In this document: positions 1 through 45,151 of the stretch, piece after piece | How the letters are laid out: each line of letters starts with the position of its first letter | How positions within the stretch are numbered: the first letter of the stretch is position 1 | Source of the DNA: an uncultured Bacteroidales bacterium | GTDB lineage: Bacteria; Bacteroidota; Bacteroidia; Bacteroidales; Paludibacteraceae | Direction: 5' to 3' | Assembly: GCA_902766045.1 (NCBI GenBank) | Contig: CACXCA010000065.1 | Coordinates: 1 to 45,151 of the forward strand | DNA length: 45,151 nucleotides | Made by a program: the position numbers and the translations under genes | Notes under the pieces: generated by a model | What the model was told of the DNA's origin: nothing | The model's database searches: none | Seen by the model: only the letters and a program-made list of their open reading frames with translations

Positions 1-3000
1 ATCAGGCACCTCAGACACTCCATGCTTGTCGTATGTACTACCGCATGGGAAGATGAAGACACCCGGTCCATCCACACCAGAAACCCAGTCTCTTGTTGCA
101 CCATACTCAAAATTATTATCCAGACTCATCACACCCACTTTGATGTAATTCAGACTGTTACATTTCTCAAACATGTTATTATAGCATCCATTCACCAACT
201 CTGTCGCCGGTAATTCTGGTGCAGTTGTCAGACTCGTACATCCTGAGAACATATAATAATAACAATAATCTGCCAAGGTAGTAGCTGGTAATTCGGGAGC
301 TTCCGTCAAAGATGAACATTCTGAGAACATTCCATCATAACAGCCATATGCCAAAGTTGTCGCAGGTAGTTCTGGTGCTTTTGTCAAACTTGTACATTCA
401 CCGAACATCCATCTATAGCACTCTCCAGATAGCGTCGTTGCAATTAACTTCGGTGCTTCTGTAAGACTCGTACAAGAAGAGAACATGGAAGAATAACAGG
501 CATTAGCCAATTGGGTCGCTGGTAGTTCAGGTGCCGTAACCAGACTTACACAGTCTTTAAACATAGAAGAATAACAACCAGGAGCCAATTCTGTAGCTGG
601 AAGCTTTGGTGCCTCAGTAAGATCTGAACAAAACTTAAACATAGATTCATAACATATGTCTGCCAACTTTGTAGCAGGCAATGCTGGTGCTTGTGTCAAA
701 GATGTGCACAGCGAGAACATAGATTCATAACAACTTTCTTTCAATGTAGTGGCCGGCAATTCCGGTGCTTGAATCAAAGATGAACATCCCACAAATAACT
801 TATAAAAGCAATATGCATTAGGAATTTCTGTTGTCTCTCCTACCCCATCAATCAGACTCATCACACTACCAGAAGCTGCAATCGAACCCGTCATTCCAAA
901 ATGAGTATAAATGCCAAGCATAATCATGTCTAGCGATGTTAGGTCTCCCACTAGTGAGAAACCGGATGCGTTATCACCTCGAAGATAAACTTTATCACCC
1001 ACAGAAGTCAAAACCACATGTTCTTTGGGCGCCAACACGTTCCAAGTACGTCCTCCATCTACAGAATACTGTACATCCGGAGCATTATCCATTTCATTCT
1101 CATACCACACTTCAGATCCAGCCTCCTCTGCTGTGAAACAAAGACACTTGCTAACATCCGTGATAGGGGTCAGTTCTTCTTCATATACTGCCGTATAATA
1201 GAACGTGTCGGGTTCTGGATGTACCGTCAGTTCCTTGTCCCAACCTTTGAAAACAAGTCCTTCACCGTAGGTCGGCGTTTCTCCTTTGTATTCAGCCACC
1301 ACATCACATGCGATGGTGTCTCGATACAACTCCCCACCGTCTGGATTCTGGAAGATGACAACAGGAGAACTGATGATCTTGAAATTAACGGGAACCTCTG
1401 ATATACCATGTTTATCATACTTACTACCGCAAGGGAAGATGAACGTACCCTCTTTCTTCACATCATAAACCCAATAGGATGAAGTTCCAAAACCATCCAA
1501 TGTCATGACACCCACCTTGATGTAAGTTAAGTTAGAACAACCACGAAACATAGAATAATAGCATTCATTAACCAATTCAGCAGCCGGTAATTCAGGTGCT
1601 TCCGTCAAACTCGTACAGCCATTGAACATATCATAATAACATCCGTCCATCAAAGTCGTTGCAGGTAATTCTGGTGCTTTCGTCAAACTTGAGCAACCAT
1701 AGAACATTCCATTATAACATCCAACCGCCAACGTTGTAGCTGGTAATTCAGGAGCTTCCGTCAAACTTGTACAATTATAGAACATACTATTATAACATCC
1801 TTTTGCCAAAGTCGTCGCAGGTAATTCAGGCGCATCGGTCAGACTTATACATTTATAGAACATCGATTCATAACATCCTTCCGTTAAAGTAGTTGCCGGC
1901 AATTCTGTAGTTTTGATCAACTTTGAACATTCAGAAAACATATCACTATAACAACTATCTGCCAAAGTAGTAGCAGGCAATTCAGGCATATCTGTCAATC
2001 TCGAGCAACGACTAAACATACCCATATAACATGCTTTTGACAAGGTAGTAGCAGGAAGTTCAGGTGCTTTCGTCAAAGATGCACATCCGCCAAACAAGTA
2101 ACGAAAACAAGATTCATTTGGAATAACGTTAGAAACGCCTTCCCCATCCAACAAACTCATCACACTTCCACTGGCTGCAATCATACCGGACATTTCAAAA
2201 AAAGTATAATCAGAATCTCCATGTGAGAATCCTTCTGGATTAATACCTTTAAAATATACTTTATCATCCACCGAATTTAAAACTACATGTTCATCTGCCG
2301 CCAACGGAATCCATGTTCGACCTTCATCTACAGAATACTGTATATCAGGAGCATTATTACCGTGGTTCTGACACCACACTTCAGAACCCTTTTCTGCTGC
2401 CGTAAAACAGAGACATTTGCTAACATCCGTGATAGGGGTCAGTTCTTCTTCATATACTGCTGTATAATAGAATGTATCTGGTTCCGGATGTATCGTCAGT
2501 TCTGGATCCCAACCTTTGAAGACAAGTCCTTCACCATAGCTTGGTGTCTCTCCCCTGTATTCAGCCACCACATCACAACCGATCGTGTCACGATACAACT
2601 CCTCACCGTCTGGGTTCTGAAAGACCACAACAGGCGAACTGATGATCTTGAAATTATCAGGAACCTCCGAAACACCATGTTTGTCATACTTGCTACCACA
2701 TGGGAAGATGAAGACACCTTCGCCATCGATACCTTTCACCCAATCTAATGTAGCTTCATCATCATTATCCAAGGACATGACACCTACTTTAATGTAGTTC
2801 AGATTTGTACATCCATTGAACATATTTTGGTAGCAACTAGACTTCAATTCTTTTGCTGGCAGTTCCGGTGCAGTAGATAGTCTCTTGCATCTTGCAAACA
2901 TTTCTTCATAACAAAAGGTTGATAAAACCTCAGCTGGCAATGCGGGAGCCTTTTCTAGATGGGAACAATCTGAAAACATACTAGAATAACAATCATCCTC

Positions 3001-6000
3001 CAACGTTGTGGCAGGTAATTCTGGAGCTTCTACTAAAGCATAACAATCCTTGAACATCATAGTATAACATGAAGTGGCCATCACAGTAGCTGGCAACACA
3101 GGTGCATCTGTCAAACTCGTACATCCACGGAACATATAACCATAACAAGCCTCTGCCAAGTTAGTAGCTGGCAGTTCTGGAACATCTACCAAATAATAAC
3201 AATCCGCGAACATGCCATAATAACAACGTGTAGCCAATGTTTTAGCTGGCAATGCTGGCGCCTTAGTTAATTTCACACACCCTGCAAACATAGCCACATA
3301 ACATTCCTCTGCCATTTGCAGAGCTGGCAACTCAGGTGCATATACCAGGTCATCACAGAATCTAAACATTTCTTCATAACAACCTCTCGTCAATGTAGTA
3401 GCAGGCAATTCTGGTGCCTTAACTAAAGAGAGACATCCTTCAAACAAAGAGGCGAAACAAAAATCATTTGGAATGACCGTAGAGGTACCTTCTCCATCAA
3501 CTAGACTCATCACACTACCACTGGCTGCAATTGAACCCGACATTCTAAATGTTGTCGATCTAGAAAGAACCTCACCATCCTCACTACGAGAAAATCCGTC
3601 AGGATTATCACCTTTGAAATAGACCTTATCATTTTCTGATTTCAACACAATATGTTCGTTCGGTGCCAACGGATTCCAAGTGCGACCTCCATCCAAAGAA
3701 TATTGTACATCAGGTCCCTCTTCAAATGTATTATTTTTATACCACACTTCTGATTCAGCCTTTTCTGCTGTAAAACAAAGCCAGTTACCAGACACTGGTT
3801 GATCTTCCTCATACACAGCTGTAAAATAATATGTATTAAGATCAGTTAAAACAGTCAGAGGTTTGTCCCATCCAACAAAAACCATTCCCTCTCCATACGT
3901 TGGTTCATCTCCGATATACTCAGGTATCACGTCACATGCTATTGTATCTCGATAAAGCTCCCTACCGTCTGGATTCTGGAAGACTACTATAGGAGAAGAT
4001 TGTATCTCGAAATTAACTGGCACTTCAGAATCTCCATGTTTATCATATTTGCTACCACAAGGGAAAACAAAAACGCCTGGGTTCTTTATAGCCACCACCC
4101 AGTTAAGTGTTGCTTCATACTCATTATCCAATGTATTTGCCCCCACCTTAATATAATTCAAATTATAACAGCCATTGAACATAAGAAAACAACTTTGCTC
4201 TGCAAAAGAGGTCATAGCTATTTCAGGCACCTTTTCCAAGTAGGTACATCCTGCAAACATTCCTGCGTAACAGAATGGCTTCAATATAGTAGCTGGTAAT
4301 ACAGGAGCCTCAACGATTGATGAGCAAGCAGTGAACATATATTCATAACAAGACCGTGACAATTCTTCAGCTGGTAATTCTGGAGGTGTTTGCATATTAC
4401 GACAACCTGCGAACATGACTGTATAACAACTATCCGCTAATGTCGTAGCAGGCAACGCAGGTGCCTCAACCAAACTTGAACATCCTGAGAACATTCCTGT
4501 ATAGCAGTTTCTTTCCAAATGAGTGGCTGGTAATGATGTTACCTCAGTCAAACTAGTACAATTGGTAAACATATACATATAAGCCGCAACAACCATATCT
4601 GTAGCTGTCAAATTCGGGGTTTTCGTCAGATTATGACATTCATTAAACATCGCACAATAACAACTATCCGCCAATGTCGTAGCAGGCAATGCAGGAGCCT
4701 CTGCTAATGAATAACAATCTCTGAACATTCCATAATAACATTCCCTTTCCATTTCTTCAGCTGGCAATGTTGGAGCTTTCGTAAGCTTCATACAATGCTG
4801 AAACATATCCTGATAGCATCGTTCCGCCATCGTGACAGCTGGTAATACAGGTGCTTCTGTCAAATCCTCACAATAAGCAAACATCTGTCGATAACACCCT
4901 TCTGTCAAAACAGTAGCCGACAACTCTGGTGCTGCTGTAAGATGCAGATTCTGGTAAAACAATCGATAAAAACAATATGGATTCGGAATCTCTGTTACAG
5001 TTCCCTCTCCATCAATCAAACTCATCACACTACCACTGACTGATAATTCATTATACGTTGTAAACCGAACTTGTGATTCCTCCGTAGAAAGTCCATCAGG
5101 ATTAATTCCTTTGAAATATACTTTTTCGCCCTTCGCTAATACTAATTCTACATTCGGAGCCAAATACTCCCACGTCTTTCCATTATCTACAGAATATTGC
5201 ATGTCAGGATGTCCCTCTCCATTAATTGTGTACCCGACACTACATTCTTCACCTTCTGCCGTGAAACATAACCAATTGTTATATAATGGATCCGATTTTT
5301 TCTCATACACAGCTTTATAATAATAGACATCTGGTTCGGTCAATATCGTCAGGTCTTTATCCCATCCGATAAATTCGTATGCGTCTCCCCTGCTCGGCGT
5401 ATCTCCCTTGTATTCTGGTACTACATCACATCCAACCGTATCACGCCACAACTCTGTTCCATCATAATTCTGGAAGACCACAATTGGAGAGGCAACGATA
5501 TCAAAATTTGTTGGAACTTCTGATGCTCCATGTTTATTATACTTACTACCACAAGGGAAAATGAAAACGCCTGGTCCATCTATACCTGAGACCCATTCTC
5601 TTGTCGCACTGACATCGTTATCTAATGTCATCACCCCAACCTTAATGTAGTTCAGATTTGTACATTCCTTAAACATATCTTTATAGCATGAAGAAACCAA
5701 CGTAGTAGCTGGCAACTCTGGAGCTTCGGTCAAACTTGTACAATAAGAAAACATCAACTCATAACAGAAGTTGGTTAATTCTTGAGCAGGCAATGCTGGT
5801 GCCTTGACTAAATTGGCACATCTACTAAACATATTAGCATAACATCTATATGTCAGTTCCGTAGCTGGCAATTCAGGGGCTTCTGTCAAATTTGCATTAT
5901 TGAACATATTCACATAACAAGATCCAGCCAATTTAAGAGCCGGCAATACTGGTGCCTTGGAGAGTTTACGGCAACCAGAGAACATGTTTCCATAGCAGAA

Positions 6001-9000
6001 ATCTGCCATCGTAGTAGCTGGTAATTCAGGGGCTTCTATTAGATTGGAGCATCCCAAGAACATAGATTCATAGCATCTCTCTGTAAGGTCCATAGCTGGC
6101 AAATTCGGAGCTTGTGTAAGAGAACCACATCCAACAAATAAATGGCTAAAACATCCCACACATGGAATGGTCGTTGTGCTACCTTCTTCGTCTATCAAAC
6201 TCATCACATTACCTGAGGCGGCGATAGATCCCTTCATCTGAAAATAGGTACATTCTAGATCTTTAGCATCCCTGATAGTAGCATTACCCTTGTCATGGGA
6301 AAATCCATCAGGATTATTACCTCGCACATAGACCTTAGCATCTTTTTTCAATTTAATATGTGTATCAGGTGTCCATTCTATCCATGTAACTCCACCATCT
6401 AATGAGTATTGTATATTAGGAGCATTATTTGCTCCATTCCCATACCAAACTTCAGAGTCATCCTTTCCTGCCGTGAAACAGAGCCATTTATTAGCTAAAG
6501 GATCCACAATCTCATCATATACTGCAGTATAGTAATAAACATCAGGGATCTTTATTTGTGTCAATTCCTTGTCCCATCCTCTAAAGGCATATCCAGCACC
6601 TATGGTTGGTATGTCGCCCCCGTACTCAGGAATCACATCACAGCTAATCGTGTCACGCCACAACTCCCGACCATCAGGATTCTGGAAAACAATAATTGGA
6701 GAACCTGTGATTGTAAAGTTTGTTGGCACCTCTGATTTCCCGTGTTTATTGTACTTACTACCACATGGGAAGATGAACTCACCCTCTCCTTCTATCCCAT
6801 ATACCCAATCTTCAGTAGGACTTAAAGTCATATCGGATGTCATGTCTAGACTCAATACGCCGACTTTGATGTAATTCAAGTTTTCACATCCATAGAACAT
6901 ACCATTATAGCATGCAGACTCCAGTTTTTCAGCAAGTAAATCAGGAGCCTTTTCCAAACTTGCACATCCCCTAAACATATCAAGATAACAAGCATACGTC
7001 AACTCTGTCGCAGGCAATTTAGGAGCCGATTTCAAATTAATGCATGAATTAAACATACCAGAATAGCATAACGGAGCCAACGCAGTAGATATAAGTATAG
7101 GTGCCTGAGTCAAATCCGTACAGCCTTGGAACATGCACTGATAACAACCGTCTTTCATAGTCCTAGCAGGCAATTCAGGTGCTGTCAAAAGAGACGTACA
7201 GCCTTGGAACATAAAATAATAACAATATTGTGCCAACGTTTCAGCTGGTAAAGCTGGTGCATCAGTCAAAGAGACACATTCGAAGAACATTGAAGCATAA
7301 CAATGATCATACATTACTGTGGCTGGCAAAATATCAGGTGCTTTTGTTAAATTTCTACAATACGCAAACATAGTACCATAGCATGCAGGAGCTAATTCCG
7401 TAGCTGGCAAGTCAGGCGTAGCCATAAGGCTCTCACAAGAAGCAAACATACTATTGTAACAATTCGTAGTCAACTGGGTAGCAGGCAATTCAGGTGCTAC
7501 AGTCAACCTCGAACAACCTTCAAACATCTCCTCATAGCATGATTTACTCAATGTTGTAGCTGGTAACTCAGGCGCCTGCGTAAGAGAACGACAGTATTTA
7601 AACAAATTAAGGAAGCAATAATCATTAGGTATCTCTTTCGAGACGCCACTTCCATCAATCAAACTCATCACACTACCGCTTGCCGCAATAGAACCCGTCA
7701 TAACAAACTGACTATAACTAGACAAATCATTAGAGAAACCTTTCGGATTATTTCCTCTCAAATAAACCTTGTCTCCTATTTCCGCTATCGTAACAACCTG
7801 GTCACCTATCATCGGTTGCCATGTTTCTCCGCCATCAAGAGAATATTCAACAGAAGGACTATTACCGTTTTCATTTAATAAATAAAAAGTAGAGTTGGTT
7901 TCTTCTGCTGTAAAGCAAAGCCAATTCGATGGGGCTTGTTGCCGATAAAGAGCCGTATAGCGATACTCTCCAGGCTTCGTAATTTCCGTTAATGTTTTAT
8001 TCCATCCTATAAACTCAAGTTCTTCAGGTTCCTCTGGAGCTGGTCCATTATATTCGGGAACAACCCCACAACTAACAGTATCCCGCCACAACTCTTCATC
8101 GTCAGAATACTGGAAAATCACAATGGCATGGCCGATGATTGTGAAATTATAAGGCACCTCAGATTCTCCGTGTTTGTTATATTTAGTTCCGCAAGGGAAT
8201 TCAAACCGTCCTTTCCCATTGATTTCGGACACCCAATTTTCGGTTGCATCCACCTCATTATCCAAGGACATAACACCCACTTTAATATAGTTGAGACCGG
8301 TACATCCTTTAAACATCTCACTATAACAGGACTCTACAAGAGATTCTGAAGGTAACTCAGGTGCCGTTGTCAGACTCGTACAACCAGAGAACATTTTCCT
8401 ATAACACTGCTTTTTCAATTCCATCGCCGGCAATTGTGGCGCTTCTGTCAAACTTGTACATTCAAGGAACATGCTATGATAACAACCATCAGCCAACTCC
8501 TCAGCTGGCAATGCAGGTGCCTTAACCAAACTTTTACACCCATGGAACATATCTGTATAGCAGTCCTGCTCCATTTGCGTAGCTGGTAAGACTGGAGCTT
8601 CTGTCAAATTTATACACTCTTGGAACATACCCTGATAACAATGTTTCATCAATTCTGTAGCAGGCAATTCAGGTGCTTTTGTGAAACTTTCACATCTAAT
8701 GAACATACAAAAATAACAAGCAGAAGCCAATTGCGTAGCAGGCAACGCAGGTGCTTCCTTCATGCTAACACACCCATTGAACATATAATAATAACATGAA
8801 GCAGCCAACTCGGTTGCTGGTAACACAGGAGCCTCAGCAAGACTGGAACAGTCAGAGAACATCAAGGAATAACACGATGAAGTCAACTCGGTTGCTGGCA
8901 ATTCTGGTGCTCTTGTAAGAGCGGAACAATCTTTAAATAAGCAACGGAAACAATTAGAATTTGGAATCTTAGTGGAAGTACCTTCTCCATCGACCAGACT

Positions 9001-10449
9001 CATCACACTTCCACTGGCAGCAACACTTCCACCCATATAGAACGTGGTATAATCATCATCATTAAAGGAGAACCCTTTAGGATTAGATCCTTTAATGAAA
9101 ACTCTATCACCTTCTTTTCCCAACGTCACTCTTTCATTGGGAGGTAACGGGTACCAGCTTTTTCCTTCATCTATTGAATACTGTATGTATGGACTATTTC
9201 CCCCTTTATTTTCATATCCAATATAAGAACCATCCACATTAGCTGTGAAACATAGCCAATTACCTGGAGCTGGTGCTTCCACTTTTTTATATTCAGCAAT
9301 ATAATAATATATATCTGGCTCCGTAAGAGGCGTTAATTCCTTGTTCCACTTCACAAACTGATGTTCATCATCCAAGACAGGATCTGTATCTCCATAATTA
9401 GGTGTTTCTCCACATGCGATGGTGTCTGCTCTCAAAACTGTTCCATCAGGATTTTGAAAGACGACGACTGGAGAATTGATAATCGTAAAATCCACTGGAA
9501 CTGCCGAGGCTCCACGCTTATCATAATCGCTACCACAAGGGAAGATAAATACACCATCCTTCACACCTTCCACATAACTCATCCAATTCGAGGTTGCACC
9601 GTTTGAACCGTTATAATCTAAACTAATACAGCCTACTTTTACATAATTCAAACTAGTACATATTTGAAACATTTCACTGTAGCAACCATTCGCAAATGTT
9701 TCCGCTGGCAAATAGACTACTTTTCTTAAACTGGAACATAGTGTAAACATTCCACTATAACAAGAATCAGCCAACTCGGTTGCTGGTAATAAAGGTGTTT
9801 CTTCCAAGGACATACACATTCCAAACATACCCGAGTAACATGATTTCGCCAATTTTTTTGCAGGTAATTCTGGAGCTTCTGAGAAAGAACAAGACCAAAA
9901 CATCAACATATAACAGTTAGGCTCCATCTCTGTAGCAGGTAATTCTGGAGCTACTTTCAAACTATAACAGTTTTCAAACATTGAAGCATAACAAAAGGCT
10001 TTCAATGTCGTTGCAGGCAATTCTGGGGCTGTTGTAACTTCACATCCCTTAAATAGACTATAAAAACAATATTCATTCGGTATGACAGTGGATTCCCCCT
10101 CTCCATCAATCAAACTCATCACACTACCCGAAACGGTTGCCGATTTACTAATAGAAAATTGAGTAAATGATTTATCACTAAAAGAAAATCCATCGGGATT
10201 ATCACCCTTTACATATAATTTTTCATCTTGCATCAAGCTTATCGGTTCGGTCCATTCTATCCAATTCGTCCCATCATAAGAATAACGCACATCAGGTTTA
10301 TGCTCTTCATCAGCAGATGAATATGAAATTTTAACATAATCTTCATTTGCTGTAAAACAAAGATAATTCGCGGCTGTTCCTGTGAAATAACTAAAAAAAG
10401 CGAAAAGGAATGCAACAACATAGTTGCAACTCATACGTGTGTTTATCAT
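1..10449 (-). CDS. Giant secreted BspA-like leucine-rich repeat surface protein, 3' end outside window
   Basis: Open frame of 3483 codons from ATG at 10449 (alternative ATG at 10434) to the left edge; no stop is seen and all eight module starts are in the same frame. The N-terminus is a signal peptide (hydrophobic run VVAFLFAFFSYFTG). The mature chain is built from modules that begin with LCFTA at residues 30, 399, 844, 1323, 1727, 2224, 2680 and 3103. Each module has: a domain of about 90 residues (YSxDGGxTW, KGxNPDGFS, then GSVMSLIDGEG and IPN); 5 to 10 repeats of 26 residues with the pattern APELPATTLAxxCYxxMFxxCxSLT; a capping NYIKVGVMSLDN segment; FPCGSKYDKHGxSEVP; and an InlB/Flg_new-like segment (VVFQNPDG, GWDKxLT, YYTAVYEE). 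Repeat counts are 5, 8, 9, 6, 10, 8, 7 and 8. LRR proteins with this LPATTLA repeat are common in gut Bacteroidota; an adhesion or surface role is inferred. The C-terminal anchoring signal is not visible. Confidence 0.93.
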   Translation of the reverse strand, partial: MINTRMSCNYVVAFLFAFFSYFTGTAANYLCFTANEDYVKISYSSADEEHKPDVRYSYDGTNWIEWTEPISLMQDEKLYVKGDNPDGFSFSDKSFTQFSISKSATVSGSVMSLIDGEGESTVIPNEYCFYSLFKGCEVTTAPELPATTLKAFCYASMFENCYSLKVAPELPATEMEPNCYMLMFWSCSFSEAPELPAKKLAKSCYSGMFGMCMSLEETPLLPATELADSCYSGMFTLCSSLRKVVYLPAETFANGCYSEMFQICTSLNYVKVGCISLDYNGSNGATSNWMSYVEGVKDGVFIFPCGSDYDKRGASAVPVDFTIINSPVVVFQNPDGTVLRADTIACGETPNYGDTDPVLDDEHQFVKWNKELTPLTEPDIYYYIAEYKKVEAPAPGNWLCFTANVDGSYIGYENKGGNSPYIQYSIDEGKSWYPLPPNERVTLGKEGDRVFIKGSNPKGFSFNDDDYTTFYMGGSVAASGSVMSLVDGEGTSTKIPNSNCFRCLFKDCSALTRAPELPATELTSSCYSLMFSDCSSLAEAPVLPATELAASCYYYMFNGCVSMKEAPALPATQLASACYFCMFIRCESFTKAPELPATELMKHCYQGMFQECINLTEAPVLPATQMEQDCYTDMFHGCKSLVKAPALPAEELADGCYHSMFLECTSLTEAPQLPAMELKKQCYRKMFSGCTSLTTAPELPSESLVESCYSEMFKGCTGLNYIKVGVMSLDNEVDATENWVSEINGKGRFEFPCGTKYNKHGESEVPYNFTIIGHAIVIFQYSDDEELWRDTVSCGVVPEYNGPAPEEPEELEFIGWNKTLTEITKPGEYRYTALYRQQAPSNWLCFTAEETNSTFYLLNENGNSPSVEYSLDGGETWQPMIGDQVVTIAEIGDKVYLRGNNPKGFSNDLSSYSQFVMTGSIAASGSVMSLIDGSGVSKEIPNDYCFLNLFKYCRSLTQAPELPATTLSKSCYEEMFEGCSRLTVAPELPATQLTTNCYNSMFASCESLMATPDLPATELAPACYGTMFAYCRNLTKAPDILPATVMYDHCYASMFFECVSLTDAPALPAETLAQYCYYFMFQGCTSLLTAPELPARTMKDGCYQCMFQGCTDLTQAPILISTALAPLCYSGMFNSCINLKSAPKLPATELTYACYLDMFRGCASLEKAPDLLAEKLESACYNGMFYGCENLNYIKVGVLSLDMTSDMTLSPTEDWVYGIEGEGEFIFPCGSKYNKHGKSEVPTNFTITGSPIIVFQNPDGRELWRDTISCDVIPEYGGDIPTIGAGYAFRGWDKELTQIKIPDVYYYTAVYDEIVDPLANKWLCFTAGKDDSEVWYGNGANNAPNIQYSLDGGVTWIEWTPDTHIKLKKDAKVYVRGNNPDGFSHDKGNATIRDAKDLECTYFQMKGSIAASGNVMSLIDEEGSTTTIPCVGCFSHLFVGCGSLTQAPNLPAMDLTERCYESMFLGCSNLIEAPELPATTMADFCYGNMFSGCRKLSKAPVLPALKLAGSCYVNMFNNANLTEAPELPATELTYRCYANMFSRCANLVKAPALPAQELTNFCYELMFSYCTSLTEAPELPATTLVSSCYKDMFKECTNLNYIKVGVMTLDNDVSATREWVSGIDGPGVFIFPCGSKYNKHGASEVPTNFDIVASPIVVFQNYDGTELWRDTVGCDVVPEYKGDTPSRGDAYEFIGWDKDLTILTEPDVYYYKAVYEKKSDPLYNNWLCFTAEGEECSVGYTINGEGHPDMQYSVDNGKTWEYLAPNVELVLAKGEKVYFKGINPDGLSTEESQVRFTTYNELSVSGSVMSLIDGEGTVTEIPNPYCFYRLFYQNLHLTAAPELSATVLTEGCYRQMFAYCEDLTEAPVLPAVTMAERCYQDMFQHCMKLTKAPTLPAEEMERECYYGMFRDCYSLAEAPALPATTLADSCYCAMFNECHNLTKTPNLTATDMVVAAYMYMFTNCTSLTEVTSLPATHLERNCYTGMFSGCSSLVEAPALPATTLADSCYTVMFAGCRNMQTPPELPAEELSRSCYEYMFTACSSIVEAPVLPATILKPFCYAGMFAGCTYLEKVPEIAMTSFAEQSCFLMFNGCYNLNYIKVGANTLDNEYEATLNWVVAIKNPGVFVFPCGSKYDKHGDSEVPVNFEIQSSPIVVFQNPDGRELYRDTIACDVIPEYIGDEPTYGEGMVFVGWDKPLTVLTDLNTYYFTAVYEEDQPVSGNWLCFTAEKAESEVWYKNNTFEEGPDVQYSLDGGRTWNPLAPNEHIVLKSENDKVYFKGDNPDGFSRSEDGEVLSRSTTFRMSGSIAASGSVMSLVDGEGTSTVIPNDFCFASLFEGCLSLVKAPELPATTLTRGCYEEMFRFCDDLVYAPELPALQMAEECYVAMFAGCVKLTKAPALPAKTLATRCYYGMFADCYYLVDVPELPATNLAEACYGYMFRGCTSLTDAPVLPATVMATSCYTMMFKDCYALVEAPELPATTLEDDCYSSMFSDCSHLEKAPALPAEVLSTFCYEEMFARCKRLSTAPELPAKELKSSCYQNMFNGCTNLNYIKVGVMSLDNDDEATLDWVKGIDGEGVFIFPCGSKYDKHGVSEVPDNFKIISSPVVVFQNPDGEELYRDTIGCDVVAEYRGETPSYGEGLVFKGWDPELTIHPEPDTFYYTAVYEEELTPITDVSKCLCFTAAEKGSEVWCQNHGNNAPDIQYSVDEGRTWIPLAADEHVVLNSVDDKVYFKGINPEGFSHGDSDYTFFEMSGMIAASGSVMSLLDGEGVSNVIPNESCFRYLFGGCASLTKAPELPATTLSKACYMGMFSRCSRLTDMPELPATTLADSCYSDMFSECSKLIKTTELPATTLTEGCYESMFYKCISLTDAPELPATTLAKGCYNSMFYNCTSLTEAPELPATTLAVGCYNGMFYGCSSLTKAPELPATTLMDGCYYDMFNGCTSLTEAPELPAAELVNECYYSMFRGCSNLTYIKVGVMTLDGFGTSSYWVYDVKKEGTFIFPCGSKYDKHGISEVPVNFKIISSPVVIFQNPDGGELYRDTIACDVVAEYKGETPTYGEGLVFKGWDKELTVHPEPDTFYYTAVYEEELTPITDVSKCLCFTAEEAGSEVWYENEMDNAPDVQYSVDGGRTWNVLAPKEHVVLTSVGDKVYLRGDNASGFSLVGDLTSLDMIMLGIYTHFGMTGSIAASGSVMSLIDGVGETTEIPNAYCFYKLFVGCSSLIQAPELPATTLKESCYESMFSLCTSLTQAPALPATKLADICYESMFKFCSDLTEAPKLPATELAPGCYSSMFKDCVSLVTAPELPATQLANACYSSMFSSCTSLTEAPKLIATTLSGECYRWMFGECTSLTKAPELPATTLAYGCYDGMFSECSSLTEAPELPATTLADYCYYYMFSGCTSLTTAPELPATELVNGCYNNMFEKCNSLNYIKVGVMSLDNNFEYGATRDWVSGVDGPGVFIFPCGSTYDKHGVSEVPD

Positions 10450-10521
10450 TATATAAAAATTTACGGTCTAAACCAATATTAAAATCTTGACTTGTATTAA
10501 CGTATCTCTATATAGACATAG

Positions 10522-10553
10522 CAAATATATAATTTATACCCCAACGACCCAAA
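10522..10553 (-). promoter_or_regulatory. Bacteroidota-type promoter of the giant LRR gene
   Basis: On the minus strand TTTG (10553-10550) is followed after 20 bases by TATATTTG (10529-10522), an exact match to the TTTG / TAnnTTTG pattern of the primary Bacteroidota sigma factor. The predicted start of transcription is near 10515, leaving a leader of about 65 bases before the ATG at 10449. The 162-base gap to the regulator gene upstream holds no other feature that I recognise. Confidence 0.7.
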
Positions 10554-10611
10554 TTAGTTTGTTGAAAAATCAATCAATTTGTACAATTTATTCATTCAAT
10601 CGCAATGAACT

Positions 10612-13600
10612 TCATGATATTTTTTTAGAATCTCTATATTCTGTAGGGGTCATGCCATACTTCTGTTTGAAACAACGGCTGAAATAACGTGAATCGGTCA
10701 TGCCAATCATATATGACACTTGCGTCATCGAATATTTCCCTTCCTCAATTAACTGTGCTGCATGTGTCAACCGTGTTTCCTTGATAAACTCCATTGGCGT
10801 CAATCCCACCAATGACTTCACCTTCGATAATAAATGCCAACGACTTACCTTCAAAGCATTCTGCGCATCTTCAACTGAGAATGACACATTATCCATATTT
10901 TTCTCAATCAGTTCAATAAACTGATGCATTAATTCATCATCCTTCACATTCAACAACGTATCATCTGAAGGCTCATCCGACTGCTGATCCGAGATAGTTA
11001 CAGGTGACACATGCATCAAATCTGCCCGATATCTCTCCTGCCATTGTTGTCTCTCCTTCAGAATATTATTAATTCTAGCCTCCAAATAAGGCATACTGAA
11101 AGGCTTGGTGATATAATCGTTAGCTCCGATATTCAAACATTCAATTTTACTTTGTAGATCTGTCTTGGCTGTAAGCAAGACAATTGGGATATGTGACACC
11201 TGTTCATTGTTTCGAATCAATCGAGTCATCTCGATACCATCCATCTCCGGCATCATAATATCTGTAATAATGAAACTTGGCATCTCACGCAATGCTGCTT
11301 CATAACCTAATCGTCCATTCGAAGCTTCAATCACCATAAATTGCTTCTGCAAAACGCTTTTAAGGAACTCCCTCATCTGATCATTGTCTTCTACAATCAA
11401 CAGCAACTGTTTCTCGTCTGACACCATCTTGTTTTCAGACTCCTGCAAGTTGGATTCCTCTTCCTCATGCGACTCTTCTACAATAATATCTATCGATTTA
11501 TCAAAATGATCTACACCAGGCTGGAAGGTAATGGTGAATACCGAACCTTTCTGTTCTTCACTCTGAACCGTGATGGTCGCCTTGTGCATATCTACAATTT
11601 CCTTCACCAACGAAAGACCTATTCCTGTTCCGCTCTGTTTGGTCAGTGAATAATCTTGCAATGTCGTATATCGGTCAAAGATAATCGACAATTTATCCTT
11701 CGGCATTCCACAGCCTTCATCTGCCACTTGAATCACACCCTTTCCGTCTTTTACAGCAATCAGGACAGAGACTTTATTTCCTTCTGGTGTGAATTTAAAT
11801 GCATTGGACAAGAGATTGAACATCACCGTATCCAGTTTATCTTTATCTACCCAATAGGTAGCGCCATTTGTTTGATCATCAATGGAGAAACGAATATTAC
11901 GATTCTCAGCCAAACGCAGGAAATTGGAACTACAGGATGAAACGAATTGTCCCAAATTCGTCTTCTCCACCTTCAACTGCATCTTATTACTTTGAATCTT
12001 ACGAAAATCCAATATCTGATTCATCATCCGCAACATACGATTGGCATTGGTTCGAACCACTTCCAACTGTTTTCTCTCCTCCTCCCCTAAAGAGCCATTC
12101 TCCAACACATTTTCCAACGGCGCGTTGATTAACGTAAGTGGCGTACGTAACTCATGTGAGATATCTGTAAAAAACTGCAACTTGGAATCTGAGATTTCTT
12201 GTTCCATCTTCATCCTCGTCCGCAACCGATACACAAACGCACAGATGACCAACAGAACAACCACCATCAACGCATACATGAGATATGCCCATCCGCTCTC
12301 CCAAAATGAAGGAAGAACAATAATCTTCATCTCTCGAACATTATCACACCATGTTCCTTCACTATTGGTCGATTTCACTACAAAACGATACTCTCCTTTC
12401 GGCAGATTCGTATAGGTAGCCAATCGCTGTGTTCCCACATAATTCCACTCTGTCTCAAATGGTTCTAATTTATATGCATACTGGATATGTTCGGGGAACC
12501 GATAATCTAATGCAGCATATCCAACAGAGAAAAACGACTGGTTGGATTCCAAAGTTATCTCTGTCAATGAATTAACATCCTGATGAATCGGTGATTCTTT
12601 CGAATGGATGTCTTGTTCCTTATTAAAAAGTAAGAAACGGGTATATACAATCTGTGGCGCATAGTCGGTCGTCACAATATCGGATGGTCGAAATGTATAA
12701 AATCCATCATTCGTTCCTGCCACCAAACTGCCGGCATAACGACGCACCAGACTTCTACCAGAGAAGTGATCTGTTCGGAATCCCCTGAACTGACCAAACG
12801 ACTCAAACAATCGATTCTGTTCATTGAATTTCACAATTGACTCCTCTGTCAAAATCCATAGATGATTATGTTCATCTTCTTGTATATCCAGCAACAAATC
12901 CGAAGGGAAGAGATTATTCTGTCGATTGTATGATTCAAACTCTGGAGTTTGAAACAACACAAAATCATGAGAGAGTCGGAACAAACCGCCTCCGTAAGAG
13001 GCTAACCAGATATTTTCCTTCTGATCCTGAAAGATATCATAAATACAACTATTGGTCAGATTGGTGTTCTCCGTGTTGTAGAAAAGGAAACGAATCTCTT
13101 CTGGCGATTCAAACTCTGATGAAAAGATGGTCAATCCTTCACTTGAACCCAACCATATATTCCCCTGCTGATCCTCCAACAAGGTATGAGACTGCTCTAC
13201 CGTAGGCGGATAACTATTCTTCCATACATTTTCTTTATGGATAAATGAACAATGTGTTCCTTCCAGCAACAGAAGATGCAATCCTCCATTGCGTGATGCA
13301 AGCCAAATATGACCTTTGGAATCTTCCAATATATCACTGATATCATAAGACAAAGGTTCATACTCAGGAGAATCTGGCACACAATGCGTAATATGATAAC
13401 CTGATGAGGCTGTTGGGGTCAAATAAATAATTGACTGTTCACATGCCATCCAGATCCTACCCTTCCGATCCTGGTCTATAGCTGATACTATGGCAAAAAA
13501 GGAGGGAGCGGACTGCACATCCCCCTGCTTATTCAAATAACCAATCCGATTGTTGTGTATATCATATAAGCAGACCGTTCCATCTTTCGATGCAACCCAT

Positions 13601-14817
13601 AACTGCTTGGCATCATCTTCAAAGAGAGCCGACACATCCATTGTTTTCAGTTCCGCCGATACATGTTGAAAAGATTCATTAAAATAAACCGTCTTTACAA
13701 TACCTGAATTTTCCTTGGCAGTCCAAACCACCCCCATAGTATCTACAATCGACACCTGATCATCATAGTCAATCAGATAATTCTTTTTTACTGAATATGT
13801 CTGGGCATCCAAGACATATACGCTACGCTCACCCTTCAACGTATATGTGATCTCACCCTGTTGATTTTGCCAATATCTATCCAGTACATTTCCAAACGCA
13901 ACCTCCTTCATCATCATGCCATCCGACAGACGGAACAGACACAATGCCTTTCCCGTCAACGCACAGCAATACGTGTCATCTAAAACATATAAAGCAATAA
14001 CGGATTGTTTGGCTGGTAATGATACTGGGAGAACTCTTTTTTTTACTTTTTCATATTTATATACTGTACCCGACGAAGAGGCAAACAGTAATTCATTGGA
14101 AGACTCCGCCATACAATTGATGGATGAATTCAGCTCTGGTATCGACATGGAGGCTAACACGCTATCTTGTCCCTGAACATAGAAAGCCCCCACATTAGAC
14201 AACAACCATCTTTTATTGTTTTTATCTAAAAAGACTGAATAGACACTTCCATTCACCTCAGCCGCTTGTGGTACAAAATGATATAGACTCACATGCGAAG
14301 CTGAATCAACAATCAAACGAATAGCTCCTGTATTCGACCCTAATAACCAGAACTCTCCTGCATCAATCTGTTGAAGCTTCAACGTAGAGAAATAATCATC
14401 TCCCTTGTTCTCCTCGGCCGACGGATACAACGAAAACTGTTCCGTCTGCGGATTAAATCGCAAGACCTGACCAATATCATTCACAATCCAGAAGCAACCA
14501 CAGATATCACGTTTCAGAGATAAGAATTGATTGCTGACACTCCGCTGTAGATCCTTCGAACTTGCCTTGTAATTCTTAAAATCATATCCATCAAAACGAC
14601 TCAATCCATCTTTTGAAACCACCCATAAAAAACCATTCTCCTCTTTATACATGTCTTTAATGGAATTCTGAGCTAATCCATCTTGAACGGTATAAAAATC
14701 AAAATGAGAAGAAAGCGGTATTGTGCCCAAATGCTCAACCGAATAAGTCTCCTGCACCTTACTCACAAAAAGCAAGGAAAGAAGGAACACTATGATAAAT
14801 AACTTATTCTTACGCAT
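10612..14817 (-). CDS. Hybrid two-component system sensor/regulator (HTCS)
   Basis: 1401 residues. A signal peptide is followed by a long periplasmic sensor made of two-component-regulator propeller blades (repeated DxxGxIWLAS-type motifs, residues about 40-760), a Y_Y_Y domain (about 770-835) and one membrane helix (about 843-863). Inside the cell are a HisKA domain with SHELRTPL (predicted phospho-His 888), an HATPase domain (NLLSNAFKF near 1005, DEGCGMP, GTGIGLSLV), a receiver domain (IVEDND, predicted phospho-Asp 1186 in ITDIMMPEMDG, TKPF) and a C-terminal AraC-type helix-turn-helix (about 1311-1395). All catalytic motifs look intact. HTCS proteins usually sense glycan fragments and switch on adjacent polysaccharide utilisation genes; here no SusC, SusD or glycoside hydrolase is beside it, and the only neighbour in the same direction downstream is the giant LRR gene, so that is the likely target (inference). 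Confidence 0.96.
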   Translation of the reverse strand: MRKNKLFIIVFLLSLLFVSKVQETYSVEHLGTIPLSSHFDFYTVQDGLAQNSIKDMYKEENGFLWVVSKDGLSRFDGYDFKNYKASSKDLQRSVSNQFLSLKRDICGCFWIVNDIGQVLRFNPQTEQFSLYPSAEENKGDDYFSTLKLQQIDAGEFWLLGSNTGAIRLIVDSASHVSLYHFVPQAAEVNGSVYSVFLDKNNKRWLLSNVGAFYVQGQDSVLASMSIPELNSSINCMAESSNELLFASSSGTVYKYEKVKKRVLPVSLPAKQSVIALYVLDDTYCCALTGKALCLFRLSDGMMMKEVAFGNVLDRYWQNQQGEITYTLKGERSVYVLDAQTYSVKKNYLIDYDDQVSIVDTMGVVWTAKENSGIVKTVYFNESFQHVSAELKTMDVSALFEDDAKQLWVASKDGTVCLYDIHNNRIGYLNKQGDVQSAPSFFAIVSAIDQDRKGRIWMACEQSIIYLTPTASSGYHITHCVPDSPEYEPLSYDISDILEDSKGHIWLASRNGGLHLLLLEGTHCSFIHKENVWKNSYPPTVEQSHTLLEDQQGNIWLGSSEGLTIFSSEFESPEEIRFLFYNTENTNLTNSCIYDIFQDQKENIWLASYGGGLFRLSHDFVLFQTPEFESYNRQNNLFPSDLLLDIQEDEHNHLWILTEESIVKFNEQNRLFESFGQFRGFRTDHFSGRSLVRRYAGSLVAGTNDGFYTFRPSDIVTTDYAPQIVYTRFLLFNKEQDIHSKESPIHQDVNSLTEITLESNQSFFSVGYAALDYRFPEHIQYAYKLEPFETEWNYVGTQRLATYTNLPKGEYRFVVKSTNSEGTWCDNVREMKIIVLPSFWESGWAYLMYALMVVVLLVICAFVYRLRTRMKMEQEISDSKLQFFTDISHELRTPLTLINAPLENVLENGSLGEEERKQLEVVRTNANRMLRMMNQILDFRKIQSNKMQLKVEKTNLGQFVSSCSSNFLRLAENRNIRFSIDDQTNGATYWVDKDKLDTVMFNLLSNAFKFTPEGNKVSVLIAVKDGKGVIQVADEGCGMPKDKLSIIFDRYTTLQDYSLTKQSGTGIGLSLVKEIVDMHKATITVQSEEQKGSVFTITFQPGVDHFDKSIDIIVEESHEEEESNLQESENKMVSDEKQLLLIVEDNDQMREFLKSVLQKQFMVIEASNGRLGYEAALREMPSFIITDIMMPEMDGIEMTRLIRNNEQVSHIPIVLLTAKTDLQSKIECLNIGANDYITKPFSMPYLEARINNILKERQQWQERYRADLMHVSPVTISDQQSDEPSDDTLLNVKDDELMHQFIELIEKNMDNVSFSVEDAQNALKVSRWHLLSKVKSLVGLTPMEFIKETRLTHAAQLIEEGKYSMTQVSYMIGMTDSRYFSRCFKQKYGMTPTEYRDSKKIS

Positions 14818-14851
14818 CAGACATTCTTTATTTCTAACAAATAATCTTCTA

Positions 14852-14859
14852 CAAAGATA
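14852..14859 (-). promoter_or_regulatory. Predicted -7 element for the HTCS gene
   Basis: TATCTTTG on the minus strand, 35 bases before the ATG at 14817, fits TAnnTTTG. A good TTTG at the -33 spacing is not visible, so this is weaker than the other promoters listed. Confidence 0.45.
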
Positions 14860-14887
14860 AAATTATTTTAACTCTTACGACTCAACT

Positions 14888-15946
14888 CTACTCGTTTTCC
14901 GCAAATTTCAAATATTGTCTAAACGAATCCGTGTATTTCACCTGCAACTGATCCTGGTCATCTGAATAAATAAAATAGGCTGCCAAGTCATTCTGTTGAG
15001 AAGCAAATGCATAGGCGCTATCCAATCCCATCACCATAAAAGAGGTTGCATAAGCATCTGCCGTCATACAATCTGGGGCAATCACCGTTGCACTTAACAG
15101 ATTTCGCTCGGCAGGGAAACCCGTATGAGGATTAATCGTATGCGAGTAACGTTTACCATCTTTATAATAGAACTGACGATAGTTTCCTGAAGTTGCCAAT
15201 CCCACACCTGTGAGACATACGACTGTCTGCAAATCAGGTGATTCAATACCATTGGTCTCTGTTGGCTGCGTGATACCTATATTCCAAGTCTCTCCATGAG
15301 AGTTCTTTCCAGCAGTCACAATCTCACCACCAATCTCCACCATATAATTTTTTATCTGCAAAGAGGCTAAATAATGAGCCACCACATCACACGAAAAGCC
15401 TTTTGCTATCGCTGAAGCATCCAACATGATATTTGGATTCTCTTTTATAATCTTATTGTCTTCCAAACGCACCTTTTGATAACCGACATACTGTTTTATT
15501 GTCTCAATCATCTGCGGAGTCACTTGATCACTTTTCTTAAAACCAAAGCCCCAGCAGTTAACCAACGGAGCTACAGTCATATCAAATGCGCCATCTGTCA
15601 TCTTTGAAATATATTGTCCCTTGCGAAATACTGTCACAAAATAATCATCCAACTTCACCGTTGGATCATTTTGATTCACCCTGGATATAACCGAAGTCGG
15701 GACAAACGTCGAAAGGGAGTTATCTATTAACGCAAAGACACTATCCAACTTATCTATCTCCACACATTCGCTCTCCGCACCATAGATAATCGAATAATAG
15801 GTTCCATAGATTTCACCTTTCATCTGATAGTATTTCTCTGTTTTTCCCTGCTGTTGATAGTTTTTCTCTGTTTTCTCCTGACAAGAACAAAGGATGAGCG
15901 ATACACATACGCACCCTATCATTTGCATTAATCGATTCGTTTTCAT
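14888..15946 (-). CDS. apbE: FAD:protein FMN transferase, lipoprotein (ApbE family)
   Basis: 352 residues. ApbE enzymes move FMN from FAD onto threonine residues of partner proteins such as NqrB, NqrC or RnfG. Family motifs seen in order: an FDMTVAPLVNCWGFG block, MLDASAIAKGF, the VEIGGEIVTAGKN block, WNIGITQP, SGNYRQ with SHTINPHTG, and the metal-binding C-terminal MTADAYATSFMVMG. The N-terminus is a lipoprotein signal with the lipobox LCSC (Cys 22), so the enzyme should sit on the outer face of a membrane. It follows pgeF with an 18-base gap and so is probably in one transcript with it and the porin gene. No flavoprotein target is encoded in the window. Confidence 0.95.
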   Translation of the reverse strand: MKTNRLMQMIGCVCVSLILCSCQEKTEKNYQQQGKTEKYYQMKGEIYGTYYSIIYGAESECVEIDKLDSVFALIDNSLSTFVPTSVISRVNQNDPTVKLDDYFVTVFRKGQYISKMTDGAFDMTVAPLVNCWGFGFKKSDQVTPQMIETIKQYVGYQKVRLEDNKIIKENPNIMLDASAIAKGFSCDVVAHYLASLQIKNYMVEIGGEIVTAGKNSHGETWNIGITQPTETNGIESPDLQTVVCLTGVGLATSGNYRQFYYKDGKRYSHTINPHTGFPAERNLLSATVIAPDCMTADAYATSFMVMGLDSAYAFASQQNDLAAYFIYSDDQDQLQVKYTDSFRQYLKFAENE

Positions 15947-15964
15947 ACAATCTTTTTTTATGGC

Positions 15965-16735
15965 TTATGGATGTAACATAATACCCGATACCATTCTTCC
16001 CGACGCAAAACCATCACGTCTTGCAGAAAAATAGCGATCGTTATCATACGTACATTCGTTTGATATACTAATATTATCACGTTTCACACCGCAAGCTTCC
16101 GCTTGTTGTTTTATCGCTTTACGTAAATCAATATGAGGCTTGGTATAATTGGAGGAACGAATAACTATATCATGATCCAACCCCTCTTTTTCAAATAGCT
16201 TTGCAACCTCCTCTCCCACTTCGAAACAAGCAGCAGAGATACAAGCATTAACGCGCATATTCAGATGTTCAGGCATGATAGCCATCTGAGATGCAATCTC
16301 CTTCACAACCTTTGGAAGGATTCCCTTCACCACACCTTTCCATCCTGCATGAACAGCAGCCACCACACGTTGCGAATCATCATAAAGCAAGATGGGAACA
16401 CAATCGGCAGTTGTCACTCCAATACAGATGCCCGGTTCCTTGGTCAACAATGCATCACAAACAAAGAGCTGTTCTCTCTCTGCCACAGACAGACGTGTAT
16501 GCATTGATTCAACCCATATCCATTGGGTCTCATGCACCTCCTTCGGAATAATTAAATGAGAAGAGGTTATTCCCAGACATTGAGACAAGGCTTCTCTATT
16601 TCTCAGGACAGAAGACTCATCATCACCCGAATAGAATCCAAGATTCAATGACTGATAAGCATTCGTACTATAACCGCCTTCACGGTTACTCATAAACCAT
16701 TCGACTCTACCGATTTTATCTCTATAGCCGAACAT
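15965..16735 (-). CDS. pgeF: PgeF/YfiH family protein (multicopper polyphenol oxidase-like, LACC1 family)
   Basis: 256 residues, the normal size of the YfiH/LACC1 family. The metal-binding His-Cys-His triad is visible: His 68 (KEVHETQ), Cys 112 (TTADCVPI) and His 129 (AVHAGWKG). The C-terminal CTYDNDRYFSARRDG motif is also typical. Bacterial members act in peptidoglycan quality control or on purine nucleosides; which applies here cannot be told. The gene sits 8 bases after the porin gene and 18 bases before apbE, all on the minus strand, so co-transcription is likely. Confidence 0.93.
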   Translation of the reverse strand: MFGYRDKIGRVEWFMSNREGGYSTNAYQSLNLGFYSGDDESSVLRNREALSQCLGITSSHLIIPKEVHETQWIWVESMHTRLSVAEREQLFVCDALLTKEPGICIGVTTADCVPILLYDDSQRVVAAVHAGWKGVVKGILPKVVKEIASQMAIMPEHLNMRVNACISAACFEVGEEVAKLFEKEGLDHDIVIRSSNYTKPHIDLRKAIKQQAEACGVKRDNISISNECTYDNDRYFSARRDGFASGRMVSGIMLHP

Positions 16736-16743
16736 GTATCCTT

Positions 16744-18075
16744 TTAGAAATTAAACATCATCACAGCTACGGCTCTATGATTCGTCACCTGATGTGTATT
16801 CTCCACTTTTCCCGTTTCCAATTTCAAATCACCATAAAAAGCAGATGTCATCTCATACTCCACACCGAATGTCCAACGTTTCAGATTATAACATAACATT
16901 GGAGAAAGACGGAATACCTTATCCAAATTATTATAACCGAAGATATAGGTAGTTTCAGGTGAATAAAGTTTATCATCAGAACCTAGATTCTTCATGAATC
17001 CAGCGAAGAAGCCCACCTGCCACTTATCGCCATACACGATGTTCATCCATGAGGTTGAATTACGAATGTTGGTATATTCAAATGAACCATCTGGAAGCAC
17101 CTTTGACACACCATATCCACTCAATAATAACAGATGTGACATATTCTCTCCATACACAGTCTTAGCTCTAATAGAGAACTTCTTATTCGGTGTCGTATAT
17201 TTCATGAAAGCTGTCAACGAAAGAGATGTCAGCTTCTCATCCACTGTATGACGATAAGAAGAATCTGCATTCACCTTCACTTCTACAACCTCACGCGGAT
17301 GGATGTGCAACAAATCAGCACCTGCTCCTACTATCCAGCCATTCTTTTTCCAATCCAGTCCGAAATAGAGTTCTGGCACCTTACCATGATTCTGATAAGC
17401 AGTGCTTCCACCTTCTGGTCCCCAAGAAGTATATTGCAACTGATACAAGCCAGCTAAATAAACACGAACTGTTTTGGATAACTTCCAATCCAGACGTAGT
17501 TGCGGACTACGATTGAAAGGTTGGAACGGACTACCGGTTGCCAAACTCTGAATCTCTGGCACCACCTCACCAAACATTGGATGCCACGTCTGACCGAGAG
17601 TCAAGTCCCACTTCTTCCATGACATTTTCATGTATGCCTGACGAATACGGAACATCGTAGTGTTCGTCGAGAAACCAGCAAAATCGGTTTCCACCTGAGC
17701 CATCAACTCAGCACCTAGAATAGGTTTCTGTGCATATACCTTTAAGCCCAAACGGGTGGCAATACTTAAAAATCGAGAAGAAGTTATCTCATTGATATCT
17801 TCACCGAAAGCATTCAATTCTCTATCCTTAGGGATGATATAAAATAGGCCGGAAGCGGTTTCAAAATTTTCTCGTGAGTCAAAATAAAAATCATTCCGTA
17901 TAAATCCATAAGGAACAAACTTTACCGCCTTGGTATTTAATTCGATTGATGAGGGAGATTGCTGATTATTAACCACTGGTTTGCTATCCACCTGAACTGA
18001 ATCCACTATCATCTGCTGCGCCCATGCACTACCTACCGCAAAGGTAATGACCATAGACAATATCACTTTTTTCAT
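16744..18075 (-). CDS. DcaP-like outer-membrane porin/beta-barrel protein
   Basis: 443 residues from ATG at 18075, which begins a clear signal peptide (MKKVILSMVITFAVGSAWA). The frame stays open further upstream to 18267, but that extension would start above the predicted promoter at 18100-18107 and has no signal peptide, so I reject it. The mature part has alternating beta-strand patterns, the FVPYGFIRNDFYFDSR start, RIRQAYMKMSWKKWDLTLGQTWHPMFGE in the middle (the block that resembles the DcaP family) and a C-terminal strand ending in phenylalanine (AVMMFNF), as in outer-membrane barrels. The substrate is unknown. It is the first gene of the set with pgeF and apbE. Confidence 0.8.
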   Translation of the reverse strand: MKKVILSMVITFAVGSAWAQQMIVDSVQVDSKPVVNNQQSPSSIELNTKAVKFVPYGFIRNDFYFDSRENFETASGLFYIIPKDRELNAFGEDINEITSSRFLSIATRLGLKVYAQKPILGAELMAQVETDFAGFSTNTTMFRIRQAYMKMSWKKWDLTLGQTWHPMFGEVVPEIQSLATGSPFQPFNRSPQLRLDWKLSKTVRVYLAGLYQLQYTSWGPEGGSTAYQNHGKVPELYFGLDWKKNGWIVGAGADLLHIHPREVVEVKVNADSSYRHTVDEKLTSLSLTAFMKYTTPNKKFSIRAKTVYGENMSHLLLLSGYGVSKVLPDGSFEYTNIRNSTSWMNIVYGDKWQVGFFAGFMKNLGSDDKLYSPETTYIFGYNNLDKVFRLSPMLCYNLKRWTFGVEYEMTSAFYGDLKLETGKVENTHQVTNHRAVAVMMFNF

Positions 18076-18099
18076 AAAAACTTTTTTTTCAAAACTTCG

Positions 18100-18107
18100 C
18101 AAAGATA
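18100..18107 (-). promoter_or_regulatory. Predicted -7 element for the porin-pgeF-apbE set
   Basis: TATCTTTG on the minus strand, 25 bases before the ATG at 18075. A T-rich stretch with TTG lies at about the right distance upstream for a -33 box. This supports the downstream start for the porin. Confidence 0.55.
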
Positions 18108-18185
18108 CATCATACTTAAACAAAAAACAACCAGACTGCAAGAAAGTTAAGTCTGATTCTTCATAATTTTTTGTTAATAAGTTTT

Positions 18186-18217
18186 TTTGCATCATCCAAA
18201 GCAACATTTTACCTTTG
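18186..18217 (+). promoter_or_regulatory. Promoter of the DUF3127 gene
   Basis: TTTG (18186-18189), 20 bases, TACCTTTG (18210-18217): an exact Bacteroidota promoter. The leader is about 20 bases and A-rich (AAGAAAGAAAAGAA) directly before the ATG at 18245. Confidence 0.75.
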
Positions 18218-18244
18218 TAAAAATTTAAATAAGAAAGAAAAGAA

Positions 18245-18652
18245 ATGGACGTAACAGGTAAAATCATAGTCGTTTGTCCTTTGCAACAAGGAGAAAGCGC
18301 AAAAGGGCCATGGAAATCCCAAGATTATGTGATTGAATACTACGAACCAGGCTCTCAATACAGCCGTAAAATGGTTTTTAATGTGTTTGGTGAAAATATT
18401 GATAAATTTGCCATTCAAGAGGGTCAAGAATATACCGTCAGTGTAGATATTGATGCTAGAGAATGGAATGGACGCTGGTTCAGCAACATCCGTGCTTGGC
18501 GTGTGATGAGTCCTCAAAACACAACTGCTCAAGCACCGCAACAAGCACCTATCGATGCTCCTATCTCAGCCATGCCAAACAACATGAAGACGCCAGACCC
18601 ATTTGATGCTACTTCTCAACCATCAGATGCTTCAAGCGATCTTCCTTTCTAA
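18245..18652 (+). CDS. DUF3127 domain protein
   Basis: 135 residues. The first 90 residues (MDVTGKIIVVCPLQQGES, SQDYVIEYYE, VFNVFGENIDKF, WNGRWFSNIRAW) match the DUF3127 family, a small beta-rich domain common in Bacteroidota and thought to be OB-fold-like. The tail of about 45 residues is Gln/Pro/Ala-rich and ends SDLPF, which resembles the acidic tail of single-stranded-DNA binding proteins; a nucleic-acid role is only inferred. It has its own strong promoter and a terminator-like hairpin after it. Confidence 0.9.
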   Translation: MDVTGKIIVVCPLQQGESAKGPWKSQDYVIEYYEPGSQYSRKMVFNVFGENIDKFAIQEGQEYTVSVDIDAREWNGRWFSNIRAWRVMSPQNTTAQAPQQAPIDAPISAMPNNMKTPDPFDATSQPSDASSDLPF

Positions 18653-18700
18653 AAAAGGCGGATTGAATCGATAGAACCACCTATAATCTGTGATATATTC

Positions 18701-18726
18701 TGTAGAGGTGCTTGTGCATCTCTACA
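18701..18726 (+). terminator. Hairpin followed by T-rich run, between DUF3127 gene and nth
   Basis: TGTAGAGGTGC and GCATCTCTACA form an 11-bp stem with a TTGT loop, followed by TTTTTCTTTT. It looks like an intrinsic terminator for the DUF3127 gene. The ends (TGTAGAG/CTCTACA) are the same as those of the larger palindrome at 21553, so it may be derived from that repeat family. It lies inside the apparent upstream extension of the nth frame, which argues for the later nth start. Confidence 0.65.
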
Positions 18727-18746
18727 TTTTTCTTTTAATAGAACCC

Positions 18747-19400
18747 ATGACACAAAAAGAACGATATGCAGCCATACTCGATTGGTTTCAAGAAAACCGT
18801 CCCGAGGCAGAAAGCGAGCTTTCCTTTAACAACCCGTTTGAATGCATCGTCGCTGTCATGTTATCCGCCCAATGTACCGACAAGAGAGTCAACATGGTGA
18901 CCCCCGCCTTATTTCGCAGATTCCCTACCCCAAAGGAGATGTCACTAAGCTCTTTCGATGAGATCCTCTCTTATATCAAAAGTATCTCATACCCCAATGC
19001 CAAGGCTCAACATCTTCTGGAGATGTCTCGCAAACTGATTACCGACTTCGACGGAACAGTTCCCGACGATTTTGAGAAACTCCAAACCCTGCCCGGCGTC
19101 GGAAGAAAAACAGCCAACGTAGTCTGCGCCGTAGCCTTCCATCAACCTGCTATGCCTGTTGATACGCATGTGTTTCGTGTAGCCAACCGCCTAGGACTTA
19201 CCATCAAAGCAAAGAATCCTCACGAGAGCGAGATGACGTTACGCAAACACATTCCCGAAAACCTACTGTCCAAAGCTCATCATTGGCTGCTACTGCATGG
19301 AAGATACACCTGCACCGCACGAAATCCTCATTGTCCTCAATGTGGCTTATATCCGTTCTGCAAACATCCAGTTTGTCAGAATCAACGACAAGACGACTGA
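18747..19400 (+). CDS. nth: Endonuclease III (DNA glycosylase/AP lyase)
   Basis: 217 residues from ATG at 18747; an ATG at 18690 is in frame but would place the start upstream of a terminator hairpin. Endonuclease III removes oxidised pyrimidines in base excision repair. Visible features are the helix-hairpin-helix LPGVGRKTANVV with catalytic Lys 121, Asp 139 in VDTHVFRVANRLG, and the C-terminal iron-sulphur cluster cysteines 189, 196, 199 and 205 (C-X6-C-X2-C-X5-C). Length and motifs match E. coli Nth closely. Confidence 0.97.
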   Translation: MTQKERYAAILDWFQENRPEAESELSFNNPFECIVAVMLSAQCTDKRVNMVTPALFRRFPTPKEMSLSSFDEILSYIKSISYPNAKAQHLLEMSRKLITDFDGTVPDDFEKLQTLPGVGRKTANVVCAVAFHQPAMPVDTHVFRVANRLGLTIKAKNPHESEMTLRKHIPENLLSKAHHWLLLHGRYTCTARNPHCPQCGLYPFCKHPVCQNQRQDD

Positions 19401-19403
19401 CAA

Positions 19404-19436
19404 TTTGACACGAAAAAGAGTGTGGCATATTCTTTG
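19404..19436 (+). promoter_or_regulatory. Possible promoter of htpG
   Basis: TTTG (19404-19407), 20 bases, then TATTCTTTG (19428-19436), which is the -7 consensus with one extra base. The leader would be about 60 bases. No CIRCE-type inverted repeat is seen. Confidence 0.4.
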
Positions 19437-19500
19437 AAAGAACTCTTTACGGGTGAATGACACCTATCATATTATGTATAACTAAAGATTCATATAAGAT

Positions 19501-21546
19501 ATGCAAAAAGGTAACATTGGGGTAACGACAGACAATATTTTCCCCGTCATCAAAAAATTTCTTTACAGCGACCACGAAATTTTTCTTCGCGAACTAGTTT
19601 CTAATGCAGTAGATGCCACACAAAAGTTGAAGACATTAGCTTCTGTGGGTGAATTTAAAGGTGAACTGGGAAATCTTACCGTCCAAATAAAAGCAGACAA
19701 AGATGCAGGCACACTGACCATCTCCGACCGTGGTATCGGAATGACCGAGGAAGAGATCGATAAATACATCAACCAAATAGCCTTTTCTGGCGCAAATGAT
19801 TTCCTTGAAAAATATAAAAACGATGCAAATGCTATCATCGGTCACTTTGGATTAGGTTTCTACTCTTCATTCATGGTTTCTAAAAAGGTAGAAATCATCA
19901 CAAAATCATTCAGAGAAGGTGCCAAAGCTGTTAAATGGAGCTGCGACGGTAGCCCTGAATATTCTATTGAAGAAATTGAAAAATCTGATCGTGGAACGGA
20001 TATCGTGCTCTACATAGAAGACGAAAACAAAGAGTTCCTTGAGGAGTATAAAATCAATGAGCTTCTAAATAAATATTGTAAATTCTTGGCTATCCCAGTT
20101 GCATTCGGCAAGAAGAAGGACTGGAAAGACGGCAAACAAATAGAGACTGAAGAAGACAATGTCATCAATAACACCAATCCTGCATGGACACGTAAACCAT
20201 CAGAATTAAAAGAGGAAGATTACAAAAACTTCTATCATGAACTCTACCCTATGGCTGAAGACCCATTATTCAACATACATCTGAATGTTGATTACCCATT
20301 CAACCTGACAGGTATTCTCTATTTCCCTAAAATCAAAAACAACATTGAAATACAGAAAAATAAGATTCAGCTCTACTGCAATCAAGTGTTCGTCACTGAT
20401 TCTGTTGAAGGCATCGTTCCTGAATTCTTGACACTGCTTCATGGTGTGATCGATTCGCCAGACATCCCTCTGAACGTTTCCAGAAGCTATTTGCAAAGCG
20501 ATAGTAACGTAAAGAAGATATCAAACCATATCACAAAGAAAGTAGCAGACCGTTTACAGGAAATCTTCAACCAACAACGTGCTGATTTCGAAGAGAAATG
20601 GGACGATCTAAAAGTATTCATTGAATATGGTATTCTGACAGATGAGAAATTCGCTGAGAAAGCTGAGAAGTTCGTTCTGTTGAAAAATGTGGATGGTAAA
20701 TATTTCACTCTTGAGGAATACAAGACATTGATCGAAGCTAACCAGACAGACAAAGACAAGAATCTTATCTATCTGTATGCTACCAATAAAGAGGAACAAT
20801 ACACCTATATCAACGCTGCAAAAAGCAAAGGATATGATGTATTGATGCTCGACGGTCAACTGGATGTTCACTTCATCAGCAAATTGGAACATAAAAGCGA
20901 AGGCAAGTGTCGTTTTGTCCGCGTAGATTCTGATGTGATCGACAAATTAATTCAAAAGGAAGAAACAAAGAAAGTGGAGCTGTCGGCCGACGACCAGGAT
21001 GCTCTTACTCAAGTTTTCAGTTCTCTTTTGCCTAACAACAGCAAAAGCAACTTCATCGTCACTTTCGAAAACCTTTCTGCCAACAGTCAACCTGCATTCA
21101 TCACACAGAATGAATTCATGCGCCGTATGAAAGAGATGGCTGCTACGCAATCAGGTATGAACTTCTATGGTGAAATGCCAGACTCCTTCAACATGGTAAT
21201 CAATACAGCCCACCCTCTTGTTCAACGTATCTTAAAGAACGAAAACGAGGCTTGCAACGAAAAGGTAACACCTATTCTTAACAAGATAGCTGAACTGGAT
21301 AAAAAACGTACCGAATTGAAAGGTGGCAAAAATGAATCAGATTTGGCTGAAGCAATCAAAGACGAGATCAAGAAAATCGATGACGAGCTATCTTCCAACA
21401 AGAAAGAGAAGCAAGATATATTTAACGACTTCGCTAAAAACAGCAAAGAGGTTAAACAACTGGTCGATCTGACTTTGCTTTCCAATAACCTATTGAAAGG
21501 TGAAGCGTTGAACCAATTCATTCAACGCAGCATCGAAATGATATAA
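19501..21546 (+). CDS. htpG: Chaperone HtpG (Hsp90)
   Basis: 681 residues, the usual size for Bacteroidales HtpG. The N-terminal ATP-binding domain shows FLRELVSNAVDAT, DRGIGMT and GHFGLGFYSSF; the middle domain has the NVSRSYLQSD block; the C-terminal dimerisation region is charged and helical. The ATG at 19501 begins the conserved MQKGNIGVTTDNIFP. It acts as an ATP-dependent cytosolic chaperone. It is flanked by a possible promoter upstream and a long palindrome just after the stop, so it is probably transcribed alone. Confidence 0.99.
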   Translation: MQKGNIGVTTDNIFPVIKKFLYSDHEIFLRELVSNAVDATQKLKTLASVGEFKGELGNLTVQIKADKDAGTLTISDRGIGMTEEEIDKYINQIAFSGANDFLEKYKNDANAIIGHFGLGFYSSFMVSKKVEIITKSFREGAKAVKWSCDGSPEYSIEEIEKSDRGTDIVLYIEDENKEFLEEYKINELLNKYCKFLAIPVAFGKKKDWKDGKQIETEEDNVINNTNPAWTRKPSELKEEDYKNFYHELYPMAEDPLFNIHLNVDYPFNLTGILYFPKIKNNIEIQKNKIQLYCNQVFVTDSVEGIVPEFLTLLHGVIDSPDIPLNVSRSYLQSDSNVKKISNHITKKVADRLQEIFNQQRADFEEKWDDLKVFIEYGILTDEKFAEKAEKFVLLKNVDGKYFTLEEYKTLIEANQTDKDKNLIYLYATNKEEQYTYINAAKSKGYDVLMLDGQLDVHFISKLEHKSEGKCRFVRVDSDVIDKLIQKEETKKVELSADDQDALTQVFSSLLPNNSKSNFIVTFENLSANSQPAFITQNEFMRRMKEMAATQSGMNFYGEMPDSFNMVINTAHPLVQRILKNENEACNEKVTPILNKIAELDKKRTELKGGKNESDLAEAIKDEIKKIDDELSSNKKEKQDIFNDFAKNSKEVKQLVDLTLLSNNLLKGEALNQFIQRSIEMI

Positions 21547-21552
21547 TTAACA

Positions 21553-21584
21553 TTGTAGAGACGCACGGCCGTGCGTCTCTACAA
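21553..21584. repeat. Perfect 32-bp palindrome (REP-like), possibly also a terminator
   Basis: Two perfectly complementary 16-base arms meeting at GGCC, with outer ends TTGTAGAG/CTCTACAA. It starts six bases after the htpG stop and is followed by AAATTTT. Such GC-rich palindromes recur in gaps of Bacteroidales genomes; related ends are seen at 18701. It could end htpG transcription. Confidence 0.8.
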
Positions 21585-21597
21585 AATTTTAATCTCC

Positions 21598-22107
21598 ATG
21601 AAAAAAATTGCATGGTTCCCTTTTCTCTTCTGCTCTTCTGTTCTTCTCAGTTGTTGTCAACCTAAAGCTGAACAGCAACCCGAGACACCCCAGAACGTGA
21701 CACCGCTATGCAATCAGACACCAATCCAAGAGGATTCTGCACGTTATGATGTCATCTCCTTTATTCGCAAAGGTGGAGGAAACATGGCTTTTTTACTTCA
21801 AGCAAAAAAGGATTCTCTTTCTTTCTTCCTTTATCAAATGAACTTTCAAGACACTTCTTTGGTCTTTTCTTTCGAGAAACAACATTTCGACTCAACCGAT
21901 GTTGCCCTCCTTGATAGCTTGCTAAACGGAACCATCGATCTTAAGGAACCAATAGCAGAACAACCCCAACGTCCTATGATGACGGGAACATGGGTCTATA
22001 CGTATGCCATTAAACCATCAGGAGAAACCGACACCATCACACTAAAACGAGCCGAAGAGGTTTTGATTCACATAGAAGACTCTATTCGAAACATGCTGTC
22101 GAACTAA
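21598..22107 (+). CDS. Small lipoprotein of unknown function
   Basis: 169 residues from ATG at 21598. An ATG at 21571 is in frame but lies inside the palindrome. The lipoprotein signal ends with LLSC (Cys 19). The mature part is acidic, with QPETPQN after the anchor, then a region that reads like a small beta domain (FIRKGGGNMAFLLQ) and a C-terminal amphipathic helix. I recognise no family. A long inverted repeat follows the gene. Confidence 0.75.
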   Translation: MKKIAWFPFLFCSSVLLSCCQPKAEQQPETPQNVTPLCNQTPIQEDSARYDVISFIRKGGGNMAFLLQAKKDSLSFFLYQMNFQDTSLVFSFEKQHFDSTDVALLDSLLNGTIDLKEPIAEQPQRPMMTGTWVYTYAIKPSGETDTITLKRAEEVLIHIEDSIRNMLSN

Positions 22108-22154
22108 AGGTCAACAAGAATTGACATATACATTTCAAACCTTATAAAAATAAG

Positions 22155-22189
22155 ACAAGTTCCAAAAGCAAGAAAACTTTGGAACTTGT
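22155..22189. terminator. Inverted repeat between convergent genes
   Basis: ACAAGTTCCAAA and TTTGGAACTTGT form a 12-bp stem with an 11-base loop, followed on the plus strand by TCTTTTC and on the minus strand by CTTATTTTTAT. It lies between the ends of two convergent genes and could stop transcription in both directions. Confidence 0.6.
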
Positions 22190-22231
22190 TCTTTTCTGAA
22201 GAGAATCATCTCTTCCATAGCCATTGAACGA

Positions 22232-24349
22232 CTAACGTAAACCTACATCAGCAAGATCGATATAGGCATTTACACTCGGACCGTCAGTCACCACAAGGCT
22301 ATCTACCTGACATTGTTCTATAATATCTCGGAGTTCGTCAAGATTCTTAATTTGTGTATAATCACATGGTCCTGTTCCTTTAAATAGATCTGTATAGGCT
22401 ACGTAAAAGAAATTCTTTTTATCACCCATAGGAGATTCACGAACAAAAACCTTTTGTGTTTTCTTATCGCATAATACATACATGAAACCATTACTCTCTA
22501 ATTGAGAGATAATAACCGATGCATACATGCGCTGTATCTTAGTAAAATAGTCTATCATATTCACATCATTCTTCTGCATTGCCATCGGAATATATTTCGA
22601 TCTAATCAACATCTGAGAAAAACAATTCTCATGAATGGTGTTCTTTTGAAGACTCTCTATCACTTCTTTCTGCGTCGTACCTTCCGGACTGAAAATAGCC
22701 TTGTTCAATTCCTCACTTCTACTTTCCGAGATAACAAACGGATTGCTATAATTGTAAACATTCACTGGATTGAAACGGATTGGCACGCCCGATTTATTCA
22801 GCATATCTGTGAAATTCTTCGATTCGCTGGAAGTCAATCGTATATTAAATGACCTTTTATCTATCACGCCAATACTTTTCAGGAACCAATCAATATCAAA
22901 GAACGAAGTGCCATCAAGCATAGCATACTTGATACCGAGCGCACTGGCAATCATCATCATGTTTTTTATGTTCGTCAGCTTGTCCTGCTTTTCCATTGAA
23001 CCAATAGGATAAGCACAATCGAAACGATCAAGATCATTCTCATCTATAAATGCCTTGGCTGCCTCATATTCACGGAACAGAATAACATTCTCTCCCGGCT
23101 GACCATGTCCTTCCTTCATATAGGTCTTATGGATATCAAGCAGAATGAACACTCTTTCTCGGTCATTTAAATCAAATGCCTGTTTAACATCATCCATCAA
23201 CTGAAGATTCGATGAATCATCCGACTTCGCACTATCTGTGGATGCATCTTTTTCTGCCTCAGGAACAGAATCGTTCACCTTAGGCTCCTCCCTCACAGGT
23301 TCTGCTTCGCTTACCTCCTCATCTTCTTTCTCAACTTCTAATTTAGGACATTCCTCAAAGACATTGTCTCCCAGTTGCGTGTTATCCGAAATCGATACCT
23401 TAGCAAGGTTTTCACACTCACTGAAAGCACAATCCCCTATTCGTTCAACGGATTCAGGAATCTCAACGCTCTCCAAATTAACACACGTACGAAATGCCTC
23501 ATCTCCGATTTTCTTCAATCCTTTTGGAAACACAATCTCTTTCAACTCCTGACACTCCTGGAATGCCTGTCTTTCAATTACCTCTATTGTGTCGGGCAAT
23601 ATTACTTTCTCAAAATTGCCTGAATACAAAGCAAACCGTTTGATTCGAACTACCTTATATGTAACATCATCTATATCCACCGTTGCAGGAATCTCAACCG
23701 TCTTCAATTCTCCATACTTGGCAACCGCACAAGTATCCTCACTCAAAATTTCATATCTTCTGTAGGTTCCTTCCAAAGGTGTGGAAATGAATGCACCCTC
23801 ATCAATATATGAAACCTTATCCAGATTGATCTTACTCAGTTGGTTACATTGAATAAAGGCATCCTTTTCAATCCGTTTTACAGAGGATGGCAGATGCACC
23901 TCTTCCAATGCCGAACATTTATTGAACGTCTCTTTCTGTATCACTTTGACCCCTTCCGGTATAGTGATACTTTTTAAACTTGAAGAACCTGAAAACGCCA
24001 ACATATCCAATGTCTCCAGTCCTTCCGAAAGGATAACTTTCGTCAACTGAGAACAATCATCAAAGGCAAACCGCCTAATCAACTTTACCGATGCAGGAAT
24101 CTCTATCTCAGCCAAAGAGGATTCTGAGAAAGCATAATCACCAATGCTTTCAACCGTATCGGGCAACACCACTTTCTGTAATGTCTTCTGCTTGGCAAAA
24201 GCATATTCACCAATCTTCACAACCGTATAGCTCTTCCCATCCTTCTCAATGAAAGATGGTATTTCAACCAAAGCATCTGAGCCAGAATACTTTTTGATTG
24301 CACATGTAACATCCGACAATGGACTAATAATTAATTCAGCTTGTCCCAT
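22232..24349 (-). CDS. Cytoplasmic BspA-type LRR protein with SseB-like C-terminal half
   Basis: 705 residues with no signal peptide. Residues about 1-340 are LRR_5/BspA repeats of about 23 residues (IPASVKLIRRFAFDDCSQL, LPDTVESIGDYAF and similar). An acidic, Ser/Glu/Asp-rich linker follows (about 340-385). Residues about 385-705 show two segments resembling the SseB fold: one beginning RVFILLDIHKTY with VILFREYEAAKAFID, and a C-terminal one with MYVLCDKK, FFYVAYTDLFKG, LDELRDIIEQ and LVVTDGPSVNAYIDL. The SseB match is my reading of the pattern and needs a profile search. BspA-type repeats are mostly found in surface proteins, so a cytoplasmic form fused to such a domain is uncommon; the function is unknown. 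Confidence 0.8.
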   Translation of the reverse strand: MGQAELIISPLSDVTCAIKKYSGSDALVEIPSFIEKDGKSYTVVKIGEYAFAKQKTLQKVVLPDTVESIGDYAFSESSLAEIEIPASVKLIRRFAFDDCSQLTKVILSEGLETLDMLAFSGSSSLKSITIPEGVKVIQKETFNKCSALEEVHLPSSVKRIEKDAFIQCNQLSKINLDKVSYIDEGAFISTPLEGTYRRYEILSEDTCAVAKYGELKTVEIPATVDIDDVTYKVVRIKRFALYSGNFEKVILPDTIEVIERQAFQECQELKEIVFPKGLKKIGDEAFRTCVNLESVEIPESVERIGDCAFSECENLAKVSISDNTQLGDNVFEECPKLEVEKEDEEVSEAEPVREEPKVNDSVPEAEKDASTDSAKSDDSSNLQLMDDVKQAFDLNDRERVFILLDIHKTYMKEGHGQPGENVILFREYEAAKAFIDENDLDRFDCAYPIGSMEKQDKLTNIKNMMMIASALGIKYAMLDGTSFFDIDWFLKSIGVIDKRSFNIRLTSSESKNFTDMLNKSGVPIRFNPVNVYNYSNPFVISESRSEELNKAIFSPEGTTQKEVIESLQKNTIHENCFSQMLIRSKYIPMAMQKNDVNMIDYFTKIQRMYASVIISQLESNGFMYVLCDKKTQKVFVRESPMGDKKNFFYVAYTDLFKGTGPCDYTQIKNLDELRDIIEQCQVDSLVVTDGPSVNAYIDLADVGLR

Positions 24350-24443
24350 ATAGCCGTTTTATAACAGATTCCTAACCCAACAAATCATCATTAACAAAAA
24401 CCGTTACGTTAATGGATGAAATATTGTTCAAAAAACAACACTC

Positions 24444-24451
24444 CAAAGATA
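24444..24451 (-). promoter_or_regulatory. Predicted -7 element for the LRR/SseB-like gene
   Basis: TATCTTTG on the minus strand, 95 bases before the ATG at 24349. No convincing -33 TTTG is at the right spacing. Confidence 0.4.
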
Positions 24452-24675
24452 ATAAAAGCCAATTAAAATGATAGAATTATTACAAATAAAATACCGCTTC
24501 AGTGTAATTCTTGATTATTATCAACTTTAAATCAGTCAAAATCGAGAGGTAAAATCAGCCACACCCCTACTTTTTATAGGGCAAGCAGAAGTTTTTTTAA
24601 CAACAATAAATAAATACAAAAAAATGTAAATTTTTCATAATTAGACACTTTCATCACGCCATATTCTTGAAAAAA

Positions 24676-24707
24676 ATTGTAATTAAAGAGGAAAATAAAT
24701 AAATTTG
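24676..24707 (+). promoter_or_regulatory. Promoter of the secreted protein gene at 24738
   Basis: ATTG (24676-24679), 20 bases, TAAATTTG (24700-24707). Transcription would begin near 24714, so the first in-frame ATG (24720) is too close and the ATG at 24738 or 24741 is preferred. Confidence 0.6.
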
Positions 24708-24737
24708 TTACAGTAAAAAATGCTAAAATCGCCTCAA

Positions 24738-25649
24738 ATGATGATAAAAAAGAGTACAATCTTATTATTTTTTGGATTAGAGATAGGTACAATCGTCAAT
24801 GCACAAACGATGAAAGAAAATCTATTCAACATGGTGTCAAGATGTCACGATGCATGGAAAGATGAAGGCACGGATGTTGATGAGAATGGGAAAAAGTTTG
24901 AATATGGAAGTATTAAGTACGACTTACCCAATGGGTATGTAGAGACATCTGGAGGATGGCCTACCTGCGGATGCGGCTGTGAAGCTCAAGCGGCAGCATT
25001 CAAGGATATCAACGGACGATACACCTATCTTAAATACGAAGAGTTCAACTGCGATGATTACGGTAAATCTGAATCCAATAGAGATATTCTGGATATCATG
25101 CCAGAAGGGTTTGGACTAAAATCTTTCACCAGCTATTACTCATGGAAACCCTCAGACTACTCCTTCCAATTAAAATTTATCATTCCGCAAAAAGGCACCG
25201 ACATGTATGTTAAACTTCGTGTGCTCCCCTTAGGCTCTGTTCCCAATGATGTAAATGGATTGACATACAAATCGAGCGGAAATATAAAAAATTATACTAC
25301 TTTACATTGTTTGAGACACGTGGCAGAAGCGGTTGATAATAAAACTCTTCTCATGATGGCTGAAGGTAAATTTGACGAAATATCAACCGAACAGAGAGAG
25401 CTATTTCAAAAGAGTGTTTCATCACACAGCAATGGTGGTGAGGTCTCTATCTCTGATGTCGTTCCTTGTATTATAGATTTAAAGAGGATGTATGACATAT
25501 ATCAGTCATTGGATTGTGTTGACATGACACTGAAATGGAACAAACAGACGGCACGATTTGAAATAAAATCGAAAGGCACAAAAGCTCCTGCTTGCTCTTT
25601 CAAAGAGTTTCTGACAAAAGTAATAGAATATGCAGACTATAGATGCTGA
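24738..25649 (+). CDS. Secreted protein of unknown function
   Basis: 303 residues from ATG at 24738 (24741 is equally possible). A signal peptide (IKKSTILLFFGLEIGTIVNA) is followed by a mature protein of about 280 residues with a cysteine cluster (WPTCGCGCEAQAAAF) near the start and scattered cysteines later (FNCDDY, LHCLRH, PCIIDL). The cluster could bind a metal or form disulphides; I do not recognise the family. It has its own promoter, and topB behind it has another, so it is probably a single-gene unit. Confidence 0.75.
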   Translation: MMIKKSTILLFFGLEIGTIVNAQTMKENLFNMVSRCHDAWKDEGTDVDENGKKFEYGSIKYDLPNGYVETSGGWPTCGCGCEAQAAAFKDINGRYTYLKYEEFNCDDYGKSESNRDILDIMPEGFGLKSFTSYYSWKPSDYSFQLKFIIPQKGTDMYVKLRVLPLGSVPNDVNGLTYKSSGNIKNYTTLHCLRHVAEAVDNKTLLMMAEGKFDEISTEQRELFQKSVSSHSNGGEVSISDVVPCIIDLKRMYDIYQSLDCVDMTLKWNKQTARFEIKSKGTKAPACSFKEFLTKVIEYADYRC

Positions 25650-25651
25650 TG

Positions 25652-25683
25652 TTTGATTCGCTACAAAAAAAATTATAAATTTG
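25652..25683 (+). promoter_or_regulatory. Promoter of topB
   Basis: TTTG (25652-25655), 20 bases, TAAATTTG (25676-25683): an exact match to the Bacteroidota pattern, 28 bases before the topB ATG. Confidence 0.75.
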
Positions 25684-25711
25684 TATCCACTCAAAATAAA
25701 AATTAGGAAAG

Positions 25712-27538
25712 ATGATTGTTTGCATTGCGGAGAAGCCCAGTGTGGCAAGAGAAATAGCTACATTATTGGGCGCACGAAACAAAAGGGATGGATACATTGA
25801 AGGCAACGGATACCAAGTCACTTGGGTATTCGGTCATCTTTGTACACTAAAAGAACCTCACGAATATAACCCTAACTGGAAAAGATGGTCAATCGCCGAC
25901 CTACCGCTGATTCCCCAACGTTTCGGTATCAAACTGATTGAAAACGACGGGTCAATCAAACAGTTCCATATCATAGAAGAATTGATTAAAAATGCTGACG
26001 AAGTAATCAACTGCGGGGATGCCGGACAGGAAGGTGAACTCATTCAACGATGGGTAATGCAAAAAGCTGAATGTAAATGTCCCGTCAAACGTCTGTGGAC
26101 CTCCTCCCTGACTGAAGAAGCGCTCAAAGAAGGATTCCAAAATCTTCGTCCGCAGTCCGACTACGACAAACTATACGAAGCGGGTGCTATGCGCGCCATT
26201 GGCGACTGGCTGTTGGGCATGAATGCAACTCGCCTTTATACCCTCCGTTTCGGCAACAACAAACAGGTACTCTCCATCGGTAGAGTGCAAACACCTACTC
26301 TCGCTCTGGTGGTGAAACGTCACTTCGAAATCGTCAACTTCAAACCCGAAAAATACTGGGAACTAAAAACAGTTTACAGAGATACAACCTTCTCCGCCAC
26401 AAAAGGAAAATTCACCTCAAAAGAAGAGGGTTTGAACTTTTTGGAGACTGTCAAAAATGATCTGTTCTCCGTAACAGACGTGACCGCTAAAGAGGGAAAA
26501 GAATTCGCTCCTCGCCTATTCGATCTAACATCTCTTCAGGTTGAATGTAACAAGAAATATGGGTTCTCGGCAGACGATACGCTGAAACTTATTCAGTCTC
26601 TCTACGAAAAGAAAGTCACCACCTACCCCCGTGTTGATACCACGTTTCTCAGCGATGACATCTATCCTAAGATTGGTCCAATCATGCAGGGATTAAAGAG
26701 CTATGCAGCCCTGACCGAACCTGTCCTGAAAACTAAAATACCTAAAAGCAAAAAGGTATTCGACAACTCCAAGGTGACCGACCACCATGCCATCATCCCT
26801 ACGGGTGTCAACCCCGTCAATCTGACAGCCGACGAACAGAAAGTATTCGATCTAATCGCAAAACGATTCATCGCCAATTTCTATCCTGTCTGCGAGACAT
26901 CCACCACCACTGTATTAGGTACAGTGAAAGACATTGAATTCAAAGTCAATGGTAAACAGATATTAGTCCCCGGTTGGCGCGCCGTTTATGAAAAGGACAT
27001 CAAGGATGAAGAGTCAAAAGACGACGATGAAAAGACACTACCCCTCTTCACCGTCGGGGAACAAGGTCCGCATACACCAGACCTGACAGAGAAAGAGACA
27101 ACACCGCCAAAACCCTATACTGAAGCAACATTGCTCCGTGCCATGGAAACAGCAGGAAAACAGATCGACGACGAAGAACTAAGAGACCTGCTGAAAGAAA
27201 ATGGTATTGGTCGCCCATCCACACGCGCCAACATCATCGAAACCCTATACAAACGTAACTACATGCGTAAAAAAGGGAAAAGCATAGAAGCAACGGATAC
27301 AGGTATCAGTTTGATAGGCACTATCCAAAATGAACTGCTCAAATCTGCAGAACTAACAGGTCAATGGGAAAAGAAACTACGCATGATAGAGAAAAACACC
27401 TACGCAACCAGTGCTTTCATGAATGATCTAAAACAAATGGTGTGCTCTATCGTCGAAAGTGAACGTTATAGCTATACATACGGACGAACAGTAAAAATCG
27501 AAGATACTCAACCAAAGGATAAAACGAAGAAAAAATAA
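25712..27538 (+). CDS. topB: DNA topoisomerase III (type IA)
   Basis: 608 residues. The TOPRIM domain shows Glu 7 (CIAEKPSVAREIA) and the acidic motif DAGQEGE (Asp 103, Glu 107, Glu 109). The catalytic tyrosine is Tyr 305 in TTYPRVDTTFLSDDI, and SIGRVQTPTL and the C-terminal GIGRPSTRANIIETL block are typical. It relaxes and decatenates DNA through a single-strand break. No C-terminal zinc-finger domain is present, so this is the compact form. The tail is lysine-rich (KDKTKKK). Confidence 0.96.
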   Translation: MIVCIAEKPSVAREIATLLGARNKRDGYIEGNGYQVTWVFGHLCTLKEPHEYNPNWKRWSIADLPLIPQRFGIKLIENDGSIKQFHIIEELIKNADEVINCGDAGQEGELIQRWVMQKAECKCPVKRLWTSSLTEEALKEGFQNLRPQSDYDKLYEAGAMRAIGDWLLGMNATRLYTLRFGNNKQVLSIGRVQTPTLALVVKRHFEIVNFKPEKYWELKTVYRDTTFSATKGKFTSKEEGLNFLETVKNDLFSVTDVTAKEGKEFAPRLFDLTSLQVECNKKYGFSADDTLKLIQSLYEKKVTTYPRVDTTFLSDDIYPKIGPIMQGLKSYAALTEPVLKTKIPKSKKVFDNSKVTDHHAIIPTGVNPVNLTADEQKVFDLIAKRFIANFYPVCETSTTTVLGTVKDIEFKVNGKQILVPGWRAVYEKDIKDEESKDDDEKTLPLFTVGEQGPHTPDLTEKETTPPKPYTEATLLRAMETAGKQIDDEELRDLLKENGIGRPSTRANIIETLYKRNYMRKKGKSIEATDTGISLIGTIQNELLKSAELTGQWEKKLRMIEKNTYATSAFMNDLKQMVCSIVESERYSYTYGRTVKIEDTQPKDKTKKK

Positions 27539-27625
27539 CAATAAAGCTGTAACACAACAATCAGAACTATCCAACCTTATGCTACAACTTTCATAGATTT
27601 TACGTCCAAAAATGAATCAAAATAT

Positions 27626-27657
27626 ATTGATTTTTGAGAAATTTGTTTATATTTTTG
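27626..27657 (+). promoter_or_regulatory. Promoter of the membrane protein / FMN-barrel pair
   Basis: ATTG (27626-27629), 20 bases, TATTTTTG (27650-27657), 30 bases before the ATG at 27688. Confidence 0.55.
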
Positions 27658-27687
27658 CATATAACAATCTAAAATCGAAATAATATT

Positions 27688-28056
27688 ATGGCAGCTATTA
27701 TCGGAACAATTGCCTTTTCTATCGTAATTGTTTTATCCATACTGATTATCTGTGGATTACCCTTAGGAGAATTAACCATGGGCGGACAACACAAAGTGTT
27801 TCCACCCCGACTAAGAATCGTGTTAATCTCACAATTGTTCTTACAGCTATTCTTTGTCGTCATCCTCCTACAAATGGGGGGCTACCTACCCTTATGGTTT
27901 TCCGAGCGAACAACAAGAATAATAGCTATCGTCATGGCTGTATATCTTTCAATCAATACCCTGATGAACCTTATTTCCAAAAGCAAAAAAGAAAAATACA
28001 TCATGACGCCATTGTCATTGATCACGGCCATCTGCTTTTGGGTTACAATACTATAA
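27688..28056 (+). CDS. Small integral membrane protein, unknown function
   Basis: 122 residues with four predicted membrane helices (about 3-24, 46-65, 76-94 and 103-122). A short loop between the first two helices carries GGQHKVFPPRLR, and the loop before the last has SKSKKEK. No catalytic motif is visible. It lies 25 bases upstream of the FMN-barrel gene and probably shares its promoter. Confidence 0.75.
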   Translation: MAAIIGTIAFSIVIVLSILIICGLPLGELTMGGQHKVFPPRLRIVLISQLFLQLFFVVILLQMGGYLPLWFSERTTRIIAIVMAVYLSINTLMNLISKSKKEKYIMTPLSLITAICFWVTIL

Positions 28057-28081
28057 ATAGCATTAACTAAAAATAAAAGAT

Positions 28082-28510
28082 ATGACAAAAGAAGAACTTT
28101 TTAAATTGATGAACGAACATCCAGTGATGTACGTAGCCACCAACGACAATGGTCAGCCACGTGTGCGAGGCATATTAATGTACAAGGCCGATGCGGATGG
28201 CATTGTATTCCATACGGGTGTAACAAAGGATTTCTATCGTCAGTTGATAGCTGATCCTCGTTCGGAGGTATGTTTTGCTTGTGGCAAATATCAGATACGT
28301 GTGGAAGGCAAATTCGACTTGGTAGAAGATCGTGCAATAAAAGAGGAGATCGTCAACCACCCTTCTCGTAAGTTCCTTCAACCATGGAGAGCACAACAAG
28401 GTGACGAAGCCTTCTTCAACTTCTTGAAAGTGTTCCGTATGCAACACGGCAAAGCTTATGTATGGTGCATGGAGGATAACTTCAAACCAAAAGAGTACAT
28501 TGAGTTGTAA
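28082..28510 (+). CDS. Pyridoxamine 5'-phosphate oxidase family protein (FMN-binding split barrel)
   Basis: 142 residues, matching the small PNPOx-like family: MYVATNDNGQPRVRGILMY at the start, FHTGVTKDFYRQL and VCFACGKYQIRVEGKF in the barrel. Proteins of this type bind a flavin, usually FMN, and reduce unknown substrates; nothing here fixes the substrate. ATG at 28082 is preceded by an A-rich stretch (AAATAAAAGAT). Likely in one transcript with the membrane protein before it. Confidence 0.88.
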   Translation: MTKEELFKLMNEHPVMYVATNDNGQPRVRGILMYKADADGIVFHTGVTKDFYRQLIADPRSEVCFACGKYQIRVEGKFDLVEDRAIKEEIVNHPSRKFLQPWRAQQGDEAFFNFLKVFRMQHGKAYVWCMEDNFKPKEYIEL

Positions 28511-28669
28511 CTTATTTGACGAAGATAATTTGCCAAGGGTACCATCCGTCTATATACTACCGTAAAACTTTTTGGGTCAACCCCTGGCATTTTCTTTTAC
28601 CTCATAATTCATCTGCCTATTTGTAAAGTTCTATCTGTAAGCAGTTACAATAAGGGCAAATAACATAAA

Positions 28670-29626
28670 ATGTCAACCTGTAAAAATAAAATAACGATGA
28701 AAAAAGAGAATGACCTGGCAAGAAAGGCCAATTTACAAACTGAATCCACCAATACGACTGATATTGAAAACATGATTTTCAATATCCGAGGGCAACAAGT
28801 TATGCTTGACCGTGATTTAGCAAAATTGTATGGTGTCGAAACTAAAGTGTTGAACCAAGCTGTCAAAAGAAATTTAGAGCGTTTTCCCGAACGATTCAGA
28901 TTTCAACTAACAGTAACAGAGACAGATAAACTGGTCACAATTTGTGACCGGTTACAAAATTTGAAACATTCTACTGTATGTCCATTCGTATTTACAGAAC
29001 AAGGAGTTGCTATGCTATCGTCCGTATTACGTAGTCAAACTGCAGCAGAAGTCAGCGTACATATAATGGACGCATTTGTGGCTATGCGACGTTTCATTGC
29101 ATCAAACGCCAATGTGTTTCAAAGGTTAGCCACTGTTGAACAAAATCAACTGGCTATATCAGCCCACCAAATTGAGACGGACAACAAATTAAATGAGGTA
29201 TTCAACCGATTAGACGCAGGAAATCAAGTTCCAGCGCAAGGTATCTTTTTTGATGGTCAAATATTTGATGCGTATTCTTTTGTATGCAATTTGGTTCGTA
29301 TAGCAAAAAATAGCATTATTTTATTCGACAATTATATTGACGACACCGTGCTATTGATGCTAGACAAACGGGAAAAAGAAGTCTCTGCTCTTATTTATAC
29401 AAAAAAGATTACCCCTCAGTTGAGAACCGACCTCAATCGACACAATGCACAATACCAACCAATCATTATAGAGGAATACGCCAATGCTCACGATCGATTT
29501 CTCTGTATCGACAATCAGGTTTACCACATTGGTGCATCTCTCAAAGACTTAGGGAAAAAATGGTTTGCTTTCAGCAAAATGGAGATTGAAACAGACCATT
29601 TAGTTCAAAAAGTTCACCAGACTTAA
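28670..29626 (+). CDS. ORF6N-domain protein with PLD-like C-terminal domain
   Basis: 318 residues from 28670; an internal ATG at 28697 (MKKENDL) has the more usual A-rich upstream context and would give 309. Residues about 32-140 are an ORF6N domain (FNIRGQQVMLDRDLAKLYGV, RFPERFRFQLT, FTEQGVAMLSSVL), a DNA-binding-type domain typical of phage and mobile-element regulators. After a short linker, a C-terminal domain (about 205-318) has IILFDNYIDDTVLLML and HDRFLCIDNQVYHIGASLKD; the HxRx4D pattern at His 274 resembles a phospholipase-D HKD motif with Arg for Lys. A terminator hairpin overlaps its stop, and next to it is a decayed restriction gene, which suggests an accessory insertion site. Confidence 0.85.
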   Translation: MSTCKNKITMKKENDLARKANLQTESTNTTDIENMIFNIRGQQVMLDRDLAKLYGVETKVLNQAVKRNLERFPERFRFQLTVTETDKLVTICDRLQNLKHSTVCPFVFTEQGVAMLSSVLRSQTAAEVSVHIMDAFVAMRRFIASNANVFQRLATVEQNQLAISAHQIETDNKLNEVFNRLDAGNQVPAQGIFFDGQIFDAYSFVCNLVRIAKNSIILFDNYIDDTVLLMLDKREKEVSALIYTKKITPQLRTDLNRHNAQYQPIIIEEYANAHDRFLCIDNQVYHIGASLKDLGKKWFAFSKMEIETDHLVQKVHQT

Positions 29627-29652
29627 TAGAGGCATATTATGTTATGCCTCTA
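29627..29652. terminator. Hairpin directly after the ORF6N gene
   Basis: TAGAGGCATA and TATGCCTCTA form a perfect 10-bp stem with a 6-base loop. It begins right after the ORF6N stop codon and ends at the stop of the restriction remnant on the other strand, so it may serve both directions; neither side has a long T run. Confidence 0.6.
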
Positions 29653-29871
29653 CTAAAATGGATTCCAGTCTTCAGCCTTTTCATACACATATTCAGGTGA
29701 GTTATTGAGATACCACATACCATTGCGCATCTCCACTATACCTCCTACGTATTTGAACTTATCACTTTTTTGATTCAGTTCCGCAATATGTTTTGCCAAA
29801 CACTCTGCCTTATCTTTTGTTTCTTGTGATTTAGCGGTGATGCCTCCTTTGGTGTCATAGAATGTACTATA
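29653..29871 (-). pseudogene. 3' remnant of a type III restriction endonuclease subunit (Res)
   Basis: On the minus strand an open frame of 73 codons without a start codon at its head ends in TAG at 29655-29653. It reads FYDTKGGITAKSQETKDKA, then LAKHIAEL, YVGGIVEMRNGMWYLNN, and EYVYEKAEDWNPF. The DTKGG, GGIV and final Tyr/Trp pattern resembles the extreme C-terminus of DEAD/DEAH-type Res subunits of type III restriction systems. An in-frame TAG stands just upstream (29874-29872), followed by the terminator of the neighbouring lipoprotein, so the rest of the gene is gone. The family assignment is from memory of the pattern. Confidence 0.65.
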
Positions 29872-29887
29872 CTATACAAAAACAAAA

Positions 29888-29909
29888 AAGCCCGACAATC
29901 GCCGGGCTT
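29888..29909 (-). terminator. Intrinsic terminator of the coiled-coil lipoprotein gene
   Basis: On the minus strand AAGCCCGGC-GATT-GTCGGGCTT forms a stem of nine pairs (one G-U), followed directly by TTTTTTG. It lies 21 bases after the stop at 29931. Confidence 0.88.
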
Positions 29910-29930
29910 CTTTTATTAGCGTAACATCAA

Positions 29931-30785
29931 TTACTTAACTTGTACGATCAACTTATGAGTATTTGACCAGAATGCGCTGAAGTTAGTGATCTTCAAAACA
30001 AGATTCTTATCATCAGCAGACTTCTTTTGGATTGTGTAAGAATTGATTGGGTGAGAAGTCAACACGATAGCCTTAGGTGAACCAAGATCAATCTCAGATA
30101 CTTCACGGATATCGATCTTAGTGAAATAGCTAGTGTTGATATTAGCAGAAGTTAACAACTTAGCTCTCAAACCTTTTTCTTTGATAGTTGACTTGTTACC
30201 AATGAAATAGTAAGCTGTATTCAACTCAGCATCTTGTTGTTGCATTGCAGCAAATTGTTGAGCGTTAACTTGATTGATAGAATCTTGAAGACGATTCAAA
30301 TTAGATACTGCGCTATCCAAACTTGCGATTTGAACATCCTTAGCATCCAATTTAGCCTTCATTTCCTTCAAGTTAGCTTCGCTAGCTTTCAAGTCTCTTT
30401 GCAAACCGCTAACCAATCCACGGAAGTAAGCAGCATTACCTTGAGCCTTTGACAATGCAGAATCCAAAGAAGCGATCTTCTCACGATTAGCACGGATAGC
30501 CTCTGTAATTGTTTGGAAATCTTTCTGAAGTTTTGCCTTAGTGTCAGAATTTACACCTTCTGCTCCAGCTGTCTCTTCAATAATACCCAACTCTGCACTC
30601 TTGATTGTGCTGAAGTTAGATTGTACTTCTTGAATCATCTCCAAATAATTATTCATTTCTTCTTCTACCAAATTCTTTTCTTGTTGAATAGAATCTCTTT
30701 GATAGGTCAAACGATCAATCTCCTTTTGATTACAAGAAGACATCACTAGTGCAACACATGCACCACACAATAAAACTTTCTTCAT
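29931..30785 (-). CDS. Coiled-coil lipoprotein of unknown function
   Basis: 284 residues. A lipoprotein signal ends VMSSC (Cys 18). Residues about 20-190 are strongly helical with heptad-like patterns (EIDRLTYQRDSIQQEKN, ASLDSALSKAQ, ASLDSAVSNLNRLQDS), a long coiled coil. The C-terminal part (about 195-284) is a beta-rich domain with AYYFIGNKSTIKEKGL and a final SAFWSNTHKLIVQVK. This plan, an anchored coiled coil with a small globular head, is frequent in Bacteroidota; the function is unknown. It has a strong terminator. Confidence 0.85.
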   Translation of the reverse strand: MKKVLLCGACVALVMSSCNQKEIDRLTYQRDSIQQEKNLVEEEMNNYLEMIQEVQSNFSTIKSAELGIIEETAGAEGVNSDTKAKLQKDFQTITEAIRANREKIASLDSALSKAQGNAAYFRGLVSGLQRDLKASEANLKEMKAKLDAKDVQIASLDSAVSNLNRLQDSINQVNAQQFAAMQQQDAELNTAYYFIGNKSTIKEKGLRAKLLTSANINTSYFTKIDIREVSEIDLGSPKAIVLTSHPINSYTIQKKSADDKNLVLKITNFSAFWSNTHKLIVQVK

Positions 30786-30830
30786 TTCTTTTATGATTTT
30801 AGTAATTAATTAAAGTCGTTTTAAATTTAT

Positions 30831-31559
30831 TTATTCATCCTCCTCCGATTCATCATATTTATTTTTTTTCTTTTTCTCTTTTCCTCCAAGCACCATGACG
30901 ATCTCACCCTTCGGTTCATGTTGCTCAAAATGAGCTTTCACCTCCGACAAGGTCCCTCGAACCGTTTCTTCATGCAACTTGGATATCTCACGGGTGACCG
31001 AAACTTTACGCTCCTCTCCCATCACCTCAATCAAATGGCCAAGCGTTTTTACCAACCGAAAAGGTGACTCATAGATAATCACACTACGCTCCTCCTTTTC
31101 TAACTCTTGCAGACGTGTCTGACGTCCTTTCTTCTGTGGTAAAAATCCTTCGAAACAGAATCGATCATTGGGAAGTCCGGAATCAACCAAGGCAGGCACA
31201 AATGCTGTTGCGCCTGGCAGACATTCAATCTCGACATTCGCCTCCACACAAGCCCTTACCAACAGAAATCCTGGATCTGAAATGGCTGGCGTTCCTGCGT
31301 CTGATATAAGCGCAATCGTCTCTCCGGCTTTCAATCGCTCCACGATGTTCCCTACCGTTTTATGCTCGTTAAACTTATGATGAGACATCAACTTGTTTTC
31401 TATCTCATAATGCTTTAACAAAACACTGGATGTCCGCGTATCTTCTGCCAAAATCAAATCGACCTCTTTCAAGATCCGTATGGCCCGAAACGTCATATCC
31501 TCCAGATTTCCAACCGGTGTAGGTACTAAATACAGTTTTCCAAATGTATTCTCTTTCAT
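30831..31559 (-). CDS. rsmI: 16S rRNA (cytidine(1402)-2'-O)-methyltransferase
   Basis: 242 residues, tetrapyrrole-methylase fold. Conserved motifs: LYLVPTPVGNLEDMT at the N-terminus, AEDTRTSSVLLKHY, ISDAGTPAISDPG (SAM-binding region), CLPGATAFVPALVDSGLP and FEGFLPQKKGR. It methylates the ribose of C1402 in 16S rRNA. The C-terminus is a lysine/glutamate-rich tail. The ATG overlaps the stop of the upstream gene by four bases (ATGA type), so the two are translationally coupled. Confidence 0.97.
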   Translation of the reverse strand: MKENTFGKLYLVPTPVGNLEDMTFRAIRILKEVDLILAEDTRTSSVLLKHYEIENKLMSHHKFNEHKTVGNIVERLKAGETIALISDAGTPAISDPGFLLVRACVEANVEIECLPGATAFVPALVDSGLPNDRFCFEGFLPQKKGRQTRLQELEKEERSVIIYESPFRLVKTLGHLIEVMGEERKVSVTREISKLHEETVRGTLSEVKAHFEQHEPKGEIVMVLGGKEKKKKNKYDESEEDE

Positions 31560-32311
31560 GAAAAACGATTTTGTAATAAATTTAGAAAATCTTCCACCGC
31601 AGGGTTCTCCTCATCCCAATCGAAACGCTCAATATACGCAAACGCTTCTTCCAATGTGGATAAAGCATCCAACTCTGCCATGGTCTTATTCAACAAACTC
31701 ATATCATCTCCAAACAACTCCTTTTTATATCTAAATTTATCACCTAAACATAATTTCAAAGACTTAACGAACCGACTCTCTGCCGATACGTTCTTTGTCG
31801 GAACACGCGTACTAATCGTTTTCTCCGACTTCTTCTCTTTCGTCGGACTCACAACTGATCCTTGTGCTCCTACTATTTCTTTTTTTATCTCTTGATTCGT
31901 ATCTTTCCGAATCGCTTCTTTCGAATCCTTTTCTACTTTGTTCTCTACAATTTTCGTGCCAAAATTCTCTTTTTCACTCTCAACTTTGCATTTTTTTTGT
32001 TCTTTCTCCTCTTTATGGTTCTCTTTCACCTCTAAAGTCTCTGTCAACTGCACGTTATCTTTCATCGGAACAGACTCCTTTGCTACTGACTTCTTCTCCT
32101 CACACTCTTCCCTCTTCTCTTCTACATTTCGTTTTTCCTCATGGCTCTTTCCCTGCAATCGATCCAAAATAATCGACATCGAATCAACTTTCTCTCTCGA
32201 TAAACATAATAACCCATTCGGTATTTCATCCAATTCAGACAATGACGCACATAAAAGAGACATTTCCTTAATCTCCCTTAATAAAAGATGCACTAAGTCT
32301 TTGTTATCCAT
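31556..32311 (-). CDS. Charged protein of unknown function upstream of rsmI
   Basis: 251 residues from ATG at 32311 (MDNKDLVHLL). The frame is open to 32359, but that start lies upstream of the predicted transcription start. The N-terminal 55 residues are a helical segment (LLREIKEMSLLCASLSEL); residues about 60-175 are a very Lys/Glu-rich, low-complexity stretch, probably disordered or helical; the C-terminal 70 residues form a compact domain (SLKLCLGDKFRYKKELFG, LSTLEEAFAYIERFDWD, DFLNLLQNRF). I do not recognise the family. It overlaps rsmI by four bases. Confidence 0.8.
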   Translation of the reverse strand: MDNKDLVHLLLREIKEMSLLCASLSELDEIPNGLLCLSREKVDSMSIILDRLQGKSHEEKRNVEEKREECEEKKSVAKESVPMKDNVQLTETLEVKENHKEEKEQKKCKVESEKENFGTKIVENKVEKDSKEAIRKDTNQEIKKEIVGAQGSVVSPTKEKKSEKTISTRVPTKNVSAESRFVKSLKLCLGDKFRYKKELFGDDMSLLNKTMAELDALSTLEEAFAYIERFDWDEENPAVEDFLNLLQNRFS

Positions 32312-32346
32312 TTTGGCTCTTATTGATAATAAATTTTTTATCTTTG
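32312..32346 (+). promoter_or_regulatory. Promoter of the permease-prmC-recX operon
   Basis: TATCTTTG at 32339-32346 matches the -7 element exactly. TTTG at 32312-32315 is 23 bases upstream, slightly longer than the usual 19-21. The leader to the ATG at 32400 is about 47 bases. Confidence 0.5.
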
Positions 32347-32379
32347 TAAAGATATACAAAATTATTTTTTTACGACAAT
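32347..32379 (-). promoter_or_regulatory. Promoter of the charged protein-rsmI pair
   Basis: On the minus strand ATTG (32379-32376), 21 bases, TATCTTTA (32354-32347). Its -7 box abuts the -7 box of the divergent permease promoter. Confidence 0.5.
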
Positions 32380-32399
32380 TAAAAACAAATTAATTTAAT

Positions 32400-33542
32400 A
32401 TGATTCATCCTTTTTCAAAACCTTTTACCTTAGATAGAACAGTACGACTTTTCCTTTTTTTACTGATATTTATATCCATCGTATTATTATTCAGACACTT
32501 ATCTCCTGTATTATTACCTTTTTTTGTCGCTTGTCTAATTGCTTACTTGCTACATCCATTAGTAGTTTTTACCCAAAGAAAACTTAAAATAAAGAACAGA
32601 ACCATCGTAGTTTTCTTTATTCTGCTCTTTTTTCTTACCCTCATTGGCTCTTTATTTTACTTTTTAACCCCCGCTCTTATCAGCGAAATCATCAAATTGA
32701 AGAACTTCGTGCTACAATTTGCTACCGATGAATCAATCACACCCGACAACACCTGGCAGATTTTTCTGCAGGAATTCCTGATTTCTAACAAAATTCCTGA
32801 ACTTCTCAACGCAGAAAGCATGGACGACCTCATCAACGAGTTGTTCCCTCATATCTACCAGATTCTAAGCAGTTCTTGGAGCCTTGCAGGTGAAATTCTG
32901 ACCGGCTTCGTCTCTCTTCTCTATTTATTCTTCATCCTCAAAGATTACAACTCTATTACACAACATTTCATATCCCTTATTCCCAACCGATATCAAAACT
33001 TTGTCTCCACGCTTCTTCACGACATGGGCAAAGGCATGAACAATTACTATAGAGGTCAGTTCCTGGTGGTCATCATCGTCACCATCCTGTTCTCCACCGG
33101 TTTCTCTATTATCGGAATGCCTATCGGTCTTCTGATGGGAATCATCGTGGGACTGCTCAACCTTGTTCCTTACCTACAAATCATAGGTATTCCTCCTTGT
33201 ATCCTGCTAATGCTGGTACACTCTGCAGAAACAGGCACTTCCCCACTCTATTCTCTGGGTGCCCTGTTCATCGTATTCATCATCGTACAAATCATTCAAG
33301 ACCTCTTCCTTGTGCCTAAAATCATGAGCAAAGCAATGGGCCTCAACGCCGCCATCATACTGCTTTCTTTATCCATATTCAGTATGCTATTTGGTATCAT
33401 CGGACTTATCATTGCCCTGCCTATCACAACACTGCTCATCTCCTATTACAAACGTTATATATTATCGAACGTAAATAATAAATACAATACAATTGATCTT
33501 TCCAACGCAAATCAAACTGACAACCCCCAAGAAACCCGATGA
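32400..33542 (+). CDS. AI-2E family transporter (UPF0118/PerM-like permease)
   Basis: 380 residues with about seven or eight membrane helices: a pair near 15-55, one at 60-90, then a soluble segment (about 95-205), and a C-terminal set from 215 to 350. Typical motifs are LSPVLLPFFVACLIAYLL-type at the start and GIIVGLLNLVPYLQIIGIPP plus IVQIIQDLFLVPKIMSKAMGL at the end. Family members have been linked to autoinducer-2 or ion export; the substrate here is unknown. First gene of a five-gene operon: its stop TGA overlaps the ATG of prmC. Confidence 0.92.
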   Translation: MIHPFSKPFTLDRTVRLFLFLLIFISIVLLFRHLSPVLLPFFVACLIAYLLHPLVVFTQRKLKIKNRTIVVFFILLFFLTLIGSLFYFLTPALISEIIKLKNFVLQFATDESITPDNTWQIFLQEFLISNKIPELLNAESMDDLINELFPHIYQILSSSWSLAGEILTGFVSLLYLFFILKDYNSITQHFISLIPNRYQNFVSTLLHDMGKGMNNYYRGQFLVVIIVTILFSTGFSIIGMPIGLLMGIIVGLLNLVPYLQIIGIPPCILLMLVHSAETGTSPLYSLGALFIVFIIVQIIQDLFLVPKIMSKAMGLNAAIILLSLSIFSMLFGIIGLIIALPITTLLISYYKRYILSNVNNKYNTIDLSNANQTDNPQETR

Positions 33543-34372
33543 CAATCACATTACCCATATTCAAACAGCTGATAGATAATCTTTATGATGAAAGGGAGTC
33601 TAAATCGCTCTACTACGATATTCTCATGAGGATATTGGATTGTGACATGACCACCCTACTGATGAAAGGGGATGATTTGATGACGCCTGAAAAGGAGAGC
33701 TATTTCAAAGAGATCATCGACCGTCTGAAGACAGGAGAACCAATTCAATACATCTGGGGTGATTGCTATTTCCACGGAAATCGGTTCATCGTATCGCCTA
33801 ATGTACTGATTCCTCGTCCCGAGACGGAAGAACTTGTGGATTGGGTGCTAGAGGAAGGTGAATTTCACTCATTACTGGACATCGGCACAGGAAGCGGATG
33901 CATCGCCATCTCCCTTAAAAAAGAAAGGTCTTCTGCCGAGATCTATGCCATGGACATCTCAGAGAAAGCATTATCCATCGCCCAAGAGAATGCCCAACTG
34001 AATGACGCTCCGATACACTTCATTCAGGACTCAATCTTAATACCCAAAGCATCCAATCAGACTTACGACATCATCGTCAGCAATCCTCCATACATCCTAC
34101 AGAAAGAGAAAGTCGCCATGCACAAGAATGTTCTGGAGCATGAGCCTCATTTAGCACTGTTTGTGGAAGATGAGAAACCACTGCTTTTTTATGAGAAAAT
34201 AGCGGAGTATGGTATTCATCATCTAACGGAACAGGGACTATTATTCTTTGAAATCAATGCGTTATTAGGCAAAGAGACCAAAGAGATGCTGGAAGAGTAC
34301 GGCTATCATGATGTGGTCATACGAAAAGACATAAACGGTAAAGAAAGAATGATACGATGCAGAAAGAAATGA
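33539..34372 (+). CDS. prmC: Peptide chain release factor N5-glutamine methyltransferase
   Basis: 277 residues. PrmC methylates the glutamine of the GGQ motif in release factors. Motifs: N-terminal helical substrate-binding domain, IPRPETEELVDWVL, SAM-binding LLDIGTGSGCIAISL (about 112-126) and the catalytic NPPY (182-185). It overlaps the permease gene by four bases and recX by four bases, giving translational coupling along the operon. Confidence 0.97.
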   Translation: MTITLPIFKQLIDNLYDERESKSLYYDILMRILDCDMTTLLMKGDDLMTPEKESYFKEIIDRLKTGEPIQYIWGDCYFHGNRFIVSPNVLIPRPETEELVDWVLEEGEFHSLLDIGTGSGCIAISLKKERSSAEIYAMDISEKALSIAQENAQLNDAPIHFIQDSILIPKASNQTYDIIVSNPPYILQKEKVAMHKNVLEHEPHLALFVEDEKPLLFYEKIAEYGIHHLTEQGLLFFEINALLGKETKEMLEEYGYHDVVIRKDINGKERMIRCRKK

Positions 34373-34887
34373 CCGATAAAAAGACAATCAGCAAAGAAGC
34401 GGCATTGAGCCGACTAGCTGCACTCTGCGCAAGATCTGAGCAGTGCATACAATCATGCATGGAGAAGCTCTCCCGTTGGGGCGTTTCTGCCGACGATTCT
34501 GCCACCATCATTCAACACCTTGTTGCTGAGAAATACATTGACGAAAGGAGATACGCAACTCTCTTCACAAAGGATAAACACAGATTGGCGCATTGGGGGA
34601 AAAATAAAATCGCCAACGCATTGAAACTCAATAAGATTCCTTCTGCTTATATCGACGAAGCCTTGGCGCAGATTCCAGACGAATCCTATGAGACACAACT
34701 GACCGATTTAGTAATGAAGAAACTGAAAAGCTGTAAGGCAAAAAACGCTTACGATTTGAAAGCTAAACTATATCGTTTTGCTATAAGCAGAGGGTTTGAA
34801 AGCAACCTTGCCCTATCCGCTATCGAAGACATTCTTAAAAATAACGCTATTAACTATACAGACCAAGATGAAACATTTAATGATTAA
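34369..34887 (+). CDS. recX: Regulatory protein RecX
   Basis: 172 residues from ATG at 34369, which overlaps the prmC stop (ATGA); an ATG at 34357 in the same frame would add four residues. RecX family motifs: ALSRLAALCARSEQC near the start, the three-helix repeats with WGVSADDSATIIQHLVAEKYIDERRYATLF (split here over two repeats) and LKLNKIPSAYIDEAL. RecX proteins bind and restrain RecA filaments. recA itself is not in the window. Confidence 0.9.
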   Translation: MTDKKTISKEAALSRLAALCARSEQCIQSCMEKLSRWGVSADDSATIIQHLVAEKYIDERRYATLFTKDKHRLAHWGKNKIANALKLNKIPSAYIDEALAQIPDESYETQLTDLVMKKLKSCKAKNAYDLKAKLYRFAISRGFESNLALSAIEDILKNNAINYTDQDETFND

Positions 34888-35764
34888 AGGCTTATATGCC
34901 GACAGCAGTCCCATAAGGAAATTTTTCGTATCCTTTTTCATGATTATCTTTTGTTCGATACTGTTCATGTGCATCGGTCTCCTCATCATGAACCAGATCA
35001 GTGACTATGTCGTAGGCATGAAAGTATATCAGCTTATTTCTGCCACAGGGACATTTTGCATTGCACCGCTCTCCGCCAGTTACCTAATCTGTCACTCATG
35101 TAAAGACTATCTCTCCTTACACAAAACCAAGGCAATCTTCTACCCCATAGCCATATTGATTGTCATTGCAGCCATACCTTTCATCAACTTCACCACTGTA
35201 CTAAATGAACAGATAGAGTTACCCGAGAGCTGGCAATTCATCGAATCATGGATGAAAGAGATGGAAGAAAAAAACGGTGACCTGACCCAACAGTTCTTAG
35301 ACGTAAGCAACTTCGGCGAATATTTGTTCAACTTGCTCGTGTTAGCATTGATTCCAGCCATCGGTGAAGAGCTGTTATTCCGTGGTTTCATTCAAAAGGC
35401 GTTGCAAAAACATACGAAAAACATACACATAGCTATCTGGTGTTCAGCCATTTTATTCAGTGCGATCCACTGCCAGTTCTATGGTTTCTTCCCTCGTATG
35501 TTCATGGGTATTATCTTTGGTTACCTACTCTACTGGAGCGGCAGTATATTTGTACCCATGGCCTGTCATTTCTTTAACAATGCTGTCATCGTGACCGGCA
35601 GCTATTTCATCAATGAGAATGAAGAGAACATTGCCGAGACACTTGGCAAGGAAGACCTTCTGCTTTGTCTTCTCAGTTTTGCTCTCATCATCGGAGGATG
35701 TTATATCATAAAGAGAATAAGCAACACAATAACCATGCAAAAAGAAACAAATAAAGAGATATGA
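34868..35764 (+). CDS. CPBP family intramembrane metalloprotease
   Basis: 298 residues from ATG at 34868 (34880 is also possible); it overlaps the recX end by 20 bases. About eight membrane helices. The protease motifs are visible: IGEELLFRGF (EExxxR), a following FSAIHCQFYGFFPRM (FxxxH) and VPMACHFFNNA (HxxxN). CPBP proteases act inside the membrane, on prenylated or other peptides in eukaryotes and on bacteriocin-related substrates in some bacteria. The substrate here is unknown. The stop overlaps the start of the next gene by four bases. Confidence 0.92.
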   Translation: MKHLMIKGLYADSSPIRKFFVSFFMIIFCSILFMCIGLLIMNQISDYVVGMKVYQLISATGTFCIAPLSASYLICHSCKDYLSLHKTKAIFYPIAILIVIAAIPFINFTTVLNEQIELPESWQFIESWMKEMEEKNGDLTQQFLDVSNFGEYLFNLLVLALIPAIGEELLFRGFIQKALQKHTKNIHIAIWCSAILFSAIHCQFYGFFPRMFMGIIFGYLLYWSGSIFVPMACHFFNNAVIVTGSYFINENEENIAETLGKEDLLLCLLSFALIIGGCYIIKRISNTITMQKETNKEI

Positions 35765-36621
35765 AAAACGGACTAGTATTAGAAGGTGGCGGAATGCGAG
35801 GCATGTTTTCTGCCGGAGTCATCGATGAGATGATGGAACAGAACATCCGTCCAGACGGTATCATCGGAGTATCTGCCGGAGCCACATTCGGTTGCAACTT
35901 CAAATCGAACCAGAAGGGACGTGTCTTACGCTATAACACACGGTTCCGTCACGATCCTCGCTACATGGGACTCTGCTCACTTATCTGTACCGGCAACTGG
36001 GTAAACGTTCAATTCAGCTATCACACCATGCCGTTCCAATTAGATGTATTCGACACAGAAGCGTTCAAAAACGACCCTATGGAGTTTTACGTAGTCTGCA
36101 CAAACATCGACACAGGAGAAGCAGTTTATAAGAAACTAGATGAACTGGATGAAAACAATATTGACTGGATACGCGCCTCAGCCTCTCTCCCGATTGTCTC
36201 CCACCCCGTTGTCATCGACAATCTGCGACTGCTGGATGGAGGTATGTCTGATTCTATTCCACTGAAATATTTTCATTCCATCGGCTATACCCACAACATC
36301 GTTGTTCTCACACAACCCAAAGGATTTCGCAAGGAAGCTCCTTCCATCATGCCCCTCATACGGTTTACACAGAAGAAAAATCCACAAATTGTCGAAATCC
36401 TTGCCTCCCGACACATCATGTACAATCAAGAACTGGACTATATCAGCGAACATGAACAATTAGGCAACACTCTGCTGATCTACCCAGAGGAGGAATTACC
36501 TATCGGCAGAATCGATCAAAACAAAAAAAGAATGAAACGGGTATATGATATGGGAAGAGAAGCGTGTAAGTGCAAACTGGCCGAAATAAAGGAATTATAC
36601 CGTATCGAAAATAAATTATAA
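35761..36621 (+). CDS. Patatin-like phospholipase (YjjU-like)
   Basis: 286 residues. The patatin signature is intact: oxyanion-hole glycines EGGGMRG (8-14), nucleophile Ser 38 in GVSAG, and catalytic Asp 159 in LLDGGMSD. The C-terminal part with ASRHIMYNQELDYI and YPEEELPIGRIDQNKKRM resembles the YjjU branch. It probably hydrolyses acyl esters of lipids; no signal peptide, so cytosolic or membrane-peripheral. Last gene of the operon; REP-like palindromes follow. Confidence 0.94.
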   Translation: MKNGLVLEGGGMRGMFSAGVIDEMMEQNIRPDGIIGVSAGATFGCNFKSNQKGRVLRYNTRFRHDPRYMGLCSLICTGNWVNVQFSYHTMPFQLDVFDTEAFKNDPMEFYVVCTNIDTGEAVYKKLDELDENNIDWIRASASLPIVSHPVVIDNLRLLDGGMSDSIPLKYFHSIGYTHNIVVLTQPKGFRKEAPSIMPLIRFTQKKNPQIVEILASRHIMYNQELDYISEHEQLGNTLLIYPEEELPIGRIDQNKKRMKRVYDMGREACKCKLAEIKELYRIENKL

Positions 36622-36781
36622 GCGTTAAACCTGGGTGTTCGTAGATTCACAACGGACGCGGCACGTCACGTCCGTACAGCGTTGCCAATGTCCATATCAT
36701 ATTTTATAATGGACGGTTGTTTCACCATGGGCGAATATGATTCGCCCCTACATCATTGCAACTCTTAACTCTTAACTTCCC
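36622..36781. repeat. Intergenic cluster of three palindromes (REP-like)
   Basis: The gap between the convergent patatin and folE genes holds: ACGGACGCG (36652-36660) with CACGTCCGT (36667-36675), one mismatch; GTCCAT (36690) with ATGGAC (to 36714); and a perfect hairpin GGGCGAAT/ATTCGCCC with loop ATG (36729-36747). The first is related to the element at 39534. These look like mobile or repeated extragenic palindromes rather than simple terminators. Confidence 0.75.
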
Positions 36782-37393
36782 CTATTTTCCCTTAATCAAA
36801 TTCACGAATTCCTCTCTTGTCTTCTGTGTGTTGAAGATACCCGTGAAATCGGAGGTTGTTGTGATAGAATGCATTTTTTCCACACCACGCATCTGCATAC
36901 ACATGTGTTGAGCCTCAATCACCACCATCACACCCAATGGTTCCAAGGTCTTTTGAATACAATCTTTTATCTGAGTCGTCAATCGTTCTTGAATCTGAAG
37001 GCGACGAGAAAGGATCTCCACCACACGAGCGATTTTGCTCAGTCCGGTAATCTTACCGTTCGGTATATAGGCTACATGAGCTTTCCCAAAGAATGGCAAC
37101 ATATGATGCTCGCAGAGAGAGAAGAAATCGATGTCTTTCACAATCACCATCTGGCGGTAATCCTCTTCAAAGACAGCCGAACGCAATACATCAGCAGGAT
37201 CAATTTTATAGCCATACGTCATGAACTGCATAGCCTTAGCCACACGTTCAGGCGTTTTCAATAGACCTTCACGGTGAACATCCTCACCCAACAAATCTAT
37301 AATAGACGCAATCTGCGGTGCGATCTTCTCTGTTATCTCTTTACTTGGATACTTGGCAATATCCCATGGTTTAATTATCAAATCATTCTCCAT
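36782..37393 (-). CDS. folE: GTP cyclohydrolase I
   Basis: 203 residues from ATG at 37393; a GTG at 37396 in frame would add one residue. The enzyme makes dihydroneopterin triphosphate for folate synthesis. Conserved blocks: [19 protein letters not shown], the zinc/substrate motif [43 protein letters not shown] and [14 protein letters not shown]. The start overlaps the stop of the SPOR gene (TGATG), so they are coupled. Confidence 0.97.
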
Positions 37394-37896
37394 CACTTTG
37401 CCACCTCCAATGACATATCTCTTGTTTCTTCATCACGAACGATACAAATATCTCCCTGCATCTCTGGAAACTCAGCCAATAACTGTTTAGAAAAAACCAA
37501 CGCATCCGTATGGGTTCTGAAATCCCCTACTCGTAATTTCCAGAAAGGTGAAGAAAAGGTGAGATAAGAGGTGAGTTCAGGATATTTTGCTTTAATTTTT
37601 TTCTCACGTTCCATGGCAGCCGTTTTGGAAAGCTTCTGATTGTTTCCCATATAGACCTGAACACGATATCCTAAAAATGTGATGTATTGTTTATCCTCGT
37701 TCTCAGCAATTTTTTTATCCATTAAGACGTTCATCTTTGGATCCTGTACAATGACAACATTGCCTTCTCCGATGTTCTTTTTAGACAAACATTCAAATAT
37801 ATCCTCCTCGTTTGTCTGTTTAGGACCCTTTGCTTGTGAATAGGAAGCCACACAAACAAAAGAAGCTATTACTAAGAATAAAAATTTACGAACCAT
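37393..37896 (-). CDS. Secreted SPOR-domain protein
   Basis: 167 residues from ATG at 37896; an upstream in-frame codon at 37902 is TTG. A signal peptide ([19 protein letters not shown]) is followed by a short linker and a SPOR-like domain of about 75 residues ([40 protein letters not shown]). SPOR domains bind denuded glycan strands of septal peptidoglycan. Coupled to folE by the TGATG overlap. Confidence 0.9.
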
Positions 37897-37922
37897 ATTC
37901 AATTTCTATTTTTATTATCATG

Positions 37923-37930
37923 CAAAGATA
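37923..37930 (-). promoter_or_regulatory. Predicted -7 element for the SPOR-folE pair
   Basis: TATCTTTG on the minus strand, 27 bases before the ATG at 37896. The nearest -33-like GTTG is 17 bases upstream, shorter than ideal. Confidence 0.45.
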
Positions 37931-37960
37931 CGAAATTATTTGGTATGCAACACTACTCAC

Positions 37961-37997
37961 AAAAAAAAGTAAGGATAAGTGAAACACCTACCCTTAC
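37961..37997 (-). terminator. Intrinsic terminator of metK
   Basis: On the minus strand GTAAGG-g-TA and TA-t-CCTTAC form a stem with one internal mismatch, followed by eight T. It lies 25 bases after the metK stop. Confidence 0.8.
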
Positions 37998-38021
37998 CGT
38001 ATGATTTATTTACAAGAAGAA

Positions 38022-39299
38022 TCAGCTAAATAACTTTTTCAAAGCCTCAACCTGATCTGTCTTTTCCCATGTGAACAGTTCCACCTCACGAGTGATCACC
38101 TTCCCCATTGGATCAACAAATTGTTTGGTCACCACCTGCGGCTGACGACCCATGTGACCATACGCTGCACTCTCCTCATAGATCGGATTACGCAATTTCA
38201 AACGATCCTCGATTGCTTTCGGACGCATATCAAAGATTTTGCTGTCTGCTATCTTCTTAGCAATCTCACCATCAGTCAACTTCACTTTGGATGTACCATA
38301 CGTATTCACGAACAAGTTCATCGGTTCTGCCACACCGATAGCGTATGCTACTTGAACCAACACTTCGTCGGCAATTCCTGCAGCCACAATGTTCTTTGCC
38401 AGATGACGAGCCGCATACGCAGCCGAGCGATCCACCTTCGAAGGATCTTTACCCGAAAATGCTCCACCACCATGAGCGCCTTTACCTCCGTATGTATCAA
38501 CAATGATCTTACGACCTGTCAGACCCGTGTCTCCACATGGTCCGCCAAGCACGAACTTACCTGTTGGGTTGACAAACAACTTATAATCGCCCTTGAAGAG
38601 AGATGCATACTGCGGATGTTTTTTCAACACACGAGGCAACAAGATCTCCTGTACATCCTTACGAATCTGAGCAACCATTTCCTCATCCGCTTTCAACTGA
38701 TTCTGTTCATCCACGATAAACTCATCATGTTGTGTGGAAACAACAATCGTATCCACTCTAACCGGCTTATTATCATCACCATATTCGATTGTAACCTGAG
38801 ATTTTGAATCAGGACGAAGATAAGTCATTTCACGTCCTTCCTTACGAATCTGAGACAACTCGTAAAGCAAAGAATGAGACATGTCCAATGCAATCGGCAT
38901 AAGGCTCTCTGTCTCGTTACAAGCATAACCGAACATCATACCTTGGTCGCCAGCACCTTGATTATAAGGATCTTCACGTTCCACACCACGGTTGATATCA
39001 GGAGATTGACCATGAAGAGCATTGAAGATACCACAAGACTCTGCATCGAACTTATAATCGCTTTTCGTATAGCCAATACGTTTAATCACACCACGGGCAA
39101 TATCCTGCTCGTTGATGTGAGCTGTCGTTTTGATTTCCCCTGCAAGAACCACCTGACCAGTAGTGACAAGTGTTTCGCAAGCCACCTTAGAATTAGGATC
39201 TTGTGCAAGGATATTGTCCAAAATAGCATCGGAGATTTGGTCAGCCACTTTATCAGGATGACCTTCAGAAACAGATTCTGATGAAAAAAAATAACTCAT
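38022..39299 (-). CDS. metK: S-adenosylmethionine synthetase
   Basis: 425 residues, the usual Bacteroidota size. It makes SAM from methionine and ATP. Motifs: [19 protein letters not shown], the [12 protein letters not shown] loop, and [23 protein letters not shown], with the catalytic His in GHPDK. The gene has a strong promoter (39448-39478), a leader of about 140 bases with a SAM-II-type aptamer, and a terminator after it, so it is transcribed alone. An AAGG stands three bases before the ATG context (AAGGTTATG). Confidence 0.99.
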
Positions 39300-39363
39300 A
39301 ACCTTAAAATTAATTCATTCAACTTAATGAATAAGAATTGATCACATAAGGCACACAAACTTC

Positions 39364-39390
39364 AAAAAAACAACGAGGATTATTCGTTTT
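39364..39390 (-). promoter_or_regulatory. Hairpin with T run in the metK leader (candidate attenuator)
   Basis: On the minus strand AACGA-ATAATCC-TCGTT is followed by GTTTTTTT (T run at 39370-39364). Its 5' arm touches the last bases of the SAM-II-type aptamer. The stem is short, so it may be a weak terminator acting with the aptamer, or nothing. Confidence 0.4.
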
Positions 39391-39431
39391 AGCATTTTTT
39401 TGAGTGGTTGCAAGCAGTCAAATCTATCCAC
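39385..39431 (-). promoter_or_regulatory. SAM-II-type riboswitch aptamer upstream of metK
   Basis: On the minus strand the 47 bases read GTGG, ATA, GATTTGACTGC, TTGCAA, CCAC, an A-rich stretch, then GCTAAAACG. The GTGG/CCAC stem, the GATTTG segment in the loop, TTGCAA directly before the closing arm and the downstream GCTAAA are the hallmarks of the SAM-II (SAM-alpha) pseudoknot aptamer. It starts about 10 bases after the predicted transcription start and lies about 85 bases before the ATG. The neighbouring gene makes SAM, which fits feedback control. Confidence 0.85.
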
Positions 39432-39447
39432 ATATTTTTTATGGGTG

Positions 39448-39478
39448 CAAAAGTACAACTTTTTCCCCTATTGTCAAA
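39448..39478 (-). promoter_or_regulatory. Promoter of metK
   Basis: On the minus strand TTTG (39478-39475), 19 bases, TACTTTTG (39455-39448). Predicted transcription start near 39441, just ahead of the aptamer. Confidence 0.75.
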
Positions 39479-39533
39479 CCATTCCGTTATTATTTTTTCA
39501 ACATTTTTATCACATCTATTTCATATGTGTGTA

Positions 39534-39555
39534 CGGACGTGGCGTGCAACGTCCG
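39534..39555. repeat. REP-like palindrome
   Basis: CGGACGT and ACGTCCG separated by 8 bases, in the gap between metK and the lipoprotein gene. Its sequence closely matches the element at 36652-36675 (both contain ACGGACG[C/T]GGC). Confidence 0.7.
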
Positions 39556-39570
39556 CTGTGGTAGCGTAAC

Positions 39571-40575
39571 CTACCTATTTATCTCAGCCGCCAAATTTAT
39601 AAGCAGTACACCAGTCGAACCAATATACGGTCTGTAGTCATCGCCATCCACCTTTTCGCTTATCGCATAGCGGAGGGTAAGCCACTCATCTATCTTTTTC
39701 TCAAGTCCTTTTCGATTTGATTCGGCATTCTTCTTAAGTGATAACTCGTATTCCCTTCTCGTATCTCCCTCATAATACTCAGGGTGGTTTAACTGTTCAA
39801 GATTGAAGTCGATTGTCTTACAGAGAGCCTCTGCAGCAATTTTTCCAGGTATTCCCTCTTTCAAATGGTAACTATCACGTTTCAGTCGGCATTTCAACAC
39901 GTTAGCATTATAAAAACCAATCTCCTGAATAGAGGCTATCAAATTGGAGCTCTCGGATCCGCTCATGGATCCTTCAAAATAGGTCAGATAAGCAATAACA
40001 ATACCTAAGCACCCCACCTGATCAGCCAACAGATTCCACTTTGCATATTCAGCAGCAATTAGTTCGTGTATGGACTGTGCATCTTTCAGTTCAACTATCT
40101 CAGAATATTCTCTTATCGTCTTGTAAAACGCGAGGTTACATCTAACATTAGCAGCTAAAACCATATCCCCAGTATTACCACTTTCGTCCAGATTATCATA
40201 AAATTGTTCTATCTCAGCAATGGTACTATCGGTAAATTCAGGCAATTTATCGAAGGCATTGAGTGCTGCATCGAGTGGTTGTAAGGATGGCGGTCCGTAT
40301 TTGCCACGGAATTCATCTATCAGGAAGACAGATTTGGGTGTTTCCGGTGGATAGCTATCGTAATCCACTTTGTAATCTTCCTCAGGGACGGAAGGAGTCG
40401 TTTTGGCAGACGATTCTTCCTTTTCAGAAAGCAGGACCTCACTCGCCACCTGTTCAGCGACTGAATCAATGAGATCAACCGTGATTGTATCCTCTTTTGT
40501 AACATCAACGTTGTCTTGCTTTCCTCCGCAAGAACAGAGGGAAATAAGCAGCAAGGGGAATAAATATTTCTTCAT
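39571..40575 (-). CDS. Lipoprotein of unknown function
   Basis: 334 residues from ATG at 40575 (MKKYLFPLLLISLCSC, lipobox Cys 16); an ATG at 40584 would add three residues. After an acidic Ser/Thr/Glu-rich linker (to about 90) comes a mostly helical domain with no motif I know (LDAALNAFDKLPEF, AEIEQFYDNLDE, WLTLRYAISEKVDGDD). Promoter at 40628-40658. Confidence 0.8.
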   Translation of the reverse strand: MKKYLFPLLLISLCSCGGKQDNVDVTKEDTITVDLIDSVAEQVASEVLLSEKEESSAKTTPSVPEEDYKVDYDSYPPETPKSVFLIDEFRGKYGPPSLQPLDAALNAFDKLPEFTDSTIAEIEQFYDNLDESGNTGDMVLAANVRCNLAFYKTIREYSEIVELKDAQSIHELIAAEYAKWNLLADQVGCLGIVIAYLTYFEGSMSGSESSNLIASIQEIGFYNANVLKCRLKRDSYHLKEGIPGKIAAEALCKTIDFNLEQLNHPEYYEGDTRREYELSLKKNAESNRKGLEKKIDEWLTLRYAISEKVDGDDYRPYIGSTGVLLINLAAEINR

Positions 40576-40627
40576 ATTATGCATTTTGTTTTTCGTAATT
40601 CTAATAGTGAAATGTCTCTTTGTATTG

Positions 40628-40658
40628 CAAATTTAGGAATAAAATTGTAATTTACAAT
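40628..40658 (-). promoter_or_regulatory. Promoter of the lipoprotein gene
   Basis: On the minus strand ATTG (40658-40655), 19 bases, TAAATTTG (40635-40628), about 53 bases before the ATG. Confidence 0.55.
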
Positions 40659-40671
40659 CGTGATCAGGAGC

Positions 40672-40702
40672 ATCAGTCGTACCCATTTTGGGTACAACTG
40701 AT
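40672..40702. promoter_or_regulatory. Palindrome 1 (GTACCC type), candidate operator
   Basis: ATCAGT-c-GTACCCA-TTT-TGGGTAC-a-ACTGAT: 13 pairs with one mismatch. The core GTACCC/GGGTAC recurs at 40747. It lies between the divergent lipoprotein and 40796 genes. Confidence 0.55.
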
Positions 40703-40746
40703 TGTCTATCATTCATATTTAATAATAAATTTCACGAACTCGACTA

Positions 40747-40763
40747 GGGTACAATTTGTACCC
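40747..40763. promoter_or_regulatory. Palindrome 2 (GTACCC type) over the predicted -33 box of 40796
   Basis: GGGTACAATTTGTACCC, perfect 7-base arms around ATT. The TTTG inside it (40755-40758) is followed after 20 bases by TATTTAAA (40779-40786), a weak -7 box for the gene at 40796. A protein bound here could block or help that promoter. Confidence 0.5.
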
Positions 40764-40795
40764 CACTTGAACAGAAAATATTTAAACAAAAAAAC

Positions 40796-41323
40796 ATGAC
40801 ACCCCACAAAACACAAACCAGCCCCCTTATCCCCCTTGTGATCCTATGTATCATGGGATGGGCGCTCCTATTCACCAGCACCTCCTGCAAGAGGATAAAA
40901 AAGGAGATGAAGGAACTGATCATCAACGGAGGAAAGGAAATAGACGCTCAAATCTCTTCTCTCTACCCCGAATTAGCCGACACCGCATGTGTTGGCATGA
41001 AATGCGACAACGGCTTTAGCTACCAGTATTGGTTTAGGTATAAAGCCACCCCATCCACGGTGGAGACGGCGTTGATGACTCACATTTGTGAATTCGTAGA
41101 GATAGAGCCTGACATCACACTCATACCGTGTGACAGAGAGTATGCCATAAATCATTTCCAACTTAGGGAGAGTACCGATTTCAATCACTTTGCAGAATGG
41201 AAAGCTGCGCCAGAAGATCATCTTGTCTATTATCACTGTAGGAGGACCCCACTCAATCATGTGTTAGTGTTCGATACAATTGAGGGGTATGCTTATCATT
41301 ATATCAGTGAGTTTAGAGAATAA
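40796..41323 (+). CDS. Small membrane-anchored or lipoprotein, unknown function
   Basis: 175 residues. One N-terminal hydrophobic segment (LIPLVILCIMGWALLFTS) ends near Cys 31 (STSCKR), either a membrane anchor or an imperfect lipobox. The soluble part carries conserved-looking patterns (CVGMKCDNGFSYQYWFRY, EDHLVYYHCRRTPLNHVLVF) but I know no family. It precedes cas9 in the same direction, but the tracrRNA unit lies between them, so a functional link is not supported. Confidence 0.7.
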   Translation: MTPHKTQTSPLIPLVILCIMGWALLFTSTSCKRIKKEMKELIINGGKEIDAQISSLYPELADTACVGMKCDNGFSYQYWFRYKATPSTVETALMTHICEFVEIEPDITLIPCDREYAINHFQLRESTDFNHFAEWKAAPEDHLVYYHCRRTPLNHVLVFDTIEGYAYHYISEFRE

Positions 41324-41326
41324 ATG

Positions 41327-41400
41327 AAGGCGACTCCCAAAAGAGCCGCCTTAAATGTTTTCACAACGGAATAATCCTTATTGTGAATTGCTTCAATTTT
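41327..41400 (-). ncRNA. Candidate tracrRNA of the type II-C CRISPR-Cas9 system
   Basis: Read on the minus strand: an anti-repeat segment (GAAGCAATTCACAA), then TAAGGATTATTCCGTTGTG, which can form a GGA/TCC-type nexus hairpin and resembles the CAATAAGG region of known II-C tracrRNAs, then AAAACATTT, then the GC-rich hairpin AAGGCGGCTC-TTTTGG-GAGTCGCCTT (41352-41327) as terminator. The reverse complement of the anti-repeat (TTGTGAATTGCTTC) resembles the beginning of repeats known from Bacteroidota II-C arrays (GTTGTGATTTGCTTTC). A promoter (41407-41437) is correctly placed. Length about 74 bases. The terminator hairpin could also end the 40796 transcript. Confidence 0.75.
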
Positions 41401-41402
41401 GT

Positions 41403-41434
41403 GTTGCTAAATTAATTGTTTTTTTCTACCTTGC
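41403..41434 (+). promoter_or_regulatory. cas9: Promoter of cas9
   Basis: GTTG (41403-41406), 20 bases, TACCTTGC (41427-41434), a partial -7 match. Leader of about 22 bases, A-rich before the ATG at 41463. It occupies almost the same bases as the tracrRNA promoter on the other strand. Confidence 0.4.
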
Positions 41435-41437
41435 AAA
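41407..41437 (-). promoter_or_regulatory. Promoter of the candidate tracrRNA
   Basis: On the minus strand TTTG (41437-41434), 19 bases, TAATTTAG (41414-41407), one mismatch to TAnnTTTG. Predicted start near 41400, at the head of the anti-repeat. Confidence 0.5.
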
Positions 41438-41462
41438 ACAAAAAAAAGAAAATTTATACATT

Positions 41463-44400
41463 ATGAAGAAAATATTAGGACTAGACTTAGGTACAAATAG
41501 CATTGGATGGGCGGTGGTGAATGCCGAAACAGAGACTCGAATGGTAGAGAACGAATACCAAAGTGGGGAGAAAACATACTTGAAACCGATAGGCATTAGT
41601 TCCGCAGGTAGTAGAATTATTCCAATGTCAGCAGACATATTAGGAGATTTTGACAAAGGAAATTCTATTTCCCAAACTGCAGATCGCACAAAATCCAGAA
41701 TGGCAAGACGAATCAGAGAAAGGAACCTACTTCGTCGGGAAAGGCTTTTACGAGTATTAAAAAAAATAGGATTCTTTCCAGAACACTTTGCCAATCAAAT
41801 AAATGAATACGGGAAATTCCTTAACTACGATGAACCAAAACTTGCATGGAAGAAAAATCCAGAGGGGAAAAACGAATTCCTTTTTCAACAATCCTTCAAT
41901 GAAATGTTGGAAGATTTCAAGAAGAATCAACCCGAACTAGTTCCTGTTAAAGAGAATGGAGAACAAAGGAAAGTGCCATACGATTGGACAATCTATTATC
42001 TACGCAAAAAAGCTCTCACTCAAAAAATTTCAAAAGAAGAACTCGCATGGATTTTGTTACAGTTTAACCAAAAGCGAGGATATTACCAATTACGTGGCGA
42101 AGAAGATGAAGACGACAACTCAAAATTAGTTGAATATCTTGAGCAAGAAGTTGTAAGAGTTGAAGCCACCAATGAGAAAAAAGGCGAAGATATCTGGTAC
42201 AATGTCTATTTGAAAAACGGAATGATTTATAGACGAACAAGTCGAATTCCACTTGATTGGGAAGGAAAAGTAAAGGAATTCATTGTCACAACTGACCTTG
42301 AAAAAGATGGCACACCTAAAAAGGACAAAGATGGCAACATCAAACGTTCGTTCCGTGCACCAAAAGAAGATGATTGGACTTTGCTGAAAAAGAAAACCGA
42401 ATATGACATTGACAACAGCCATAAAACCGTTGGTTGCTACATTTACGATGCCTTGCTTCAGAATCCAAATCAGAAGATTATCGGCAAACTTGTCCGCACC
42501 GTTGAGAGAAAATACTACAAAGATGAAATAAAGGAAATCCTTGATGTACAAAAGGATTTGATACCTGAACTCAAAGATGAAAATCTGTACAAAGCTTGTA
42601 TTGAGGAACTTTATTCCAACAATGATGCACATCGGAACAATATGGCAAAACCTGATTTTGCAAATTTGTTCATCAATGATATTTTGTTCTATCAGCGTCC
42701 TCTCAAGAGCAAAAAATCATTGATAAGCGACTGCCCTTATGAATCTCATTTCGACAAAGACGGGAACGAGCACCCAATAAAATGCATTGCTAAATCAAAT
42801 CCGTTATTTCAAGAGTTCCGTTTGTGGCAGTTCGTGCAGAACCTAAGAATCTATCAAAGAGAAAAAGAGATAGATAACAAACTATTCACCGATGTTGATG
42901 TCACAAACGAAAAGTTGAAAACAGAGGATGATTACATAAAACTATTCGAATGGCTTAACGACCGAACATCAATTAAGCAAGACACATTGCTAAATTCTTA
43001 TTTCAAAATCAAAAAGGAGAAGGGGAAAGACCTATATCCATACCGTTGGAATTACGTTGAGGAAAAGGAATATCCCTGCAACGAAACACGCGCTGAGATT
43101 CTCAAAGGGTTGGATAAATGTAGCATACCCCACGATTTTCTGACAAAAGAACGAGAAATGATGCTTTGGCACATTCTTTATTCTGTCGAGGATAAAATTG
43201 AGATTAGCAAGGCACTGAAAAAATATGCCGAAAAGAATGATTTGCCAGAATCATTTGTTGAAGTATTTGGCAAAATCAAACCTTTTGCCAAAGAATATGG
43301 ATCATATTCTGAAAAGGCTATCAAGAAGTTACTTCCTCTGATGCGAGTTGGCAAATATTGGAGTATCGATGCCTTTGATGTGAAAACCAAAGAACGTATC
43401 GAAAAAATTATTACAGGAGAGTATGACGAGAACATAAAGAATCGCGTTCGTGAAAAAGCAATCAATCTGACAGACGAAACACATTTCAAAGGGTTGCCTG
43501 TTTGGTTGGCTTGCTACATTGTTTACGACCGCCACTCGGAAGCCAAAGATATTGACAAATGGGATAAGCCTGAAGATATTGATAATTATCTAAAGAATTT
43601 CAAACAACATTCGTTACGCAATCCGATTGTGGAGCAAGTTGTTACAGAAACGTTACGCACTGTGCGTGATATTTGGAAGCAGGAAGGACAGATTGATGAG
43701 ATTCACATTGAACTTGGTCGAGAAATGAAAAATCCCGCAGACAAACGTAAGCGAATGACCGAAAACATTTTGCAAAATGAAAATACAAACCTGCGTATCA
43801 AGGCAATGCTTCTTGAGTTTATGAATCCAGAAATGGGTATTGAAAACGTTCGTCCGTATTCACCAAGCCAGCAGGATATTTTGCGCATATACGAAGAAAA
43901 TGCACTTGATAATTTAAAGAAGGAAGACCCTGAATTTGATTTTATCAATAAAATATCAAAGACTGCCCAACCGTCAAAATCTGACATTGTGCGTTATAAA
44001 CTGTGGCTTGAGCAAAAATATCGTTCACCCTATACAGGCGAAATGATTCCACTTGCAAAACTCTTTACTTCTGCCTACGAAATTGAGCACGTGATTCCTC
44101 AATCACGCTACTTTGATGATTCGTTTAGCAACAAAGTGATTTGCGAAGCCGAAGTAAACAAACTGAAAAACAGACAATTGGGGTTTGAATTTATCAAGAA
44201 TCACAAAGGCGAGAAAGTTCAAATCAGTCAAGGAAATACGGTTGAGATTCTTTCTGTCGAGGCATTCGAAAAGTTTGTGAAAGACCACTACAATAACAAC
44301 CGAGCCAAAATGAAGAAGTTGTTGATGGACGATATACCCGATGGTTTTATTGAGCGCCAGCTTAATGATAGCCGTTATATCAGCAAACTTGTAAAAGGAT

Positions 44401-45151
44401 TGTTATCCAACATTGTTCGTGAGAAGTTACCTAATGGCGAATACGAGCAAGAAGCAGTTTCCAAAAATCTAATCTCTTGCAATGGCTCGATAACAGACCG
44501 TTTGAAAAAGGATTGGGGAATGAACGACGTTTGGAATAGCATTGTTTTACCACGATTCAAGAGATTGAATGAATTGACAGGGAAAAAATGTTTTACTGCA
44601 ATAAGCTCAGAAGGTCACGAAATACCAGCTATGCCGCTTGAATTGCAAAGAGGGTTCAATAAAAAACGTATTGACCACCGCCACCACGCTATGGATGCAA
44701 TTGTGATTGCTTGCGCTACCCGCGACCACATTAACCTACTTAATAATGAAGCTGCACATTCAAAACACAATGCAAACCGCTGCCAACTTCAGCGAAAACT
44801 GCGTCGATTTGAAACTAAGTTAATTGACGGAAAAGAGATAGAAGTTGCTAAAGAATTTTTGAAACCGTGGGATAATTTTACGTTTGACGCAAAAGAAAAA
44901 TTGGGAAATATTATTGTTAGCTTCAAACAGAATTTGCGGGTAATCAACAAAACAACCAATCAGTATCAGCATTATGATAGTGATGGAAAGAAAGTTTTTG
45001 TAAAGCAAAAGAAGGGTGATAGCTGGGCTATCCGTAAATCAATGCACAAAGACACTGTATTTGGTGAAGTGAATTTGCGATTTAAAAAGACGGTTTCGTT
45101 AAACGAAGCATTGAAAAATCCAAAAGCGATAGTAAACAAGGATTTCAAAGC
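41463..45151 (+). CDS. cas9: CRISPR-associated endonuclease Cas9 (type II-C), 3' end outside window
   Basis: 1229 codons are visible and the frame runs off the right edge. Cas9 is the RNA-guided nuclease of type II CRISPR immunity. All catalytic parts are present: RuvC-I GLDLGTNSIGWA (Asp 8), an arginine-rich bridge helix (RMARRIRERNLLRRERLLR region, about 79-98, with KSR before it), RuvC-II IHIELGREMKN (Glu 750), HNH EIEHVIPQSRYFDDSFSNK (His 876) and RuvC-III HRHHAMDAIVIACAT (His 1075, Asp 1078). The recognition lobe between about 100 and 740 is long, as in the large Bacteroidota type II-C forms of roughly 1400 residues or more. The PAM-interacting C-terminus is only partly visible. No stop or frameshift is seen. 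cas1, cas2 and the array would be expected past the edge. Confidence 0.98.
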   Translation, partial: MKKILGLDLGTNSIGWAVVNAETETRMVENEYQSGEKTYLKPIGISSAGSRIIPMSADILGDFDKGNSISQTADRTKSRMARRIRERNLLRRERLLRVLKKIGFFPEHFANQINEYGKFLNYDEPKLAWKKNPEGKNEFLFQQSFNEMLEDFKKNQPELVPVKENGEQRKVPYDWTIYYLRKKALTQKISKEELAWILLQFNQKRGYYQLRGEEDEDDNSKLVEYLEQEVVRVEATNEKKGEDIWYNVYLKNGMIYRRTSRIPLDWEGKVKEFIVTTDLEKDGTPKKDKDGNIKRSFRAPKEDDWTLLKKKTEYDIDNSHKTVGCYIYDALLQNPNQKIIGKLVRTVERKYYKDEIKEILDVQKDLIPELKDENLYKACIEELYSNNDAHRNNMAKPDFANLFINDILFYQRPLKSKKSLISDCPYESHFDKDGNEHPIKCIAKSNPLFQEFRLWQFVQNLRIYQREKEIDNKLFTDVDVTNEKLKTEDDYIKLFEWLNDRTSIKQDTLLNSYFKIKKEKGKDLYPYRWNYVEEKEYPCNETRAEILKGLDKCSIPHDFLTKEREMMLWHILYSVEDKIEISKALKKYAEKNDLPESFVEVFGKIKPFAKEYGSYSEKAIKKLLPLMRVGKYWSIDAFDVKTKERIEKIITGEYDENIKNRVREKAINLTDETHFKGLPVWLACYIVYDRHSEAKDIDKWDKPEDIDNYLKNFKQHSLRNPIVEQVVTETLRTVRDIWKQEGQIDEIHIELGREMKNPADKRKRMTENILQNENTNLRIKAMLLEFMNPEMGIENVRPYSPSQQDILRIYEENALDNLKKEDPEFDFINKISKTAQPSKSDIVRYKLWLEQKYRSPYTGEMIPLAKLFTSAYEIEHVIPQSRYFDDSFSNKVICEAEVNKLKNRQLGFEFIKNHKGEKVQISQGNTVEILSVEAFEKFVKDHYNNNRAKMKKLLMDDIPDGFIERQLNDSRYISKLVKGLLSNIVREKLPNGEYEQEAVSKNLISCNGSITDRLKKDWGMNDVWNSIVLPRFKRLNELTGKKCFTAISSEGHEIPAMPLELQRGFNKKRIDHRHHAMDAIVIACATRDHINLLNNEAAHSKHNANRCQLQRKLRRFETKLIDGKEIEVAKEFLKPWDNFTFDAKEKLGNIIVSFKQNLRVINKTTNQYQHYDSDGKKVFVKQKKGDSWAIRKSMHKDTVFGEVNLRFKKTVSLNEALKNPKAIVNKDFK

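Follow-up and report, generated by a model that had tools for sequence, protein, structure and literature searches.

A probable type II-C tracrRNA gene opposite cas9 in an uncultured Bacteroidales bacterium, and signs of cas9 exchange behind a constant guide RNA

What is encoded in the short gap in front of the cas9 gene at the right end of this contig, and has that cas9 always stood beside it? The window analyzed here, that is, the whole stretch of 45,151 nucleotides, is an entire contig (C65) of a 3.35 Mb assembly in 83 contigs (GCA_902766045.1). A first-pass annotation had placed in the gap, at 41327-41400, an anti-repeat, a nexus and a terminator hairpin on the minus strand in the order of a type II-C tracrRNA. 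We have found all of them there, on that strand and in that order; the location was right, and the unit reaches somewhat further, to approximately 41323-41408. We consider it very probable that 41402-41323 of the minus strand encodes the tracrRNA of a II-C CRISPR-Cas9 system such as Bacteroidota have, in a locus that has taken part in cas9 exchange. The identity as a tracrRNA can be read from the sequence: the segment lies head-to-head with cas9, its anti-repeat fits the genome's own repeat, and the pairing partners, the nexus and the terminator are conserved.

The predicted tracrRNA is about 80 nt long (41323-41402, minus strand), as indicated by a covariance model match, the fold and the conservation of its core in relatives; its 5' end would lie a few nucleotides past the -7 box of a putative promoter, and its 3' end was placed at a U-rich tail. 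The anti-repeat (41381-41402, minus) is followed by the nexus hairpin UUCACAAU-AA-GGA-UUAU-UCC-GUUGUGAA (41360-41387, minus), recognized by its fold and by pairing kept in relatives; AATAAGG and the hairpin both fall within 41387-41360. Next comes a terminator hairpin of 11 pairs (41327-41352, minus), past which the U-tract is imperfect, CATTTATT. The core is 77 nt from the cas9 start (ATG at 41463) and on the opposite strand. Folding of 41325-41410 (minus) gave -28.1 kcal/mol (z -4.66), and none of 200 shuffles was as low.

The covariance search that had been proposed as a check was made with two kinds of model. Rfam returned no tracrRNA family, either at the gathering score over the whole window or at E values up to 5 over 41250-41500. 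A model built from 30 relatives, with the window left out and same-genus relatives included, found 41408-41323 (minus) with 87.8 bits and an E value of 1e-24, its second-best match in the window scoring 12.9 bits. Across these 30 relatives 96.6% of the cells of the nexus stem were paired, versus 32-48% in slid controls. One nexus pair had a compensatory change from U-A to A-U in 5 of the 30; 8 of the 11 pairs are invariant, so covariation support within the nexus is thin. The 3' arm of the nexus, GUUGUGA, equals the first 7 nt of the repeat, and thus a free tracrRNA could, as we infer, mask the end of its own anti-repeat until displaced by a crRNA. Five loci (L041, L042, L044, L045 and L051) have A-U instead of U-A as the outer nexus pair (ACACAAT with GTTGTGT or GATGTGT), and L048 has the same A-U pattern with a nearby repeat that still reads GTTGTGA. 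L072 (genome G541) has a tracr core without the usual anti-repeat, and a repeat-like stretch lies directly upstream.

The cas9 gene itself (41463-45149, plus strand) had been described as intact. Actually, the contig ends inside it after 1229 codons; in 19 of the 20 relatives retrieved through Cas9 similarity the gene has 1464-1612 codons (the other, L028, stops at 1018). The part that is present matches TIGR01865 (E 3e-114), PF18541 and PF13395, and in a motif alignment the RuvC-I, RuvC-II, HNH and RuvC-III motifs are all there; the catalytic motifs are kept in all 12 Cas9s aligned. The nearest solved chain is CbCas9 (8iyq and others), with 1326 bits over residues 2-1209, and this match together with TIGR01865 gives a Cas9 of the II-C kind. 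A locus of Chryseobacterium (L030), which we take to be the source genus of CbCas9, shares the core of the window's tracrRNA and the start of its repeat. CbCas9 is a II-C enzyme, treated together with PcrIIC1 in PMC13153721; the comparison with it concerns a Cas9 that in the window comes without its C-terminus.

The array had to be sought outside the window. When the genome was searched for GTTGTGANTTGCTTTC with up to one mismatch, two places were found, on contigs C7 and C71; the C7 match, with one mismatch, is inside an ordinary gene with no array and was discarded. The search thus yielded a single repeat of this type for the whole genome; it stands at the end of C71, with its first base 65 nt from the contig end, and starts GTTGTGAATTGCTTTC. 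Read from the outside in, the contig opens with a truncated copy of the repeat, which a spacer of about 31 nt separates from a complete copy, GTTGTGAATTGCTTTCAATTTTGTAATTTAGCGTCAACAAAAACAG; beyond this copy the DNA no longer belongs to an array. A 32-nt piece of the repeat, allowing up to three mismatches, recurred at just these two places at the end of C71. The start of the repeat, GTTGTGAATTGCTTTCAATTTTG, had been foretold from the anti-repeat with hardly a letter wrong, even as to the bulge. Contrary to what had been expected, the window alone does not give the guide, since the repeat is on another contig. Repeat positions 2-24 align with 41381-41402 (in plus-strand view) in 22 of 23 columns; the single gap, of 1 nt, corresponds to a bulge on the repeat side, and the score is 20. 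An array repeat lacking complementarity to this segment had been named as the result that would count against the proposal, and the C71 repeat is complementary. Over 2000 Markov-1 randomisations of the intergenic stretch 41324-41462 the scores averaged 11.0 and went no higher than 18, and 18 was also the highest in 20 randomisations of the whole window, so that a score of 20 never occurred.

By analogy with other type II systems, the crRNA would be a spacer joined to the repeat's 5' portion, GUUGUGAAUUGCUUUCAAUUUUGU of the repeat would pair with the anti-repeat, and Cas9 would bind the resulting duplex together with the AAGG nexus and the hairpins, cutting DNA that matches the spacer. The tracrRNA would offer a ready guide scaffold for the window's Cas9. 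The searched part of the whole spacer (29 of about 31 nt) had no exact match among viral contigs. Beside the last repeat of C71 there is a long palindrome (L005, 5817-5777), AAAATAAAAATTGCACC...GGGTGCAATTTTTATTTTA, that by eye looks like a terminator or leader.

In five loci of the same genus (L065-L069) the gene order is cas9, cas1, cas2 and then an array with 6-24 repeat copies. The repeat of C71 and its flank align to the far array end of L067 (77%, 176 columns) and L068 (76%, 206 columns), so that the end of C71 is probably the distal end of the array of the window's system. From this alignment and the gene order of L065-L069, the likely arrangement is C65, a gap, and then C71 reversed. 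In L065-L069 and L105 the crRNA strand is that of cas9, while it is opposite in 37 of the 43 loci where both strands are known; the same-strand arrays of these six are an array inversion.

The system had also been called possibly complete, and here the assembly fell short: neither the C-terminus of Cas9 nor a II-C cas1 was found in it, and there are two repeat copies only. With the Cas9 C-terminus of a relative as query the genome gave no match, in a search run without a positive control; the Cas1 of a relative gave only a weak match, 39% over about 100 residues, to the cas1 of another system. The same genome has a type I-B cas1 with cas3 nearby on C16 (L031) and a second cas1 on C3 (L032), where a TIGR02221 CRISPR protein is encoded nearby, as is a RecD2-like helicase; both cas1 genes were rejected as the missing II-C cas1, belonging to other systems. 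Since neither part was found, the locus may be broken, or its assembly may be incomplete. A decayed or orphan remnant, in which a relic repeat and a hairpin sit beside a defunct cas9, would account for a contig that ends inside cas9, for the lack of a II-C cas1 in the assembly and for just two repeat copies. We find it improbable: the breaks coincide with the ends of contigs, and one of these ends lies within the array, where repeats would be expected to interrupt an assembly; the reading frame of cas9 stays open for 1229 codons and keeps all four motifs; and the five same-genus loci, which have cas1, cas2 and 6-24 repeat copies, share the tracr segment unchanged or almost unchanged.

To place the tracrRNA gene among its relatives we used a set of 69 loci including the window, all with the tracr core; the 68 relatives are 48 loci fetched for having this core and 20 found by Cas9 similarity. 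Among the latter the core was present in 20 of 20 and an array was found by script in 17. Of 200 genomes of the family, 75 have the core when up to two mismatches are allowed, as do 9 of 16 in the genus, the window's own genome included. It is opposite to cas9 in 57 of the 58 loci where both were found, L026 being the exception. Repeats and anti-repeats of the same locus fit each other better than swapped ones, with mean scores of 19.74 vs. 14.52 (47 loci, 43 distinct pairs), and the own mean was reached by none of 20,000 permutations. The own anti-repeat was best or joint best in 21 of the 43 distinct pairs, no more, because many repeats are alike. An earlier set of 28 loci and 23 distinct pairs had given 18.13 vs. 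13.85, again with none of 20,000 permutations; the poorest fit in that set, between array and tracrRNA of one locus, was that of L048, and the short loci L047, L048 and L061 of that set were left out of the larger one.

These figures also bear on the idea that the hairpin is nothing but a terminator of the upstream gene, working in both directions, and that chance produced the anti-repeat match. An ORF of 175 aa (40796-41323, plus strand), without any NCBIfam match, ends 4 nt short of the terminator hairpin, which is on the opposite strand, and the stem could terminate both ways. Yet none of the 2000 randomisations equalled the anti-repeat score, repeats and anti-repeats covary over 43 pairs, and the nexus stands beside cas9 in all 20 relatives found by Cas9 alone, which leaves this explanation hardly credible.

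We had been told to expect an uncharacterised system, and this did not hold, as the RNA family is published and the close relative CbCas9 has solved structures. PMC9067536 describes CRISPRCas_38, a II-C tracrRNA with 578 of its 599 instances in Bacteroidetes, typically within 100 bases upstream of cas9, and reports that a single tracrRNA family was in Rfam and that models fail to cover the diversity. The window's RNA shares the phylum, the II-C type, the intergenic position at most 100 bases upstream of cas9 and an anti-repeat to II-C repeats, and by the published description it is almost surely a member of this family. This kind of tracrRNA is thus already in print and ordinary for the phylum. 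CRISPRCas_38 is presented in the available text of PMC9067536 without treatment of promoters (the word is absent from its main text) or of cas9 exchange.

How tracrRNA and crRNAs are transcribed is a second matter that the locus raises. Promoters of Bacteroidota have -33 and -7 elements, the latter with the consensus TAnnTTTG. On the minus strand a putative tracrRNA promoter has the -7 box TAATTTAG at 41407-41414, with 5 of the 6 letters of TAnnTTTG, and a TTTG of the -33 type at 41434-41437, 19 nt before it; transcription would start from this promoter (41437-41407). In Neisseria meningitidis II-C there is likewise a promoter in each repeat, which gives short crRNAs, although the promoter consensus and the repeat sequence are others. 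Here TAnnTTTG is complete (6/6) at repeat positions 23-28 in 38 of 42 distinct repeats and has 5/6 letters in the remaining four, versus a mean of 0.20 complete boxes (maximum 3) in shuffles of the repeat 3' part, and a TTG at repeat positions 2-4 precedes the box by 18-23 nt. Among 68 distinct tracr upstreams 54 had 6/6, 11 had 5/6 and 3 had fewer; in shuffles complete boxes averaged 0.98 and boxes with 5 or more letters 14.23. A phylum-wide sample had the array pattern in 22 of 395 genomes, and the repeats of the 17 among the matches listed comprised 3 complete boxes (against a shuffle mean of 0.09 and a maximum of 3), 9 with 5/6 and 5 weaker ones. All these box counts are inflated by relatedness. 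A sigma-70 scan found 2 sites, compared with a shuffle mean of 1.2 (sd 1.2).

The window's strain has TAATTTAG, one letter off the consensus, both in the repeat and in the tracr promoter. The two forms are mixed in the genus, with TAATTTAG in the repeat and TATATTTG at the tracrRNA of L065, and TACTTTTG in the repeat and TAATTTAG at the tracrRNA of L066. As TAnnTTAG and TAnnTTTG trade places in this way, TAnnTTAG is probably a working variant. A reading of TAATTTAG as a sign of decay was dropped, given that same-genus loci mix both forms at the same places and TAnnTTAG recurs in distant repeats.

Since each repeat would thus have the same kind of promoter as the tracrRNA, crRNAs could start repeat by repeat. 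Alternatively, as in II-A, a single long leader transcript could supply them all, with the TAnnTTTG of the repeats a result of shared descent or a by-product of Cas1-Cas2 recognition. Repeats of related lineages are related, and 5 of the 17 listed phylum-wide repeats have no good box; PMC5006608, as far as its available text goes, found no promoter in the repeats of Riemerella anatipestifer. On the other hand the box is constant and its flanks variable, and a distance of 18-23 nt from the TTG fits the promoter spacing. Repeat-encoded promoters of the TTG type have moreover been proposed for F. columnare and F. psychrophilum (PMC8092290, PMC10309648). We regard the leader transcript as possible but the less probable of the two, and lean towards transcription from within the repeats. 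Those Flavobacterium II-C systems, including that of Fp2Cas9, resemble ours in the order tracrRNA, cas9, cas1, cas2, array as well as in the proposed TTG promoter, and both TAnnTTTG and the TTG -33 element appear in the two papers; the difference is that, in their available text, the TTG alone is named in the repeat, with no -7 box. In the literature searched, TAnnTTTG was found together with CRISPR and crRNA in PMC10309648 only, where the parts available apply the motif to the cas9 gene.

The comparison within the genus addresses the second half of our question. The window shares a 52-nt tracr segment letter by letter with L065, L066, L067 and L068; the identity of this segment is 96% in L069, 94% in L070 and 85% in L071. 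The Cas1 proteins of L065-L069 are 83-99% identical (99% in the pairs L067/L068 and L066/L069; L070 and L071 have partial Cas1 frames only), but their Cas9s are 34-45% identical over approximately the first 1229 residues, with 35-38% for L067/L068, depending on the cuts, and 35% for L066/L069. The four Cas9s scanned among them (L065, L066, L067 and L069) all match TIGR01865. The window's Cas9 is 76% identical to that of L068, 45% to L065 and 32-36% to L066, L067, L069 and L070, and the best tblastn segment of L071 is 76% identical to it. The most similar Cas9 of those aligned, with 86%, is that of L011, from another lineage and with a tracrRNA of 90% identity. As the tracr segment is 96-100% identical in L065-L069 while four of the Cas9s are 32-45% identical to the window's and the fifth 76%, and as the 86% Cas9 belongs to another lineage, cas9 was most likely exchanged into the window's locus, between the tracrRNA and cas1.

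The boundaries in the DNA point in the same direction. A block 91.5% identical to L065 (40459-41518) runs through the tracrRNA gene and ends at cas9 codon 18-19, followed by short patches only, and its end at about 41518 is likely the left edge of the exchange, the right edge lying outside the assembly. Between L067 and L068 the identity is 95.2% through the tracrRNA to cas9 nucleotide 61, there is no similar block inside cas9, and a second similar stretch (95.0%) begins 138 nt before cas1. For L066 and L069 the left block (87.1%) stops at cas9 nucleotide 104, and similarity returns, at 97.8%, 15 nt ahead of cas1. In seven of eight such swap pairs the left block ends at cas9 nucleotide 29-104 (one block is just 30 nt long and others are down to 70% identical), L103/L104 having none, and in all eight the right block begins 0-791 nt before cas1. 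L066 has two extra ORFs of 88 and 275 aa between cas9 and cas1, the larger with no NCBIfam match, where L069, with a cas1 99% identical, has just 234 nt.

For a wider comparison we took the 48 relatives with both cas9 and cas1 (46 without near-duplicates; the counts use 48), a set that excludes the window, which has no cas1. Cas1 was at least 80% identical in 46 pairs, and in 22 of these Cas9 was below 55%. Mantel correlations were 0.50 for Cas1-tracr (0/5000 permutations), 0.02 for Cas9-tracr (1789/5000) and 0.11 for Cas9-Cas1 (241/5000), so that similarity of the tracrRNA tracks Cas1 and not Cas9. Restricting the tracrRNA to the 27 letters outside the search core gave 0.48, 0.03 and 0.11, respectively, and the mean proportion of these letters shared was 78% at Cas9 identities below 40% and 79% at 60% or above. 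The 30 loci found by tracrRNA gave 0.55, 0.06 and -0.01, with 22 of 32 close-Cas1 pairs swapped, versus 0.49, 0.41 and 0.58 and none of 12 in the 18 loci found by Cas9. A Cas9-tracr correlation, found only within the set selected by Cas9 similarity, was not retained as a general pattern; the parts travel together inside one Cas9 clade, so it is exchange across clades that decouples them. Clustering by single linkage at 50% gave six Cas9 clusters, five of which are contained in the genus Cas1 cluster L065-L069; of the other Cas1 clusters, two contain three and two Cas9 clusters and three contain one.

Individual swaps may owe their appearance to chimeric assembly, locus by locus, and some of the relatives' genomes are incomplete. 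As a general cause chimeras are opposed by the repetition of the swaps in several Cas1 groups and by their clean edges. Exchange of cas9 is the reading we keep, and it suggests that the group retains one guide RNA and repeatedly replaces the Cas9 that uses it. Extending this to the II-C systems of Bacteroidota, we lean towards a model, with a good deal of reservation, in which the guide RNA (tracrRNA and repeat) stays on the adaptation side and cas9 would be a plug-in, swapped time and again by recombination between the conserved tracrRNA or RuvC-I start and the cas1 side, so that Cas9s about 35% identical would read closely similar tracrRNAs, identical inside one genus, and the same stored spacers, and a single type of dual-RNA would serve at least five or six deep Cas9 clades.

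According to the parts of PMC10309648 available, one cas9 was replaced between tracrRNA and cas1; the exchange described here, with its likely edge at about 41518, would extend this single case to several groups. PMC3936727, in the portion consulted, holds that Cas9 and dual-RNA coevolved and that exchange occurs only among close relatives. A constant guide RNA with exchanged Cas9s is at odds with a simple coevolution of the two and fits poorly with that rule: proteins of about 35% identity would all need to recognize a nearly identical tracrRNA, as the structure of the loci leads us to infer that they do. The prediction is that one sgRNA can drive Cas9s about 35% identical. If true, this would contradict the restriction of exchange to close relatives, and a lineage could change its PAM or escape anti-CRISPRs with its spacer memory kept.

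Two further features were noted elsewhere in the window. A SAM-II riboswitch at 39379-39437 (minus strand; 66.7 bits, E 8e-11) was the sole Rfam listing, and the first 10,449 nucleotides (1-10449, minus) are occupied by the gene of a giant protein, with an open frame of at least 3483 codons that runs off the left contig end.
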